From assembly GCA_025352325.1 (NCBI GenBank), contig JANXTR010000026.1, positions 1 to 64,000 of the forward strand: a DNA stretch of 64,000 nucleotides, written 5' to 3'. This document shows, piece by piece, positions 1 to 64,000 of the stretch. The position numbers were made by a program, and so were the translations under genes. The notes below the pieces were generated by a model, which had not been told where the DNA came from, searched no databases, and saw nothing but the letters and a program-made list of their open reading frames with translations. Positions within the stretch are counted from its first letter, which is position 1. The number at the start of each line of letters is the position of its first letter. Source of the DNA: Microbacteriaceae bacterium. GTDB lineage: Bacteria > Actinomycetota > Actinomycetes > Actinomycetales > Microbacteriaceae.

Positions 1-834
1 CCGCCGGCTTGGACCGAGGTGTGGATCGCCCCGCATCCCAACGGTCACATCCAGGCCACCGGAGTCGCCGCCGCCGGTCGGCGCCAGTACCTGTACCACC
101 CGCAGTGGCGCGAGCAGAAGGACCGTCTCAAGTTCGACCGAATGCTCGCCTTCGCCGAGGCGCTTCCCGCCGCACGCCGTGGGGTGACCCGTGATCTCCG
201 CGGCAGCGAGTTCTTCACGCGCGAGCGGGTGCTCGCGGGGGCGTTCCGCATGCTGGACTCGGGCGCTCTCCGCGTCGGCTCGACGCGCTACGTTGACGAG
301 AACGGAAGCTTCGGCCTCTCTACACTGCTGTGCTCGCATGCGACCGTGCTCGAAGGAGACCGGGTGCGGCTGCGGTTCCCTGCGAAGAGCGGGCACGCCT
401 GGGAGTCCGAGCTCCACGACGGTGACCTCGCCGTACTCGTGGCCGGTCTGAAGCGCCGGGGCGGCCGCGCGCGGCTGCTCGCCTGGCATCACGTGGGGCG
501 GTGGTATCCGCTCACCGCTGAGGAGATCAATGCCGACCTGCGACTGCGTACCGGCGGCGAGTTCTCGGCGAAGGACTTCCGCACGCTCAGCGGGACGGTG
601 ACGGCTGCCCTCGCGCTGGCGCGCACAGGACCGCGACTGAGCGAGCGGGAGCGCAGCAAGGCCATCGTGGAGGCCGTCCGTGCGACGGCGCGCGGGCTCG
701 AGAACACTCCGGCGGTGGCTCGCGCGAGCTACATCGATCCGCGCCTACTCGACCGGTACGCGCACGGGGAGACGATCGACGCGCGTCGTTCTGGTTCGGT
801 CGAGACCCAGTTGAGGGCTTTGCTGTTCGGATGA
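1..834 (+). CDS. DNA topoisomerase IB, 5'-truncated by the window edge
   Basis: The reading frame is open from base 1, so the start lies upstream; 277 residues are visible. Poxvirus/bacterial-type topoisomerase IB relaxes supercoils through a transient 3'-phosphotyrosyl bond. Visible landmarks are PPAWTEVWIAP at the left edge, the Arg in ALRVGSTRYVDENGSFGL, the Lys in AKSGHAW, the Arg in AKDFRT, and the catalytic Tyr in ASYIDP (codon 730-732). The residue equivalent to the viral catalytic His is Asn in LENTPAV, as is common in bacterial members. The gene stands alone, 61 bp before an unrelated small gene. The assignment is firm; only the N-terminal domain is missing from view. Confidence 0.93.
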   Translation, partial: PPAWTEVWIAPHPNGHIQATGVAAAGRRQYLYHPQWREQKDRLKFDRMLAFAEALPAARRGVTRDLRGSEFFTRERVLAGAFRMLDSGALRVGSTRYVDENGSFGLSTLLCSHATVLEGDRVRLRFPAKSGHAWESELHDGDLAVLVAGLKRRGGRARLLAWHHVGRWYPLTAEEINADLRLRTGGEFSAKDFRTLSGTVTAALALARTGPRLSERERSKAIVEAVRATARGLENTPAVARASYIDPRLLDRYAHGETIDARRSGSVETQLRALLFG

Positions 835-846
835 GGTCGACTGTTC

Positions 847-852
847 TAGCGT
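847..852 (+). promoter_or_regulatory. -10 box of the MT0933-like gene
   Basis: TAGCGT lies 43 bp before the ATG at 896. A transcript starting near 859 would have a leader of about 37 nt carrying the AAGGAG ribosome site. No good -35 is visible. Confidence 0.4.
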
Positions 853-895
853 GACATCGACGGGCACGTCCCCCGTCGATGAAGGAGCGGGAACG

Positions 896-1105
896 ATGGG
901 AATCGAAGATCTGGCGGGCGAGGCGCAGAAGCTCCTCGGGAGCGAGCAGGTCCGGTCGGCCCTGAAGAGATCCCAGGCCGAGGACGTGAGCGGCACCATC
1001 CGCGACAAGCTCGAGGACGCGGTTGACGTGGCCATCGGCGGCAAGTTCGACGCTCAGATCAAGGCTGCGCGCGACGCCGCAGACGGAACCGTCGGCGACG
1101 AGTAG
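896..1105 (+). CDS. MT0933-like antitoxin family small protein
   Basis: This 69-residue charged, helical protein starts at an ATG preceded by AAGGAG (883-888). The C-terminal part, DAVDVAIGGKFDAQIKAA, resembles the repeated DAVDKATGGKY-type motif of the MT0933/Rv0909 antitoxin family. In mycobacteria the founding member is paired with a toxin. Here no toxin gene adjoins: upstream is topoisomerase IB and downstream a convergent LacI regulator that ends at the very next base. It is therefore an orphan member, and a role as an antitoxin is not shown by context. A general stress-related small protein is an equally good reading. Confidence 0.6.
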   Translation: MGIEDLAGEAQKLLGSEQVRSALKRSQAEDVSGTIRDKLEDAVDVAIGGKFDAQIKAARDAADGTVGDE

Positions 1106-2170
1106 TCACGCGGGAACGAAGCCGTCCTCGTCGCCGACGGGCGAGTCCAGGAAGGTCGCTGAGCCGGTGCCGTCCGGCGGCGCGGTCGAGGTGCGCATGA
1201 TCAGGCGAGCATGCAGCCGCACCAAACTCGGCGGCTGCACGGGATCCTCGATCTGCCTCAGCAGCAGCTCGACGGCGGCGGCGCCCTGCTCGCGGGGTAC
1301 CTGCTCGAGCGTCGTGAGGCCGAACATCTCGGCATACTCGTGGCCGTCGATCCCGACCACGCTAAGGTCCGTCGGCACCCGGATGCCGAGGCGGCGGGCC
1401 GCGATCATCGTCCCGATCGCGACTTCGTCGCACGTGGCCACGACTGCGGTCGGGCGCGAGCGAGTATCTCCCAGCATGTCGACCGCGGCCGCGTAGCCGC
1501 CCGGCATGCTCACCTCGGAGGCCACGTGCTGGATCTCGGCGGCGAGGCCGGCGTCGGTCATCGAGTCGCGGTAGCCCTTCAGGCGGCGGCGGTCGACCTG
1601 CGCCCAATGACCGTCGACGGTGCCGCCCACGAACGAGATGCGGCGGTGCCCGAGGGCGATGAGGTGCTCCGTGGCTCGTCGAGCCGCGTCGTCGTCGTCG
1701 ATCTCGATGAGACTCGTGCCCATCCCGGCCCCGACGACGCTCACCATCGGCCGGTTCATCGCGACCAGTCGGGTGAACTCGTCGTCCCCGGGCTCGAGAC
1801 CGACGGCGATGAGCCCGTCGAAGCGCTTCCGGGAGAGAAACTGCTCGAAGATGCGCTGACGACCCGCGGTGCCGGGACGGGCGTCGTAGAGGGTGAGATC
1901 GAGGTCCTGAGCGAGCAGCGCATCCTGGATGCCCTCGAGCACCTCGGCGAAGAACCAGCGCGTCACGTACGGCATCAGGATGCCGATGTTCTGGGTGCGG
2001 CCCGTCGCCAGGCTGACGGCGCTGGTCGAGGCGACGTAGCGCAGGGAGTCCGCGGCGGCGACCACGCGCGACCTGGTGGCATCCGACACGTATCCGCTGC
2101 CGGTCAAAGCGCGACTGGCGGTCGACTTCGACACGCCCGCCAGGCGGGCGACATCGGCGATTCCACTCAC
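1106..2170 (-). CDS. LacI-family transcriptional regulator
   Basis: Predicted 354 residues from the GTG at 2170; an in-frame start at 2218 would add 16 residues with no homology. The N-terminal helix-turn-helix begins IADVARLAGVSKSTASRAL (about residues 4-23), followed by a hinge and a periplasmic-binding-protein-like ligand domain (about 60-330), the standard LacI/GalR layout. AGGGAGG lies about 12 nt before the GTG. The gene is divergent from a sugar ABC operon, and the 280-bp gap between them holds several LacI-type palindromes. It therefore probably represses that operon and itself until an oligosaccharide ligand binds. The ligand cannot be read from the sequence. Confidence 0.9.
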   Translation of the reverse strand: MSGIADVARLAGVSKSTASRALTGSGYVSDATRSRVVAAADSLRYVASTSAVSLATGRTQNIGILMPYVTRWFFAEVLEGIQDALLAQDLDLTLYDARPGTAGRQRIFEQFLSRKRFDGLIAVGLEPGDDEFTRLVAMNRPMVSVVGAGMGTSLIEIDDDDAARRATEHLIALGHRRISFVGGTVDGHWAQVDRRRLKGYRDSMTDAGLAAEIQHVASEVSMPGGYAAAVDMLGDTRSRPTAVVATCDEVAIGTMIAARRLGIRVPTDLSVVGIDGHEYAEMFGLTTLEQVPREQGAAAVELLLRQIEDPVQPPSLVRLHARLIMRTSTAPPDGTGSATFLDSPVGDEDGFVPA

Positions 2171-2203
2171 GTTGCCGTGCCGCCTCCCTGCGCTCGGTGA
2201 TCT

Positions 2204-2217
2204 GCAGCCGGTTCCCA
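2204..2217. promoter_or_regulatory. imperfect LacI-type half operator
   Basis: GCAGCCGGTTCCCA repeats the right arm (CCGGTTCC) of the perfect operator 30 bp downstream. It lies just before the regulator start, consistent with autorepression. Confidence 0.35.
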
Positions 2218-2241
2218 ATCATAGAGCATTGTGTCCCAAAA

Positions 2242-2257
2242 GTGGAACCGGTTCCAC
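2242..2257. promoter_or_regulatory. LacI-type operator, perfect 16-bp palindrome
   Basis: GTGGAACCGGTTCCAC is a perfect palindrome with the central CG typical of LacI-family operators. It lies about 70 bp before the regulator start and 196 bp before the binding-protein gene. Confidence 0.7.
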
Positions 2258-2293
2258 AATAAATGCGTGGTGAGGTGGTCGCGACCCGCCCTA

Positions 2294-2307
2294 TGGGAGC
2301 GCTCCCG
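2294..2307. promoter_or_regulatory. second LacI-type operator (CebR-like)
   Basis: TGGGAGCGCTCCCG contains a perfect 12-bp palindrome (2295-2306). It differs by one base from the TGGGAGCGCTCCCA site known for Streptomyces CebR, a LacI-family sugar repressor. Confidence 0.65.
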
Positions 2308-2349
2308 GGCCCGGATATCGCTTGGTTACCGAGTTGTGATCAACATCAG

Positions 2350-2377
2350 TTGCGCTGGACCCGTCCGAATGCATAGT
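2350..2377 (+). promoter_or_regulatory. candidate promoter of the sugar ABC operon
   Basis: TTGCGC (2350-2355), 16 bp, CATAGT (2372-2377). An imperfect LacI-like site, GGGAGCGGTTCCC (2384-2396), follows directly and would cover the transcription start. This is inference from spacing and position. Confidence 0.4.
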
Positions 2378-2383
2378 TTATGC

Positions 2384-2396
2384 GGGAGCGGTTCCC
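2384..2396. promoter_or_regulatory. third LacI-like operator, imperfect
   Basis: GGGAGCGGTTCCC combines a left arm like the 2295 site with a right arm like the 2242 site. It lies between the candidate -10 and the ribosome site of the binding-protein gene. Confidence 0.4.
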
Positions 2397-2452
2397 TACT
2401 GGGGTGCGGCCAGTTACGCGGAGACCCCCGCGTACTCAATGAGGAGGAATAC

Positions 2453-3781
2453 ATGGGCAAGTCACCTGGGCGGCGCCTTCTGGTCCCGCTGACACTTCTG
2501 AGCGTGGCGGGTCTGGTGCTGGCCGGCTGTGCCGAAAGCAGCCCGAGTGGCAGCAGCACCAGCTTGAAGGGCCAGACGGTCAAGATCTCGGGTGGCATCA
2601 CCGGGTCGGAAGCCGACGCTCTCAACGCGACCTTCACCAAGTTCACCAAAGACACCGGCATCAAGGTCGAGTACACCGGTGACAAGGGCTTCGAGGGTAA
2701 CGTCGTCACGAAGGTGAACGGTGGGTCCGCCCCCGACATCGCGATCGTGCCGCAGCCCGGTCTGCTGAAGACTCTGGTCGACACCGGCTCCGTCGTGAAG
2801 CCGGATGCCACCACCACCGCCAACGTCGGCAAGTACTGGTCGGCCGCCTGGAAGAGTTACGGCACCGTCGGGGGCAAGTTCTACGCCGCTCCGATGCTCG
2901 CCAACGTCAAGGGCTTCATCTGGTACTCGCCGGCGAAGTTCAAGGAGTGGGGCGTCAGCGTCCCGAAGACCTACGACCAGCTGCTCACCCTGACCCAAAC
3001 CATCCAGGCGAAGACGAACGCCGCCCCGTGGTGCGCCGGATTCTCGTCCGGTGACGCATCCGGTTGGCCGGGCACGGATTGGATCGAGGACCTCGTCCTG
3101 CGCCAGGCCGGTCCTGACGTCTACGACCAGTGGGTCTCGGGCAAGGTCAAGTTCACCGACCAGCCGATCAAGGACGCCTTCGACGCCGTCGGCAAGATCC
3201 TGCTCGACCCGAAGTACGTGAACGCGGGCTTCGGCGACGTGAAGAGCATCAACTCCACGGCCTTCGCGGATGTCGCGGCGAAGGTGGCGGACGGCACGTG
3301 CCCGATGACCCACCAGGCGTCGTTCCTGTCGTCCAACTTCCTCACGGTGAAGACGGCGGGCGGCAAGGTCCCGACCATCGCTCCGGACGGTGACGTCTAC
3401 GCCTTCATCCTTCCGGGGATCAAGGAGGGCGCCAGCTCGGTCGAGGCCGGGGGCGAGTTCGTCGCCGCCTTCTCCGACAAGCCGGCCGTGCAGAAGGTCC
3501 AGGAGTTCATGTCCAGCCCCGACTTCGCCAACGCGCGCGTCAAGCTGGGTGGCGTCATCTCGGCGAACAACGGCGCTGACCCGTCACTCGCCTCGAGCCC
3601 GTTCTTGACGGACGCGATGAAGACGCTGCAGAGCAAGAACACCGTCGTGCGGTTCGACGCGTCCGACCTGATGCCGGCAACGGTCGGGTCCGGTTCGTTC
3701 TGGAAGGGCATGGTGAACTGGATCGACGGCACTCCGACCGCGAACGTTCTCAGCGCTATCCAGGCCGGATACCAGAACTAG
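2453..3781 (+). CDS. carbohydrate ABC transporter substrate-binding lipoprotein (AglE-like)
   Basis: 442 residues from ATG 2453, which has a strong GAGGAGG site 5 bp upstream. A signal peptide ends in the lipobox LVLAGC (Cys26), so the mature protein is a membrane-anchored lipoprotein. The body is a family-1 solute-binding fold. The stretch around TDWIEDLVLRQAGPDVYDQW resembles alpha-glucoside binding proteins of the AglE type. It should capture a sugar or oligosaccharide for the two permeases that follow. The exact substrate is uncertain. A 12-bp hairpin after the stop probably stabilises or partly terminates the message, giving more binding protein than permease. Confidence 0.88.
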   Translation: MGKSPGRRLLVPLTLLSVAGLVLAGCAESSPSGSSTSLKGQTVKISGGITGSEADALNATFTKFTKDTGIKVEYTGDKGFEGNVVTKVNGGSAPDIAIVPQPGLLKTLVDTGSVVKPDATTTANVGKYWSAAWKSYGTVGGKFYAAPMLANVKGFIWYSPAKFKEWGVSVPKTYDQLLTLTQTIQAKTNAAPWCAGFSSGDASGWPGTDWIEDLVLRQAGPDVYDQWVSGKVKFTDQPIKDAFDAVGKILLDPKYVNAGFGDVKSINSTAFADVAAKVADGTCPMTHQASFLSSNFLTVKTAGGKVPTIAPDGDVYAFILPGIKEGASSVEAGGEFVAAFSDKPAVQKVQEFMSSPDFANARVKLGGVISANNGADPSLASSPFLTDAMKTLQSKNTVVRFDASDLMPATVGSGSFWKGMVNWIDGTPTANVLSAIQAGYQN

Positions 3782-3801
3782 GGCACCTCAGCTCCCGTTC
3801 A

Positions 3802-3838
3802 CAGACGGAGCCGCTCGCAGTGCGGGCGGCTCCGTCTG
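3802..3838 (+). terminator. intra-operon hairpin after the binding-protein gene
   Basis: Perfect 12-bp stem CAGACGGAGCCG (3802-3813) with CGGCTCCGTCTG (3827-3838) and a 13-nt loop, with no T-run. It probably acts as an attenuator or 3' stabiliser between the binding protein and the permeases. Confidence 0.7.
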
Positions 3839-3893
3839 GCCCTATAGTGTGACCCGTTCCCGAGCCCGAAGACGTGCTCAGAAAGGCAGCATC

Positions 3894-5204
3894 ATGACTG
3901 GAATTCTCACTGCTGGCCCGATTGTGAAGAAGCAGCTCCCGCGTCGAACGACCGGGGTCATCGTTGCTGTCGCCGCCGTCCTGATCGCGGCTCTCCTCGT
4001 CTTCATGATCACGAGGAATCCGAACAACAGCGCACTGCCGACTTCGCTCGGATTCTCGCTCAACAGCTTCTTCTCCTGGATCGGCGGGCTCACGCCGCTG
4101 CTCCAGATCCCCATCGTGGTGGCCGTCTTCGCAGTCGTCGTCGGGGTGATCCTGCTCCTCGTGGAGTTCGCTCCTCGGCCGGGTCGCGGGTACTTCTGGC
4201 TGCGGGTCGCGGCCTGCTTCGTGATTCCGGTGATCGCCGCCATGCTGCTGAGGCCCTATCAGAACGCCGTGCTCTACGTCGTCGCGATCGCCCTGCTCGC
4301 CGGGGCGATCCTGTTTTTCGCCGACTACCGGGCGAGGGCGGGCACGGGCTACATCTTCCAGCTCATCACCTTCCTGGCGCCGGCCTCGATCCTGATCCTG
4401 GTCGGCCTGATCTACCCGGCGCTGTCGACGATCTTCCAATCGTTCTTCGACAAGACGGGCAAGCAGTTCGTCGGTCTCGGCAACTACGTCTGGGTCTTCA
4501 CGAACCCGGACGGCTTCTGGTCGGTCATTAATACTCTGATCTGGGCGGCACTGGCCCCGACGATCTCGATCGTCCTCGGGCTCGCGTACGCGGTCTTCAT
4601 CGACAAGGCGCGCGGCGAGAAGTTCCTCAAGGTCATGGTCTTCATGCCAGTGGCGATCTCGTTCGTCGGCGCGGGCATCATCTTCAAGTTCGTGTACGAC
4701 TATCGCCAGGGCCAGCAGATCGGCCTCCTCAACGCGGTCATCACCGCGTTCGGCGGTCAGCCCGTCGGCTGGCTCGACGCGCAGCCGTTCATCAACACGC
4801 TCTGCCTTCTCGCCGTGTTCATCTGGACGCAGACCGGCTTCGCCATGGTGTTCCTGTCGGCCGCGATCAAGGCGGTCCCCACCGAACAGAACGAGGCGGC
4901 GTCGCTCGACGGAGCGAGTTCCTGGCAGCTCTTCCGGAACGTCACCGTCCCCGGGATTCGCTCCTCGCTGATCGTCGTGCTGACGACGATCACGATCGCT
5001 TCGCTGAAGGTGTACGACATCGTGGCGGTGCTCACGGGCGGTCGCTCCAACTCCACCGTGGTCGCCTTCGAGATGGTGAATCAGCAGCAGCGCTTCCAGA
5101 GTTACGGACATTCCGCGGCCCTGGCGCTCGTCCTGTTCCTGTTCGTCACGCCGCTGATCGTCTACAACGTCCGACAGATGCGCAAGCAGAAGGAGATCCG
5201 CTGA
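3894..5204 (+). CDS. carbohydrate ABC transporter permease 1 (AglF/MalF-like)
   Basis: 436 residues from ATG 3894; an earlier in-frame GTG at 3849 lacks a ribosome site. About the first 150 residues hold extra membrane segments before the permease core, the MalF/AglF pattern. The ATPase-contact EAA loop reads EAASLDGASSWQLFRNVTVP (about residue 340). It forms half of the membrane channel for a family-1 (CUT1) sugar importer. Its stop overlaps the next start by 1 bp (TGATG), implying translational coupling. No ATPase gene lies in the cluster, so an MsiK-like shared ATPase encoded elsewhere is inferred. Confidence 0.88.
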   Translation: MTGILTAGPIVKKQLPRRTTGVIVAVAAVLIAALLVFMITRNPNNSALPTSLGFSLNSFFSWIGGLTPLLQIPIVVAVFAVVVGVILLLVEFAPRPGRGYFWLRVAACFVIPVIAAMLLRPYQNAVLYVVAIALLAGAILFFADYRARAGTGYIFQLITFLAPASILILVGLIYPALSTIFQSFFDKTGKQFVGLGNYVWVFTNPDGFWSVINTLIWAALAPTISIVLGLAYAVFIDKARGEKFLKVMVFMPVAISFVGAGIIFKFVYDYRQGQQIGLLNAVITAFGGQPVGWLDAQPFINTLCLLAVFIWTQTGFAMVFLSAAIKAVPTEQNEAASLDGASSWQLFRNVTVPGIRSSLIVVLTTITIASLKVYDIVAVLTGGRSNSTVVAFEMVNQQQRFQSYGHSAALALVLFLFVTPLIVYNVRQMRKQKEIR

Positions 5205-6175
5205 TGGCCGTCATCGATGCCGACCCCAGGTTCGACGCCAAGGCCGCACGGGCCATCGCGCGCACGACGAAGAAGAGCGAGGCGGATGCGCAAAAGCGTC
5301 TGACCTCGAGGGGCGCCACGATCGCGGCGATCATCATCGCGATCATCTGGACGATCCCCACCTTCGGTCTGTTCGTCACGTCCTTCCGGCCCGGTGCCGA
5401 CTCGTCGTCGACGGGATGGTGGACGGTCTTCGCCAACCCCGGCTTCACGCTCTCGAACTACTACGACGCGTTGACGTCGGGAGGGACCGCGCTCACGCTG
5501 GGTGCGTCATTCCTCAACTCGCTGGCCATCGCGATCCCGGCGACAGCGATCCCGATCGCGATCGCGACGCTGGCCGCCTATGCCTTCGCGTGGATCCCGT
5601 TCAAGGGGCGCGGCATCCTGTTCGTCTTCGTGTTCGCTCTGCAGATCGTGCCGATCCAGATGGCCCTCGTGCCGCTGCTCAGCCTGTTCTCACGGGGCCT
5701 GTCGATCAACGGCCTGGGCATCTTCCCCGGGTTCACACTCCGAGACGTCGATCACAGCTTCGCGACGGTCTGGATCGCGCACGCGATCTTCGCGATGCCG
5801 CTGGCGATCTTCCTGCTGCATAACTTCATCTCGGAGATCCCCTCCGAGTTGGTCGAGGCGGCTCGTGTCGATGGCGCCGGGCACGGGCAGATCTTCTTCC
5901 GGATCATCATCCCGCTGTCCACGCCGGCGATCGCGTCCTTCGCGATCTTCCAGTTCATCTGGGTGTGGAACGACCTGCTGGTGGCGACGATCTTCGCGCC
6001 ATCGACATCCCTGCCCCTGACGCAGACGTTGAACTCGCTCTCAGGCTCATGGGGTGACAAGTGGTACCTGCAGTCCGCCGGCGCATTCATCTCGATCATC
6101 GTGCCGCTCATCGTGTTCTTCTCGCTGCAGCGGTTCTTCGTCCGCGGCCTGCTGGCCGGTGCGACGAAGGGTTGA
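5204..6175 (+). CDS. carbohydrate ABC transporter permease 2 (AglG/MalG-like)
   Basis: 323 residues with about six membrane segments. The EAA loop is ELVEAARVDGAGHGQIFFRI (about residue 220). This is the MalG-type partner of the preceding permease. The charged N-terminus of about 40 residues (ARTTKKSEADAQKR) is cytoplasmic and longer than in many relatives. The start overlaps the upstream stop by 1 bp. It is the last gene of the operon and is followed by two hairpins (6215-6254 and 6267-6289). Confidence 0.88.
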   Translation: MAVIDADPRFDAKAARAIARTTKKSEADAQKRLTSRGATIAAIIIAIIWTIPTFGLFVTSFRPGADSSSTGWWTVFANPGFTLSNYYDALTSGGTALTLGASFLNSLAIAIPATAIPIAIATLAAYAFAWIPFKGRGILFVFVFALQIVPIQMALVPLLSLFSRGLSINGLGIFPGFTLRDVDHSFATVWIAHAIFAMPLAIFLLHNFISEIPSELVEAARVDGAGHGQIFFRIIIPLSTPAIASFAIFQFIWVWNDLLVATIFAPSTSLPLTQTLNSLSGSWGDKWYLQSAGAFISIIVPLIVFFSLQRFFVRGLLAGATKG

Positions 6176-6214
6176 TCGTCCGCCGCTCGACCGCCGGATC
6201 GGTCGGGTAGCACG

Positions 6215-6254
6215 GCTCGAGGCGCCTGGGTGGAAGCGGCCGGGTGCCTCGAGC
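6215..6254 (+). terminator. hairpin downstream of the sugar operon
   Basis: 9-bp stem GCTCGAGGC (6215-6223) with GCCTCGAGC (6246-6254) and a 22-nt loop. Confidence 0.45.
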
Positions 6255-6266
6255 AGTAACGCAGGA

Positions 6267-6289
6267 CCCCGAAGGCTGAGGCCTTGGGG
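6267..6289 (+). terminator. terminator-like hairpin of the sugar operon
   Basis: CCCC-G-AAGGC, loop TGAG, GCCTT-GGGG: nine base pairs with one bulged G and a 4-nt loop. Confidence 0.55.
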
Positions 6290-6335
6290 CGATACTCAAG
6301 ACGGCCGGTACCAAGTACTCAGGCCGACAACCGCG

Positions 6336-6401
6336 GGCCGGGACGGCCCTCGGGGAGTGTCGTCGCGGAGGCCAGAAATGGCCTCCGCCTTGAGACGACA
6401 C
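6336..6401 (+). repeat. AGAAAT stem-loop element, copy A
   Basis: GGCCGGGACGGCC (6336-6348) is followed by a perfect 9-bp stem GCGGAGGCC (6365-6373), loop AGAAAT (6374-6379), GGCCTCCGC (6380-6388), nested in an outer 8-bp stem GTGTCGTC (6357-6364) with GACGACAC (6394-6401). Related elements lie at 50528-50580 and, inverted, at 19467-19490. It may double as a terminator for the sugar operon. Confidence 0.7.
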
Positions 6402-6408
6402 GCCCGGG

Positions 6409-6437
6409 TTGCAGCAATGGCAACCGTGTGGCAAACT
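6409..6437 (+). promoter_or_regulatory. candidate promoter of the S10 operon
   Basis: TTGCAG (6409-6414), 17 bp, CAAACT (6432-6437), leaving a leader of about 315 nt. The -10 is weak by consensus but the position fits. Confidence 0.4.
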
Positions 6438-6759
6438 CGTCTAGTTCAACATTCTGTGCGTTCGCGTGCGGATCACTGTCAGAGCAGTGCACAACCGAAA
6501 GTGCTGTGCCTCGCCGAGTTGCTGAAACTCAGGCGGGGGACCGGTTCTTGTCTCAGGTTGGGCGGCGGGCAGAAGAACACAGTTTCACTCGAATCCGAAG
6601 ACCTCCAGGGTCGAGGTATGTCGTGCGCCCCGAAGGGGCTGCGACACGCCCGACCACGTAGGTCGGATGGATTGACAGAAGAACAGCGGTGCGCGAGCAG
6701 AGATGTGTCGCGCGGGTACGGGTCCGAGAAGGATGCCGTGCGGAAATAGGAGGAAAGAC

Positions 6760-7068
6760 ATGGCGGGACAGAAGATCCGCATCCGGCTCAAGTCGTACGA
6801 CCACGCCGGCCTCGACGCGTCGGCGCGCAAGATCGTCGACACGGTGACCCGCGCAGGCGCGACCGTCGTCGGTCCGGTGCCCCTGCCCACGGAGAAGAAC
6901 GTGATCGTCGTGATCCGTTCTCCCCACAAGTACAAGGACAGCCGCGAGCACTTCGAGAAGCGCACCCACAAGCGCCTCATCGACATCATCGACCCGACGC
7001 CGAAGGCCGTCGACTCGCTCATGCGACTCGACCTCCCTGCCGACGTCAACATCGAGATCAAGCTCTAA
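6760..7068 (+). CDS. rpsJ: 30S ribosomal protein S10 (uS10)
   Basis: 102 residues from an ATG with AGGAGGAAAG just upstream; an in-frame extension to 6703 is not needed. The sequence [20 protein letters not shown] is typical uS10. It sits in the 30S head and also serves in NusB-NusE antitermination. It is the first gene of the S10 operon, 11 bp before rplC. Confidence 0.98.
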
Positions 7069-7079
7069 GGGATAGCGCA

Positions 7080-7730
7080 ATGACTTTCACCAAGACGACC
7101 AAGGGACTACTGGGCACCAAGCTCGGCATGACCCAGGTCTGGGATGAGAACAACAAGCTCGTTCCCGTCACCGTCGTTCAGATCTCTCCGAACGTGGTCA
7201 CCCAGGTCCGCTCGATCGAGAAGGACGGCTACGCAGCCGTCCAGATTGCGTACGGCGCCATCGACCCGCGCAAGGCGAACAAGCCGGCGACCGGTCACTT
7301 CGAGAAGGCCGGCGTCACGCCGCGCCGTCACCTCACCGAGGTGCGCACCTCCGATGCGGCCGACTACACGCTTGGCCAAGAGCTCGCTGTCGACATCTTC
7401 GAGTCCGGCCAGTACGTCGACGTCGTCGGCACCAGCAAAGGCAAGGGGTTCGCCGGTGTGATGAAGCGTCACAACTTCAAGGGCGTCTCTTCCTCGCACG
7501 GTTCGCACCGCAACCACCGCAAGCCCGGCTCGATCGGCGCGTCCTCGACGCCCAGTCGCGTCTTCAAGGGCATGCGGATGGCCGGGCGCATGGGTGGCGA
7601 CCGCGTCACCGTGCAGAACCTCAAGGTGCACTCGGTCGATCTCGAGAACGGCCTCGTGCTGATCAAGGGAGCCGTCCCAGGCGCTCGCGGTCGCATCGTC
7701 TTCGTCCGCAACGCTGTGAAGGGAGCCTGA
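7080..7730 (+). CDS. rplC: 50S ribosomal protein L3 (uL3)
   Basis: 216 residues. It contains [13 protein letters not shown] near the N-terminus and the extended loop [19 protein letters not shown] (about 136-155) that reaches towards the peptidyl-transferase centre. An early 50S assembly protein. Length is normal, and the gene ends 2 bp before rplD. Confidence 0.98.
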
Positions 7731-7732
7731 CC

Positions 7733-8428
7733 ATGGCTGACTCTGCCAGCCAACTGAGCGTCCTCGACGCGAAGGGCAAGTCGACCGGTTCGGTCGACCT
7801 TCCCGGCGCCATCTTCGACGTCCAGACCAATGTGCCGCTAATCCACCAGGTCGTCACCGCCCAGCTCGCCGCGGCGCGCCAGGGCACGCACAACACGCTC
7901 CGTCGTGGCGAGGTGTCCGGCGCCGGCCGCAAGCCGTTCAAGCAGAAGGGAACCGGTCGCGCTCGTCAGGGCTCGATCCGCGCCCCCCAGCACACCGGCG
8001 GTGGCATCGTCCACGGACCCCACCCGCGCGACTACTCGCAGCGCACCCCCAAGAAGATGATCGCCGCAGCTCTGCTCGGCGTGCTGTCCGACCGGGCCCG
8101 CGGCGAGCGTCTTCACGTGATCGAAAACTTCGGCACCAACGGGCCGAGCACGAAGAACGCCTCGGCTCTTCTGGCGGATGTCGCCACGAGCAAGAATGTT
8201 CTGATCGTCCTCGAGCGCGGTGACGACGACACCTTCAAGAGCGTGCGCAACCTCAAGCACGTCCACGTGCTATTCGCCGATCAGCTCAATGCGTACGACG
8301 TCGTCGTCAGCGACGACATCGTCTTCACCAAGGCAGCGTTCGACTCCTTCGTCAATGCCAAGAGCGCCGCCTCCGGCGACCGAGCGAAGAACTCGACCAC
8401 CGATACGACCGAGGAGGCCGGCGAGTGA
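7733..8428 (+). CDS. rplD: 50S ribosomal protein L4 (uL4)
   Basis: 231 residues. The exit-tunnel loop is visible as [20 protein letters not shown] (about 45-65) and [14 protein letters not shown]. The C-terminus adds a polar stretch (about 20 residues) rich in Ser, Thr and Glu. Overlaps rplW by 4 bp (GTGA). In proteobacteria L4 also represses its own operon; no such element can be recognised here. Confidence 0.98.
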
Positions 8429-8724
8429 GCGGCTACAACAAAGACCCGCGCGACGTCATCCTGGCGCCGGTCGTCAGCGAGAAGAGCTACAGCCTGATCG
8501 ATGACGGCAAGTACACCTTCGTGGTGGACCCGCGCTCGAACAAGACCGAGATCAAGCTCGCCATCGAGAAGATCTTCGACGTCAAGGTCGGATCGGTGAA
8601 CACCCTGAACCGCACCGGCAAGAAGCAGCGCACCAAGTTCGGCACCGGCAAGCGCAAAGACACCAAGCGCGCCATCGTCACGCTCAAGTCCGGAACCATC
8701 GACATCTTCACGGCTGTCGGCTAG
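8425..8724 (+). CDS. rplW: 50S ribosomal protein L23 (uL23)
   Basis: 99 residues from GTG 8425, coupled to rplD by a 4-bp overlap. The motif [15 protein letters not shown] starts the fold. L23 lies at the tunnel exit and docks trigger factor and SRP. Ordinary length. Confidence 0.98.
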
Positions 8725-8743
8725 GTCCGGGGAGGAACACACC

Positions 8744-9583
8744 ATGCCTATTCGCAAGTACAAGCCGACGACTCCCGGTCGCCGTGGCTCGTCGGTCGCC
8801 GATTTCGTCGAGATCACGCGCTCCACGCCCGAGAAGTCGCTGCTCAAGCCGCTCCACAAGACCGGTGGCCGCAACAACACCGGGCGCATCACGACCCGCC
8901 ACATCGGTGGTGGTCACAAGCGTCAGTACCGCGTCATCGACTTCAAGCGCAACGACAAGGACGGCGTCGACGCCAAGGTCGCGCACATCGAGTACGACCC
9001 GAACCGCACGGCGCGCATCGCGCTGCTGCATTTTGTGGACGGCACGAAGCGTTACATCATCGCGCCGAACAAGCTCAACCAGGGCGACGTCGTCGAGTCG
9101 GGTCCGGGTGCTGACATCAAGCCCGGCAACAACCTGCCGCTCAAGAACATCCCGGTCGGTACCGTCATCCACGCGATCGAGCTGAAGCCGGGCGGGGGCG
9201 CCAAGATGGCGCGTTCCGCCGGTGCCTCGGTCCGCCTCGTGGCCAAGGACGGCCCCTACGCGCAGCTGCGTCTCCCCTCGGGCGAGATCCGCAACGTCGA
9301 CATGCGCTGCCGTGCCACGATCGGCGAGGTCGGCAATGCCGAGCAGTCGAACATCAACTGGGGCAAGGCCGGCCGCATGCGATGGAAGGGCGTCCGTCCG
9401 ACCGTCCGTGGTGTCGCCATGAACCCGGTCGACCACCCGCACGGTGGTGGAGAGGGCAAGACCTCCGGTGGTCGCCATCCGGTCAGCCCGTGGGGTCAGA
9501 AGGAAGGCCGTACGCGGCACGCCAACAAAGAGAGCGACAAGCTCATCGTTCGTCGCCGCACCGTCGGCAAGAAGCGCAAGTAG
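8744..9583 (+). CDS. rplB: 50S ribosomal protein L2 (uL2)
   Basis: 279 residues with a GGGGAGG ribosome site. The peptidyl-transferase-proximal segment [20 protein letters not shown] (about 225-244), including the conserved His, is intact. An essential core 50S protein of normal length. Confidence 0.98.
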
Positions 9584-9595
9584 GGATCGACAACA

Positions 9596-9877
9596 ATGCC
9601 GCGCAGTCTCAAAAAGGGTCCGTTCGTCGACGACCACCTGTTCCGCAAGGTGGCGACGCAGAACGAAGCCAATACCAAAAACGTGATCAAGACCTGGTCG
9701 CGTCGCTCGATGATCGTCCCGGCCATGCTGGGTCATACGATCGCTGTCCACGACGGCCGCAAGCACATCCCGGTGTTCATCACCGAGACGATGGTCGGTC
9801 ACAAGCTCGGCGAGTTCTCGCCGACGCGGACCTTCCGTGGCCACGAGAAAGACGACAAGAAGGGTCGTCGCCGCTAA
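9596..9877 (+). CDS. rpsS: 30S ribosomal protein S19 (uS19)
   Basis: 93 residues starting [15 protein letters not shown], with the signature [20 protein letters not shown]. It contacts S13 in the 30S head. The gene ends 28 bp before rplV. Confidence 0.98.
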
Positions 9878-9905
9878 CGCGGCGGCGGTAAGAGGAGGAA
9901 GAGAA

Positions 9906-10322
9906 ATGGTGGAGTCGATCGCCCGCGTGCGACACATCCGCGTGACCCCTCAAAAGGCCCGACGCGTCGTCGACCTGATCCGCGGGAAGCAGGCCGCTGA
10001 GGCCCTCGCGATCCTGAAGTTCGCGCCGCAGAGCGCGTCCGAGCCCATTGCGAAGCTCGTCGCCTCGGCGATGGCGAACGCACGGGTCAAGGCCGATGCC
10101 AGCAACAGCTACCTCGACGAGCAGGACCTGATCATCTCGAAGGCCTACGTCGACGAGGGTGCGACCCTGAAGCGATTCCGTCCGCGTGCCCAAGGCCGTG
10201 CATTCAAGATCCTGAAGCGCACCAGCCACATCACCGTGGTGCTCGCGACTCCCGACGAACTGGTTGCGACAACCGGTTCGACACAGCGTCGTTCCAACAG
10301 CTCAAAGGCAGGGAAGAAGTAA
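9906..10322 (+). CDS. rplV: 50S ribosomal protein L22 (uL22)
   Basis: 138 residues from ATG 9906 (site AGAGGAGGA at 9891-9899). The frame is open back to 9837 but that part overlaps rpsS and is not uL22. The tunnel hairpin is visible around [20 protein letters not shown] (about 88-107). A polar tail of about 25 residues follows the conserved core. The stop overlaps the rpsC start (TAATG). Confidence 0.97.
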
Positions 10323-11068
10323 TGGGCCAGAAGGTCAACCCGTATGGGTTCCGACTCGGAATCACCACCGACCACGTGTCGCGTTGGTTCTCCGACTCGA
10401 CGAAGCCGGGTCAGCGCTACTCCGACTACGTCGCGGAGGACATCAAGATCCGCAACCTGCTCAAGACGAGCCTCGACCGCGCCGGCGTGGCGAAGATCGA
10501 GATCGAGCGGACTCGCGACCGCGTGCGCGTGGACATCCACACCGCGCGTCCCGGCATTGTGATCGGCCGTCGTGGAGCCGAGGCCGAGCGCATCCGCTCC
10601 GACCTCGAGAAGCTCACGAACAAGCAGATCCAACTCAACATTCTCGAGGTCAAGAACCCCGAGGCTGAGGCGCAGCTCGTCGCCCAGGGCATCGCGGAGC
10701 AGCTCAGCGCCCGCGTGGCATTCCGCCGCGCGATGCGTAAGGGCCTCCAAGGTGCCCAGCGCGCCGGCGCCAAGGGTGTCCGCATCCAGGTGTCTGGTCG
10801 TCTGGGTGGCGCCGAGATGAGCCGTTCGGAGTTCTACCGCGAAGGTCGTGTGCCGCTGCACACGCTTCGCGCGAACATCGACTACGGCTTCTACGAGGCG
10901 AAGACCACCTTCGGCCGTATCGGCGTGAAGGTCTGGATCTACAAGGGCGACATCACCAACAAGGAGCTCGCCCGCGAGCAGGCATCGCAGAAGTCGACCC
11001 GCCCGGAGCGTCGTGACGCTCCCCGCGGCCGTCGCGACGCGCCCGTCACGGCAGGAGCAGAAGGCTAA
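10322..11068 (+). CDS. rpsC: 30S ribosomal protein S3 (uS3)
   Basis: 248 residues. A KH domain carries [13 protein letters not shown] (about 80-92), followed by the S3 C-terminal domain. The last 35 residues are an Arg-rich tail. Part of the mRNA entry tunnel. Overlaps rplV by 1-3 bp and precedes rplP by 2 bp. Confidence 0.98.
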
Positions 11069-11070
11069 TC

Positions 11071-11490
11071 ATGCTGATTCCCCGCAAGGTCAAGCACCGC
11101 AAGCAGCACCACCCCGGGCGTTCTGGACAGGCGACGGGCGGCACCGCAGTGTCGTTCGGCGAGTTCGGCATCCAGGCGCTGACTCCGGCGTATGTGACCA
11201 ACCGTCAGATCGAGTCCGCTCGTATCGCCCTCACCCGTCACATCAAGCGTGGCGGCAAGGTCTGGATCAACATCTACCCGGACCGTCCGATCACGAAGAA
11301 GCCCGCCGAAACCCGCATGGGTTCCGGTAAGGGTTCGCCCGAGTGGTGGGTCGCCAACGTCAAGCCGGGCCGCGTCCTCTTCGAGGTCGCCGGCGTCGAG
11401 GAGTCCCTGGCGCGCGAAGCACTTACGCGTGCCATCCACAAACTGCCCCTGAAGGCACGCATCATCAAGCGCGAGGAGGGCGACGCATAA
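11071..11490 (+). CDS. rplP: 50S ribosomal protein L16 (uL16)
   Basis: 139 residues starting [19 protein letters not shown]. The [20 protein letters not shown] motif binds near the A-site tRNA. Normal length. The stop shares a base with the rpmC start. Confidence 0.98.
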
Positions 11491-11891
11491 TGGCCGTCGG
11501 ATCCAAGGAGCTCGCACCGTTCGAGCTCGACACACTCGAGAATGACCGTCTGGTCGACGAGCTGAAGAAGGCCAAGGAAGAGCTGTTCAACCTGCGCTTC
11601 CAGTCGGCCACCGGTCAGCTCGAGAGCCACGGGCGTCTGCGCGCCGTCAAGCGTGACATCGCCCGCATCTACACCGTCATCCGGGAGCGCGAGCTGGGCA
11701 TCCGTGCCACGCCCGTCGTCACCGAGGCGCCGGCCAAGGCGGAGAAGAAGTCCGCTGACAAGAAGCCGGCTGCCAAGAAGGCGCCAAAGACAGAGACCGT
11801 GAACGGCGAGGCTGACGCCTCGACCGACGTCGAGACGTCCACCGACGCCTCGAGCACCGCGGAATCGAACACTGAGGAAGAGGCCGAGTAA
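11490..11891 (+). CDS. rpmC: 50S ribosomal protein L29 (uL29) with long C-terminal tail
   Basis: 133 residues, nearly double the usual 65-75. Residues 1 to about 73 are a normal uL29 coiled-coil ([20 protein letters not shown]). From about residue 74 on it is low complexity: an Ala/Lys stretch ([15 protein letters not shown]), then an acidic Ser/Thr/Glu stretch. L29 sits at the tunnel exit, so the tail may project into solvent. Its last base starts rpsQ. Confidence 0.95.
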
Positions 11892-12217
11892 TGGCACAGG
11901 TCAAGGCAACCGCCGTCGAGCCCGCCGGGCACGAGCACGGAGCCCACGACGTCAAGGACGCCGACGCGCGTGGATACCGCAAGGTCCGCCGCGGCTACGT
12001 CACGAGCGACAAGATGGATAAGACCATCGTCGTTGAGGTCGAGGACCGCGTGAAGCACCCGCTGTACGGCAAGGTCATCCGCCGTACCTCCAAGGTCAAG
12101 GTCCACGACGAGGGCAACACCGCCGGTATCGGCGATTCGGTGCTCATCAGTGAGACCCGTCCGATCTCGGCGACGAAGCGCTGGCGTCTCGTCGAGATCC
12201 TCGAGAAGGCGAAGTAA
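11891..12217 (+). CDS. rpsQ: 30S ribosomal protein S17 (uS17)
   Basis: 108 residues. About 25 residues of variable N-terminus precede the OB-fold, which begins [21 protein letters not shown] primary 16S rRNA binder. The start overlaps the rpmC stop (TAATG). Last gene of the classic S10 operon; rplN follows after 6 bp with no promoter visible. Confidence 0.97.
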
Positions 12218-12223
12218 CCCCTC

Positions 12224-12592
12224 ATGCTGCAGCAGGAATCCCGAGTCAAGGTCGCCGACAACACCGGCGCCAAGGAGCTCCTCACCATCCGCGTCCTCGG
12301 TGGCTCAGGCCGTCGCTACGCGGGCCTCGGCGACGTCATTGTCGCCACGGTGAAAGACGCGATCCCCGGCGGAAACGTTAAGAAGGGTGATGTGGTCAGG
12401 GCCGTCATCGTGCGCGTTATCAAGCAGACCCGTCGTGCAGACGGCTCCTACATCAAGTTCGACGAGAACGCCGCCGTCATCCTGAAGGCAGACGGGGACC
12501 CTCGCGGGACCCGCATCTTCGGACCGGTCGGCCGTGAGCTCCGTGACAAGAAGTTCATGAAGATCATCTCGCTGGCCCCGGAGGTCATTTAG
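12224..12592 (+). CDS. rplN: 50S ribosomal protein L14 (uL14)
   Basis: 122 residues starting [20 protein letters not shown], with the signature region [19 protein letters not shown]. It forms an intersubunit bridge with 16S rRNA. First gene of the spc part; 2 bp before rplX. Confidence 0.98.
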
Positions 12593-12594
12593 TC

Positions 12595-12954
12595 ATGGCG
12601 AACATCAAAAAGGGCGACATCGTCCAGGTGATCAGCGGCTCGAAGCAGGAACGCGGCGGAGACCGGGGCAAGCAGGGTCGTGTCATCGAGGTCCTGGTGG
12701 AGAAGAACAAGGTGCTTGTCGAGGGCGTCAACTTCGTTACCAAGCACGTGAAGGTCGGACAGACCCAGCGCGGTACCAAGACCGGTGGCATCGAGACCCA
12801 CGAGGCCCCCATCCACATTTCGAATGTCGCCGTCATCGACCCGAAGACCAAGAAGCCCACCCGCGTGGGCTTCCGCGAAGAGGTCGTCGAGAAGAACGGC
12901 GTGAAGAAGACTGTTCGCGTGCGTTACGCGAAAAAGTCCGGAGAGAAGCTCTAA
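12595..12954 (+). CDS. rplX: 50S ribosomal protein L24 (uL24)
   Basis: 119 residues. The KOW motif is visible as KKGDIVQVISGSKQERGGDR-GKQGRVIEV near the N-terminus. An early 50S assembly initiator at the tunnel exit. Three bases before rplE. Confidence 0.97.
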   Translation: MANIKKGDIVQVISGSKQERGGDRGKQGRVIEVLVEKNKVLVEGVNFVTKHVKVGQTQRGTKTGGIETHEAPIHISNVAVIDPKTKKPTRVGFREEVVEKNGVKKTVRVRYAKKSGEKL

Positions 12955-12957
12955 CAG

Positions 12958-13563
12958 ATGGCTACTACAAGTGCCGCGCCGGCTGACACGGCGCCCATCA
13001 AATCCGGCCAGCCGCGCCTGAAGCAGAAGTACCGCAGCACGATCACCGCGAACCTGACGGAGGAGTTCGGCTACACGAACCCCCACCAGGTTCCCGGGCT
13101 CGTGAAGATCGTCGTCAACACCGGTGTCGGTGAGGCTGCGCGCGACTCGAAGGTTATCGAGGGTGCCATCAAGGACCTCACGCTGATCACCGGCCAAAAG
13201 CCGCAGGTCACCAACGCCCGCAAGTCCATCGCCCAGTTCAAGCTGCGCGAGGGCATGCCGATCGGCGCGCACGTCACGCTGCGCGGCGACCGCGCGTGGG
13301 AGTTCCTCGATCGTCTGTTGTCGCTCGCACTTCCGCGCATCCGTGACTTCCGCGGTCTGAGCGACAAGCAGTTCGATGGGCACGGCAACTACACCTTCGG
13401 TGTCGCGGAGCAGAGCATCTTCCACGAGATCAATCAGGACCAGATCGACCGCGTCCGCGGCTTCGACATCACGGTCGTGACCACCGCCAAGACGGATGAC
13501 GAGGGTCGCGCTCTTCTGCGCGAGTTCGGCTTCCCGTTCAAGCAGGCCGACGCCCCCCAGTAA
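12958..13563 (+). CDS. rplE: 50S ribosomal protein L5 (uL5)
   Basis: 201 residues, slightly long because of about 20 extra N-terminal residues rich in Ala, Pro and Ser. The core starts [17 protein letters not shown]. It binds 5S rRNA. The 81-bp gap to rpsH has no room for the rpsN (S14) gene often found here. The gap holds a stem TCGCAT (13581-13586) with ATGCGA (13611-13616). Confidence 0.97.
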
Positions 13564-13644
13564 CACCCGAACAAGACAGGTCGCATTTCTTCGGTCGCTC
13601 AGGCCGCGACATGCGAAACCGATTGAGAGAGAAGAAGTACTCAC

Positions 13645-14043
13645 ATGACAATGACAGATCCGGTCGCCGACATGTTGACCCGTCTGCGCAACGCAAACCG
13701 CGCCTACCACGACACGGTGTCGCTCCCGAACAGCAAGCTCAAGGGGCACATCGCGGAGATCCTCCAAAAGGAGGGCTACATCTCCGGATGGAAGATCGAG
13801 GAGGCCCGCGTCGGCTCGACCCTGACCATCGACCTCAAGTACGGCCCGAACCGCGAGCGGTCCATGGCCGGTATCAAGCGTGTCTCGAAGCCCGGCCTCC
13901 GCGTCTACGCGAAGTCCACCGAGATCCCGCGCGTTCTTGGCGGCCTCGGCGTGGCCATCCTGTCCACTTCCTCCGGTCTTCTGACCGACCGCGAGGCGAG
14001 CAAGAAGGGCGTGGGCGGGGAAGTTCTCGCCTTCGTGTGGTGA
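13645..14043 (+). CDS. rpsH: 30S ribosomal protein S8 (uS8)
   Basis: 132 residues beginning [20 protein letters not shown]. The C-terminal signature is present as [21 protein letters not shown] primary 16S binder; preceded by GAGAGAAGAAG. Six bases before rplF. Confidence 0.98.
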
Positions 14044-14049
14044 TCTGAG

Positions 14050-14586
14050 ATGTCTCGAATCGGACGCATGCCCATCGACGTTCCCGCCGGTGTCACCGTG
14101 ACGATCGACGGCCAGGCCGTCAGCGTCAAGGGCCCGAAGGGCGAGCTGTCGCTCACCGTCGCTACACCCATCGAGGTCAACCTCGAGGAGGGTCAGATAC
14201 TGGTCACTCGTCCCGACGACGAGCGCGCATCGCGCTCGCTGCACGGACTGACCCGCACACTCATCTCAAACCAGATCATCGGCGTCACAGAGGGTTACTC
14301 CAAGGGCCTCGAGGTCGTCGGGACCGGTTATCGCGTGGCCGCCAAGGGGAGCTCGATCGAGTTCGCTCTGGGCTACTCGCACTCCATCACCGTCGACCCG
14401 CCAGCTGGCATCAGCTTCGAGGTCGAGGGCAACAACAAGTTGACCGTCAAAGGCATTGACAAGCAGGCCGTCGGTGAGGTCGCCGCGAACATCCGCAAGC
14501 TGCGGAAGCCGGAGCCCTACAAGGGCAAGGGCGTGCGGTACGCGGGCGAAGTCGTCCGCCGCAAGGCCGGAAAGAGTGGGAAGTAA
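14050..14586 (+). CDS. rplF: 50S ribosomal protein L6 (uL6)
   Basis: 178 residues with the C-terminal signature [19 protein letters not shown]. It lies near the factor-binding site. Ordinary in length and sequence. The stop overlaps the rplR start (TAATG). Confidence 0.98.
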
Positions 14587-14960
14587 TGGCTACCTCCGTC
14601 AAGATCGCTAAGAGCAAGTCCTCGCAGCGCTCCCGTCGTCACAGTCGGCTGCGCAAGCGCATCGAGGGATCTGCCGAGCGTCCGCGCCTCGTCGTGACCC
14701 GCTCGGCACGCCACGTGTTCGTGCAGGTCGTCGACGACGCTCGGGGTCACACCCTGGCATCCGCGTCGACGCTCGAAGCGGATCTGCGAACCTTCGATGG
14801 TGACAAGACCGCCAAGGCCCGCAAGGTCGGCGAACTTGTCGCCGAGCGCGCGAAGGCCGCCGGCGTCGAAGCCGTCGTGTTCGATCGTGGAGGCAACCGC
14901 TACGCCGGTCGCGTCGCCGCGATCGCCGAGGGCGCCCGTGAGGGAGGCCTGGAGCTGTGA
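14586..14960 (+). CDS. rplR: 50S ribosomal protein L18 (uL18)
   Basis: 124 residues. The Arg/Lys/Ser-rich N-terminus ([18 protein letters not shown]) binds 5S rRNA, and the end [20 protein letters not shown] is canonical. Overlaps rpsE by 4 bp. Confidence 0.98.
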
Positions 14961-15748
14961 GCACGGAATCGTCGAACGCGCCCGTGGGCGCCGACAGCAC
15001 CGCGAATGTAGAGAACAAGGAGCAGGACGTGACGTCCGAAGAGACCCCTGTCGTCGAGACCCCCGTGGTCGAGACCCCCGTCGTGGAGGGAGCTGTCGTC
15101 GAGACGGCTGCTGGCACCGCGCCGACCGCTGAGGAGCCCCGCGAGGCCCGTCGTGGCAGCCGGGAGCGCAGCCCGCGCAACGACCGCAACTCGCGTGATC
15201 GTGGGGCTGACAGCCAGTTCCTCGAGCGCGTCGTGACCATCAACCGCGTGTCCAAGGTCGTCAAGGGCGGCCGTCGCTTCAGCTTCACGGCGCTCGTCGT
15301 CGTCGGAGACGGCAACGGACTCGTCGGCGTCGGCTACGGCAAGGCCCGCGAGGTCCCGCTGGCGATCTCGAAGGGCGTCGAAGAAGCGAAAAAGAACTTC
15401 TTCCGCGTCCCGCGCTCCGGCAAGACCATCCCGCACCCGGTGCAGGGTGAGGCCGCTGCCGGCGTCGTGCTGCTGCGTCCTGCCGCTGCCGGTACCGGCG
15501 TCATCGCCGGTGGCCCGGTTCGCGCCGTGCTCGAGTGCGCCGGTATTCACGACATCCTGAGCAAGTCGCTCGGGTCGTCGAACACCATCAACATCGTCCA
15601 CGCGACGGTCGCCGCGCTCAAGCAGCTCGAAGAGCCGCGCGCTGTCGCCGCCCGTCGTGGTCTCGCCTTCGAGGATGTCGCGCCCGCGCGTCTCATCCGT
15701 GCCGAAGCCGAAGACCGGGCCGCCGCGAGTGCAAAGGCAGGTGCCTGA
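14957..15748 (+). CDS. rpsE: 30S ribosomal protein S5 (uS5) with acidic N-terminal extension
   Basis: 263 residues from GTG 14957. The uS5 core ([20 protein letters not shown] onward) begins at about residue 88. The first 85 residues are extra, acidic, and contain the repeat [13 protein letters not shown], encoded by near-identical short DNA repeats (about 15047-15085). A basic linker [19 protein letters not shown] follows. S5 protects the mRNA entry channel and decoding accuracy. N-terminal extensions of S5 are common in actinobacteria, but this one is on the long side. Confidence 0.96.
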
Positions 15749-15933
15749 TGGCCGGCCGTCTCAAGGTGACCCAGATCAAGTCCAAAATCAGCGAGAAGCA
15801 GAACCAGCGCGACACGCTGCGGAGCCTCGGCCTCAAGCGCATCGGCGACTCTGTCGTGCGCGAAGACAGCCCGGCCAACCGCGGCTACGTCCGTGCGGTC
15901 GCTCACCTCGTGAAAGTCGAGGAGATTGACTAA
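15748..15933 (+). CDS. rpmD: 50S ribosomal protein L30 (uL30)
   Basis: 61 residues, typical size. [20 protein letters not shown] then [20 protein letters not shown] is the family pattern. Overlaps rpsE and rplO by one or a few bases (TGATG and TAATG). Confidence 0.97.
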
Positions 15934-16805
15934 TGGCCGACGACAACAAGGCCGAGAAGAAGGCGGCCGCCCCCAAGGCAGCAGCTGACAAGACCGCCGC
16001 CCCTACGAAGGCCGCTGCCGACAAGGCGACGACCGCGAAGGCTGCTGCTCCGAAGGCTGCCGCTCCCAAGGCTGCTGCCGAGAAGAAGCCTGCCGCCGCG
16101 AAGGCGGCTGCCGAGAAGCCGGCGACCGTCAAGGCCGCTGCTCCGAAGGCTGCTGCTGCCAAGGCTCCCGCGAAGGCCGCCGCTGCGAAGCCTGCTGCCG
16201 ACAAACCGGATCCCGAGAAGGCTCCGGCTGCGAAGGCTCCCGCGAAGGCTGCTACTTCGAAGGCCGCCGCCGCCAAGGTGGACGACGCTGTCGCGGAGAA
16301 GCCAGCCGCGCGGGTCACGCCGACCACCAAGCCGGCGAAGAAGGCCGCGGCTCCGAGCGAGACGCGCCCGCAGATCCTGAAGGCGCACCACCTCCGTCCT
16401 GCCGTGGGCGCCAAGAAAGCCAAGACCCGCGTCGGACGCGGTGAGGGCTCGAAGGGCAAGACGGCAGGCCGCGGAACCAAGGGAACGAAGGCGCGCTACC
16501 AGGTACGTGTCGGCCTCGAGGGCGGCAACCTGAACTCGGTGATGCGTGCGCCCAAACTGCGCGGCTTCAAGAACCCGTTCCGAGTCGAGTACCAGGTCGT
16601 CAACCTCGAGCGTCTTGCTGAGCTCTACCCGAAGGGCGGCGATGTGACCATCGGCGACCTCGTGGCGAAGGGTGCCGTTCGCAAGAACGAGAAGGTCAAG
16701 GTTCTCGGCAATGGTGACATTGCGGTTAAGCTGATTGTCGCGGTCGACAAGGTCTCCAGCTCTGCCGAGCAAAAGATCGTCGCGGCCGGCGGTTCCATCA
16801 AGTAG
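15933..16805 (+). CDS. rplO: 50S ribosomal protein L15 (uL15) with histone-H1-like N-terminal tail
   Basis: 290 residues, about double the usual 145-150. The L15 core starts near residue 148 ([20 protein letters not shown]) and is complete, including [20 protein letters not shown]. The preceding 147 residues are almost entirely Ala, Lys and Pro in loosely repeated [13 protein letters not shown] units, resembling the lysine/alanine tails of histone H1 and HupB-type proteins. The frame runs without interruption from an ATG coupled to the rpmD stop, so the tail is translated if this ATG is used; no alternative start with a ribosome site lies near the core. Confidence 0.94.
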
Positions 16806-16826
16806 GTACCGTGTAGCCATCGGATT

Positions 16827-16848
16827 GGTGGTCCCTCCGGGGGCCACC
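16827..16848 (+). terminator. hairpin between rplO and secY
   Basis: 9-bp stem GGTGGTCCC (16827-16835) with GGGGCCACC (16840-16848), loop TCCG, extended by CGGA/TCCG outside a small interior loop. It lies in the 105-bp rplO-secY gap and could attenuate transcription into secY. Confidence 0.55.
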
Positions 16849-16910
16849 GTCCGAGGTCACCATCGGGGTCGTTCCGATCCCTCAGCCCCAACCACCTACC
16901 GGGAGGCGTC

Positions 16911-18239
16911 GTGTTCAGTGCGGTCGCGCGGATCTTCCGCACTCCAGACCTTCGTAAGAAGATCGGCTTCACGCTGGCGATCATCGCGATCTTCCGCCTG
17001 GGCTCGTTCATCCCTGCGCCATTCGTCAACTTCGACAACGTGCAGACCTGTCTCACCGACAGTTCGGGCTCCTCGGGGAGCCTGTACGACCTCGTCAACC
17101 TGTTCAGCGGCGGCGCGTTGCTCAAGTTGTCGATTTTCGCGCTGGGCATCATGCCCTACATCACGGCGTCGATCATCGTGCAGTTGTTGCGCGTGGTCAT
17201 CCCTCACTTCGACAACCTCTACAAAGAGGGGCAGTCGGGTCAGGGTCAGCTGACGCAGTACACGCGCTACCTGACCATCGCGCTGGGCGTCCTGCAGTCG
17301 ACGACCCTCATCACGGTGGCCCGCAGCGGTGCCCTGTTCGGCACCAGCAACTCCTCGACCGCCTGCTCCAACCTCATCGCCAACGACTCCTGGTACGCGA
17401 TCCTGCTTATTGTCATCACGATGACCGCGGGCACCGGCGTCATCATGTGGATGGGTGAGCTCATCACCGAGCGTGGCGTCGGCAACGGAATGTCGATCCT
17501 GATCTTCACCTCGATCGCCGCTCGCTTCCCGAACTCGCTCGGATCGATCGCGACGCAGAAGGGTTGGGAGACGCTGACGCTGGTGATCGCCATCGGCGTG
17601 ATCATTATGGTGCTTGTCATCTTTGTCGAGCAGTCGCAGCGACGCATCCCTGTGCAGTACGCGAAGCGGATGGTCGGTCGGCGCACCTACGGCGGCAATA
17701 ACACCTACATCCCGATCAAGGTCAACATGGCGGGCGTCGTGCCGGTCATCTTCGCCTCCTCCCTGCTGTACCTGCCCGCGCTGATCGCCCAGTTCAATCA
17801 GCCAGCGGCCGGCAAGGCGGCGGCGCCGTGGGTGACCTGGATTCAGACCTACCTGACCCGCGGAGACAACGCGCTGTATATGGCGCTGTACTTCCTGCTG
17901 ATCGTCGGATTCACGTACTTCTACGTGGCCATCACCTTCAACCCGGATGAGGTGGCCGACAACATGAAGAAGTACGGCGGCTTCATCCCGGGCATTCGTG
18001 CCGGCAGACCGACGGCTGAGTATCTGGACTACGTGCTCACGCGCGTGACACTGGCGGGCTCGATCTATCTCGGGTTGATCGCGCTCGTGCCTCTCATCGC
18101 GCTCGCGCTGGTGGGTGCCGACCAGAACTTCCCGTTCGGCGGTACCAGCATCCTGATCATGGTCGGAGTCGGCCTCGAGACGGTGAAGCAGATCGACTCG
18201 CAGCTCCAGCAGCGGCACTACGAGGGCCTCCTCCGGTGA
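16911..18239 (+). CDS. secY: preprotein translocase subunit SecY
   Basis: 442 residues, ten membrane segments expected, starting at GTG 16911 with GGGAGG 5 bp before. Cytoplasmic loop [20 protein letters not shown] and the plug region near [18 protein letters not shown] are recognisable. It forms the Sec channel with SecE and SecG, which are not in this window. Overlaps adk by 4 bp. Confidence 0.97.
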
Positions 18240-18859
18240 CCCTTCGACAGGTTCAGGGCGACGCCCGATTCCTGATCGTCGGCCCCCCGGGTGCCGGCAA
18301 GGGCACGCAGGCCGCACGGATCTCGGAGAGCTTCGGCATTCCGACGATCTCGACCGGCGACATGTTCCGCTCGAACATCGCGCAGAACACCGAGCTCGGT
18401 CAGCAGGTCAAGGCGATTCTTGACGCGGGCGACTACGTGCCGGACACCCTAACGAACGCGCTCGTCAAGGACAGACTGCGCGCCGCGGACTGCGAGGGCG
18501 GATTCCTGCTCGACGGCTATCCGCGCACCACCGATCAGGTTACGTTCCTCGACGAACTGCTGGCGGCGGACGGGCACGCGCTGGATGCTGTCGTCCAGCT
18601 GGTGGCCGACCACGATGAGATCGTCAGACGGCTGCGTAAGCGCGCCCTCGAGCAGGGCCGCACCGACGACACCGAGGAGGCGATCCGCCATCGCCAGGAG
18701 GTGTACCGCCGCGAGACGGAACCGCTGGTCGCGGAGTACCGAGATCGCGAGCTGCTCATCGATGTCGATGGCCTCGGAGAGATCGACGACGTGACCGTCC
18801 GCATCTTCTGCGCCCTAGCCGAACGCGGTCTCAGCGGCGTCGAAGCTGCCAACGGGTGA
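18236..18859 (+). CDS. adk: adenylate kinase
   Basis: 207 residues from GTG 18236, coupled to secY (GTGA). The P-loop is [10 protein letters not shown] (residues 17-26), followed by STGDMFR and the short LID form without zinc cysteines ([13 protein letters not shown]), as usual in actinobacteria. It interconverts ATP+AMP and 2 ADP. The first residues, [11 protein letters not shown], are unusual: they are encoded by a palindromic repeat (18240-18258) that displaces the normal short start before LIVGPPG. No alternative start codon exists before the P-loop. Confidence 0.96.
18240..18258 (+). repeat. palindromic repeat inside the adk start
   Basis: CCCTTCGACAGGTTCAGGG belongs to a family of short imperfect palindromes (CCTTCGACAGGCTCAGG-like) seen dispersed in many bacterial genomes. 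It lies directly after the secY stop and is read as LRQVQGD in adk. A related sequence lies in the guaA start (53894-53910). Confidence 0.65.
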
Positions 18860-18894
18860 GTTCGCCACGGGCGGAGCGGAACACTACACCTGGT

Positions 18895-18924
18895 TTGGCC
18901 AAACGGTTGGGAATGAAGTAGGCT
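18895..18924 (+). promoter_or_regulatory. promoter of infA
   Basis: TTGGCC (18895-18900), 18 bp, TAGGCT (18919-18924), in the 176-bp gap before infA. The -35 overlaps the palindrome TTTGGCCAAA (18894-18903). This supports a separate alpha-operon transcript of infA, rpmJ, rpsM, rpsK and perhaps rpoA-rplQ. Confidence 0.55.
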
Positions 18925-19035
18925 CGATCTTTGGTGCTTTGGGCCCGCGTTCTGCGTGTCGCCGCACCACAATCCACCCCGCCGAAGAGGCACCCACGCA
19001 TGACCAGTACGACATTGTGAGCGATTAAAGAAGGT

Positions 19036-19257
19036 ATGGCCAAAAAGGACGGCGTTATCGAGATCGAGGGCTCCGTGGTCGAAGCTCTTCCCAACGCGAT
19101 GTTCCGCGTTGAGTTGACAAACGGACACAAGGTTCTCGCCCATATCTCGGGAAAGATGCGCCAGCACTACATCCGCATCCTCCCCGAGGACCGCGTGATC
19201 GTGGAGTTGAGCCCCTACGACCTGACTCGCGGACGGATCGTCTACCGCTACAAGTAG
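19036..19257 (+). CDS. infA: translation initiation factor IF-1
   Basis: 73 residues, the usual size, beginning [20 protein letters not shown], an OB-fold that blocks the A site during initiation. The map gene that often separates adk and infA is absent. A 90-bp gap leads to rpmJ. Confidence 0.98.
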
Positions 19258-19347
19258 TCGGCTGGAAAGTAACGGTTCCGCATTTCCTTTCTCTCTCGTT
19301 GAGGGAAGGGGACTGAGGTTCACGACGACAGCGAAAGAGAAGAAGAC

Positions 19348-19464
19348 ATGAAGGTCAAGCCCAGCGTGAAGCCGATCTGCGAGCACTGCAAGGTGATCCG
19401 CCGCAACGGTGTCGTCATGGTGATCTGCAAGAACAACCCCAGGCACAAGCAGCGTCAAGGCTGA
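19348..19464 (+). CDS. rpmJ: 50S ribosomal protein L36 (bL36), zinc-binding form
   Basis: 38 residues from ATG 19348, preceded by GAGAAGAAG. The zinc ribbon is intact: CEHC, then CKNNPRH (Cys11, Cys14, Cys27, His32). This is the C+ form that depends on zinc; a zinc-free paralogue elsewhere in the genome is possible but not seen here. Confidence 0.97.
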
Positions 19465-19466
19465 CA

Positions 19467-19490
19467 GCGGGGGCCATTTCTGGCCGCCGC
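19467..19490 (-). repeat. AGAAAT stem-loop element, copy C (inverted)
   Basis: On the minus strand this reads GCGGCGGCC-AGAAAT-GGCCCCCGC, a 9-bp stem with one mismatch and the same loop as 6365-6388. It begins 3 bp after the rpmJ stop, within the rpmJ-rpsM gap. GGCCGGG also precedes it on the minus strand, as in the other copies, but closer. Confidence 0.6.
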
Positions 19491-19646
19491 CGTGACCCGG
19501 CCGCCCGTCTCAAGCGGGCCTCGAGCAAATAACTCAATACGAAATCCGCATCACCAACATCCGTCGTGAGGCGGTGACACCCCGGGTCGGGAGGCTCGCG
19601 CACCGGTGATGCCCCACCCTCCCGAATTTCTCAAGGAGAAGCCACC

Positions 19647-20027
19647 ATGGCACGTCTTGCTGGCGTGGACATCCCGCGTGAAAAGCGCGTGGAAGTCGCA
19701 CTGACATACATCTACGGTGTGGGGCGCACGCGCGCTCTCGCCACCCTCAAGGACACCGGGATCTCCGGTGACATCCGCGTCAAGGATCTGACCGACGACC
19801 AGCTCATCGCTCTCCGCGACTACATCGAGGTCAACTACAAGGTGGAGGGTGACCTCCGACGCGAGGTCGCCGCCGACATCCGCCGCAAGGTCGAGATCGG
19901 CTCCTACCAGGGCATCCGTCACCGTCGCGGTCTCCCCGTGCACGGTCAGCGCACCAAGACCAACGCCCGTACCCGCAAGGGACCGAAGCGTACCGTCGCC
20001 GGCAAGAAGAAGGCAGGCAAGAAGTAA
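19647..20027 (+). CDS. rpsM: 30S ribosomal protein S13 (uS13)
   Basis: 126 residues starting [20 protein letters not shown], with AAGGAG 12 bp before. The C-terminal basic tail ends [12 protein letters not shown]. It bridges to the 50S and contacts P-site tRNA. The stop overlaps rpsK (TAATGG). Confidence 0.98.
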
Positions 20028-20428
20028 TGGCCACCCCGAAGGCAGCCGCCGGTCGCAAGCCGCGCCGCAAAGAGAAGAAGAACATCGCAGTGGGCCAGGC
20101 CCACATCAAGTCGACGTTCAACAACACCATCGTCTCGATCACCGATCCCAGTGGCGCGGTCATCGCCTGGGCCTCCGGCGGCGACGTCGGTTTCAAGGGC
20201 TCCCGCAAGTCGACTCCCTACGCGGCAGGCATGGCCGCCGAGGCCGCTGCTCGCAAGGCGCAGGAGAATGGCATGAAGAAGGTCGACGTCTTCGTCAAGG
20301 GACCAGGTTCGGGTCGCGAGACCGCGATCCGCTCGCTGCAGTCGGCCGGCCTCGAGGTCGGATCGATCAACGACGTGACGCCCCAGGCCCACAACGGTGT
20401 TCGCCCGCCGAAGCGTCGTCGAGTCTGA
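20027..20428 (+). CDS. rpsK: 30S ribosomal protein S11 (uS11)
   Basis: 133 residues; [20 protein letters not shown] and the end [13 protein letters not shown] are canonical. Forms the 30S platform. The rpsD (S4) gene that often follows rpsK is absent; a 198-bp gap leads to rpoA. Confidence 0.98.
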
Positions 20429-20435
20429 CCCCCTG

Positions 20436-20465
20436 GCGTTCCTGTGAAGCGATTCACAGGAACGC
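20436..20465 (+). terminator. perfect GNRA-loop hairpin between rpsK and rpoA
   Basis: 13-bp perfect stem GCGTTCCTGTGAA (20436-20448) with TTCACAGGAACGC (20453-20465), loop GCGA, 8 bp after the rpsK stop. No T-run follows. It could be a terminator, an RNase processing site or an attenuator controlling rpoA-rplQ. Confidence 0.7.
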
Positions 20466-20626
20466 TCGGAATCCGGCGCGCGCGAGCGCCGCATTCCTCC
20501 TGGCCGTCGCTTCGCAACGAGCCGAAGAACAAGAACCTCACACAACTCAAAAACACGGCGGCCTAGCCATCCGCTGATCTTCCGTGAGTGCCATATGGCG
20601 GGCACTCTCGCCGAAAGGAAAACCAC

Positions 20627-21616
20627 GTGCTCATTGCACAGCGACCCACCCTGTCCGAGGAGAGCATCTCCGAGTTTCGTTCGCGCTTCGTCATCGAGCC
20701 GCTGGAACCCGGGTTCGGCTACACCCTCGGCAACTCACTCCGCCGCACGCTGCTGTCGTCCATTCCGGGCGCGGCGGTCACCAGCATCCGTCTCGACGGC
20801 ATCCAACACGAGTTCGACACGATCCCCGGGGTGAAGGAGGACGTCGTCGAGATCGTCCTCAACATCAAGAGCCTCACGGTCTCGAGCGAGCACGACGAGC
20901 CGATCACGGCCTACCTGCGCAAGCAGGGTGCCGGTCAGGTCACGGCCGCCGACATCTCGGCTCCTGCCGGTGTCGAGATCCACAACCCGGAGCTCGTCAT
21001 CGCGACTCTGAACGAGAAGGCGAAGTTCGAGCTGGAGCTCACCATCGAGCGCGGCCGCGGCTACGTCTCGGCGACGCAGAACCGCAGCGAGTTCAGCGAA
21101 GCCGGTCAGATCCCGATCGACTCGATCTACTCGCCGGTGCTGAAGGTCACGTACCGCGTCGAGGCGACCCGTGCCGGTGAGCGCACCGACTTCGACCGCT
21201 TGGTCGTGGATGTCGAGACCAAGTCGGCGATCACCCCCCGCGACGCGATCGCTTCGGCCGGCCGCACGCTGGTCGAGCTGTTCGGTCTCGCGCGCGAGTT
21301 GAACTCCGCCGCCGAGGGCATCGAGATCGGCCCCGCGCCGGTCGACGCCGTGCTCTCGAGCGAGCTCAGCATGCCGATCGAGGACCTCGACCTGAGCGTG
21401 CGCAGCTACAACTGCCTCAAGCGTGAGGGCATCAACACGGTCAGCGAGCTCGTCGCCCTCTCGGAGACGCAGCTCATGAACATCCGCAACTTCGGTCAGA
21501 AGTCCGTGGACGAGGTGAAGGACAAGCTCGTCGAGCTCGGCCTCTCGCTTAAGGACGGCGTTCCCGGCTTCGACGGGGCGCACTTCTACGGCGGATACGA
21601 CGACGAGAGCGTCTGA
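20627..21616 (+). CDS. rpoA: RNA polymerase alpha subunit
   Basis: 329 residues from GTG 20627 (GAAAGGA 8 bp before); an in-frame GTG at 20588 lacks a site. The N-terminal assembly domain has [20 protein letters not shown]. The C-terminal domain with paired HhH elements ([20 protein letters not shown]) contacts UP elements and activators. The acidic tail is normal. Confidence 0.98.
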
Positions 21617-21673
21617 GGCCGCGGTTTCCGCGATCCGACGTCACTCACTGTAGAAACACTGGAGAACTAGACC

Positions 21674-22288
21674 ATGCCTCAGCCCACTAAGGGTCCCCGC
21701 CTCGGCGGCGGTCCGGCGCACGAACGCCTGCTCCTCGCGAACCTCGCCGCCGCGTTGTTCACGCACAAGAGCATCCAGACCACCGAGACGAAGGCCAAGC
21801 GCCTCCGTCCGCTGGCGGAGCGCCTCATCACCTTCGCCAAGCGCGGCGACCTGCACGCGCGTCGTCGCGTGCTGGCGACGATCTCTGACAAGGGCGTCGT
21901 GCACGAGCTCTTCACCGAGATCGCTCCGCAGATGGCCGACCGTGAGGGTGGCTACACCCGCATCATCAAGACCGGCTACCGCAAGGGCGACAACGCCCCC
22001 ATGGCCGTGATCGAGCTCGTCCTCGAGCCCGTGAACAAGAAGCCGGCCAGCTCGAAGAAGTCCGCGGCCCGTGCCGACGTGACGCCGGCCAAGGCCGCGC
22101 CCGTCGAGGCCGCCCCGGTCGAAGAGACGGCAACCGACGAGGCCGCCATCGCCGAGACGGACGCGGAGATCGTCGCCGAGACCGGTGCCGATGTCGCGGA
22201 TGACGCGTCCACCGTCGTTGCCGACGAGGCGACCGCCGACGAGGCGACCGCCGAGTCCGAGGCCCCCGAGGCCGACGCCAAGGCGTAG
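21674..22288 (+). CDS. rplQ: 50S ribosomal protein L17 (bL17) with acidic C-terminal tail
   Basis: 204 residues against about 120-130 in most bacteria. Residues 1-120 are the normal fold ([20 protein letters not shown] to AVIELVLEP). From about 121 on the protein is almost only Ala, Glu, Asp, Val and Thr, strongly acidic, with repeats such as [17 protein letters not shown]17 is near the exit tunnel. A strong hairpin 14 bp downstream ends the operon. Confidence 0.96.
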
Positions 22289-22301
22289 TCGCACCGCATT
22301 T

Positions 22302-22337
22302 CGGAACGGGTCCGGCCATCGCGTCGGGCCCGTTCCG
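22302..22337 (+). terminator. terminator of the ribosomal operon
   Basis: 13-bp stem CGGAACGGGTCCG (22302-22314) with CGGGCCCGTTCCG (22325-22337), one G-U pair, 10-nt loop, followed by GCGTT. Confidence 0.75.
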
Positions 22338-22353
22338 GCGTTAACCTGGCCGG

Positions 22354-22844
22354 ATGACGCAGCTCCCGTTGAGCGAGCGGGTCGACGCCCCCCTCGAACT
22401 GCAGCCGACGCCCGTGCCCGGAGTCACCTGGCGTCCCGCGACGCCGGATGACATCGACGCTGTCACCGCACTCGTGGGCGCGATGGCCGCCGTCGATCAC
22501 CCGGACTGGGCCGAGACCCGGGACGACATCGAGCTGGAGTTCGGTCACAGCTGGGTCGAGCTGGAGCACGACGGTCTGGCGGGAGTGATCGACGGTGAGC
22601 TCGTCGCCTTCGGCTTCGTCGTGGCGCCTCCCCATCCGGAAACGGTCGTCCCCTCGATCCTCGAGGGCGGCGTACATCCGGCGTCCCGGGGCCGGGGAAT
22701 CGTTTCCGGGCATGCCGTGACGATGGGCTGGAACGCGCCGTGCTGGACGTCGACAGCGAGAGTTCGACCGGCGCGCTGGGTCTGTACACCGGCATGGGCT
22801 TCGGTGCGGTGAGCGGCTCGCGCGCCTACATCAAGGCGTTCTAG
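22354..22844 (+). pseudogene. decayed double-GNAT acetyltransferase
   Basis: The reading frame from ATG 22354 matches the start of a GNAT acetyltransferase (WRPATPDDIDAVTALVGAMA, then EGGVHPASRGRGI, the acetyl-CoA loop). After about residue 115 the sense continues in another frame as GLERAVLDVDSESSTGALGL-YTGMGF and ends at the tag 22842-22844. Relatives with this start and end are about 300 residues with two GNAT domains. The middle of roughly 180 residues is missing here, so an internal deletion joined the two parts out of frame. A leaderless-type -10, TAACCT (22342-22347), remains 6 bp before the ATG. Confidence 0.75.
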
Positions 22845-22856
22845 ACGAGCCGCGGA

Positions 22857-24809
22857 CTAGTGCGGCGTCCGATCCGGCCCGTTAGGCAACGGGCCGCCGG
22901 ACGGCGGCAGCTCCGCCAGCCGCTCGAGTGCGGCCTCGATCGAGTGGGTGAAGACCCGGGCTCCGGTCGGGCCGAAATGGATCTGGTCGCGATTGAGTTC
23001 GCCCAGGATCGGCTGGGCCGCGTCGTGCCAGTTCGAGAGCTCGACATTGCGGTAGCTCGCGGCGAACGCCGACAGGATGCGGTTGTTCGGGTCGATCCAG
23101 CCGCGGGGCGCCTGAGCGGTGATGACCACGAGCTCGCGGTCCCTCCCGATCGCGGCGCGCGGCTCCTCGAGGGTGCTGCGGGCGATCGGACCGTTCGTGG
23201 CGAGCCCCACGACCACGACCGGACGCAGGGTGCCGTCGTCGGCCTGCGCCCGCACGATGTCGAGCGCGGCGGGAAGTCGCCGTGAGACCGCGGCATCGAT
23301 CGAGATGCCGGGCAGCCGCGACTCCAGCCCGGGAGCGGCGGCCAACATGACGGAATCGCCGATGGCCGAGATCTGCGGGCCGGCGACCGGCGTCGCGCTC
23401 GGCCTCGAGGTCGGTGACGAGTGCGGCGACGGCGACCCGTCCCCGCCCCCGTCCCCGCCCCGCGCCTCACGGATCGCGCGCTGGCCGGCCTCGACGGCGC
23501 GCTGGGACTGCCCGACGCCCGGATCCGAGGTGAGGGCGGCGACCGTCCCCACGCCTGCGGTCACTACCAGGAGCGCGACGGCGACGCCGGCGATTGCGCG
23601 CGGGGCGGTGGCGTGCCATCCGGATCTCAGCACACGGATCGTCTCGCGGAAACCCTGCCGACGGATCGGCTGCTCGACCAGACGGTACGACAGCGCAGAG
23701 ATCGCGACCGTGATCACGAGGGCGATGCCGCCGAGAGCCCACCCCGCGACGCCGTCACGCGGCCAGCTCGGGAGCACGCTCACCACCAGGACGAATACCG
23801 GCCAGTGCCAGAGGTACAGCCCGTAGCTGCGCCGGCCGATCCACCGGAACGCGCCGAGTTCGAGCAGCGCGGCGAGCGGGGTCCCGGGCACCCGGAGTGC
23901 GGCGATCACGATCGCGGTCAGCACGGCGACGACGACCAGGCCGCCACGGAAGACGACGGCGGCATCGCCGGGCATGGTCACCGCCATCCCCAGCAGTGCG
24001 AGCAGCGCGAGGGGTCCGGCGAGGCCGAGCGCGGTGCGCGCCGCGCGCGGCCACTCGAGCGCGTGCCGCGGCCAGGTGTCCGCGAGCAGCGCGAGCACCG
24101 CGCCGATCGCGAGGCCGAAGGAGTGGGTGTCTGTGCCGTAGTAGACGCGGGTGGCGTCCGTGGAGGTCCAGAGGGCGGCCATCGCAAGTGCCGAGGCGAC
24201 GGCGAGGAGCGTCACGCCGGCGATCCGGAGCGGCCGCGGCATCCGGAACAGCGCGAGCACGAGCAGCAGCGGCCAGACCAGGTCGAACTGCTCCTCGACC
24301 GCGAGCGACCACAGGTTGCGGAACAGCTCGGGGAGGCTGTCGCCGAAGTAGCTCGAGCCCGTGGCGAGCAGCAGCCAGTTGCTGCTGAACGTCGCGGCGC
24401 CGAGCACCTGCAGGCCGAGCCCGACGAGCACGTCGCCGCCGATCACGGCCGCGGCCCCACAGCAGACCAGGACGAGGATGCCGAGTGCCGGCAGGAGGCG
24501 TCGCGCGCGTCGTGTCCAGAACACACGCAGTCGCACGCGGCCGGAGTCCTCCCGCTCCCGCAGCAGCAGGCTGGTGATCAGGTAGCCGCTGACCACGAAG
24601 AAGATGTCGATGCCGAGGTAACCGCCGACGGTGGTACCCGGCGTGAGGTGGAACAGGATCACGAGGGTGACCGCGACCGCCCGCACCCCGTCGAGCCCCA
24701 CGACGCGGAACGGGGTCGAGACCTCGGCGGCGTTCTTCCAGGCCGCGGTGGCAACCAGGGCCGCCCGCGTTGTCCGTGCGGTCCCGGGGGTCATCAGTGG
24801 GGTGCTCAT
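22857..24809 (-). CDS. membrane acyltransferase with C-terminal SGNH domain (OatA-like)
   Basis: 650 residues from ATG 24809 with GGAG about 12 nt upstream; the open frame extends further but overlaps truA. Residues about 35-400 are an acyltransferase-3 membrane domain (RAVAVTLVILFHLTPG, GYLGIDIFFVVSGYLIT, YGLYLWHWPVFV) with about ten helices. After a Gly/Pro/Ser linker comes an extracellular SGNH hydrolase-like domain with AIGDSVMLAAAPGLESRLPG and the DQIHFGPTGARVF block (Asp-His). This layout O-acetylates cell-wall or surface glycans. It is divergent from truA, 51 bp apart, and interrupts the usual rplQ-truA adjacency. Confidence 0.88.
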   Translation of the reverse strand: MSTPLMTPGTARTTRAALVATAAWKNAAEVSTPFRVVGLDGVRAVAVTLVILFHLTPGTTVGGYLGIDIFFVVSGYLITSLLLREREDSGRVRLRVFWTRRARRLLPALGILVLVCCGAAAVIGGDVLVGLGLQVLGAATFSSNWLLLATGSSYFGDSLPELFRNLWSLAVEEQFDLVWPLLLVLALFRMPRPLRIAGVTLLAVASALAMAALWTSTDATRVYYGTDTHSFGLAIGAVLALLADTWPRHALEWPRAARTALGLAGPLALLALLGMAVTMPGDAAVVFRGGLVVVAVLTAIVIAALRVPGTPLAALLELGAFRWIGRRSYGLYLWHWPVFVLVVSVLPSWPRDGVAGWALGGIALVITVAISALSYRLVEQPIRRQGFRETIRVLRSGWHATAPRAIAGVAVALLVVTAGVGTVAALTSDPGVGQSQRAVEAGQRAIREARGGDGGGDGSPSPHSSPTSRPSATPVAGPQISAIGDSVMLAAAPGLESRLPGISIDAAVSRRLPAALDIVRAQADDGTLRPVVVVGLATNGPIARSTLEEPRAAIGRDRELVVITAQAPRGWIDPNNRILSAFAASYRNVELSNWHDAAQPILGELNRDQIHFGPTGARVFTHSIEAALERLAELPPSGGPLPNGPDRTPH

Positions 24810-24831
24810 GTCGGGGGAACTCCAACGGCCC

Positions 24832-24837
24832 AGCGTA
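24832..24837 (-). promoter_or_regulatory. candidate -10 of the acyltransferase gene
   Basis: TACGCT on the minus strand, 22 bp before the ATG; the leader carries a GGAG site. Confidence 0.35.
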
Positions 24838-24847
24838 CCCGCCGCCC

Positions 24848-24853
24848 TAGACT
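24848..24853 (+). promoter_or_regulatory. -10 of leaderless truA transcript
   Basis: TAGACT, 7 bp before GTG 24861. Spacing predicts transcription starting at or next to the start codon. Confidence 0.55.
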
Positions 24854-24860
24854 CACTCGG

Positions 24861-25772
24861 GTGGGAGAGGCGAACGACGGCGTGGAGACGGTCCGCCTGC
24901 GACTCGACCTCGCCTACGACGGCACCGACTTCGGCGGCTGGGCCAAGCAGCCCGGGCGGCGCACAGTGGAGGGCGAGCTCGAGACCGCTCTCGGCACGGT
25001 CTTTCGCAAGTACGGCGCCTCGCCCCGACTGACCGTCGCGGGTCGCACCGATGTCGGGGTGCACGCCCTCGGTCAGGTGGCGCACCTCGAGCTCACGCCC
25101 GCACAGCTGTCCAGCCTCGATCGCCCGCACCGCGGCGGTCCCGCGCCGAAATCGCTCGGCCCGGACGCCCTGACGCGACGGCTGAACGGCATCGCGGGCC
25201 TCAAATCCGACATCGTCGTGACGCGGACGGCCGTCGCGCACCCCGGTTTCGACGCCCGTTTCTCGGCGCTCTGGCGGCTCTACGAGTACCGCATCGCCGA
25301 CACCCGGGGGCTGCGTGACCCGCGGCGCCGCTCCCACACGCTCTGGCATCCTGCCGAGCTCGATGTCGAGGCGATGGATGCCGCAGCCCGCTCCCTGCTC
25401 GGCCTGCACGACTTCGCCGCATACTGCCGGCCGCGCCCCGGAGCCACCACGGTGCGCACCCTCCAGGACTTCTCGTGGACCCGCGACGCGGACGGCGTGA
25501 TCATCGCCCGGGTGCGCGCCGACGCCTTCTGCCACAGCATGGTGCGCGCGCTCGTCGGTGCCTGCGTCGCAGTGGGGGAGTCGCGACTGCGGGCCGGGCG
25601 TGTCGCGGGGATCCGCGACGAGGTCACCCGGGGATCCGAGTTCATCGTGATGCCGGCCCGCGGGCTCACCCTCGTCGAGGTGGGCTACCCGGATGCCGCC
25701 GAGCTCGCAGAACGCGCAATCCGGACCCGGGCGAAGCGGGCGACGTTCGACAAAGACGATCTTCTGGACTAG
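24861..25772 (+). CDS. truA: tRNA pseudouridine(38-40) synthase
   Basis: 303 residues from GTG 24861, chosen because a -10 box lies 7 bp upstream; GTG 24882 (296 residues) is the alternative. The catalytic Asp is in VAGRTDVGVHALGQVAH, and AFCHSMVRALVGACV is the second signature. It isomerises uridines in the anticodon arm of tRNAs. The frame is open far upstream but that is the antisense of the acyltransferase. truA commonly accompanies rplM-rpsI, as here. Confidence 0.95.
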   Translation: MGEANDGVETVRLRLDLAYDGTDFGGWAKQPGRRTVEGELETALGTVFRKYGASPRLTVAGRTDVGVHALGQVAHLELTPAQLSSLDRPHRGGPAPKSLGPDALTRRLNGIAGLKSDIVVTRTAVAHPGFDARFSALWRLYEYRIADTRGLRDPRRRSHTLWHPAELDVEAMDAAARSLLGLHDFAAYCRPRPGATTVRTLQDFSWTRDADGVIIARVRADAFCHSMVRALVGACVAVGESRLRAGRVAGIRDEVTRGSEFIVMPARGLTLVEVGYPDAAELAERAIRTRAKRATFDKDDLLD

Positions 25773-25915
25773 CCTGACAAGGTTGCCTCCGCACCCGGAG
25801 ACACGTTGAGCCCTCCACCGTCGGGTTCCAGACTCCGCCGAAGCGCTTGCGCCGGCGCAGCGGAACGCACACCGGAGTGGGATTCACGAACACCTCGACA
25901 GAAAGCAGTCATTCC

Positions 25916-26362
25916 GTGACGCGCACGTTCAGCCCCAAGCCGGCGGACATCAAGCGGGAGTGGATCGTCATCGACGCCACCGACGTCGTCCTCGGCCGCC
26001 TCGCCAGCCACACCGCCGCCATCCTGCGCGGCAAACACAAGCCCACCTTCGCTCCTCACATGGACATGGGTGACTTCGTCATCATCGTCAATGCCGAGAA
26101 GATCGCACTCACCGGCGCCAAGCTCGAGAAGAAGCTGGCATACCGCCACTCCGGCTACCCGGGCGGGCTCTCCTCGGAGACCTACGTCGAGATGCTTGAG
26201 AAGCATCCGACGCGCGCCGTCGAGAAAGCCGTCCGCGGCATGCTGCCGAAGAACTCGCTGGGTCGTGCCCAGATCAAGAAGCTGAAGGTCTATGCGGGTC
26301 CCGAGCACCCGCACTCGGCCCAGACGCCGACCGCTTACACCCTGGGCCAGGTCGCGCAGTAG
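25916..26362 (+). CDS. rplM: 50S ribosomal protein L13 (uL13)
   Basis: 148 residues from GTG 25916; the open frame upstream to 25847 is not part of L13. It begins [20 protein letters not shown] and contains [21 protein letters not shown]. An early 50S assembly protein. The ribosome site is weak (AGAAAG at 25900). The 143-bp gap after truA presumably holds its promoter. rpsI follows after 47 bp. Confidence 0.96.
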
Positions 26363-26409
26363 CGCGCAGCCCCTTCCCGCGAACCAAGACTTTCAAGGAC
26401 AAGAATCAG

Positions 26410-26898
26410 ATGGCGAAGATCGAAGAAGCCCTCCCCGAGGAGCTCGTGCAGAGCTTCACGACCGAGACCCCGGCCGATGAGGCCCCCAAGGCGCCGCGCC
26501 CGGTGCTGAGCGTCGGCGGTTCCGCCGTCGGTCGCCGCAAGGAGGCCATCGCCCGCGCACGCCTCACGCCCGGCACCGGCACCTTCGTGGTGAACGGCCG
26601 CACGCTGGAGGAGTACTTCCCGAACAAGCTGCACCAGCAGCTGATCAACGACCCGTTCAAGGTGCTCGACCTGCTTGGCAGCTACGACGTGATCGTCAAG
26701 ATCACTGGCGGCGGCCCCTCCGGCCAGGCTGGTGCGCTCCGCCTCGCGATCGCCCGCTCGCTGAACGAGATCGACCGCGAGAACAACCGTGCCGCGCTCA
26801 AGAAGGCCGGCTTCCTGACTCGTGACGCACGCGTCATCGAGCGCAAGAAGGCCGGTCTCAAGAAGGCCCGCAAGGCCTCTCAGTTCTCGAAGCGATAG
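26410..26898 (+). CDS. rpsI: 30S ribosomal protein S9 (uS9)
   Basis: 162 residues, longer than the usual 130 because of about 35 acidic N-terminal residues before the core ([20 protein letters not shown]). The C-terminus [12 protein letters not shown] reaches the P-site tRNA, with the conserved final SKR. Paired with rplM as in most bacteria. Confidence 0.97.
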
Positions 26899-26920
26899 GT
26901 CTTCCGGCTTCGGCCGCGAG

Positions 26921-28291
26921 ATGCCTCGCCTCTTCGGAACCGACGGAGTCCGAGGGCTGGCCAACGGTGAGATCATCACCGCCGACCTGGCCCTCGGCCT
27001 GGCACAGGCCGCTGCCGTCGTTCTGACGCGGGGTCGGCACGCCGACGAACTCCGCGCGCAAGGTAAGCGCCCCCGCGCGGTTCTGGCGCGTGACCCGCGC
27101 GTGTCCGGTGAGTTCATCGCGGCCGCCGTCGCCGCGGGGCTCGCGAGCTCGGGCATCGACGTACTCGACGCGGGCGTCATCCCGACCCCCGCAGCCGCAT
27201 TCCTGGTGGCTGACATCGGGGCGGACTTCGGCGTGATGGTCTCCGCCTCGCACAACCCCGCCGCCGACAACGGGATCAAGTTCTTCGCCATCGGCGGCAC
27301 GAAGCTTCCCGACGAGGTCGAGGATCGGATCGAGCACGCGCTCGAGCAGCCGAAGATGACGCCGACCGGCGGTGGCGTCGGCCGCATCCGCCGCTTCGCC
27401 GACGCCGAGGACCGCTATGTGGTCCACCTCATCGCGACGCTCGACGCGCGGCTCGACGGCCTGCATGTCGTCATCGATGCGGCCCACGGCGCCGCTGCCG
27501 GTGTCTCGCCCGAGGTCTTCGCGCTCGCCGGCGCCAAGGTAACCGTCATCGGCGCGGACCCCGACGGGCTCAACATCAATGACGGCGTCGGGTCAACCCA
27601 TCTCGAGGGCCTCCGCGCCGAGGTGCTCGCCCAGGGCGCCGACCTCGGAATCGCCCACGACGGCGACGCCGACCGCTGCCTCGCGGTGGATGCCGCGGGC
27701 AACGTCATCGACGGCGACCAGATGATGGCGATCCTTGCCGTGTCGCTCAAGAAGCGCGGACTGCTGGCTCAGGACACACTGGTCGCCACCGTCATGAGCA
27801 ACCTCGGACTGCGGATCGCGATGGCCGAGCACGGCATCCGCCTGTTGCAGACCAAGGTCGGCGACCGCTACGTGCTCGAGGAGCTCGACGCGCACAAGCT
27901 CAGCCTCGGGGGCGAGCAGTCCGGCCACATCATCTTCCGCGAGAACGCGACGACCGGCGACGGCATCCTGACCGGACTGCAGCTGGCGGCCGAGATGGCG
28001 CGCACCGGCAAGACGCTGGCCGAGTTGGCCGCCGTCATGACCGTGTATCCGCAGGTGCTCGTGAACGTGCGCGGCGTCGATCAGCATGCGCTCGACTCGG
28101 ATGCCGGTATCGCCGACGCTGTCCGGGCCGCCGAGGAGCGCCTCGGCGACAGCGGCCGCGTGCTCCTGCGCCCGTCGGGCACAGAACCCCTGGTGCGTGT
28201 CATGGTGGAGGCGGCGGATCAGACGATCGCCGAGACCATTGCCGAGGAGCTCGCCGCCGTCGTGCGCGACCGCCTCACCGTGAGGAGCTGA
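26921..28291 (+). CDS. glmM: phosphoglucosamine mutase
   Basis: 456 residues from ATG 26921, 22 bp after rpsI. The phosphoserine loop is VSASHNP (Ser110), the metal loop [11 protein letters not shown] (about 247), and the sugar loop GEQSGHII. It converts glucosamine-6-P to glucosamine-1-P for peptidoglycan. glmS, which makes the substrate, lies 1.5 kb downstream. Length is normal. Confidence 0.97.
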
Positions 28292-28292
28292 C

Positions 28293-28736
28293 ATGCCGCT
28301 CGAAGGCGACTACGCGCCGAGTACCTCGGAGTGGGCCCGCACACAGGCGGAGGCCTACGAGGCGAGCGGCGGCACCGATGCACGCGACCTCCGCGGGATG
28401 CCGATCATCGTGCTCACCTCGGTGGGGGCGAAGTCCGGGCTGCTGCGCAAGACGGCGCTGATGCGCGTGGAGCACGAGGGCCAGTACGCGGTCGTTGCCT
28501 CCCTCGGGGGCGCGCCGAAGCATCCGGTCTGGTATTTCAACCTCGAGAAGACTCCGCAGGTCGAACTGCAGGACGGCGCCGAGAAGCACGACTACCTGGC
28601 GCGCGAGGTCACCGGCGACGAGAAGGTCGTCTGGTGGGAGCGCGCCATCGCGGCCTACCCGCCCTACGCCGACTACCAACGCAAGACCGAGCGCGAGATC
28701 CCGGTGTTCGTGCTCACCGAGGCCGACGCCGCCTAG
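28293..28736 (+). CDS. deazaflavin-dependent oxidoreductase family protein (DUF385/Ddn-like)
   Basis: 147 residues in the split-beta-barrel F420-binding family. The signature is [20 protein letters not shown] followed by [20 protein letters not shown]. Members reduce diverse substrates with F420H2 or bind other flavins; the substrate here is unknown. Starts 1 bp after the glmM stop, so probably co-transcribed. Convergent with coaA, 1 bp apart. Confidence 0.88.
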
Positions 28737-28737
28737 C

Positions 28738-29685
28738 TCAGAGCTTGCGCAGCAGCACGCTCGACACAGTGTGGTCGGCGTCCTTGCGCAGCACGAGCGA
28801 CGCGCGCGCCCGCGTGGGCAGCACGTTCTGCTCCAGATTCGGGCCGTTGATGTCACGCCAGATGGAGTGGGCGCGCTCCACGGCCTCGGTCTCGCTCAGG
28901 GCGGTGTAGCGGTGGAAGTAGGACTTCGGATCGGTGAAGGCGCCGCGCTGCAGACGCAGGAAGCGGTCGACATACCACTTTTCGATGTCGGCGGTGCGGG
29001 CATCCACATAGATGCCGAAGTCGAACAGGTCGCTGACGGCGAGACGCCCGGTGGTGGGTGGCTGCAGCACGTTCAGCCCCTCCACGATCAGGATGTCGGG
29101 CTGATTCACCACGATCTCGGCCTGGGGCACGATGTCGTAGCTGAGGTGCGAATAGAAGGGGGCCCGAACCTCGGGGGCGCCGCTCTTCACCCGGCTGACG
29201 AAGCGCAGCAGTGCCCGGCGGTCGTAGCTCTCAGGGAAGCCCTTACGCTGCATGAGCCCGCGGCGCTCGAGCTCGACGTTGGGGAAGAGGAAGCCGTCGG
29301 TGGTGACCAGCTCCACGCGGGGCGTGTCCTCCCAGCGGCTGAGGAGAGTGCGCAACAGGCGGGCGATGGTCGACTTGCCGACCGCGACCGACCCGGCGAT
29401 GCCGATCACGAACGGCGTCTTCTGCGCCGGTTGACGGAGGAATCCGGTCGTCGCCTGGGCGGTGGCGCGGGCTCCCACGGCGTAGAGGTTGAGCAGGCGG
29501 CTCAGCGGGACGTAGACGTCGGCCACCTCGTGCGGGTCGAGGGTGTCGCCGAGTCCGCGGAGCCGGACGATCTCGGTCTCGGTGAGCGGCTGCGGCACGC
29601 TTGGCGCGAGGGCGGCCCAGTCCGAGCGGTCGATCTCGAGGAACGGCGTCTCCCCGTGGCTGTGTGAGCTGCTCGGGTCCGTCAT
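28738..29685 (-). CDS. coaA: pantothenate kinase type I
   Basis: 315 residues from ATG 29685, with both an adjoining GGAGGGG and a -10 (TACCCT) 7 bp away. P-loop [12 protein letters not shown] (about 97-108); [24 protein letters not shown] and the final [18 protein letters not shown] match CoaA. It phosphorylates pantothenate, the first step of coenzyme A synthesis, and is feedback-inhibited by CoA. Divergent from glmS by 75 bp. Confidence 0.97.
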
Positions 29686-29692
29686 CCCCTCC

Positions 29693-29698
29693 AGGGTA
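29693..29698 (-). promoter_or_regulatory. -10 box upstream of coaA
   Basis: TACCCT on the minus strand, 7 bp before the ATG. Confidence 0.4.
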
Positions 29699-29747
29699 TC
29701 GGGGAGAGGGCCGGTGGGAGCGCAGCGAGGAGCGAAGGCGGCCCCGG

Positions 29748-29753
29748 TAGAAT
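29748..29753 (+). promoter_or_regulatory. -10 of leaderless glmS transcript
   Basis: TAGAAT, 7 bp before ATG 29761; no ribosome site precedes this ATG. Confidence 0.65.
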
Positions 29754-29760
29754 CAGCGTC

Positions 29761-31611
29761 ATGTGTGGAATCGTCGGATATGTCGGGCCGGGCAGCAGTG
29801 TCGAGGTGCTGCTGGGCGGTCTGAAGCGGCTCGAATATCGCGGGTACGACTCCGCGGGCGTGGCCGTGATCGATGACGCGGGTCGGCTCGAGACCCGCAA
29901 GAAGGCCGGCAAGCTGGGCGTCCTCGTGGAGGATCTGGCGGCATCCGGTCTGCAGGACGGCCACACTGGCATCGGCCACAGCCGCTGGGCGACCCACGGC
30001 GGCCCGACCGACGTCAATGCGCACCCGCATCTTGGCGACGACGGCAAGCTGGCGCTCATCCACAACGGCATCATCGAGAACTTCGCCGAGCTCAAGCAGG
30101 AAGTGCTCGACGCGGGCGGCGTCTTTACCAGCGAGACCGACACCGAGGTCGCGGCCCTGCTCGTCGGGCAGGCGTACCGCGAGACCGGCGACCTCACCGA
30201 GGCGCTGCGCCGGGTCGTCGCGCGGCTCGAGGGCGCGTTCACCCTGCTGGTGCTGCACGAGGAGGTGCCCGGCGTCGTGGTCGGCGCTCGCCGCAACTCG
30301 CCCCTCGTGATCGGGCTGGGCGACGGCGAGAACTTCCTGGGGTCGGATGTCGCGGCCTTTGTCGAGCACACCCGGCACGCCCTCGAGATCGGTCAGGACC
30401 AGATCGTGACGATCCGCCCGGATTCGGTCGTCGTCACGGACTTCGCCGGAGTCCCGGTCACCCCGAAGGCTTTCGAGGTCGCCTGGGACGCTTCCGCCGC
30501 CGAGAAGGGCGGCTGGCCGTCGTTCATGAAGAAGGAGATCAGCGAGGAGCCGGAGGCGGTCGCCAAGACCCTGATCGGACGCCACCACGACGGCGCGGTG
30601 ACTCTGCCCGAGCTGGACCCGCTGACCGACGTGCTCGCCGACATCGACCGGGTCGTTGTCATCGGCTGCGGCACCGCGGCCTACGCCGGCATGCTCGGCA
30701 AATACGCGATCGAGAAGTGGGCGCGCATCCCCGTCGAGGTCGAGCTCTCTCACGAGTTCCGCTACCGCGATCCGGTGATCGACGGCCGCACGCTCGTGGT
30801 CTCGGTGAGCCAGTCCGGCGAGACGATGGACACCCTGATGGCGGTCAAGTACGCCGCCCAGCAGGGGGCCCGCACGCTGTCCATCTGCAACACCCAGGGC
30901 TCGACGATCCCGCGCGAGTCGGATGCCGTGCTCTACACGCACGCGGGCCCCGAGGTCGCCGTCGCCTCCACCAAGGCGTTCGTCGCCCAGGTCACCGCGC
31001 TGTACCTGCTCGGCCTGTACCTCGCCCAGCGGCGCGGGACTCTCGATGGCGCCGCCGTGGCCGCTCAGTTGCAGGAACTGCAGGACGTGCCCGACAAGCT
31101 CGACCAGGTCATCGAGGGCGCGTCGGAGCACATCGCGCAGCTCGCGCACTGGATGGGCGACACGCAGTCGGTACTGTTTCTCGGTCGCCATGTCGGATAC
31201 CCGGTGGCGCTGGAGGGCGCTTTGAAGCTCAAGGAGCTCGCGTACATTCACGCGGAGGGCTTCGCCGCGGGGGAACTCAAGCACGGTCCGATCGCGCTCA
31301 TCGAGCCGGGGCAGATCGTGTTCGTGATCGTGCCGAGTCCGCGCGGGCCCGGGTCGCTGCATCCGAAGGTCGTCTCCAACATCCAGGAGATCCGCGCGCG
31401 CGGCGCCCGGGTCATCGCGATCGCTGAGATCGGGGATGTCGCGGTCGTGCCGTTCGCTGACGAGGTCATCCGCATCCCGCTGGCCGACCCGCTGTTCGAG
31501 CCGCTGCTTGCCGTGGTGCCGCTGCACATCTTCGGCATGGAGCTGGCGACTGCCAAGGGCCTCGATGTCGACCAGCCACGCAACCTGGCGAAGTCCGTCA
31601 CGGTCGAATGA
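29761..31611 (+). CDS. glmS: glutamine-fructose-6-phosphate aminotransferase
   Basis: 616 residues. The N-terminal glutaminase begins [11 protein letters not shown], so Cys2 is the nucleophile. Two SIS sugar-isomerase domains follow ([10 protein letters not shown] near 348), and it ends AKSVTVE. It makes glucosamine-6-P, the entry to UDP-GlcNAc and murein. The start is fixed by Cys2 and by a -10 box 7 bp upstream. No glmS ribozyme is expected or seen in the 75-bp upstream gap. Confidence 0.98.
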
Positions 31612-31647
31612 CCCGCTGCCGACGCGGGTGTCGGGGATGATGGGGCC

Positions 31648-32004
31648 ATGGCAATCACGGGCATCGGCGTCGATGTGGTCGACCTAGCCCGTTTCGAGCG
31701 CGCGCTGTCCCGCACGCCCGCTCTGCGCGCCCGTCTGTTCGCTGTGAGCGAACGTGATCGATCTCTGCGCTCTCTCGCCGGCCGATTCGCCGCCAAAGAG
31801 GCCTTCATCAAGGCGCTCGGGGAGTCCACCGGGATCCGCTGGCACGACATGGAGGTCGTGCAGGATGGGCGCGGCGCGCCCACGATCCGGGTCTCGGGCG
31901 CCGCGGCATCCCTCGTCGCGGAGAAGGGGATCGTCGCGATCCACCTCTCGATGACGCACGATGCCGGCGTCGCTGTCGCCTCCGTCGTCTGCGAGAGCGC
32001 ATGA
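31648..32004 (+). CDS. acpS: holo-[acyl-carrier-protein] synthase
   Basis: 118 residues beginning [20 protein letters not shown], with the metal Asp in GVDVVD and [13 protein letters not shown]. It transfers 4'-phosphopantetheine from CoA to ACP. It lies in the same neighbourhood as coaA. The stop overlaps alr (ATGA). Confidence 0.96.
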
Positions 32005-33110
32005 GCCAGGACACCGGCGTCGCGTTCCGGCAGGCGACGATCGACCTGGATGCTCTCCGCTCGAACTTCGCCATCCTGCGAGAGGCCGTCGCTCCGTCGG
32101 TGGTGATGGCTGTCGTGAAGGCGGACGCCTACGGGCACGGTGCCGCGCTCGTCGCCCCCGCGCTCGCCGAGTCCGGCGCGGACTGGCTCGGCGTCGCCGA
32201 CCTGGGCGAGGCGCTGGCGCTTCGTGCGGCGGGGATCACGACACCGCTGCTGGCGTGGCTTCACGGCCCCTCGACGGCCTTTGCGCCCGCCGTCGACGCC
32301 GGAATCGACATCGGCGTGAGCTCGCTCGACCAGCTCGAGCGCGCGGCGGCGGCCGGGCGAGCGGCCGTGCAGCTGAAGGTGGATTCCGGCCTGAGCCGCA
32401 ACGGGATCGCGCCGGCCGAGCGGGCGGCGGTCTTCGAGCGCGCGGCGGCGCTGCAGAGGAGCGGCGACATCCGGGTCCGTGGCATCTTCAGCCACCTCTC
32501 GAACACCTCGGCCGTCGACGATGCGCGCCAGAAGCAGGTCTTCGAGCGGGCCGTTGCCGAGGCCCGCGCCGCCGGGCTCGACCCCGAGCTGCGGCACCTC
32601 GCCTCGACGCAGGCGTCGCTCGAGCAGCCGTCGTTCCGCTTCGACATGGTGCGCATCGGCATCGGTCTCTACGGGCTGCCCGCGGCCAACTCGGTGGATG
32701 TCGCGGCTCTCGGTCTGCGCCCGGTGATGCAGCTCGAAGCCCGCGTGGCCGCCGTGCGCCGAGTGCCCGCCGGAACGGGTGTGTCGTACGGCTACACGCA
32801 CCGCACCGAGCACGAGACCACGCTCGCCCTGGTGCCGCTCGGCTACGCCGACGGGGTGCCGCGTGCCGCATCGAGCCGCGCGGAGGTCTCGATCAACGGA
32901 CGCCGGTGCCCCGTGGTGGGCCGGATTGCGATGGACCAGTTCCTGGTCGACGTCGGAGAGGGCGCGGCGCGGGTCGGTGACCGCGTCGTGCTGTGGGGGG
33001 ACCCGGCCGACGGCGCCCAGAGCGCCGAGGACTGGGCGGCCGCCGCCGACACCATCGGCTACGAGATCGTGACGCGGGTGGGGCCGCGGGTGCCGCGGGT
33101 GGCGCGGTGA
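32001..33110 (+). CDS. alr: alanine racemase
   Basis: 369 residues. PLP lysine in VMAVVKADAYGHGA (about residue 39) and catalytic Tyr in GTGVSYGYTHRT (about 260). It makes D-alanine for peptidoglycan. Coupled to acpS by a 4-bp overlap. A perfect 13-bp inverted repeat (33122-33156) separates it from tsaE. Confidence 0.97.
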   Translation: MSQDTGVAFRQATIDLDALRSNFAILREAVAPSVVMAVVKADAYGHGAALVAPALAESGADWLGVADLGEALALRAAGITTPLLAWLHGPSTAFAPAVDAGIDIGVSSLDQLERAAAAGRAAVQLKVDSGLSRNGIAPAERAAVFERAAALQRSGDIRVRGIFSHLSNTSAVDDARQKQVFERAVAEARAAGLDPELRHLASTQASLEQPSFRFDMVRIGIGLYGLPAANSVDVAALGLRPVMQLEARVAAVRRVPAGTGVSYGYTHRTEHETTLALVPLGYADGVPRAASSRAEVSINGRRCPVVGRIAMDQFLVDVGEGAARVGDRVVLWGDPADGAQSAEDWAAAADTIGYEIVTRVGPRVPRVAR

Positions 33111-33121
33111 CCCGCGCGGCA

Positions 33122-33156
33122 CTCCGGTTCTGTATGACAGTCCTACAGAACCGGAG
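33122..33156. repeat. perfect 13-bp inverted repeat between alr and tsaE
   Basis: CTCCGGTTCTGTA (33122-33134) with TACAGAACCGGAG (33144-33156), 9-nt spacer TGACAGTCC. There is no T-run. The high perfection and mixed composition suggest a dispersed palindromic element rather than a plain terminator. Confidence 0.6.
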
Positions 33157-33174
33157 CGCGGCGAGGGAGCGGCC

Positions 33175-33675
33175 GTGATCGAGCTGACGATCCCCGATTC
33201 CGGGGCGATGGAAGCGCTTGGTGCCCGGCTCGCGCCCCTGCTGCGCGCCGGCGACCTCGTGCTGCTCAACGGGGAGCTCGGCGCGGGCAAGACGACGCTC
33301 ACGCGCGGCCTGGGCGCCGCGCTCGGTGCCCGAGGCGCCGTGACGAGCCCGACCTTCGTGCTGGCGCGCGAGCATCCGACCGCCTCCGGCGTGCCGCTGG
33401 TGCACGTCGACGCGTATCGGCTGCCCACGTGGCGCGAACTCGACGACCTGGATCTCGACTACGACCGCGCGATCGTCGTCGTCGAGTGGGGCGCTGGCAA
33501 GCTCGACGGGGTGAGCGAGTCGTGGCTGTCGATCGATATCCGGCGGCCGCATGGCGCCGCTGCAGCAACCACCTTCGCCGACGACGATCTCTCGGGGGGC
33601 GACCCCCGCGGCGTGACCATCACCGGCGCCGGCCCGCGCGGTCTCGAGCTCGAAGCGTCGCTCGCCCGCGAATAG
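33175..33675 (+). CDS. tsaE: tRNA threonylcarbamoyladenosine biosynthesis ATPase TsaE
   Basis: 166 residues from GTG 33175. Walker A is NGELGAGKTTLTRGL (about residues 31-45), and VTSPTFVLAREH and HVDAYRL are family motifs. It partners TsaB and TsaD to make t6A37 in tRNAs. The last 45 residues are a variable tail. All three partners sit within 2.7 kb. Confidence 0.95.
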   Translation: MIELTIPDSGAMEALGARLAPLLRAGDLVLLNGELGAGKTTLTRGLGAALGARGAVTSPTFVLAREHPTASGVPLVHVDAYRLPTWRELDDLDLDYDRAIVVVEWGAGKLDGVSESWLSIDIRRPHGAAAATTFADDDLSGGDPRGVTITGAGPRGLELEASLARE

Positions 33676-33689
33676 GCTCGCCGGAAGAT

Positions 33690-33695
33690 TAGGCT
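33690..33695 (+). promoter_or_regulatory. -10 of leaderless tsaB transcript
   Basis: TAGGCT, 6 bp before GTG 33702. Confidence 0.6.
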
Positions 33696-33701
33696 GCACA
33701 G

Positions 33702-34322
33702 GTGCTGCTCGCGATCGACACCTCCGCGGGAACCAGCGTCGCCGTCGTCGATCGCGACCGCGGCATCCTGGCCCAGGCTGACGAGGCGGACACCCGCCGA
33801 CACGCCGAGGTGATCGGCACGCTGATCGAGCGGGTGCTTGCCGAGGCCGGCGTGACGCCACGCGAGCTGAGCGGCGTCGTGGCCGGCATGGGACCTGGCC
33901 CCTTTACGGGCCTGCGGGTCGGCATCGCGGCCGCCCGCGCCTTCGCGTTCGGGATCGGCAGGCCCGTTGTGCCGCTCGTCTCGCACGACGCCCTGGCACT
34001 CGACGCCCGGGAGCCGCTCCTGGTCGTCACCGACGCGCGTCGCCGCGAGGTCGCCTGGTCGAGCTACGCGGCGGCCGACGAACTCGGGCTGCCGGTCCGG
34101 GTGGGGGGACCGCGGCTGGCGAGCCCCGGCGACCTCGAGGCGGCAGTCGACAGGTACGCCGGCTACCTCCGACTGGATGCCGCCGCCATCCCCGCCGGAC
34201 CGCTCGGTATGCTCGGCGAACGACTCTTCGCTGCCGGTCGCGCCTTCGGTCCGACGGAGCCGCTGTACCTGCGCGCGCCCGACGTCACCCCCTCCACCGG
34301 ACCGAAACGGGTGACCGGATGA
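33702..34322 (+). CDS. tsaB: tRNA threonylcarbamoyladenosine complex dimerisation protein TsaB
   Basis: 206 residues with the ASKHA-fold start MLLAIDTSAGTSVAVVDRDR and the family motif GMGPGPFTGLRVGIAAARAF (about 65-84). It bridges TsaD and TsaE. Predicted leaderless (GTG 6 bp after TAGGCT). Overlaps rimI by 4 bp. Confidence 0.95.
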   Translation: MLLAIDTSAGTSVAVVDRDRGILAQADEADTRRHAEVIGTLIERVLAEAGVTPRELSGVVAGMGPGPFTGLRVGIAAARAFAFGIGRPVVPLVSHDALALDAREPLLVVTDARRREVAWSSYAAADELGLPVRVGGPRLASPGDLEAAVDRYAGYLRLDAAAIPAGPLGMLGERLFAAGRAFGPTEPLYLRAPDVTPSTGPKRVTG

Positions 34323-34822
34323 CCGGCACCCCGGCTCCCGCTCCGTCCGCGGCGGCTGCACCGATCCTCCGCCGCGCCACCCTCGACGACCTGGACGCGA
34401 TCATGCAACTCGAGACCAGCACCTTCGCCTCCGACGCCTGGTCGCGCGGCACCATGCGCGCCGAGCTCGGCTCGCGGCACGGCCACTACCTCGTTGCCGA
34501 GCCGGCGCCGGGGAATCCAGATGCCGCGATCGCCGGCTATGCCGGACTCCTCTCGCCTGTGGGCTCGGGCCAGGCCGACATCCAGACCATCGCCGTCGCG
34601 CCCGACGCCCGACGCCGGGGGCTCGGACGCACGCTGATGGTCGCCCTGCTCACCGAGGCCCGCGAGCGCCGAGCCACCGAGGTGTTCCTTGAGGTGCGTG
34701 CCGACAACCCGAGTGCGCAGGCGCTGTACGTCTCGCTCGGCTTCGAGCAGATCGCGGTGCGGCCGAACTACTACCAGCCCGACGGTGTCGACGCGCACAT
34801 CATGAAAGCGGCGCTGTCGTGA
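34319..34822 (+). CDS. rimI: ribosomal-protein-S18-alanine N-acetyltransferase
   Basis: 167 residues, GNAT fold with [20 protein letters not shown] (acetyl-CoA loop RRRGLG) and [20 protein letters not shown]. By family and by its place between tsaB and tsaD it is RimI, which acetylates ribosomal protein S18. Overlaps both neighbours by 4 bp, so translation is coupled. Confidence 0.93.
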
Positions 34823-35895
34823 GGGCGGAGCCCCTCGTTCTCGGCATCGAGACCAGCTGCGACGAGACCGGCATCGGGATTGTGCGCGGCACCACGCTGC
34901 TCGCCAACACGATTGCCAGCTCGATGGACGAGCATGCCCGCTACGGCGGCGTCGTGCCCGAGGTCGCGGCGCGGGCGCACCTGGAGGCGCTGCGTCCGAC
35001 GCTCGAGACGGCGCTCGCCGAGGCCGGCGTCACCCTCGACGAACTCGACGCGATCGCAGTGACCAGCGGTCCGGGTCTCGCGGGCGCCCTGATGGTCGGC
35101 GTCGGGGCGGCGAAGGCGCTCGCGATCTCGCTCGGCATCCCGCTCTATGCGGTCAATCACCTGGTCGGGCACGTCGGCGCCGACCTGCTGCACGGTCCGG
35201 ATGAGCCGGAGCACGAACTCGAGCTGCCGACCGTCGCCCTGCTGGTGTCGGGCGGTCACACTTCCCTGCTGCTGGTGCGCGACCTCGCCAACGACGTGGA
35301 ACTGCTGGGCGAGACGATCGATGACGCCGCGGGGGAGGCCTTCGACAAGGTGGCGCGGCTGCTCGGGCTGCCGTATCCGGGCGGACCGCAGATCGACGCG
35401 GCGGCCGCGACCGGCGACCCGCGCGCGATCCGCTTCCCGCGGGGACTGACCGCGCCGAAGGATCAGGAGCGGCATCGCGACGACTTCTCCTTCTCGGGTC
35501 TGAAGACGGCCGTGGCCCGCTGGGTGGAGGCGGCGCGGGACCGCGCCGAACTCGAGGGGGCCAGTGAGGTCTCGGTGCCGGATGTCGCGGCGAGCTTCCG
35601 CGAGTCGGTCGCCGACGTGCTCACCGCGAAGGCGATCGCCGCGTGCACGCGGCTCGAGGTGCCGCGACTGCTGCTCGGCGGCGGCGTGGTGGCCAACGCG
35701 CGCGTGCGGGCCCTCGCCCAGGAACGTGCGGATGCCGCGGGCGTGACCCTCCGCATCCCGCCCCTGTCGCTCTGCACCGACAACGGGGCCATGATCGCGG
35801 CCCTCGGTGCGCGGCTCATGAGGGAGGGCCACGAGCCCTCCGGGCTCGACGTCGGCGCCGACTCGACCCTGCCGGTGACGACCGTCCAGGCGTGA
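34819..35895 (+). CDS. tsaD: tRNA N6-adenosine threonylcarbamoyltransferase TsaD
   Basis: 358 residues from GTG 34819. [12 protein letters not shown] begins the fold. Metal ligands appear in [13 protein letters not shown] (HxxxH), and [10 protein letters not shown] and [10 protein letters not shown] follow. It transfers the threonylcarbamoyl group to A37 of ANN-decoding tRNAs. Last of the tsaE-tsaB-rimI-tsaD operon. Confidence 0.97.
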
Positions 35896-35915
35896 GCCGT
35901 GGGAGCATGATCTGC

Positions 35916-36198
35916 ATGTCCGACACGCCTCTAGTCCCGTCCGTGACCCCGGTCCCTCCCGTTCCGCCGGTCGTGCCCGCAGCGGTCGTTCCGCCGCCGC
36001 CTCCCGCCGTGCCTCGGCGCCGTGATCTGCGGGCACATCGCGCTGAGTCAGATCAAGCGCACCGGTGAGGGCGGACGCGGCCTGACCCTGGCCGGTGTCA
36101 TCATCGGCTGTGTCGGCTTGGGTCCCGCGGTGCTCACCGGCATCATCTACGCAACCATCATCGCGGCCGCGGTGTCGTCGAACAGCTACGGCAACTAG
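35916..36198 (+). pseudogene. broken DUF4190-type membrane protein gene
   Basis: ATG 35916 opens a Pro/Val-rich head (PSVTPVPPVPPVVPAAVVPP) like that of the next gene. After about 35 codons the sense moves to another frame: VICGHIALSQIKRTGEGGRG, then TLAGVIIGCVGLGPAVLTGI and a stop at 36196-36198. That second part is the DUF4190 signature. The first membrane helix, expected between them, is missing, so a deletion left the two parts out of frame. Confidence 0.75.
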
Positions 36199-36239
36199 CC
36201 CGATTCTCGTCCCCCGGCGCCCCGGTATGGTGTACCCCG

Positions 36240-36268
36240 TTGACAGCGTTCTCTCAGGCTGAAACGAT
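36240..36268 (+). promoter_or_regulatory. promoter of the small membrane protein gene
   Basis: TTGACA (36240-36245), 17 bp, AACGAT (36263-36268); AAGGAG follows before ATG 36307. Confidence 0.6.
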
Positions 36269-36306
36269 GAACACGCACTGACCACCAAACAAGGAGTCCT
36301 CGGAAC

Positions 36307-36696
36307 ATGACTGACGTCACGCCCCCGCCGCCGCCCGCCGAGCAGCCGGCGACGCCCCCGCCAGCTGAGCCGGTAATCCTGGCCGCGCCAGCCTACGCCC
36401 CCGCCGCGACGCCCACGAAGACGCCGATTCTGAGCATCCTGTCGTTGGTCGCCGGCATCGTCGGCATCGTCGGATTTGCGATCGTGTTCCTACCGTTCAT
36501 CGGGAGCATCCTCGACCTCTTCATCCCGGCCGCGGCCGTCGTTCTCGGCCTCTTCGGTCGCAAGCGTGAGCCCTTCGCGCCGCGTCCGCTCTGGCTGGTC
36601 GGCATCATCCTCGGAATCGTCGGCCTGGCGATCGCGGTGATCTCCCTGATCGGCTGGATCGTTCTCGCGGTGGTCGGCAACTCGTACAACTACTAG
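36307..36696 (+). CDS. small Pro-rich DUF4190-like membrane protein
   Basis: 129 residues. A cytoplasmic head of about 38 residues rich in Pro and Ala precedes three hydrophobic segments (about 40-62, 65-83, 96-125). It resembles DUF4190-type small membrane proteins and shares its architecture with the broken gene just upstream; the two look like a tandem pair of which one has decayed. No enzymatic motif is seen and the function is unknown. Good promoter and AAGGAG site. A bidirectional terminator follows. Confidence 0.75.
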   Translation: MTDVTPPPPPAEQPATPPPAEPVILAAPAYAPAATPTKTPILSILSLVAGIVGIVGFAIVFLPFIGSILDLFIPAAAVVLGLFGRKREPFAPRPLWLVGIILGIVGLAIAVISLIGWIVLAVVGNSYNY

Positions 36697-36704
36697 GCAT
36701 CATG

Positions 36705-36736
36705 CGACCGGCCGGGCGTCCGCGTCCGGCCGGTCG
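36705..36736. terminator. bidirectional terminator
   Basis: Perfect 11-bp stem CGACCGGCCGG (36705-36715) with CCGGCCGGTCG (36726-36736), 10-nt loop, between convergent genes. Confidence 0.75.
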
Positions 36737-36756
36737 TCCTGTGCAGAGGGCGTCGG

Positions 36757-37959
36757 CTAGAGCCGCTCCGCCAGCAGGGCCACCCGCGCTCCGCCGATCC
36801 GGGTCAGGATGAGCGTCGCGCTCGCGTCGCCCCGCAGCGCGAGCCGTGCGCGGAACGCGGCAGGGTCCACGTCGACCCCGCGCTTCTTGATCTCGAGCGT
36901 GCCGATGCCGCGGGCCGCCAGCTCCTTCTTGAGCTTCTTCACGTCCAGCGGGAACCGCTCGATCACGCGGAACGCCGCGCCGAACGGCGTTTCGGGCTCG
37001 GTGTCGCTCGTGATCCAGGCGATCGTCGGGTCGAGCATCCGGCCCCCGAGGCGGTGGGCCAGGTCACCGATCAGGCGGCCCCGGATGACGGCACCATCCG
37101 GTTCGAGGAGGTACGCGCCGAGCGGCCCCGCCTCGGCGTCCTCGCTGTCGTGTGCCGAGGTCAGCTCGGCAGCGCGCCCGGAGCGCAACACCAGCGCCGC
37201 GCGTCCCACGCCCGGCCGCGCGAGCACTCCGCTCCAGACCGCGAGCTCGACGACCTCCCCGTCGACCGAGACCCACTGCGCCTCGATCGGCGTCCCCGAC
37301 CCGTCTGCCAGCTGCCCGTCGGGCAGCAGCTCGCGATTCAGTCCCGGGCCGAGCTTGATGCCGGTGGGCAGCGTGCGCGCGAGCTCGAAAGCCCAGTCCA
37401 GCGACGGCGACCAGTCCGCCGGGTTGTTGAGGCGCGATCCACCCGCCCGCCGGGCGGGATCCAGCCAGACACCACCGACGCCGGCCAGGTCGGTCGTGGT
37501 GGCGTCGCCGAGCTCGACCCTGGCCGCCTCGAACGGCGCCAGGTTGAAGCTGGCGATTGCGGCGGTCGCTTCATCTCGCTCCACGGCGAATACCCCGAGG
37601 TCGAGGCCCGCCATGGCCAGCGCGTCGGCTCCGATACCGCAGCCGAGGTCGGCCACCACGTCGATGCCCGCACCCACGAAACGGCCCGCGTGCAGCGAGG
37701 CGACGCTGAGCCGGGTAGCCTGCTCGAGGCCGTCGGCGGTGAAAAGCATCCGGGCCGCGAACTCGCCAAACTTGGATCTCGCCTTCGCACGCAGCCTGGC
37801 CTGGCTCAGCACCGAGGCGACCAGCTCGGGCGGATGCCCGTCCGCACGCAGCCGGGAGACGATGCGCACTACGTCCGCGTTCGCCTCGATCGGCCCGACC
37901 TCGTCGAGCAGCCGCAGCCCCTCGGTCGAGAGCAGCACACGCAACTCGGCGACATCCAT
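36757..37959 (-). CDS. class I SAM-dependent methyltransferase with THUMP-like domain
   Basis: 400 residues from ATG 37959, with a -10 (TAGCGT) 7 bp upstream; the open frame to 38013 adds nothing conserved. The SAM loop is VVADLGCGIGADALAMA (about 100-116), followed by VWLDPARR, a DPPR-like catalytic-site motif of RNA methyltransferases. The C-terminal half (to KKRGVDVDPAAFRARL) is the THUMP-like domain. An RNA substrate is likely but not identified. It stands alone. Confidence 0.85.
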   Translation of the reverse strand: MDVAELRVLLSTEGLRLLDEVGPIEANADVVRIVSRLRADGHPPELVASVLSQARLRAKARSKFGEFAARMLFTADGLEQATRLSVASLHAGRFVGAGIDVVADLGCGIGADALAMAGLDLGVFAVERDEATAAIASFNLAPFEAARVELGDATTTDLAGVGGVWLDPARRAGGSRLNNPADWSPSLDWAFELARTLPTGIKLGPGLNRELLPDGQLADGSGTPIEAQWVSVDGEVVELAVWSGVLARPGVGRAALVLRSGRAAELTSAHDSEDAEAGPLGAYLLEPDGAVIRGRLIGDLAHRLGGRMLDPTIAWITSDTEPETPFGAAFRVIERFPLDVKKLKKELAARGIGTLEIKKRGVDVDPAAFRARLALRGDASATLILTRIGGARVALLAERL

Positions 37960-37966
37960 TCCGATC

Positions 37967-37972
37967 ACGCTA
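37967..37972 (-). promoter_or_regulatory. -10 of leaderless methyltransferase transcript
   Basis: TAGCGT on the minus strand, 7 bp before ATG 37959. Confidence 0.55.
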
Positions 37973-38065
37973 CTGGCCGACGCTCGCTCCGTTCGAGGAT
38001 TCGACAGTCGCACCTCACCGCTTCCTTGATTTGGTCACGCAGCGGCCGGATCCGGAACCGATCGA

Positions 38066-38092
38066 TTGGCACTCGCATTGAACGACTGCTAA
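38066..38092. promoter_or_regulatory. CIRCE operator 1 (HrcA site)
   Basis: TTGGCACTC-N9-GACTGCTAA matches the CIRCE consensus TTAGCACTC-N9-GAGTGCTAA at 16 of 18 arm positions. It overlaps the -35 region of groES. Confidence 0.8.
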
Positions 38093-38107
38093 CGGAAGGC
38101 CTATAGT
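38078..38107 (+). promoter_or_regulatory. groES promoter
   Basis: TTGAAC (38078-38083), 18 bp, TATAGT (38102-38107). Flanked by the two CIRCE elements. Confidence 0.75.
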
Positions 38108-38111
38108 TGTC

Positions 38112-38138
38112 CTGGCACTCTCCACGCGAGTGTGCCAA
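38112..38138. promoter_or_regulatory. CIRCE operator 2 (HrcA site)
   Basis: CTGGCACTC-N9-GTGTGCCAA lies just after the -10 and covers the expected transcription start. Confidence 0.78.
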
Positions 38139-38180
38139 CCCCTGAGTTTCAGCACTATGAGATTGAGAAAGAGGTCAACC

Positions 38181-38477
38181 GTGTCGGTCTCCATCAAGCC
38201 GCTCGAAGATCGCATCGTCATCAAGCAGGTCGAGGCGGAGCAGGTCACCGCGTCGGGTCTCGTGATCCCCGACACCGCGAAGGAGAAGCCCCAGGAGGGC
38301 GAGGTCGTCGCGGTCGGTCCGGGTCGGATCGACGACAACGGCAACCGCGTCCCGCTCGACGTGGTCGTCGGCGACAAGGTCATCTACTCCAAGTACGGCG
38401 GAACCGAGATCAAGTACGGCGGCGATGACCTGCTGGTCCTCTCGGCCCGTGACGTGCTCGCGGTCGTCGTCAAGTAG
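38181..38477 (+). CDS. groES: co-chaperonin GroES
   Basis: 98 residues from GTG 38181 (GAAAGAGG 8 bp before). [20 protein letters not shown] and [18 protein letters not shown] are canonical. It caps the GroEL chamber. No groEL follows; in many actinobacteria it is elsewhere. Heat-shock control by HrcA is read directly from the two CIRCE elements. A strong terminator follows, so it is monocistronic. Confidence 0.98.
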
Positions 38478-38491
38478 CGTTCAGATCCTGC

Positions 38492-38527
38492 CGAAAGACC
38501 CCGTGACACACGTCGCGGGGTCTTTCG
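38492..38527 (+). terminator. groES terminator
   Basis: 12-bp stem CGAAAGACCCCG (38492-38503) with CGGGGTCTTTCG (38516-38527), 12-nt loop. Confidence 0.85.
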
Positions 38528-38543
38528 CATGTTCGCGCCCCAG

Positions 38544-38549
38544 TAGCCT
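38544..38549 (+). promoter_or_regulatory. -10 of leaderless rarD transcript
   Basis: TAGCCT, 6 bp before GTG 38556. Confidence 0.55.
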
Positions 38550-38555
38550 CAGGAA

Positions 38556-39500
38556 GTGACCACGCCCGTACCCGTGCAACCTGCTCCGGCGCCGAAGCGG
38601 TCCGCGAGCGGTCTGGTCTTCGCTCTCGGCTCTTACGTGCTGTGGGGCTTCCTGCCGGTCTACTTCCTGCTGCTGCAGCCGACCGGTGCGTTCGAGATCG
38701 TCGCGTACCGCATCCTCTTCTCGCTGGCGTTCTGCGCGGTGCTCCTCACCGTCACCCGCGGATGGCAGCGGCTGTTCGCGCTCGTGCGTCAGCCGCGCAT
38801 CCTGCTCACTATGGCGGTCGCGGGGGTGCTGATCTACATCAACTGGCAGGTGTTCGTGCTCGCGGTCACGAACAACCGGGTGGTGGAGGGCGCGCTCGGC
38901 TACTTCATCAACCCAGTGTTCACGGTGCTGCTGGGCGTGGTCTTCCTGCGCGAGAAGCTGCGGCCCGCGCAGTGGGCCGCGGTCGGGATCTCGGCCGTCG
39001 CGATCGTGGTGATCGCCGTCGGCTACGGTACCGTCCCGTGGATCGCAGTCGTGCTCACCCTCTCCTTCGGGCTCTATGGCTTCATCAAGAAGCGCGTCGG
39101 AGGGCAGGTGGACGCCATCAGCGGCCTCACCCTTGAGACGGCCTGGCTGACTCCCGTCGCCGTCGTGCAACTGCTTCTCGTCTGGTCGATCAGCGGCCTG
39201 ACCCTCACGCAGCACGGCCCCGGGCACATCATCCTGATGGTGCTCGTCGGGGTGGTCACCGGCCTGCCCCTACTGTTCTTCGCGGCGGCGGCGGCCCGTC
39301 TGCCGCTGTTCGCCATCGGCCTGACCCAGTACCTCACCCCGGTGCTGCAGTTCATCTTCGGCGTCGCGTTCCTCGGCGAGGCGATGTCGACCACGCGGTG
39401 GGTCGGTTTCGTGCTCGTCTGGGTGGCTCTGATCGTGCTGGCGATCGACCTGGTCCGCGCCGCGCGCACCGGCCGTCGCGCCTCCCGTGCCCTCGTCTGA
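38556..39500 (+). CDS. rarD: EamA-family transporter RarD
   Basis: 314 residues with ten membrane segments. It contains GLVFALGSYVLWGFLPVYFL (about 16-35), NWQVFVLAVTNNRVVEGALGYFINP and GEAMSTTRWVGFVLVWVALI, the RarD pattern within the drug/metabolite transporter superfamily. The substrate is unknown. Predicted leaderless. A binding-protein gene starts 40 bp later. Confidence 0.88.
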   Translation: MTTPVPVQPAPAPKRSASGLVFALGSYVLWGFLPVYFLLLQPTGAFEIVAYRILFSLAFCAVLLTVTRGWQRLFALVRQPRILLTMAVAGVLIYINWQVFVLAVTNNRVVEGALGYFINPVFTVLLGVVFLREKLRPAQWAAVGISAVAIVVIAVGYGTVPWIAVVLTLSFGLYGFIKKRVGGQVDAISGLTLETAWLTPVAVVQLLLVWSISGLTLTQHGPGHIILMVLVGVVTGLPLLFFAAAAARLPLFAIGLTQYLTPVLQFIFGVAFLGEAMSTTRWVGFVLVWVALIVLAIDLVRAARTGRRASRALV

Positions 39501-39540
39501 GCCCGGGTTAGTGTTCGAGTCGACCCCGAGAGGACTCTGG

Positions 39541-40857
39541 ATGCCGCGCGCCGTCACTCCCATCGGCACCGCATCCCGAGTGGCCAGGTCGGCCGCCGGG
39601 CTCGCGGTCGCCGCCGTGCTGGCGGCTCTCCTTGCCTCCTGCACCGGCCAGCCGGCCGCGGCACCCAGCGGCGCCGCGACGGCGTCCCGCTCGGCATCCG
39701 CCTCGGCCGCATCCTCGCCGAAGCCGCTGGGCGACGGCGTGCTCCGCATCGGCACCCTGTTTCCCTCGACTGGCGCGACCGACTTCGTCGGCGCCCCCGA
39801 GCTCGCCGGCGTGCGGACGGCCGTGGCCGAGATCAACGCGGCCGGCGGCGTGAACGGCAAACCGGTCGAGCTGGTCAGCGACGATTCAGGCGATGCGACG
39901 ACTGCGACGGCGGAGGCCTCGCTCGCCGATCTGGCGAAGAAGGGTGTCGACGTCATCATCGGCCCGTCGTCGTCGGTGCTCGCCCAGCGACTGCTCACGG
40001 CGGCTGCGGCAGCCCATATCCCGATGGTCTCGCCCTCGGCGACCTACCCGCAGTTGAGCACGCTCGACACGCAGGGCGTGTTCTTCCGCACCATCCCGTC
40101 GACGGCGCAGCAGGGCGTGGCCCTCGGCACGTTGCTGCCGTCGAAGAAGCAGCTGAAGGTCGCCCTCGTGGCGTCGAGCGATCCGATCGGGCAGTCGATC
40201 GTGGCGACACTGGGCGACACCCTGACCGCGAACGGCGGGCGCCTGGTCGCGACCATCGCGCTCACCGCGTCGTCGGATGCGGCGGCCACCGTCGCTCAGG
40301 TGAAGGTCGCCGCGCCGGATGCCGTGGTGCTCGACACCCCAGACAACGGCACGCAGACCAAGGCCATGATCACGCAGCTTGTCGCCGCGGGGTTCGGCGG
40401 AGCCAAGCTCTGGCTCACCAGCCAGAACCTGGCCGACTACTCGCAGGCGCTTCCCGCCGGCACCCTGACCGGCGTGAGCGGTCTGCTCGAGGGCGCGGAC
40501 TCGAGCGCCGCCTTCCAAGCGCAGGTGAAGGCGGCCGACCCCGCGGTCCCCGGGTTCCAGTACACGCCCGAGGCCTACGACGCCGCGATCCTCGTGGCGC
40601 TGGCCGCGACATTGGCGCACGACGATGCCGGGATGCGCGTGGCCGCCCAGCTGCGGGCGGCGTCCGTCGGCGGCATCAAGTGCACGAGCTACGTGGAGTG
40701 CCTCGACGTGCTGAAGTCGGAGCCGGCGATCGACTACGACGGCCTCAGCGGTCCGCTGAACCTGACCGCCGAGGGCGATCCGATGCCCGCCACCTATGGC
40801 ATCTACAGCTACGCCGCGAACGGCATGTACGCCCGCTCCGGCAACGTCATCGGCTGA
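39541..40857 (+). CDS. LIV-type ABC substrate-binding lipoprotein 1
   Basis: 438 residues from ATG 39541, after GAGAGGA. Signal peptide with lipobox LLASC (Cys34), then a type-1 periplasmic-binding fold: LRIGTLFPSTGATDFVGAPE, EINAAGGVNGKPVELV. This fold binds branched-chain amino acids, amides or urea. Its permeases are probably the livHMGF genes 1.9 kb downstream, which also have their own binding protein. It looks divergent from that one, so an ancient duplication with altered specificity is likely. Confidence 0.82.
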   Translation: MPRAVTPIGTASRVARSAAGLAVAAVLAALLASCTGQPAAAPSGAATASRSASASAASSPKPLGDGVLRIGTLFPSTGATDFVGAPELAGVRTAVAEINAAGGVNGKPVELVSDDSGDATTATAEASLADLAKKGVDVIIGPSSSVLAQRLLTAAAAAHIPMVSPSATYPQLSTLDTQGVFFRTIPSTAQQGVALGTLLPSKKQLKVALVASSDPIGQSIVATLGDTLTANGGRLVATIALTASSDAAATVAQVKVAAPDAVVLDTPDNGTQTKAMITQLVAAGFGGAKLWLTSQNLADYSQALPAGTLTGVSGLLEGADSSAAFQAQVKAADPAVPGFQYTPEAYDAAILVALAATLAHDDAGMRVAAQLRAASVGGIKCTSYVECLDVLKSEPAIDYDGLSGPLNLTAEGDPMPATYGIYSYAANGMYARSGNVIG

Positions 40858-41005
40858 GACGAACGCATTCGGACGGAAGCGGGGCGAATCGGTTGTACCC
40901 GCCAGGTCCTCCCTTTGCCCGCTACGGTCGCGGTCGACGGTGAGTGGCACTCGTCGATGCGCATCCCTTTGCCACGCACAAGCATGAAGAACAGGGATGT
41001 GCCGT

Positions 41006-41098
41006 ATGCATAAGAAAGTCGCCATAGCCGCCGCAGCTATTGTTCTCACGGCGGGGTCAGTGCTCGGGATTCGACCACTCCGTTCTAGACGGATCTGA
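41006..41098 (+). pseudogene. truncated signal-peptide ORF
   Basis: ATG 41006 opens MHKKVAIAAAAIVLTAGSVL, a clear positively charged, hydrophobic export signal, which then stops after 30 codons. The stop codon overlaps a terminator hairpin. This looks like the two ends of a deleted secreted-protein gene; a genuine tiny peptide cannot be excluded. Confidence 0.4.
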
Positions 41099-41118
41099 GG
41101 AGGGGTTGGCCCCTCCTC
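41097..41118 (+). terminator. hairpin terminator
   Basis: Perfect 9-bp stem GAGGAGGGG (41097-41105) with CCCCTCCTC (41110-41118), loop TTGG. Confidence 0.6.
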
Positions 41119-41254
41119 CTCCAGGTCTCGTGCGCCGCCCTCGGAGTGCAGAGATCGAGTGTTTTCGATAACGGAATATAACGAATTGAAGCCGAAGTTA
41201 TGAAACGCAGCAGCAATGCACGGTCGGGGACACTTTTTCGAAACATGTCGTGAT

Positions 41255-41282
41255 TTGCCTGAAACAGGGCAGGGCTTATGGT
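41255..41282 (+). promoter_or_regulatory. promoter of the LIV operon
   Basis: TTGCCT (41255-41260), 16 bp, TATGGT (41277-41282), about 70 bp before GTG 41351. Confidence 0.5.
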
Positions 41283-41350
41283 CTTCACCACAGAGACAGT
41301 CGGCAACGGCAGTCCTCCGGGCTATTTCTTGCACCAGAAAGGTACTCACA

Positions 41351-42694
41351 GTGAAGTTTTCCCCCACTCGCGCCGCAGCCGGGCTTGCTGCCGCCGCCGC
41401 CGCCGCCGCTCTGATCCTCGCGGGCTGTGCCACATCGCCCTCCGCGTCGACAACCACCTCTGCGGCTGCCGCCGGCGCGGCACTGCCCGCGGTTGCCGCG
41501 TGCGGCTCGGGCGACGACTCCTCGTCGACGTTCGCGCTCGGATCCTACCTCCCGCTGACCGGTTCGCTCTCGTTCCTTGCGCCGCCGGCGGTCGCCGGTG
41601 TCGGTGCTGCGCTGTCGGACATTAACGCTGCGGGTGGCGTGAACGGCAAGAAGGCGTGCATCATCTCGCAGGACTCCAGCGACGGTGACCACAAGGCGAT
41701 CGGCGACTCGAACATCAAGTCACTGATGCAGTCCAAGCCGTCTGCGATCGTCGGCCCGGAGTCGTCGAGCGTGACGCACAACATCCTCCCCGTCACGCAG
41801 CCGACCGGAACCATCGTGTTCTCGCCTGCGGCGACCGACGACGCGCTTGCCGGTGAGGCTCACTTCTTCCGCAACGTGGCTCCGAACGCGTCAGAGGGTG
41901 ACGCGCTCGCCAAGCAGATCCTGACGGACGTGCCCGCCGCCAAGGTCGGGATCCTGGTCTTCAACGATGCATATGGCATCAACTTGCGCGACACCCTTGC
42001 GTCGACCCTGAAGGCGGGCGGAGGTTCGGTCGTCTACGGTGCGGCCGGCCAGGAGTTCCCTTCGACGGAGACCTCCTTCGCGACGATTGTGAACAACGTC
42101 CTGGCCGCGAAGCCGGACGTCATCGCGATCATTGCGTTCGACCAGACCTCTCAGATTCTCCCGGCGATCGGGTCTGCTGGATTCGCGGGAAAGAACCTGT
42201 ACTTCGTCGACGGAAACCTGAGCGACTACTCGAAGACGGCCGGCGTCCCGGACCTCACGGGCTCCAAGGGCACGCAGCAGGGCGTGGACGCCGACAAGAC
42301 CGTCAAGGCCAAGCTGAACGACTGGTACAAGGCGAACGACGGTAAGGGCAAGGATCTCGGTGGCATTTACAACTACGGCCCCGAGTCGTACGACGCGGTC
42401 ATCACTCTCGCGCTGGCAGCCGACCTGGCCAAGAAGGACGACTCTGCTTCGATCGAACCTTTCATCCTGCCGGTCACCGGCACGACGGGGGGAACGGTTT
42501 GCAAGTCGTACGCTGACTGCCTGAAGCTCATCAAGGGTGGAAAGACCGACATCTGGTACCAGGGTCCGTCGTCGATTGGTCCGCTGAACGCCCAGCACAA
42601 CCCGTCGACCGCCTACGTCGGCATCTACGAGGGTGACGGCAAGAACACCGCCGCCAAGTTCCTGACCGGAGTGAAGGCAACGATCAGCAAGTAA
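41351..42694 (+). CDS. LIV-type ABC substrate-binding lipoprotein 2
   Basis: 447 residues from GTG 41351 (GAAAGG 8 bp before). The signal peptide has an eight-alanine run and the lipobox LILAGC (Cys26). The mature protein opens with a Ser/Thr/Ala linker and the fold FALGSYLPLTGSLSFLAPPA, DINAAGGVNGKKACIISQDS. Two further Cys pairs may form disulphides. It is the first gene of the livHMGF operon; an 11-bp hairpin separates it from livH. Substrate: branched-chain amino acid or related, unproven. Confidence 0.87.
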   Translation: MKFSPTRAAAGLAAAAAAAALILAGCATSPSASTTTSAAAAGAALPAVAACGSGDDSSSTFALGSYLPLTGSLSFLAPPAVAGVGAALSDINAAGGVNGKKACIISQDSSDGDHKAIGDSNIKSLMQSKPSAIVGPESSSVTHNILPVTQPTGTIVFSPAATDDALAGEAHFFRNVAPNASEGDALAKQILTDVPAAKVGILVFNDAYGINLRDTLASTLKAGGGSVVYGAAGQEFPSTETSFATIVNNVLAAKPDVIAIIAFDQTSQILPAIGSAGFAGKNLYFVDGNLSDYSKTAGVPDLTGSKGTQQGVDADKTVKAKLNDWYKANDGKGKDLGGIYNYGPESYDAVITLALAADLAKKDDSASIEPFILPVTGTTGGTVCKSYADCLKLIKGGKTDIWYQGPSSIGPLNAQHNPSTAYVGIYEGDGKNTAAKFLTGVKATISK

Positions 42695-42710
42695 AACATC
42701 GAAGCACCAG

Positions 42711-42741
42711 GCGGGTGCCGGTCGTCGTGGCCGGCACCCGC
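42711..42741 (+). terminator. attenuator hairpin between binding protein and livH
   Basis: Perfect 11-bp stem GCGGGTGCCGG (42711-42721) with CCGGCACCCGC (42731-42741), 9-nt loop, then CTCTTC. It likely lowers permease expression relative to binding protein. Confidence 0.7.
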
Positions 42742-42765
42742 CTCTTCACTCACGGAGGGTCGTAC

Positions 42766-44091
42766 ATGCTTCATGTCAGGGGACGATGGGGTCTCATCGC
42801 CGCCGCGATCATCGTCGCGGCGAGCGCCCTGGGCCTGGTCGCGGCCGAGTCAGCAGTTGCTGCGGGCCCGATCGCTAGTGGCACCAGTTGTGTTGCTGAC
42901 GCCACTACTGGATGTTTGCAAGGCAAGGTGGTCGACGACAATCGGAACCCGGTTGCCGGAGCTAAGGTCACCGTTACGTCACCGTCGGCGGCAACAGGAA
43001 GTTCGAAGACGGCCAAAGACGGATCCTTTTTCTTCGCTGTGACTGAAGCAGGCGCCTACCAGGTCGCTCTCGATCCATCGTCGCTTCCCACGGGCGTCAC
43101 GCCGAAGACTCCAACCTTGACGGTGACGGTGGAACTGAGCAACATCACCCCGGCTGGATTCGCTCTGAACGGCCATGCCAAAGGTTCGACGTCCCACGCG
43201 GCAGCTTCGGTCTCGTTCTGGCAACTCTTGGGCCAGCAGTTCTCGCAAGGCTTGCTCCTCGGACTGTTGCTCGCCTTGGCCGCGATCGGTCTCTCTCTGA
43301 TCTACGGAACCACCGGTCTGTCCAACTTCGCACATTCGGAGCAGATCACTCTCGGCGGCTTCCTGGCCTGGGTGTTCGCGGTCCAACTCGGCCTGAACAT
43401 CGTTGTTTCCGCAGTGATTGTTATTGCTCTCACTTCTCTCTCCGGCTACCTGCAGGACAAACTCATCTGGGGTCCGCTGCGCAAGCGCGGGCTCGGTCTG
43501 ACGCAGTTGATGGTCGTGACAATCGGGCTCTCGCTCGCGCTCGAGTACGTCTTCCAACTGATCTTCGGCGCGCGGGTCTACCCGGTTGCCACAGATCTCG
43601 AGCTCAATACCGGGCCGCTGAACATAACGCCGACGGCCTACTGGTCGATGCTCGTATCGATTGTCGTGCTGGCATTAGTGGGTCTCGCCCTCACGTTCAG
43701 TCGGCTCGGGCGCGCAACTCGAGCCGTGGCCGACAACCGCGCCCTGGCGGCCGCATCCGGTATCGACGTGGAGCGCGTGATCAGGATCGTCTGGATCGTG
43801 TCGACCGGGCTTGCGGGCCTATCCGGTGTTCTCTACGCCCTGGTGAACGGCGGCGTGTACTGGCTGACGGGCGCCCAACTGCTGCTCCTGGTCTTCGCCG
43901 CCGTCACCCTGGGCGGGATCGGGACCGCGTTTGGCGCGCTCGTCGGGTCTCTGATCATCGGAGTCGTTGCGAACGTGAGTACGTTGTTCATCCCGCAGGA
44001 CCTGAAGTACGCCACGGGGCTAGTGATCCTGATCGTGGTCTTGTTGGTGCGGCCTCAGGGCATCCTGGGCCGCAGGGAAAGGGTTGGCTAG
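42766..44091 (+). CDS. livH: LivH-type permease fused to an extracellular carboxypeptidase-regulatory-like domain
   Basis: 441 residues from ATG 42766 (GGAGGGT 8 bp before), about 140 longer than usual LivH. Residues 1-34 are a signal sequence or first helix. Cys42 and Cys50 flank the start of a beta-sandwich (GCLQGKVVDDNRNPVAGAKV to about 130) of the carboxypeptidase-D regulatory type. Then comes the LivH core from about 152 (GLSLIYGTTGLSNFAHSEQI) with eight or so helices and the end VRPQGILGRRERVG. The added domain should face outside, where the lipoprotein docks. The fusion is in one uninterrupted frame. Confidence 0.88.
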   Translation: MLHVRGRWGLIAAAIIVAASALGLVAAESAVAAGPIASGTSCVADATTGCLQGKVVDDNRNPVAGAKVTVTSPSAATGSSKTAKDGSFFFAVTEAGAYQVALDPSSLPTGVTPKTPTLTVTVELSNITPAGFALNGHAKGSTSHAAASVSFWQLLGQQFSQGLLLGLLLALAAIGLSLIYGTTGLSNFAHSEQITLGGFLAWVFAVQLGLNIVVSAVIVIALTSLSGYLQDKLIWGPLRKRGLGLTQLMVVTIGLSLALEYVFQLIFGARVYPVATDLELNTGPLNITPTAYWSMLVSIVVLALVGLALTFSRLGRATRAVADNRALAAASGIDVERVIRIVWIVSTGLAGLSGVLYALVNGGVYWLTGAQLLLLVFAAVTLGGIGTAFGALVGSLIIGVVANVSTLFIPQDLKYATGLVILIVVLLVRPQGILGRRERVG

Positions 44092-44094
44092 GAC

Positions 44095-45093
44095 ATGGAC
44101 GTCGGCTTCTACTTCAGTACCCTCTTCACAGACTTCGGGTCGACGGCCCTTTCGGTCATCACTGCCTCGTACGTGATCGCGGCCATCGGGCTCAACATCC
44201 ACTTCGGCTTCACCGGTCTGCTCAACATCGGTCAGGCAGGATTCGTGTTGCTCGGTGCGTATGGGTTCGCGATCACCGTTCGATTTACCCAGAACTTCTG
44301 GCTGGGTGTCGTCGTCGCACTCGTCGCGGCTGTTCTGTTCGCCCTGGTTCTCGGGCTACCAACGCTCAAGCTGCGGGGCGATTATTTGGCGATTGTGACA
44401 ATCGCTGCCGCCGAGATCCTCCGTTTGCTAGGCGATAACCAACTGCTGGCACCGTTTACCGGGGGTACCTTCGGCATTCCGGGCTCTGCTTTCTCGAAGC
44501 CATTCTCAGCGCTGTCGCCGTTCCCCCAGAACGGATTGTTCCAGCTCGGCCCGTTCAACTACCCGCTCAGCGAGGGTGACAGCTGGTGGCTTCGAATCGT
44601 CGCATGGGGCATCGTCGCCTTGTCCATCGTCGTGTCCTTCCTGCTGGTTCGTAGTCCCTGGGGTCGGGTGCTTCGCGGCATCCGTGAGGACGAGGATGCG
44701 ATCCGCAGCCTCGGAAAGAACGTCACCGTCTACAAAACGCAGAGCCTGGTGATCGGCGGCCTCTTCGGCGCCGTAGCGGGAATCGTCAACGTGCTGGCAA
44801 CGTCGGTCTCAGCAGACGCCATGGGAAGGACCCTGACCTTCGAGCTCTATACCTGTCTGCTTCTGGGCGGTGCAGCGACGGTCTTCGGCCCGCTCCTTGG
44901 CACGTTCCTCTACTGGCTGGTGCTGGTCTTCCTGAGGGACACGATCGGGTTCTGGGTTCCGTCCGGAATCCTGAGTCAGCAGCAGATCCCCCAGATCACC
45001 TGGATTTTCGTCGGAGTTGGTCTCATGCTGTTGGTGATCTTCAGGCCTCAGGGCATCCTGGGGAACAAGAAGGAGCTGGCGTTCGGTGACTGA
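44095..45093 (+). CDS. livM: LivM-type branched-chain amino acid ABC permease
   Basis: 332 residues; GLNIHFGFTGLLNIGQAGFV (about 33-52) and VLRGIREDEDAIRSLGKNVT are LivM signatures, and the end is RPQGILGNKKELAFGD. Partner of livH, 3 bp downstream of it. Overlaps livG by 8 bp. Confidence 0.9.
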   Translation: MDVGFYFSTLFTDFGSTALSVITASYVIAAIGLNIHFGFTGLLNIGQAGFVLLGAYGFAITVRFTQNFWLGVVVALVAAVLFALVLGLPTLKLRGDYLAIVTIAAAEILRLLGDNQLLAPFTGGTFGIPGSAFSKPFSALSPFPQNGLFQLGPFNYPLSEGDSWWLRIVAWGIVALSIVVSFLLVRSPWGRVLRGIREDEDAIRSLGKNVTVYKTQSLVIGGLFGAVAGIVNVLATSVSADAMGRTLTFELYTCLLLGGAATVFGPLLGTFLYWLVLVFLRDTIGFWVPSGILSQQQIPQITWIFVGVGLMLLVIFRPQGILGNKKELAFGD

Positions 45094-46093
45094 CGACGAC
45101 TACGACTACGACCGCGCTGAGCTGCGAAAGAAGCTTGACAAGGTCGACGAGGTGCCGGGCTCCGCCAAGCCCAATCCGATCCTGACCGTCGATCGCATCA
45201 CTCGCCGCTTCGGGGGGATCGCCGCGGTCGACGTGGATCATCTGGAGGTTCAGCGTGGCTCGATCACCGCGTTGATCGGCCCCAACGGCGCAGGCAAAAC
45301 GACGTTCTTCAACCTGCTGACCGGGTTCGACATCCCCGATCGGCCCCAGAACGGCGGCGAAAAGCCGCACTGGGAGTTCCAGGGAAGGTCACTCGCGTCG
45401 ACTAGTGCCTTCCGTGTCGCCCGCGAGGGCATGGTACGGACCTTTCAGCTCACGAAAGCCCTCTCGGCGATGACCGTCATGGACAACATGCTGTTGGGTT
45501 CTCAGGAGCAGACGGGCGAGAAGCTTTCCAGGTCCATGCTCTGGCCACTTTGGCGCGGCAAGGAGAAGGCGATCCGGGCCAAGGCCGAGGACCTGCTTGG
45601 GCGCTTCAAGCTTCTTGAGAAGAAGGACGACTACGCGGGCAGCTTGTCGGGGGGCCAGCGCAAGCTGCTGGAGATGGCTCGAGCACTGATGAGCGATCCA
45701 ACAATGATCATGCTCGACGAGCCGATGGCGGGCGTTAACCCGGCTCTGACGCAGTCTCTCCTGGGCCATATTCAGGATCTGCGCGATCGGGGGACGACGG
45801 TGCTGTTCGTCGAGCACGACATGCACATGGTGCGTTTCATCTCCGACTGGGTGATCGTCATGGCGGAGGGCAAGCTGGTCGCGGAGGGCAAGCCTGGCCA
45901 CGTGATGCAAAACCAGGCTGTCATCGACGCCTACCTCGGCTCACATCACGATCAGGACCTCGGTGATGATTCTGTGCTCGACGAGGATTTCGCCACGGCG
46001 GTTACACAAGAAGACGCCGAGTTGGTCAAGGAGAAGGAGGCCCTGGAGGCCTACGCCGACTCGGTGCGTGCCCAAGAAGGAGACGAGAACTGA
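45086..46093 (+). CDS. livG: LivG-type ABC ATPase with acidic extensions
   Basis: 335 residues from GTG 45086, longer than the usual 250-260. Walker A GPNGAGKTT (about 69), signature LSGGQRKLLEMARALM, Walker B MIMLDEPMAGVNP, switch His in FVEHDMHMV. About 30 acidic N-terminal residues (MTDDDYDYDRAELRKK) and about 55 acidic C-terminal residues (AELVKEKEALEAYADS) are extra. One odd point: the NPALT region follows the standard LivG pattern, so activity is expected. Confidence 0.9.
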   Translation: MTDDDYDYDRAELRKKLDKVDEVPGSAKPNPILTVDRITRRFGGIAAVDVDHLEVQRGSITALIGPNGAGKTTFFNLLTGFDIPDRPQNGGEKPHWEFQGRSLASTSAFRVAREGMVRTFQLTKALSAMTVMDNMLLGSQEQTGEKLSRSMLWPLWRGKEKAIRAKAEDLLGRFKLLEKKDDYAGSLSGGQRKLLEMARALMSDPTMIMLDEPMAGVNPALTQSLLGHIQDLRDRGTTVLFVEHDMHMVRFISDWVIVMAEGKLVAEGKPGHVMQNQAVIDAYLGSHHDQDLGDDSVLDEDFATAVTQEDAELVKEKEALEAYADSVRAQEGDEN

Positions 46094-46848
46094 TGGTCGT
46101 CTACACAGGAACCGGAGATCCTCTGGTCAGCGCCGAGGAGGTGATTGCGGGCTACCTACCGGGGATCGACATCTTGCATGGATGCAACTTGACCGCGTAT
46201 CCCGGTGAGTTGGTCGGGATCATCGGCCCCAATGGTGCCGGCAAATCGACTTTGCTCAAAGCGCTTTTCGGATTGGTCCCGATCCGTTCCGGCAAAGTCA
46301 CCCTTCGTGGCGAAGACATCACGAACCTCAAGGCGAACAAGCTGGTGCAAACTGGCGTCGGCTTCGTACCTCAAAACAACAATGTGTTCCCCTCGCTCAC
46401 CATCGAGGAGAACCTCCAGATGGGCCTCTTTCTGCGGCCTCGCCGGCTCGCAGAGCGACTCGAGGCGATGTACGAACTGTTTCCCGTTCTGGGTCAGCGC
46501 CGACGGCAACGAGCGGGAGGGCTCTCCGGGGGCGAGCGGCAGTCGCTCGCGATGGCGCGTGCTCTCATGATGGAACCCAGTGTCCTTTTGCTCGACGAGC
46601 CGTCAGCTGGATTGTCTCCGGTGCGTCAAGACGAGACCTTCATCCGCACCCGCAAAATCAACATGACCGGTGTCACCGTCATCATGGTCGAGCAAAATGC
46701 ACGACGATGCCTCCAGATCTGCGACCGTGGATACGTGCTCGATCAGGGAAAGAACTCGTACACGGGTACTGGCCGCGAGCTGGCCAAGGACCCGAAGGTC
46801 ATCGAGCTCTACCTCGGAACGCTCGCGGAGGATGTCGACGCGTCCTAG
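46093..46848 (+). CDS. livF: LivF-type ABC ATPase
   Basis: 251 residues. Walker A GPNGAGKSTLL (about 52), VPQNNNVFPSLTIEENLQMG, signature GGLSGGERQSLAMARALM, Walker B VLLLDEPSAGLSP, then MVEQNARRCLQICDRGYVLD. Overlaps livG by one base (TGATG). The last gene of the LIV operon. Confidence 0.92.
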   Translation: MVVYTGTGDPLVSAEEVIAGYLPGIDILHGCNLTAYPGELVGIIGPNGAGKSTLLKALFGLVPIRSGKVTLRGEDITNLKANKLVQTGVGFVPQNNNVFPSLTIEENLQMGLFLRPRRLAERLEAMYELFPVLGQRRRQRAGGLSGGERQSLAMARALMMEPSVLLLDEPSAGLSPVRQDETFIRTRKINMTGVTVIMVEQNARRCLQICDRGYVLDQGKNSYTGTGRELAKDPKVIELYLGTLAEDVDAS

Positions 46849-46871
46849 GAATGTGCGGCTCGAAGTCCCGT

Positions 46872-46877
46872 TAACAT
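46872..46877 (+). promoter_or_regulatory. candidate -10 of guaB
   Basis: TAACAT in the 89-bp gap after livF, with AGAGGA before ATG 46938. The -35 is not clear. Confidence 0.35.
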
Positions 46878-46883
46878 AGGTAA

Positions 46884-48440
<1,557 letters not shown>

Positions 48441-48448
48441 TCCTCGCT

Positions 48449-48464
48449 CCGCTCGTTTGAGCGG
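48449..48464. terminator. hairpin after guaB
   Basis: 6-bp stem CCGCTC-GTTT-GAGCGG, 8 bp after the guaB stop and before the end of a reversed pseudogene. Confidence 0.45.
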
Positions 48465-49350
48465 CTAGCGCGAGCGGATCGGGGCGATCCGGGAGATCGC
48501 CTCGGTCAGCATCTCGGGCGAGCACGCCAGGTTGAGGCGCGCGTGGCCGGCGCCGTCCGGCCCAGAGCGCGGAAGTCGAGCTAGGCGAGGAAGCCCGCGT
48601 TCGGGTGGCGGTATCCGACGCTCGGCAGGTTATCGGCGAGCAGGCGCGCGAGCAGAGCGCTCGACCGTTCGATCGTGGCGCTCGCCCCGTCGAGCCACTC
48701 GACGTTGTCGCGGAAGCCCGCGATGCTCGCGTGGAGCCCAGGATGCTGGTGCGCGCCCCGACCTCGAAACTCATGGCGTCGAGCACGGCGAGGCAGCGCT
48801 GCGACTCCGCGACGAGCAGGGCGCACTTGAAGCCCGCGAGATTGAAGCCTTTGCTCGCGGACGTGACGGTGATGCCGACCTCGCGGGCGGCATCCAGTCC
48901 GTCGAGGTCGAGCCGATAGCCGGCGTCTCGCGTCTCGTCGAGCAGGAGCGGCACGTCGACTGCGACCCCGTCGACCTCCCGCACGAACTCGCGGAACGGT
49001 GGGTACACCGGCGTTGTGATGACGACCGCGTCGCCGCGCGCCGTCAGCCGGCGGAGGGTCTCGACGATGGCGACGATGGCGACGCTGACGACGGTGGCGA
49101 CGATGGCGACGCTGACATCGGTGGCGGTCCGGATGCCGTCGCGAGCCGGTCGCCAGCCCCACCGGGGCTCGCCCGGGCTGCCGACGTAGCCGGAATCCGA
49201 GGCCGCGATGCGCTCGTGCAGCACGCGGCTGATCCCCGGCGCGAGCGGGTAGTCCATCTCGGCGACGAAGAGCGGCAGCGCCTCGGGCGGGTAGGCCGTC
49301 CACTTCTCGCTCGTGCGCAGGTGCAGGGTGTCGAGCGGCTCGGCGTGCAC
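48465..49350 (-). pseudogene. decayed MalY/PatB-type aminotransferase (cystathionine beta-lyase family)
   Basis: Reading the minus strand from about GTG 49350 gives LDTLHLRTSEKWTAYPPEAL-PLFVAEMDYPLAPGI, the standard MalY/PatB start. Then come VVITTPVYPPFREF and the PLP-lysine region VTSASKGFNLAGFKCALL. Near 48740 the sense shifts frame (SIAGFRDNVEWLDGASATIE). At NAGFLA a stop (TAG) replaces the usual Trp. Further on, after LDFRALG, about 25 residues are missing and the frame changes again before GAGHARLNLACSPEMLTEAI. A 27-bp tandem duplication (49075-49128) inflates the middle. Several independent lesions mean a non-functional gene, not a sequencing slip. Confidence 0.85.
49075..49128. repeat. 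27-bp tandem duplication inside the pseudogene
   Basis: Two copies of GATGGCGACGCTGAC plus 12 bp (49075-49101 and 49102-49128), preceded by a partial 9-bp copy (49066-49074). Translated in the pseudogene frame it gives VSVAIVATV twice. Confidence 0.75.
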
Positions 49351-49383
49351 GTCCGTCCCCCGAGTCGGCCGTACCGGTCCCGA

Positions 49384-49389
49384 TAGGCT
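49384..49389 (+). promoter_or_regulatory. -10 of leaderless guaB3 transcript
   Basis: TAGGCT, 6 bp before GTG 49396; no ribosome site precedes it. Confidence 0.65.
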
Positions 49390-49395
49390 GGCGCG

Positions 49396-50517
49396 GTGAG
49401 TGACATCGAGATCGGCCGGTCCAAGCGGGCGCGTCGCGCCTTCGCATTCGACGACATCGCGATCGTTCCCAGCCGTCGCACCCGCGACCCGCATGACGTG
49501 TCGGTCAAGTGGTCCATCGACGCGTTCACGTTCGAGATGCCCGTGCTCGCGGCACCGATGGACTCCGTGGTCAGCCCGGCTACGGCGATCCAGATCGGCA
49601 AGCTCGGCGGCCTCGGTGTGCTCGACCTTGAGGGCCTGTGGACCCGCTACGACGACCCCGAGCCGGTGCTGGCCGAGATCCGCTCGCTGACTCCGGATGC
49701 CGCGACGACGCGCATGCAGCAGCTCTACGCCGAGCCCATCAAGCCCGCTCTGATCAAGGAGCGTCTCGCCGAGATCCGGGCCGCGGGCGTACCGGTGGCC
49801 GGAGCCCTCTCGCCGCAGCGCACTCAGGAGCACTCGCAGGCCGTCGTCGACGCGGGCGTGGACCTCTTCGTCATCCGCGGCACCACCGTCAGCGCCGAAC
49901 ACGTCAGCAAGACGGTCGAACCGCTCAACCTCAAAAAGTTCATCTACGAGCTCGATGTGCCCGTCATCGTTGGCGGGGCCGCGACCTACACGGCAGCGCT
50001 CCACCTGATGCGCACAGGCGCGGCGGGCGTGCTGGTTGGCTTCGGCGGGGGAGCGGCGTCGACGACGCGCGCGAGCCTCGGCATCCACGCTCCGATGGCG
50101 ACCGCTGTTGCTGACGTGGCGGGAGCACGCCGCGACTACCTCGACGAGTCGGGCGGCCGCTATGTGCACGTGATCGCCGACGGCGGTCTCGGCACCAGCG
50201 GCGACATCGTGAAGGCCATCTCGGTCGGCGCCGACGCGGTCATGCTCGGCACCGCGCTCGCACGCGCCGAGGAGGCCCCGGGTGGTGGCTGGCACTGGGG
50301 TGCCGAGGCACACCACTCCGAACTGCCGCGCGGCGGACGGATGCATGTCGGCACGGTCGCCCCGCTGGAGCAGCTGCTGTTCGGACCATCCTCCAACCCC
50401 GACGGCCGGGTCAACCTCATCGGGGCGCTGCGGCGCTCCATGGCGACGACCGGATACTCCGACCTCAAGGAGTTCCAGCGCGTCGAGGTCGTTGTCGCGC
50501 CGTACCAACAGGGCTGA
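49396..50517 (+). CDS. guaB3: GuaB3-family IMP dehydrogenase paralogue
   Basis: 373 residues, without CBS domains. IEIGRSKRARRAFAFDDIAI begins the family, and GGGRYVHVIADGGLGTSGDI is the phosphate-binding region. The loop that carries the catalytic Cys in GuaB (GPGSICTTR) reads GGGAASTTR here, so Ser replaces Cys. Members occur across actinobacteria beside guaB; the reaction may not be standard IMPDH. Predicted leaderless. Divergent from the dead aminotransferase. Confidence 0.9.
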   Translation: MSDIEIGRSKRARRAFAFDDIAIVPSRRTRDPHDVSVKWSIDAFTFEMPVLAAPMDSVVSPATAIQIGKLGGLGVLDLEGLWTRYDDPEPVLAEIRSLTPDAATTRMQQLYAEPIKPALIKERLAEIRAAGVPVAGALSPQRTQEHSQAVVDAGVDLFVIRGTTVSAEHVSKTVEPLNLKKFIYELDVPVIVGGAATYTAALHLMRTGAAGVLVGFGGGAASTTRASLGIHAPMATAVADVAGARRDYLDESGGRYVHVIADGGLGTSGDIVKAISVGADAVMLGTALARAEEAPGGGWHWGAEAHHSELPRGGRMHVGTVAPLEQLLFGPSSNPDGRVNLIGALRRSMATTGYSDLKEFQRVEVVVAPYQQG

Positions 50518-50527
50518 GGGGCCCGGC

Positions 50528-50580
50528 GGCCGGGACGGCCACCGGCGCTGGCGCCGCCGCGAGACCAGAAATGGCCTCGC
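50528..50580 (+). repeat. AGAAAT stem-loop element, copy B
   Basis: GGCCGGGACGGCC (50528-50540), 26 nt, then loop AGAAAT (50567-50572) in the stem GCGAG-A-CC / GG-C-CTCGC (50559-50580, one mismatch). Same 13-mer, spacing and loop as 6336-6388. It lies 10 bp after the guaB3 stop. Confidence 0.65.
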
Positions 50581-50645
50581 TCCACGCGGAGCGCGCGCTG
50601 GTTCCGCCTGGGGCGTACCGCCAGGTCGGGTCCGATGACCGCCGG

Positions 50646-50651
50646 TAGAAT
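50646..50651 (+). promoter_or_regulatory. -10 of leaderless antiporter operon transcript
   Basis: TAGAAT, 6 bp before ATG 50658. Confidence 0.65.
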
Positions 50652-50657
50652 GGACAC

Positions 50658-51188
50658 ATGGTTGACGTACGGCGTGTGAAGCTCCCCGGGGTCGGGGTGC
50701 TGCACACCTTCGTCACGGATGACGGCGGCAAGGTCGGCGTGATCAGCCACCGTTCCGGTCACAGCGACCTCATCACGTTCGCCGATGCCGAGGACGGCGC
50801 CGCGAAGAAGGTTTCGCTACGACTCGACGAGGACGAGGCTCACACGCTCGCCGAGCTCCTCGGCGGCACCAAGATCACCGAGTCGCTCTCCGGCCTCGAC
50901 CAGATCCCTGGGCTGTCGATCGACTGGTTCCACGTCGACTATGACGACCACATTGCCGGCCAGCCGCTCGGCAGCATGACTACCCGGGGACTGCCGGGCG
51001 TGACGGTTGTGGCGGTGGTGCGCGGCGAATCCGCCAACCCCGCCCCCGATGAGGACTTCAAGGTCTTCCCCGGCGACACCCTCGTGGTCGCCGGAGCACC
51101 GGAGAAGGTGGCGAAAGCATTCCTCTTCTACCGCACGGGTGAGTTCAAGGCGAAGCCCGAGTCCGTGGACGCGCCACCCGGAATCTAG
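50658..51188 (+). CDS. cation:proton antiporter regulatory subunit with TrkA-C domain (KhtT-like)
   Basis: 176 residues. The N-terminal half (VKLPGVGVLHTFVTDDGGKV, GVISHRSGHSDLITF) is the KhtT-type domain. The C-terminal half is a TrkA-C/RCK-C domain ending FPGDTLVVAGAPEKVAKAF. In Bacillus, KhtT senses c-di-AMP and pH and gates the K+/H+ antiporter KhtU; the next gene is a KhtU-like antiporter. Predicted leaderless. Confidence 0.85.
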   Translation: MVDVRRVKLPGVGVLHTFVTDDGGKVGVISHRSGHSDLITFADAEDGAAKKVSLRLDEDEAHTLAELLGGTKITESLSGLDQIPGLSIDWFHVDYDDHIAGQPLGSMTTRGLPGVTVVAVVRGESANPAPDEDFKVFPGDTLVVAGAPEKVAKAFLFYRTGEFKAKPESVDAPPGI

Positions 51189-51191
51189 CCC

Positions 51192-52634
51192 GTGGATATC
51201 GGTCACGAACTCCTCGTCCTCGGCGTCCTGTTCGTCATCGCCTACGTGCTGGGACGGTTGGGCAAGGTCATTGGCCTGCCCGCCATTCCGATCTACATGC
51301 TGGTCGGCCTCATCGCGAGCCCGAACTTCCACTTCTTCCCGCTGAGCTTCAAGTCGTCGGACGTCGAACTCATCGCCGTCGTCGGCCTGATCTTCCTGCT
51401 GTTCAGCCTGGGCCTCGAGTTCGACCAGGACGAATTCTTCGGCAACATCCGCTCGCTGCTGCTCTCGGGCGGCACCCGCATCCTGATCAACTTCGGCGTG
51501 GGTTTCGCGTTCGGGATGTGGGTCGGCTGGGGTTCGCGCGAGGCGTTGATCATCGCCGGGATGACGGCCACCTCGTCGAGCGCGATCGTCACCAAGCTGC
51601 TGATCGAGTTGCGGCGACTGGCGAACCGGGAGACCCCGGTCATCCTGGGAATCGCCGTCGTCGAGGACGTGTTCATTGCGATCTACCTCGCGATCGTGAC
51701 TGTCATCATCGGCGGCGCGACCAACATCTGGGCGATCGTGCTGCAGCTCACGATCTCCTTCGCATTCCTGATTGCGATGTTCGCCCTTGCGCGCTGGGGC
51801 GGCCGGGTCGTCTCGCGCCTGATCGGCACCCGCGATGACGAGCTGTTCACGATCCTGTTCTTCGGGCTCGCCGTCGCGTTCGGCGGCATCGGCGAACTCC
51901 TCGGGGTGTCGGATGCGATCGGCGCGTTCCTGATCGGCCTCGTCCTCGGCGCCACCCGTTACAAGGCGCGCATCGAGCAGTTTGCGCTGCCGCTGCGGGA
52001 CGTGTTCGCCGCGTTCTTCTTCCTCAACTTCGGGCTCGCGTTGAACCCGGCCACCTTCGGCCCGGTGCTGGTGCCGGTGATCGTCGCGATCGTCATGACC
52101 CTCGTGCTCAATACCGCCGGCGGGCAGCTGATTGCCCGATTGAACAAGCTGACACCGGCCGAAGGGCTCAACGTCAGCGGCATGCTCCAGAACCGCGGGG
52201 AGTTCGCGCTCATCCTCGCGACCCTGGCCGCGGGGGCCGGCTTGGACTCTCGGCTGACTCCCTTCGCTGGACTGTACGTTCTGATCATGGCCATCGTCGG
52301 ACCCGTGCTCGCGGTCAACTCGGAACGCTTCGGCGGCTGGCTGTTCAGCGGGCAGTCGATCGGCGAACGGTTCTCAAGACGACGGCGGGAGGCCGCCGCG
52401 CTCGACGACGCCCCCCTCGATCCCACCCGCGACCGCGACTTCGCGCTGGCCGAGGCCGCTATGGCCGGTGCCGCGGGCGACGATCTGGCCGCCCTGGATG
52501 TCGCCGCCTCCGACCACGTGCCCGTGGGCGCCGTCGACGGTCGGGGAACCTTCCTCGAGGATGACCACGAGGGCGAGCTGTTGGCTCCGGGCGAGAGTCC
52601 CGATGCTCAAACCGAACGAGATCCGGAGTACTGA
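51192..52634 (+). CDS. CPA2-family K+/H+ antiporter (KhtU/KefB-like)
   Basis: 480 residues from GTG 51192, 3 bp after the regulator. About 12 membrane segments. IVTKLLIELRRLANRETPVI followed by LGIAVVEDVF is the CPA2 pattern, and GDELLG-like SDAIGAFLIGLVLGATRYKA carries the ion-path Asp. About 90 hydrophilic C-terminal residues, acidic and Ala-rich, follow the last helix; they contain no RCK domain, in line with a separate regulatory subunit. Confidence 0.88.
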   Translation: MDIGHELLVLGVLFVIAYVLGRLGKVIGLPAIPIYMLVGLIASPNFHFFPLSFKSSDVELIAVVGLIFLLFSLGLEFDQDEFFGNIRSLLLSGGTRILINFGVGFAFGMWVGWGSREALIIAGMTATSSSAIVTKLLIELRRLANRETPVILGIAVVEDVFIAIYLAIVTVIIGGATNIWAIVLQLTISFAFLIAMFALARWGGRVVSRLIGTRDDELFTILFFGLAVAFGGIGELLGVSDAIGAFLIGLVLGATRYKARIEQFALPLRDVFAAFFFLNFGLALNPATFGPVLVPVIVAIVMTLVLNTAGGQLIARLNKLTPAEGLNVSGMLQNRGEFALILATLAAGAGLDSRLTPFAGLYVLIMAIVGPVLAVNSERFGGWLFSGQSIGERFSRRRREAAALDDAPLDPTRDRDFALAEAAMAGAAGDDLAALDVAASDHVPVGAVDGRGTFLEDDHEGELLAPGESPDAQTERDPEY

Positions 52635-53437
52635 TGTCGACCGCCACCCCCCGGCCGCTCGGTGCCGATGTCGGCTTCTGGACGATTGCACGGCGCCCGC
52701 GCTGGATCGCCGCGCTGCTGCTCGCGCTCGCCATCGCCGCAGGATTCGCCGCGCTCGGCCAGTGGCAGCTTGCGCGCAGCATCGTCGTGCCGGTCGCCGA
52801 CGCGAGTACGACCGAGACCCCAACCGCGCTCACCACCGTCGCGAAGCCGAACGTGCCGGTCACGGATCCCGAGCTCGGCCACATGGTTACGACCCGGGCG
52901 ACCCTGGTGCCCGGCGACTTCGTCGTGCTCGGCGACCGGCTCAACCTCGGCGTCACCGGCTACTGGCTGGTCGGTCACGCGACCACGAGCGGCGGGGACC
53001 TCGCAGTGGCGCTGGGCTGGGCACCAAGTCGTGCAGCGGCCGTCGCGGCCGAGCGGGATGCGTCGATCCGGACGCCACTCGTCGGCCGCTATCTGCCCAG
53101 CGAGTCGCCCGATCAGCCGGGGGTGCAGAAGGGGCAGTCGAGCGCGGCATCCGTTCCCGCACTGATCAATGAGTGGTCGACGCTGGGTGACTCGGTTTAC
53201 GGCGGCTACGTCATCGCGACGGCGCCGAGTGCGGGGCTGCAGAAGATCGACTCGCCCGCGCCGACTGCCGAACTGGGGCTCAACTGGCTGAACCTGTTCT
53301 ACGCGCTGGAGTGGGCGCTGTTCGCCGGCTTCGCGATCTACCTCTGGTACCGACTCGTCAAGGACGAGGTCGAGAAGGAGAACGACTCAGAGCCCACCTT
53401 GGTAGTCGGGGCGCGTTCGTCCGCGAACGTAGGATGA
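52634..53437 (+). CDS. SURF1 family protein
   Basis: 267 residues. Two membrane helices bracket the protein (about 25-45 and 222-243), with a periplasmic-side domain between them: the SURF1 layout. Motifs: LGQWQLARS near the first helix and NWLNLFYALEWALFAGFAIY at the second. SURF1 proteins help assemble cytochrome c oxidase, and actinobacterial members are less studied. The start overlaps the antiporter stop by 1 bp (TGATG). Confidence 0.9.
   Translation: MSTATPRPLGADVGFWTIARRPRWIAALLLALAIAAGFAALGQWQLARSIVVPVADASTTETPTALTTVAKPNVPVTDPELGHMVTTRATLVPGDFVVLGDRLNLGVTGYWLVGHATTSGGDLAVALGWAPSRAAAVAAERDASIRTPLVGRYLPSESPDQPGVQKGQSSAASVPALINEWSTLGDSVYGGYVIATAPSAGLQKIDSPAPTAELGLNWLNLFYALEWALFAGFAIYLWYRLVKDEVEKENDSEPTLVVGARSSANVG
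53430..53435 (+). promoter_or_regulatory. -10 of leaderless DUF3817 transcript
   Basis: TAGGAT, 6 bp before ATG 53442. It lies in the last codons of the SURF1 gene. Confidence 0.55.
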
Positions 53438-53441
53438 ACGC

Positions 53442-53879
53442 ATGCCCTCAGGACCCCTTCTTGCCGACGCACCACGCATCCGCAAAGTCCTCGCCGTGTA
53501 CCGCGTGTCCGCGATCCTGACGGGCATCTTCCTCCTTCTTCTCTGCGCGCTCACCGTCATTCGGCTTGCATTCAACGTGGATGTCGAGCTCGGCGGTCCC
53601 TTCGGGTTTTTGGCGCTGCAGCCCCGATCCTTGATCACCGCCGTCGACCTCACCACCGCCATCCTGATCGTTCACGGCTGGCTGTACGTGCTCTACCTCG
53701 GACTCGACTTTCTGCTGTGGCGGATGCTGCGCTTCAGCTTTCGGCGCTTTCTGTTCATCGCGCTCGGGGGCGTCATTCCGGGCCTGTCGTTCTACCTCGA
53801 GTTCCGTGTTCCCGCGTACGTGAACCAGCAGCTCGCCGCCGCCGCCGCCAGCCCGACCCCGGCAGGAGCCGCCGCGTGA
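53442..53879 (+). CDS. DUF3817 membrane protein
   Basis: 145 residues, three to four membrane helices. [20 protein letters not shown] and [20 protein letters not shown] fit DUF3817, a small actinobacterial family often beside guaA. The function is unknown. The stop overlaps the guaA start by 3-4 bp. Confidence 0.85.
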
Positions 53880-55507
53880 CCAGTTCCATCCCCGTCTCGA
53901 CAGGCTCGACGAGCGTCACTCCCGCCTCCGAGGCGCACCCCGTTCTCGTCATCGACTTCGGAGCCCAGTACGCGCAGCTCATCGCCCGCCGCGTGCGCGA
54001 GGCCGGCGTCTACAGCGAGATCGTGCCGCACACCATCACCGCCGCCGAGGTCGCGGCGAAGAACCCCGCAGGCATCGTCCTCAGCGGCGGACCGTCGAGT
54101 GTCTACGAAGAGGGATCGCCCGACCTCGATCGCGGCGTTCTCGAACTCGGGGTGCCGACGCTCGGCATCTGCTACGGATTCCAGGTGATGGCGCAGCAGC
54201 TCGGCGGCGAGGTCGCCCCCACCGGCATCCGCGAGTACGGCTCGACGGCCGTCCGGCTATCCGTCTCGGGCGGCGGCGAGGGCGGTCAGCAGCTGCTCGC
54301 CGGTCAGCCAGACGAGCAGACCGCGTGGATGAGCCACGGAGACTCCGTCGTCAAGGCGCCTGAGGGGTTCACCGTGCTGGCCTCCAGCGACTCGACCCCG
54401 GTGGCCGCGTTCGCGAGCGATGCCCGCAAGCTGTACGGGGTGCAGTGGCATCCCGAGGTCAAGCACTCCCAGTTCGGCCAGCGCGTGCTCGAGAACTTCC
54501 TGCACGTCGCGGCCGGCATCCCCGCCGACTGGAGCAGCGGCAGCGTGATCGCCGAGCAGGTGGAGAAGATCCGCGCCCAGGTTGGCAGCGGGAAGGTCAT
54601 CTGCGGGCTGTCCGGCGGAGTGGACTCGGCCGTCGCCGCCGCGCTCGTGCACAAGGCGGTCGGCGATCAGTTGGTCTGCGTGTTCGTCGACCACGGGCTG
54701 CTGCGCGAGAACGAGCGCGAGCAGGTCGAGCAGGACTACGTGGCTGCGACCGGCATCCGACTCGTCACTGTCGACGCGCGCGAGCAGTTCCTCAGTGCAC
54801 TGGCCGGCGTCAGCGACCCGGAGACGAAGCGCAAGATCATCGGGCGCGAGTTCATCCGGACCTTCGAGCAGGCGCAGGCGGATTTGGTCGCCGAGTCGGC
54901 GGCCGATGGCGACCCGATCGCGTTCCTCGTGCAGGGCACGCTGTATCCGGATGTCGTCGAATCAGGCGGCGGGACCGGCACTGCGAACATCAAGAGCCAC
55001 CACAACGTGGGCGGCCTGCCGGAGGACCTGCAGTTCGAGCTCGTCGAGCCGTTGCGCACCCTGTTCAAAGACGAGGTGAGAGCCATCGGGCGCGAGCTCG
55101 GCCTGCCCGAGGTCATCGTCGGGCGTCAGCCGTTCCCCGGGCCCGGCCTCGGCATCCGGATCGTCGGCGAGGTGACGTTCGAGCGCCTCCAACTGCTGCG
55201 CAAAGCGGATGCCATCGCCCGTTTTGAGCTGACCGCCGCGGGCCTCGACAACGAGATCTGGCAGTGCCCGGTCGTGCTGCTCGCCGACGTGCGTTCGGTC
55301 GGCGTGCAGGGCGATGGACGCAGCTACGGCCACCCGATCGTGCTGCGACCGGTGTCGTCGGAAGACGCGATGACCGCGGACTGGACTCGCCTGCCCTACG
55401 ACGTGCTCGCGAAGATCTCGACGCGCATCACCAACGAGGTCGCCGGCGTGAACCGGGTCGTGCTCGACGTCACGTCGAAGCCGCCGGGAACCATCGAGTG
55501 GGAGTAG
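53876..55507 (+). CDS. guaA: GMP synthase (glutamine-hydrolysing)
   Basis: 543 residues from GTG 53876. Glutaminase domain with [18 protein letters not shown] (nucleophile Cys). The ATP pyrophosphatase PP-loop is [13 protein letters not shown], and the C-terminal dimerisation domain ends KPPGTIEWE. It aminates XMP to GMP. The first 20 residues ([20 protein letters not shown]) are not conserved and include a palindromic repeat read as VSTGST (53894-53910). The conserved protein starts at [14 protein letters not shown]. Confidence 0.97.
53894..53910 (+). repeat. palindromic repeat inside the guaA start
   Basis: GTCTCGACAGGCTCGAC, a CGACAGGCTCG-type short repeat related to that in adk (18240-18258), read in frame as VSTGST. 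Confidence 0.5.
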
Positions 55508-55525
55508 CTCGCGGCTGAGTTGCTC

Positions 55526-55560
55526 GCTAGCCGCTAGCGGCTAGCCGCTAGCCGCTAGCC
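55526..55560. repeat. heptanucleotide tandem repeat
   Basis: Five units of GCTAGCC/GCTAGCG in a row, each containing the palindrome GCTAGC, between convergent guaA and the Bax-inhibitor gene. Copy-number variation by slippage is likely. Confidence 0.8.
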
Positions 55561-55623
55561 GCATACCGATCAGCCCACCGCTTCGCGGTCGGCCAGATCA
55601 GCCAACGTCCCTGGGCAACACCA

Positions 55624-56460
55624 CTAGCTGCGCGGCATGAAGTACGACAGCAGTCGCAGGATCTCGAAGTACAGCCAGACGACGGTGACGATGATCCCGA
55701 AGGCGGCGGTCCAGCCGTACTTGCGCGGCTGACCGGTCTGTACGCCGCGCTGCACGAAGTCGAAGTCGACGACCAGCGAGTACGCCGCGAGCAGCACGAC
55801 CAGGATGCCGAGCGGCACGCCCAGCGGGATGCTTGTCCCGGGGATCTTCACGTCGCCAAGTCCGTGGATCGAGCTCACGACGCCGAAAGCCACGAGGCAG
55901 ACGTTCACCAGCGAGTACGCCAGGTAGCCGACGATCGCGACGAGGAAGATCTTCGTCGCGCGCTTCGACGCGCGCACCTTGCCGTTGGCGAAGAGCGCCA
56001 GCGTGACGGCGACGACGCCGAAGGTGCCGAAGACGGCGACCGGGACGATGCCGGAGGAGAACTGCCGGTTGTACCAGGCGGAGATGGCGCCGACGAGCAC
56101 GCCCTCTACCAGGCAGTAAATCAGGATGAGTGGCGGCGAGGGCTCCCGCTTGAAGGAGTTGACCAGCCCGAGCACGAGTCCGATGATCAACGCCGGGATG
56201 AGCAGGATCGGCACGAACCAGCCGATCGCCGCTCCGACCACGAGGATCAGGAAGCTGACCAGCGTCTTGACGATCGTGTCCTCGTAGGACATCCGGTCCA
56301 TCTGGGTGGCCGTGGCATCCGGCAACGCGAAGTGATCGTTCAGTTGCGCGGCGGTGGGTACGGCGACGGCGGGTGCACCGGCGGCAGCGTCCTTGGCGGC
56401 CTGGCGCTGCGCAGCCTTCTCCGAGAAGGCGGGGGAGTTCTGGAAGACGGGGTTCGAGAT
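55624..56460 (-). CDS. Bax inhibitor-1/YccA family membrane protein, probable ATC start
   Basis: About 278 residues with seven membrane helices (DTIVKTLVSFLILVVGAAIG to YFEILRLLSYFMPRS). The family leaks Ca2+ and is linked to stress tolerance; the bacterial role is unclear. The conserved frame extends 45 codons upstream of the first usual start (TTG 56325), and the family-like N-terminus SNPVFQNSPAFSEKAAQ lies in this frame. No ATG, GTG or TTG precedes it; the best candidate is ATC at 56460-56458, with GGAG 6 bp upstream. A start at TTG 56325 (233 residues) is the conservative alternative. Confidence 0.8.
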   Translation of the reverse strand: MSNPVFQNSPAFSEKAAQRQAAKDAAAGAPAVAVPTAAQLNDHFALPDATATQMDRMSYEDTIVKTLVSFLILVVGAAIGWFVPILLIPALIIGLVLGLVNSFKREPSPPLILIYCLVEGVLVGAISAWYNRQFSSGIVPVAVFGTFGVVAVTLALFANGKVRASKRATKIFLVAIVGYLAYSLVNVCLVAFGVVSSIHGLGDVKIPGTSIPLGVPLGILVVLLAAYSLVVDFDFVQRGVQTGQPRKYGWTAAFGIIVTVVWLYFEILRLLSYFMPRS

Positions 56461-56494
56461 GGCGGGCTCCGAGGGTTGGTGGATGCCTCATAGT

Positions 56495-56974
56495 TTAGGG
56501 AGGATCCCGGGGAAGTGACCGTGAGCTGCGACGACCCGCGACCGCGCGCGCGGCCCACGCCGAGCCCGCCATGACCGCCAGTTCGATGCCGAGGGCGGGC
56601 AGCATCCCGTCGTAGTCGCCGTAGACACGGGGCAGATAGACGGCGGCTGCCAGCACGAAGATGAGCGTCGGATAGCTGCGCGCCGGCCGGTGCCGCACGA
56701 GCAGCCACGCGATGTACGGCAGCACGAGCACGCCGATGAAGCGCGGTCCGGTGAGCAGCAGCAGCACGGCCGGAGTTGACAGCACGACGGCGACGACGCG
56801 TCGCCACCCGTTCGCCGGCATGACGCACCAGCCCGCGATGTGCGCGATGCTGCCGAGCAGCAGCAGCCAGAGCACGAAAGTGTCCGCCCCCGCGATGGCG
56901 ATGGCCCCGCTGACGATCAGAATGCCGCCTGCGATCGCTCGGGACGCAGGATCGCCCCAGCGCAGTGGGCGCAT
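56495..56974 (-). CDS. hypothetical membrane protein
   Basis: 159 residues from ATG 56974, 4 bp after the upstream stop. Five or so hydrophobic segments (AIAGGILIVSGAIAIAGADT, FVLWLLLLGSIAHIAG, AVVLSTPAVLLLL, LIFVLAAAVYLPRVYGD). The end is Arg/Ser-rich. I do not recognise a family. Probably in an operon with the zinc-ribbon gene upstream and the Bax-inhibitor gene downstream. Confidence 0.7.
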   Translation of the reverse strand: MRPLRWGDPASRAIAGGILIVSGAIAIAGADTFVLWLLLLGSIAHIAGWCVMPANGWRRVVAVVLSTPAVLLLLTGPRFIGVLVLPYIAWLLVRHRPARSYPTLIFVLAAAVYLPRVYGDYDGMLPALGIELAVMAGSAWAARAVAGRRSSRSLPRDPP

Positions 56975-56978
56975 CGGA

Positions 56979-57506
56979 TCAGGTGTTGAGCACGAGGTAG
57001 CTGATGCCGATGACGAGCAGCGCCGCCAGCGAGAGGTAGCCGAGCACGATCGCAACCCACGCGATCGCGGTCCCGCGCTCGCCGCTGCGGCTGATCTGTG
57101 TCAGGGCGATGTGGCCGAACAGCGCGGCGAGCGGGCTGATCAGGCATCCGAGGATGAGGGCGATGATCGCCAGCACGTTGATCTTCGGCTCGGGCGTCAC
57201 CGGGGTGGCCGTGAGCGAGGTGATGGCGTCGGCCTCATCCGAGGGGATGTCTTCGATTCTCAGCACGCCGGTGTCGGTGTTGCCGTACGCGGCAAGCGGA
57301 GCGAGTGCGGCCGCGGCGGCGGGCGCTTCGGATTCGGCGGGCGCGGTGACCGCTTCGGGCTCGATCAACTCGACGGGCTCGGCGTGCTCCTCGGACGGGA
57401 TGACACCGATGGCCGCGGTCAGCGGCACGGTTGTGCGAGTGCCGCAGTAGATGCAGTACTTCCACGACGGTTGCAGCTCGCGGGAGCACGTGGCGCAGAC
57501 GGTCAT
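56979..57506 (-). CDS. zinc-ribbon DUF4190 membrane protein
   Basis: 175 residues. The N-terminal zinc ribbon is CATC-x13-CIYC (Cys4, Cys7, Cys18, Cys21 approx). An acidic Ala/Glu linker (about 35-100) leads to a two-helix DUF4190 domain, INVLAIIALILGCLISPLAA and FGHIALTQISRSGERGTAIA. This is the third DUF4190-type gene in the window (see 35916 and 36307). The role is unknown. First gene of a reverse operon; its -10 (TAATCT, 57516-57521) overlaps that of the divergent neighbour. Confidence 0.8.
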   Translation of the reverse strand: MTVCATCSRELQPSWKYCIYCGTRTTVPLTAAIGVIPSEEHAEPVELIEPEAVTAPAESEAPAAAAALAPLAAYGNTDTGVLRIEDIPSDEADAITSLTATPVTPEPKINVLAIIALILGCLISPLAALFGHIALTQISRSGERGTAIAWVAIVLGYLSLAALLVIGISYLVLNT

Positions 57507-57515
57507 GGTCTCGTC

Positions 57516-57525
57516 AGATTATCGT
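57516..57525. promoter_or_regulatory. overlapping divergent -10 boxes
   Basis: AGATTATCGT contains TAATCT on the minus strand (57516-57521, 9 bp before ATG 57506) and TATCGT on the plus strand (57520-57525, 6 bp before GTG 57532). They share two bases, so the two transcripts cannot initiate at the same time. Confidence 0.55.
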
Positions 57526-57531
57526 GAGCGG

Positions 57532-58560
57532 GTGGCCCCTCCGAACCCCCCTTTCGTCCCGATGGTCATCGGGCACCGCGGGGCACCCGGATACCGACCC
57601 GAGCACACCCGGTCCTCGTACGAGTTGGCCTTCGCGCTCGGCGCCGACGCCGTGGAACCCGACATCGTCGCCACCCAGGACGGCGTGCTCGTCGTGCGGC
57701 ACGAGAACGAGATCTCGAGGACGACGGATGTGGCGCGGCATCCGGAGTTCGTCGCCCGCCGCACGACCAAGCAGATCGATGGATCGAGCCTCACCGGGTG
57801 GTTCACCGAAGACTTCACCTGGGCCGAGCTCGCCACGTTGCGCGCCGTTGAACGGCTGCCGAAGCTGCGGCAGCATTCCAGCACCTTCGACGGCACCGAG
57901 CCGATGCTGCGGCTCTCCGAACTGCTCGAGCTGGTGGATGCCGCGGCCGAGCGCACGAGGCGACCGCTTCGTCTGGTGGCCGAGATCAAGCATCCGACCC
58001 ACTTCGCCTCGATCGGACTCCCGCTGGACGAGCTCGTGGCCTCCGTGGTCACCCCCTGGGGCGACCGTTCGCGGCTGACCGTCGAGTGCTTCGAGCAGAC
58101 GGTCCTCGGCCGGGTGCGCGAGAGGGGGGTGGATGCCGAGCTCGTCTACCTGCTCGAGGCGACGGGCGCCGCCGCCGATCTGGTGGCACGCGACGGCTCA
58201 GCGGCACTGTCGTACGCCGAGCAGTTGACAGATGCCGGCCTGGCCCGCCTGGCCCGCGAGGTCGACGGTATCAGCGCCGACAAGAGCCTGCTGCTCGACA
58301 CCTCCCGGCGCGGAACCGTCGGCGTAACGGATCTGGTGGCGCGAGCGCATGAGCACGGGCTGACGGTCTTCACCTGGACGCTCCGGCCCGAGAACCGCTT
58401 CCTCGCGCCCGCGCACCGCGGCGGGACCGAGTCGGCGGCTGCGGGTGACTGGGGCGATTGGCGGCGTGAGTTCGACCTCATCCTGAGCACCGGTGTCGAC
58501 GGGGTGTTCGCGGACCACGCGGACCTCGCGGTGGCGGCTCGCGCCGGGCTGGCCGGCTGA
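57532..58560 (+). CDS. glycerophosphodiester phosphodiesterase
   Basis: 342 residues from GTG 57532, chosen because the -10 is 6 bp upstream; the frame extends to 57451. The active site is visible as VIGHRGAPGYRPEHT (His-Arg...Glu) and AVEPDIVATQDGVLVVRHEN (Glu/Asp metal ligands, catalytic His). VAEIKHPT and FTWTLRPEN complete the pattern. It cleaves glycerophosphodiesters to glycerol-3-phosphate. No signal peptide, so cytoplasmic. About 342 residues is longer than the minimal form of 250 but common in actinobacteria. Confidence 0.92.
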   Translation: MAPPNPPFVPMVIGHRGAPGYRPEHTRSSYELAFALGADAVEPDIVATQDGVLVVRHENEISRTTDVARHPEFVARRTTKQIDGSSLTGWFTEDFTWAELATLRAVERLPKLRQHSSTFDGTEPMLRLSELLELVDAAAERTRRPLRLVAEIKHPTHFASIGLPLDELVASVVTPWGDRSRLTVECFEQTVLGRVRERGVDAELVYLLEATGAAADLVARDGSAALSYAEQLTDAGLARLAREVDGISADKSLLLDTSRRGTVGVTDLVARAHEHGLTVFTWTLRPENRFLAPAHRGGTESAAAGDWGDWRREFDLILSTGVDGVFADHADLAVAARAGLAG

Positions 58561-58831
58561 GGGGTCGCCGGACTGGTGCCTGCCGCGCCGCGTTGCCGGA
58601 TGTTGATGCAGCAAGGAGTCCAATGGATGACGGCCTCGCCTCTCCCTCCCAACCGCCGATGCGGGTTCCGCGGTGATCGAAGTTGGCAGGCGTTCCCCTC
58701 AACGGCGACGTGGATACGGTTGTCGCCGACGACCCAGACGCCCAGCAGGTCCAGCGTCGTCGGCTCATAGGTGGCGGCGGCGGCTCCGCCGGCGTCGGAC
58801 AGGACCTGTCGGAGTTCGAGTGTCATGCGGA

Positions 58832-58864
58832 GACCATCGCGTGTGCTGGGATCACGCGATGGTC
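58832..58864. terminator. perfect 12-bp hairpin
   Basis: GACCATCGCGTG (58832-58843) with CACGCGATGGTC (58853-58864), 9-nt loop TGCTGGGAT. Confidence 0.6.
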
Positions 58865-59048
58865 GGGCATCCATCCCGGTGCAGAACGTCCTGTGCCGTG
58901 CCAAATCAAGGTCAGGGAGTCGACGGAGGGGTCGGAGGTCCCGGGATGTGGCGCATCCGGGCCGGGTGCTCCTGCCGTGGCCTTGATGTGGAAAGCCGGG
59001 GCCCTGCGGGGCGCCGTGTGACCCTGAGCCGACGTCTGCAGTCGCCGG

Positions 59049-59054
59049 TAGAAT
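59049..59054 (+). promoter_or_regulatory. -10 box of pcrA
   Basis: TAGAAT, 9 bp before ATG 59064; no ribosome site, so near-leaderless. Confidence 0.55.
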
Positions 59055-59063
59055 CAGCGGATC

Positions 59064-61502
59064 ATGACCTTCGTTCTTGACGCCTTCGACGCGGATCCGG
59101 GGTCACCCGATGCTGCGGCGGACGGCGGACCGCGCGCCGGCGCGTACGGCGGCACCCCGCAACCGGACGAACAGCTCCTCGATGGCCTGAATCCGCAGCA
59201 GCGCGAGGCCGTGCTCTACCGGGGACCGGCGCTCCTGATCGTCGCGGGCGCCGGATCCGGCAAGACCAGCGTGCTGACCCGGCGCATCGCCGGACTCATC
59301 CAGACGCGCGAGGCGTGGCCGAGTCAGATCCTCGCGATCACGTTCACCAACAAGGCGGCGGCCGAGATGCGCGAACGCGTGCAGGCGCTGGTCGGCGGCG
59401 CGGCCGACGGCATGTGGATCTCGACGTTCCACTCTGCGTGCGTGCGCATCCTGCGGCGGCAGGCCGAGGTGATGGGCATGACCCAGAGCTTCACCATTTA
59501 CGACTCGGCCGACAGCCGGGCGCTGATCAAGCGCATCCTCAAGGAGCTGGATGCCGACACTCTCGGCTTCACGCCCGGCAACGTCGGCGGCCGCATCTCG
59601 AAGCTGAAGAACGAGTTGATCGACGCCGAGAGCTACTCGCGCAACATCAACACCGATGACCCGAACGACGTGGCATTCCTCGAGATCTTCCGCCGGTACA
59701 CCGCCGGGCTGCGTCGCGCGAACGCCCTCGACTTTGACGACCTGATCGCCGAGACCGTGCACCTGTTCCGTGCGTTCCCGGATGTCGCGGCCCTCTATCA
59801 GCGCCGCTTCCGGCACGTGCTGGTGGACGAGTACCAGGACACCAACCACGCCCAGTACGCCCTGATCCGCGAGCTGGTGCGCCCCATCAAGCCGCAACAC
59901 GTGCCCGAAGACACCCGGATGCGCGTAGATGCCGACGGCGGCATCCAGGGTGCCTCCCTCACCGTGGTGGGCGACTCCGACCAGTCGATCTACGCGTTCC
60001 GCGGCGCGGACATCCGCAACATCGTCGAGTTCGAACGCGACTTCCCGCAGTCGACGACGATCCTGCTCGAGCAGAACTACCGCTCGACCCAGAACATCCT
60101 GGACGCCGCGAACGCGGTGATCTCGAACAACTTCGACCGGCTGGCGAAGAATCTCTTCACCACGGTCGGGTCGGGCGACAAGATCGTCGGCTACACGGGT
60201 TACACCGGGCACGACGAGGCGCAGTTCGTCGCCGACGAGATCTCGACGCTGCGCAGCGGCGGCGAGCGGTACAGCGACATCGCGGTGTTCTACCGCACCA
60301 ACTCGCAGACCCGAGCGCTGGAGGAGATCTTCATCCGCTCGGCCATCCCGTACCGGGTGCTCGGCGGTACGAAGTTCTACGAGCGCGCCGAGATCAAGGA
60401 TGCGATGGCCTATCTGATCCAGGTCGCCAACCCCGCAGACGACCTGGCTTTGCGCCGCATCATGAACCTTCCCAAGCGCGGCATCGGCCCGGCCACCGAG
60501 GCGGCGCTGCAGGGCTACGCCGACCGGGTCGGCACGACGCTGCGCGACGCGTTGCCGGATGCCGGCCAGCTCGGTCTCGGACCGAAGGTAACCGCCGCGA
60601 TCCTCGACTTCGCGTCGATCATGGACGAGGCGAGCGAGTCGGCTGCGACGGCCAAGCCCGCCGACATCCTGGTCAAGATCCTGGAGCGCACCGGCTACAT
60701 CGAGGCCCTGCGCGCGACCCGCGACCCGCAGGACGAGGCCCGCATCGAGAACGTCGAAGAGCTCGTGGCGGTCACGAAGGAGTTCGGTCGCAACAACCCG
60801 GACGGCACCCTGATCGACTTCCTCACCGAGGTGGCGCTGGTCGCGGCCGCGGACGAGCTGGATGATTCGAGCGGCACCGTCTCGCTGATGACGCTGCACA
60901 CCGCGAAGGGTCTCGAGTACGAGTCGGTGTTCCTCACCGGCATCGAGGAGGACCTCATGCCGCACCGGATGTCGACGGGCGAACCCGGCGGCCTGGCCGA
61001 GGAGAGGCGTCTGTTCTACGTCGGCATCACCCGCGCCAAGAAGCGCCTCTACCTCTCGCTCGCGATGACCCGCTCCACGTTCGGCGACACGAACGTCGCG
61101 ATGCCGAGCCGCTACCTACAGGAGATCCCGGCCGAGCTCATCGAGTGGCGGCAGAGCCCGGGGATGGCGACCTCGCGGAACGGCACCCGCTCGCGCGCGC
61201 TCAACGGGCGGCCGTCGTACGGCGGCTTGACCGCGGGATCGGAACGGTTCGGCTCGCGGGACGCGCTGCCCCCTGCCCCGCCACGAGTGAAGACCGAATG
61301 GGCCAACGCGGTCACCAACAAGGTGCGCGATAACGGCGACCTCACGCTAGCCGTCGGGGACCGCATCCGGCACGCCGATTTCGGGGACGGTCGGGTCAGT
61401 GCGGTCACCGGCGAGGGCGCGAAGAGCATCGCCGAGGTGCAGTTCGAGCAGGCGGGCCGCAAGCGGCTGCTCATCAAGATCGCGCCGATCGAGAAGTTGT
61501 AG
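59064..61502 (+). CDS. pcrA: ATP-dependent DNA helicase PcrA/UvrD
   Basis: 812 residues, superfamily 1A. Motif I AGAGSGKTSVLTRR (about 62), Ia ITFTNKAAAEMRER, II VDEYQDTN, III GDSDQSIYAFRGAD, IV LEQNYRSTQNIL, V MTLHTAKGLEYESVFL, VI FYVGITRAKKRLYL. An Ala/Gly/Asp-rich N-terminal 40 residues precede the core, and the C-terminal region from about 760 (VGDRIRHADFGDGRVSAVTG) is the RNA-polymerase-binding tudor-like domain. It acts in nucleotide excision repair and removal of stalled polymerase. Confidence 0.97.
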   Translation: MTFVLDAFDADPGSPDAAADGGPRAGAYGGTPQPDEQLLDGLNPQQREAVLYRGPALLIVAGAGSGKTSVLTRRIAGLIQTREAWPSQILAITFTNKAAAEMRERVQALVGGAADGMWISTFHSACVRILRRQAEVMGMTQSFTIYDSADSRALIKRILKELDADTLGFTPGNVGGRISKLKNELIDAESYSRNINTDDPNDVAFLEIFRRYTAGLRRANALDFDDLIAETVHLFRAFPDVAALYQRRFRHVLVDEYQDTNHAQYALIRELVRPIKPQHVPEDTRMRVDADGGIQGASLTVVGDSDQSIYAFRGADIRNIVEFERDFPQSTTILLEQNYRSTQNILDAANAVISNNFDRLAKNLFTTVGSGDKIVGYTGYTGHDEAQFVADEISTLRSGGERYSDIAVFYRTNSQTRALEEIFIRSAIPYRVLGGTKFYERAEIKDAMAYLIQVANPADDLALRRIMNLPKRGIGPATEAALQGYADRVGTTLRDALPDAGQLGLGPKVTAAILDFASIMDEASESAATAKPADILVKILERTGYIEALRATRDPQDEARIENVEELVAVTKEFGRNNPDGTLIDFLTEVALVAAADELDDSSGTVSLMTLHTAKGLEYESVFLTGIEEDLMPHRMSTGEPGGLAEERRLFYVGITRAKKRLYLSLAMTRSTFGDTNVAMPSRYLQEIPAELIEWRQSPGMATSRNGTRSRALNGRPSYGGLTAGSERFGSRDALPPAPPRVKTEWANAVTNKVRDNGDLTLAVGDRIRHADFGDGRVSAVTGEGAKSIAEVQFEQAGRKRLLIKIAPIEKL

Positions 61503-61702
61503 AAGCTCCAGTCGCTCGCAGGCCCGGTCGGCAGCTGCAGCAGGGTCAGCTCGCCGTCTCCGAGATTCGCGAGCCCGCGTCCCGGCTGCACTCCGGGGGT
61601 GAGGCTGGAGCGGGGAAGCCGGGCGACCGAGTCACGTTCGGGGGCTGCATCCTGTTGATCGAGGCTGACTAACGCGGTGGGACAGCCAATCTGAAAATAG
61701 CC

Positions 61703-61732
61703 TTGCACTCTATTCCGATATATCGTTATAGT
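61703..61732 (+). promoter_or_regulatory. promoter of the padR gene
   Basis: TTGCAC (61703-61708), 18 bp, TATAGT (61727-61732), in an AT-rich patch. The 296-bp gap after pcrA (61503-61798) otherwise contains only a coding-like minus-strand stretch without an intact gene. Confidence 0.7.
61716..61725. promoter_or_regulatory. candidate PadR autoregulatory operator
   Basis: CGATATATCG, a perfect 10-bp palindrome within the -35/-10 spacer of the padR promoter. Confidence 0.5.
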
Positions 61733-61798
61733 GTCGTTTACGGTCACGATGGCTCGTGGACTTCATCTCCGCGGCGTGACCGACCCAAGGAGAATCCC

Positions 61799-62476
61799 AT
61801 GCGACACACCAACAAGAACTTCGATCCTCGGATGGCCGCCCTCGCGGCTGCCCGCTTCCACCACGGTGCCTCCGGAGAGCACGGCGACCAGGGTCACGAC
61901 GACCACGGTCACGAGCGCTCGGGCCGCGGACGCGGGGGCTTCGGTCCCGGCTTCGGAGGTGCGCCAGGCTTCGGCTTCGGTCCCGAGATGATGCGCGACT
62001 TCGCGCAGGCCTGGGGCGGTAACGGCCGCGCCCGCAAGGGCGACGTGCGCGCCGCCATCCTGTCCCTGCTCTCGGAGGCGCCGGCCACCGGCTACGCGCT
62101 CATCAAGGGCATCGCCGAGCGCACCGATCAGGCCTGGCGCCCGAGCCCCGGGTCGGTCTACCCGACCCTCCAGCAGCTGGTTGACGAGGGACTCGTCCGC
62201 CAGCAGGGTGCCGCGGACGGCGGTGGCCGCACCGACTACGAGCTGACCGAGGAGGGCGCCGCATACGTGGCGTCCCACCGGGAGCAGCTGGATGCCGCGT
62301 GGCAGACCGCCGGTCCCCGCTCCGGCGGCATCGACCACGAGTTCATGTCTAGCTTCGGCAAGCTCGTGGACGCGGTCAAGCAGTTCCCCCGTTCGGCCAC
62401 GGCCGAGCAGCGGACTGCCGCCACGGCGAAGATCGATGAGCTCCGTCGCGAGCTCTACCGGATCCTCGCCGACTAG
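61799..62476 (+). CDS. PadR-family transcriptional regulator
   Basis: 225 residues from ATG 61799 (AAGGAG 6 bp before). The winged helix is at about 78-150 (KGDVRAAILSLLSEAPATGY, PSPGSVYPTLQQLVDEGLVR, DYELTEEGAAYV), followed by a C-terminal dimerisation helix. Unusual is the first 75 residues: His/Gly-rich with HHGASGEHGDQGHDDHGHER and GFGPGFGGAPGFGFG, a possible metal-binding or disordered segment. No transporter or efflux gene adjoins, so the targets are unknown. Autoregulation is suggested by the palindrome in its promoter. Confidence 0.9.
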   Translation: MRHTNKNFDPRMAALAAARFHHGASGEHGDQGHDDHGHERSGRGRGGFGPGFGGAPGFGFGPEMMRDFAQAWGGNGRARKGDVRAAILSLLSEAPATGYALIKGIAERTDQAWRPSPGSVYPTLQQLVDEGLVRQQGAADGGGRTDYELTEEGAAYVASHREQLDAAWQTAGPRSGGIDHEFMSSFGKLVDAVKQFPRSATAEQRTAATAKIDELRRELYRILAD

Positions 62477-62510
62477 GCCGACTAATCGGACGGGCTTTCG
62501 GCTCACCCGC

Positions 62511-62553
62511 ACGAATGAAGGCTCGGTACCATTCGTACCGGGCCTTCATTCGT
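62511..62553. terminator. long terminator hairpin after padR
   Basis: 19-bp stem (62511-62529 with 62535-62553, one G-U pair), 5-nt loop CATTC, T-containing right arm. Confidence 0.85.
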
Positions 62554-62595
62554 GAGCGAAGCCCACGATCCCATTGCCGCGGGCAAGGGGCCCCT

Positions 62596-62908
62596 ATGGT
62601 CTCGACCATCGAGTTCGAACCGACCGGCGGCCAGGAGGCTGTCAAGCAACTCGTCCTGAGCACCCACACAGCCGGCGGGGGGCTGTCGCCGCGAAGGACG
62701 CCTCTACATAACGTTCAGCCTCGGCTTCTCGGCAGACCCGAACGGTCACCTGGTCGCACGCCTGTCGCGCGACTCGGTGATGGGCGCGGTGCGCGGTGGC
62801 GCGATCGCCGCCTCCAAGGCCGCGAGCGTGTTCGGCGAGACGGCCGACACGATCGGCACCGCAGCGACGCAGGCCGGCATCTTTGCGGCGACCCGCAACA
62901 TCGGCTAG
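62596..62908 (+). pseudogene. frameshifted gene of unknown function
   Basis: ATG 62596 opens MVSTIEFEPTGGQEAVKQLV-LSTHTAGGG, which reads as coding. From about 62695 the sense continues in another frame: GRLYITFSLGFSADPNGHLV, then ARLSRDSVMGAVRGGAIAAS and IFAATRNIG, ending at the TAG 62906-62908. Joining the two would give a protein of about 104 residues. The shift lies near the G-run GGCGGGGGGC (62673-62682), where an indel is easy. I do not recognise the family. Confidence 0.6.
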
Positions 62909-63038
62909 AGAGGGGGATCGCGTGCCCGAGCGTGGGTGACCGGCAACGGAGGACCGACGGAGCTCCGACTCCGGCCGGTCGTCAGGTTCGGCCGCAACGT
63001 GTCGTTGTGGGTTCGCCGCCATTGTCTGGAGGCGACAG

Positions 63039-63803
63039 CTAGACCGCTGGTGGTCCTGCCGCCGTTTCGCCTGTCAGCCCCGCGAGCAGCCGCCGCGAGG
63101 GCAACTCCCGCAGTCGGCGCGGCGTGACCCGCACCAGCACCCGCGCGAAACCGATCGCCATCCGATATCGACGCGGATGATGCGGCAGCCCGTACGCCGC
63201 CCGAACGCTCTCCGGTAACAGCCCGGCCGTCACGGTGCGAACGAGCGGCATGGCCGGTCGTGTCCACCGGGGGATCGCCCGGGAGTGCAGCAGTTCGTGG
63301 GCCGTGGCGCGGGCGACGTCGGTGACCTCGAGGGACCCGACGGCATCCTCCCAGTAGTGGGCGAACGCTGCGCGTGAGGCCGGCCACGCGCCGTCGGGCA
63401 GCTGCAGCAGCGTGCCGAGTCGGGCATTCGCGGCGTAAATCGCGTCGGCGACCTGCGGCGCGAGCGGTCCGTGCACCTGCTCGTGCAGGTTCCGCCCCAC
63501 CTCGTGCAGGGTCGCGGCCACCCAGAGCTGGTGCTCGGACTCCTGCGCCCCCGGGATGCCGCGATGGCGAGCATTCACGAAGCCGGCGACCAGCCGCTGC
63601 TGCTGCTCGGTCCCGAGCCCGATGGCATAGACGTAGCTGAGAGTGTTGCGCAGGCGCCGCATCGGATCGGTCGCGAAGGAGCTGTGCTGCGCCACTGCGC
63701 GCGCCACGACCGGGTCGGCGAGCTGCAGCAGGATCGCGGCGGCACCCCCGAGCACGAGCACGCCGTCGGCGGCGTACTCCTCGAGGTCTCGTGCTCCCGC
63801 CAT
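63039..63803 (-). CDS. oxygenase MpaB/DUF2236 family protein
   Basis: 254 residues from ATG 63803; GTG 63821 (260 residues) is an alternative. GVLVLGGAAAILLQLADPVV opens the family, then DPMRRLRNTLSYVYAIGLGT and the conserved VAATLHEVGRNLHEQVHGPL carrying the heme-pocket-region Arg/His residues. Relatives include the latex-cleaving oxygenase and MpaB, but most actinobacterial members have no known substrate. It is convergent with nothing close and divergent from sucC. Confidence 0.8.
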   Translation of the reverse strand: MAGARDLEEYAADGVLVLGGAAAILLQLADPVVARAVAQHSSFATDPMRRLRNTLSYVYAIGLGTEQQQRLVAGFVNARHRGIPGAQESEHQLWVAATLHEVGRNLHEQVHGPLAPQVADAIYAANARLGTLLQLPDGAWPASRAAFAHYWEDAVGSLEVTDVARATAHELLHSRAIPRWTRPAMPLVRTVTAGLLPESVRAAYGLPHHPRRYRMAIGFARVLVRVTPRRLRELPSRRLLAGLTGETAAGPPAV

Positions 63804-63867
63804 ACCCCCATCGTCGCGCACGTCCCTGCGATTCGAGCGGGTAGGCTTCGTGTGGCCCTAAAGTCTC

Positions 63868-63897
63868 TTGACATCGAACTATCTCGTCATCGAGATA
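63868..63897 (+). promoter_or_regulatory. sucC promoter with overlapping inverted repeat
   Basis: TTGACA (63868-63873), 18 bp, GAGATA (63892-63897). ATCTCG-N4-CGAGAT (63881-63896) is a perfect 6-bp inverted repeat covering the -10, a likely repressor site. Confidence 0.5.
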
Positions 63898-63954
63898 CCG
63901 CCCAATGGCGCATCCGGGCCGCCCCTCCGAACGCAGACGGAAGAAGCAGGCAGC

Positions 63955-64000
63955 GTGGATCTTTTCGAGTACCAGGCCCGTGATCTCTTCGAGAAGTACG
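63955..64000 (+). CDS. sucC: succinate-CoA ligase beta subunit, 3'-truncated by the window edge
   Basis: Only 15 codons are visible, from GTG 63955: MDLFEYQARDLFEKY, the exact start expected for SucC (ATP-grasp subunit that couples succinyl-CoA to succinate with nucleotide triphosphate formation). A GGAAGAAG ribosome site lies about 8 bp upstream. The rest lies outside the window. Confidence 0.85.
   Translation, partial: MDLFEYQARDLFEKY

Follow-up and report, generated by a model that had tools for sequence, protein, structure and literature searches.

Copies of a two-hairpin element in the window

Analysis of the window, i.e., the whole stretch of 64,000 nucleotides studied here, revealed three copies of a palindromic element, which lie on the rpsJ promoter, behind guaB3, and between rpmJ and rpsM. 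For this region, the initial annotation had described two sites sharing a 13-mer, a spacer of 25 to 26 nt, and a stem closing an AGAAAT loop, as well as an inverted relative at a third site. The 13-mer GGCCGGGACGGCC was confirmed as repeated, with exact matches in the window at 6336-6348 and 50528-50540 only. When up to two mismatches were allowed, 14 matches were found in the window compared to 12 expected, and such loose matches are therefore uninformative. CAGAAATG occurs three times in the window, at 6373 and 50566 on the forward strand and at 19475 on the reverse strand (0.63 occurrences expected; three were reached in 1 of 100 shuffles). Genome-wide, GCCAGAAATGGC was found 8 times and its reversed control 0 times. 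The spacer does separate two hairpins, P1 with the 13-mer and P3 with the AGAAAT loop, but within it lies the 5' arm of P2, a third helix that forms a long outer stem. The true elements therefore extend over 6331-6406, 50523-50599, and 19449-19524.

In the whole genome, CAGAAATG is present at 26 sites, of which 13 displayed the full plan by eye. These 13 copies were combined in alignment A2 and used to generate model R1, which recognized the three copies in the window. Their features are as follows.

6331 to 6406, forward strand: copy A, on the rpsJ promoter; R1 score, 68.7 bits; same-site copies in G011 and G044
6331 to 6353, forward strand: copy A, hairpin P1; arms 6331-6339 and 6345-6353, loop GGGAC
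6354 to 6364, forward strand: copy A, P2 5' arm; 10 of 11 positions pair with the rpsJ promoter block at 6394-6404
6365 to 6388, forward strand: copy A, hairpin P3; arms 6365-6373 and 6380-6388, cap AGAAAT at 6374-6379 (A[GAAA]U)
6389 to 6393, forward strand: copy A, bulge CTTGA, separating P3 from the P2 3' arm
6394 to 6404, forward strand: copy A, P2 3' arm; host rpsJ promoter block, GCGACACGCCC-like, present in 7 element-free relatives
19449 to 19524, reverse strand: copy C, between rpmJ and rpsM; R1 score, 50.5 bits; P1 and P2 decayed
19449 to 19464, reverse strand: copy C, P2 3' arm; final codons and stop of rpmJ (L36 gene)
50523 to 50599, forward strand: copy B, 5 nt past the guaB3 stop; R1 score, 55.2 bits

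All three copies had been placed just downstream of genes. This position holds for copies B and C, but copy A is located 155 nt past an ABC permease gene, at the promoter of rpsJ. Folded as single-stranded DNA, copy A reached -33 kcal/mol (z -6.8). The final 16 nt of rpmJ fall within copy C; better-paired copies occupy this site in G011, G186, and G010, and none was found there in G001. At the site of copy B, alignment of the flanks showed no element in G011 and G001.

The family was studied with 94 distinct copies taken from G000, G001, G011, and G018 and from the loci of a pattern scan; this set omits the matches in G002, G010, and G013 and includes 25 of the 31 in G011. The element is a unit of ~78 nt (26 codons) consisting of P1 (9 bp, loop GRGAC), the P2 5' arm (~11 to 12 nt), P3 (9 bp with an A[GAAA]U cap), a bulge of ~5 nt, and the P2 3' arm, with P2 enclosing P3. 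The AGAAAT loop, previously called invariant, is constant within the window, but family-wide it is present in 74 of the 94 copies, next to CGAAAG (3 copies), CGGAAG (1 copy), and CGACAG (1 copy). Judged from these sequences, a GNRA-like tetraloop with a closing pair that varies is the best reading of the cap. The first pair of P3 is G-C in 92/94 copies. Most of the family consists of main-type copies (n = 76), which carry their own P2 rather than a host arm and have CGTC before P3 in 60 cases and TCCA after P3 in 66. The 13 copies with a host arm have CGTC at that place in 4 cases and TCCA in none. The split into main-type and other copies follows a simple pattern, and at least 4 of the 18 "other" copies (L112, L118, L119, and L153) look main-type. 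Partial and tandem duplications were observed at L285, L290, L105, and L298, with some breaks near loops; they fit polymerase slippage at hairpins. On contig C1 of G152 (399320-399559), three matches are arranged in tandem with a period of 81 nt (27 codons).

Distribution and insertion sites

The initial annotation had proposed a search for further copies. At E values up to 1, R1 matched 17 places in the genome containing the window and more in relatives, with compensatory stem changes. Matches were obtained in 7 of 30 relatives, this genome counted among them, and their number ranged from 0 to 31. Among the 31 matches of G011, three pairs are separated by a constant ~3.45 Mb and probably represent one stretch counted twice. 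Two regions of this genome, at 46-53 kb and 3499-3506 kb (L156 and L157), contain the same two elements at near-identical spacing, and the third pair has the same offset; an assembly overlap or a large duplication may underlie this arrangement. In the genome containing the window, ettA has a second match just past its opposite end, which is divergent (L121:3800-3878, 38.6 bits).

With stricter filters, which lose weak matches, the element was detected in 39 of 199 genomes and 23 of 78 genera of a Microbacteriaceae sample. With such filters, a sample of the order yielded 1 match among 198 genomes, namely, the genome containing the window, and none among the other 197. The pattern scan, run on named genomes, returned 34 stretches, and each of them bears the title of a Microbacteriaceae genus, a Microbacteriaceae bacterium, or a Micrococcales/Actinomycetota MAG (three genera of this list were checked in the taxonomy). 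The presence of the element is patchy even inside a genus. Among plasmid and phage records, 26 and 9 matches, respectively, were found at E values up to 1; none spans 80% of the 281-nt query including its flanks, and the better ones fell on the flanks. Searches of the open-licence literature on actinobacterial and Microbacteriaceae palindromic repeats returned no description of such a family.

Genes around the copies were assigned with our own codon-score gene finder. By this assignment, 22 of the 94 copies lie in genes, 21 between convergent, 41 between codirectional, and 6 between divergent neighbors, and 4 have one unknown flank. Many copies adjoin stop codons, in both orientations, and the end of the copy frequently supplies part of a TAG stop. 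Some are positioned between neighbors on the same strand, as in rpmJ-rpsM, after sucC, and after lysC. At tRNA-Ile and tRNA-Ala genes, copies were also seen to stop at the 5' end of the gene or to run a few bases into it (L130:2001-2315; L094:6439-6587; L278), the tRNA-Ala site being occupied at three loci in different genomes. By eye, a pair of copies in opposite orientation at L144:1677-2126 seems to split a thioesterase-like frame.

Seventeen of the in-gene copies are located more than 30 nt from both gene ends, and 13 of these are exactly 78 nt long. Read in antisense, in-gene copies encode approximately the peptide xALELGAKAISGLRRDASADGRLGRR; four stretches of element-encoded peptides are not mentioned in the open-licence literature searched. 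According to Pfam/NCBIfam, the genes with in-frame insertions encode MutM/Fpg (in the genome containing the window), HrpA, RlmN, a DnaE2-type error-prone polymerase, an Lhr-like helicase, a TsaD-family/GNAT fusion, which we read as TsaB-RimI, and an enoyl-CoA hydratase family protein, which we read as MenB. The family domains of these host proteins flank or span the insertion sites. In HrpA, copies were found in four genomes (L132, L138, L091, and L099) at differing linker positions.

Comparison with relatives was performed for 15 of the 17 copies of the genome containing the window (L126 and the second copy in L121 were outside this test), and both flanks could be aligned at 12 sites, all but L116, L119, and L122. 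At 12/12 of these sites, the element was absent, by eye, from at least one relative. The insertions in menB and hrpA are located between conserved blocks. In element-free menB genes, these blocks are separated by 18 to 42 nt in 7 of 9 genomes and by 189 nt in G010, the spacing in G002 being distorted by its contig. The corresponding spacing in hrpA is 30 to 39 nt in G000, G002, G003, and G011, 53 nt in G010, and 75 nt in G016; G009 and G013 could not be projected. The mutM gene of G002 looks like it contains a decayed copy, and no copy was found in mutM of G001, G011, and G018. A count of possible target duplications gave 2 matching nt at 10/93 sites (5.7 expected) and 3 to 4 nt at 4 sites (~2 expected), which is no clear excess.

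Covariation of the stems and host-matched arms

The covariation pointed out in the initial annotation proved to be real and strong. In the 13 copies from the genome containing the window, 13 of 26 pairs vary on both sides (shuffled mean, 5.4), and in 62 distinct copies from G000, G001, G011, and G018, 25 of 26 pairs do (shuffled mean, 12.8); neither value was reached in 500 shuffles, which ignore the relatedness of copies. In the 62-copy alignment, which had been fitted to the structure, 92.4% of the cells were paired compared to 24 to 49% with partners slid.

Covariation of this strength, together with the GNRA-like cap and its variable closing pair, the placement at 3' ends, and the persistence of the rpsJ, rpmJ, and lysC copies across genera with paired arms, would suit a structured RNA under selection. 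Such an RNA would be a hairpin in the mRNA, between cistrons or at the 3' end, that protects the transcript upstream of it or serves as a protein-binding site, and the need to fold would drive the covariation. An RNA under selection is generally expected to tolerate G.U above A.C on the transcribed strand; a tRNA positive control for this expectation failed (10 distinct candidates, poor register). In P1 and P3 of the 94 distinct copies, 1,594 of 1,670 cells (~95%) are Watson-Crick pairs, 16 are G.T, and 22 are A.C. By intergenic class, G.T and A.C numbered 2 and 3 (+E+), 6 and 8 (-E-), 4 and 4 (+E-), and 1 and 0 (-E+); within genes, they numbered 1 and 4 in sense copies and 2 and 3 in antisense copies. 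When the copies were sorted according to the strand that is probably transcribed, with +E+ and in-gene sense copies set against -E- and in-gene antisense copies, 14 mismatches were of the wobble type and 15 of the opposite type. G.T is thus about as frequent as A.C, which favors pairing that is kept in DNA and not in RNA. The occurrence in both orientations, the copies inside genes, and the patchy presence within a genus likewise speak against a structured RNA, and this explanation is unlikely. Pairing is probably maintained at the DNA level, and the low number of mismatches could also mean that many copies are young. In the old copies at rpsJ and rpmJ, which persist across genera with paired stems, an mRNA hairpin may be under selection.

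Some old copies, including copies A and C of the window, have one P2 arm that consists of host DNA; where it is not decayed, the opposite arm is the inverted copy of this host part. The host parts include the rpmJ end, the guaA end, and the rpsJ promoter. At rpsJ, the P2 3' arm is formed by GCGACACGCCC, a block immediately upstream of the promoter that is also present in seven element-free relatives (G001, G002, G003, G009, G010, G013, and G018), and the 5' arm matches it in each of the copies at this site (G000, G011, and G044). In the region corresponding to window positions 6394-6440, a conserved block, GCGACACGCCCG, directly precedes a TTGCA-like element in the rpsJ promoters of eight other Microbacteriaceae. 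The rpmJ arm consists of the last codons, KQRQG-stop, which were found in all 90 genomes examined (of 190 with a match); the element is present in 3 of these 90 (G000, G010, and G186) and in a fourth carrier, G011, outside the sample. The guaA arm is the IEWE-stop end, which is also the terminus of solved GMP synthases from other organisms. At lysC, the final codons differ across three genera (GGAACGGGCCGC, GGAACCGGACGC, and GGAACCGGGCGC; candidate host arms), and every 5' arm is an exact inverted match of the local final codons; L295 was identified as aspartate kinase, L298 reads like aspartate kinase, and L296 was assigned by its flank only. Similar host arms were found at the ends of ettA, where the host part is kept in element-free G002, and icd, where it is kept in element-free G001 and 8 of 11 arm positions pair. 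Further candidates are sucC and typA.

In 14 host-arm copies, from which decayed copy C was excluded, pairing with the own arm averaged 10.6 of 11 compared to 5.2 with arms from other sites, in an 11-nt register that was picked by us. With swapped arms at the best of 9 registers, the mean was 6.3 and 2 of 164 combinations reached at least 10, compared to 13 of 14 own pairs. The stems at rpmJ contain a single wobble pair in G186 and a single mismatch in G010; given these imperfections and the 8 of 11 pairs at icd, re-matching is neither instant nor complete.

A host-matched arm may arise by template switching onto the host flank or by selection for the hairpin. Template switching has been reported to create stems and compensatory changes and to maintain hairpins (PMC8794818). 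The likeness lies in reverse-complement copies of nearby DNA that make or mend stems; the difference is that the hairpins described in that source belong to RNA genes, whereas a dispersed mobile palindrome is considered here. Template switching at the palindrome would re-match the paired arms, and covariation would therefore arise without RNA selection. The chances that this process is the main source of the host-matched arm are about even. In a more doubtful reading, P2 is rebuilt at each site: insertion would bring P1, P3, and the bulge, and fold-back synthesis on P3 would add an inverted copy of ~11 nt of the adjacent host gene. The element would then end in host sequence and track changes in the host codons.

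Relation to known repeats and mode of spread

REPs have been described near 3' ends and inside genes for DnaE2 and RNA helicases, and their CGTC superfamily as one without a transposase, with single hairpins of 8 to 9 bp that almost always start with A-T and with a terminal tag (PMC3733652). The word "actinobacteria" is absent from the main text of that source, in which untagged REP-like families are nevertheless noted for M. tuberculosis. The element could belong to this superfamily with P3 as the REP unit. It resembles CGTC REPs in forming 3'-end palindromes, in entering genes, including those for DnaE2 and RNA helicases, and in the lack of a linked transposase (PMC3733652), judged for the element from a Y1/RAYT search in carriers (6 of 7 without) and from the commonest neighbor families. 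The CGTC and TCCA motifs flank P3 in most main-type copies. The picture for a CCA tail is mixed, with TCCA in most main-type copies and in no host-arm copy, and away from the end of the element. However, the CGTC motif lies within P2 and is not terminal: CGTC or its complement occurs within 5 nt of an end in 3/94 copies. P3 starts with G-C and not with A-T, host-arm copies mostly lack CGTC and always lack TCCA, and the unit comprises two hairpins, with P1 as a part of it and P2 enclosing P3. Membership in the CGTC superfamily is therefore quite improbable.

GTAG REPs with their RAYT transposases share the 3'-end placement and element ends that give part of a TAG stop. No GTAG was found within 8 nt of an end in any of the 94 copies. 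A Y1/RAYT gene (PF01797) was detected in 1 of 30 genomes (G013, which carries 2 copies of the element), and 6 of 7 element carriers differ from RAYT systems in being without one. In a scan of neighboring genes, which covered 109 of 135 listed proteins with 193 Pfam and 80 PHROG families in all, no transposase was found among the 25 commonest Pfam or PHROG families. As a candidate for an autonomous version, the regions enclosed by inverted copies (L096 and L103) were considered and rejected; they are without similarity and look like ordinary genes.

Rickettsia palindromic elements are palindromes inserted in frame into protein genes; they come from an unrelated host phylum and have a different architecture. 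In-frame insertion in protein genes is the feature shared with the Microbacteriaceae element; Rickettsia palindromic elements are also mentioned in PMC3733652.

Two further proposals of the initial annotation were not sustained. A function as special, possibly bidirectional, intrinsic terminators would agree with 21 convergent compared to 6 divergent sites, but no terminator-like site was found at copy A, same-strand genes follow the copies at rpmJ-rpsM, sucC, and lysC, and other copies lie inside genes, which makes this function very improbable. The element can hardly represent trans-acting small RNA genes: the fold and loops are compact and conserved, but there was no Rfam match in the window at gathering score, the subthreshold Rfam hits of one copy were at chance level (best, Pab19 with 20.1 bits compared to 55 needed), copies occur in both orientations, in coding sequence, and overlapping coding ends and tRNA starts, G.T does not exceed A.C, and match numbers vary from 0 to 31 among relatives.

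The third proposal, a REP-like replicated palindrome, agrees with the many copies, the empty sites in relatives, the 3'-end placement, and the intragenic copies. Copies are dispersed to unrelated sites, survive mainly next to stop codons or in frame, and have mostly Watson-Crick stems and, in part, host-matched arms. They very probably constitute a mobile palindromic DNA family. As a whole explanation, the stem-loop in the window likely belongs to a palindromic mobile DNA element of Microbacteriaceae that is non-autonomous and behaves like REPs and Rickettsia palindromic elements. The element would move as a DNA hairpin or cruciform via an enzyme acting in trans.

The element adds a two-hairpin palindromic family from Actinomycetota to repeats that have been described chiefly from Proteobacteria (PMC3733652), and its in-frame insertions hit conserved enzymes. 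Strong compensatory change, which is usually taken as proof of a functional RNA, occurs here in what appears to be mobile DNA, and counts of G.T versus A.C mismatches are suggested as a simple check for such covariation. The host-matched arms provide natural material for the question of whether template switching builds and maintains hairpins.
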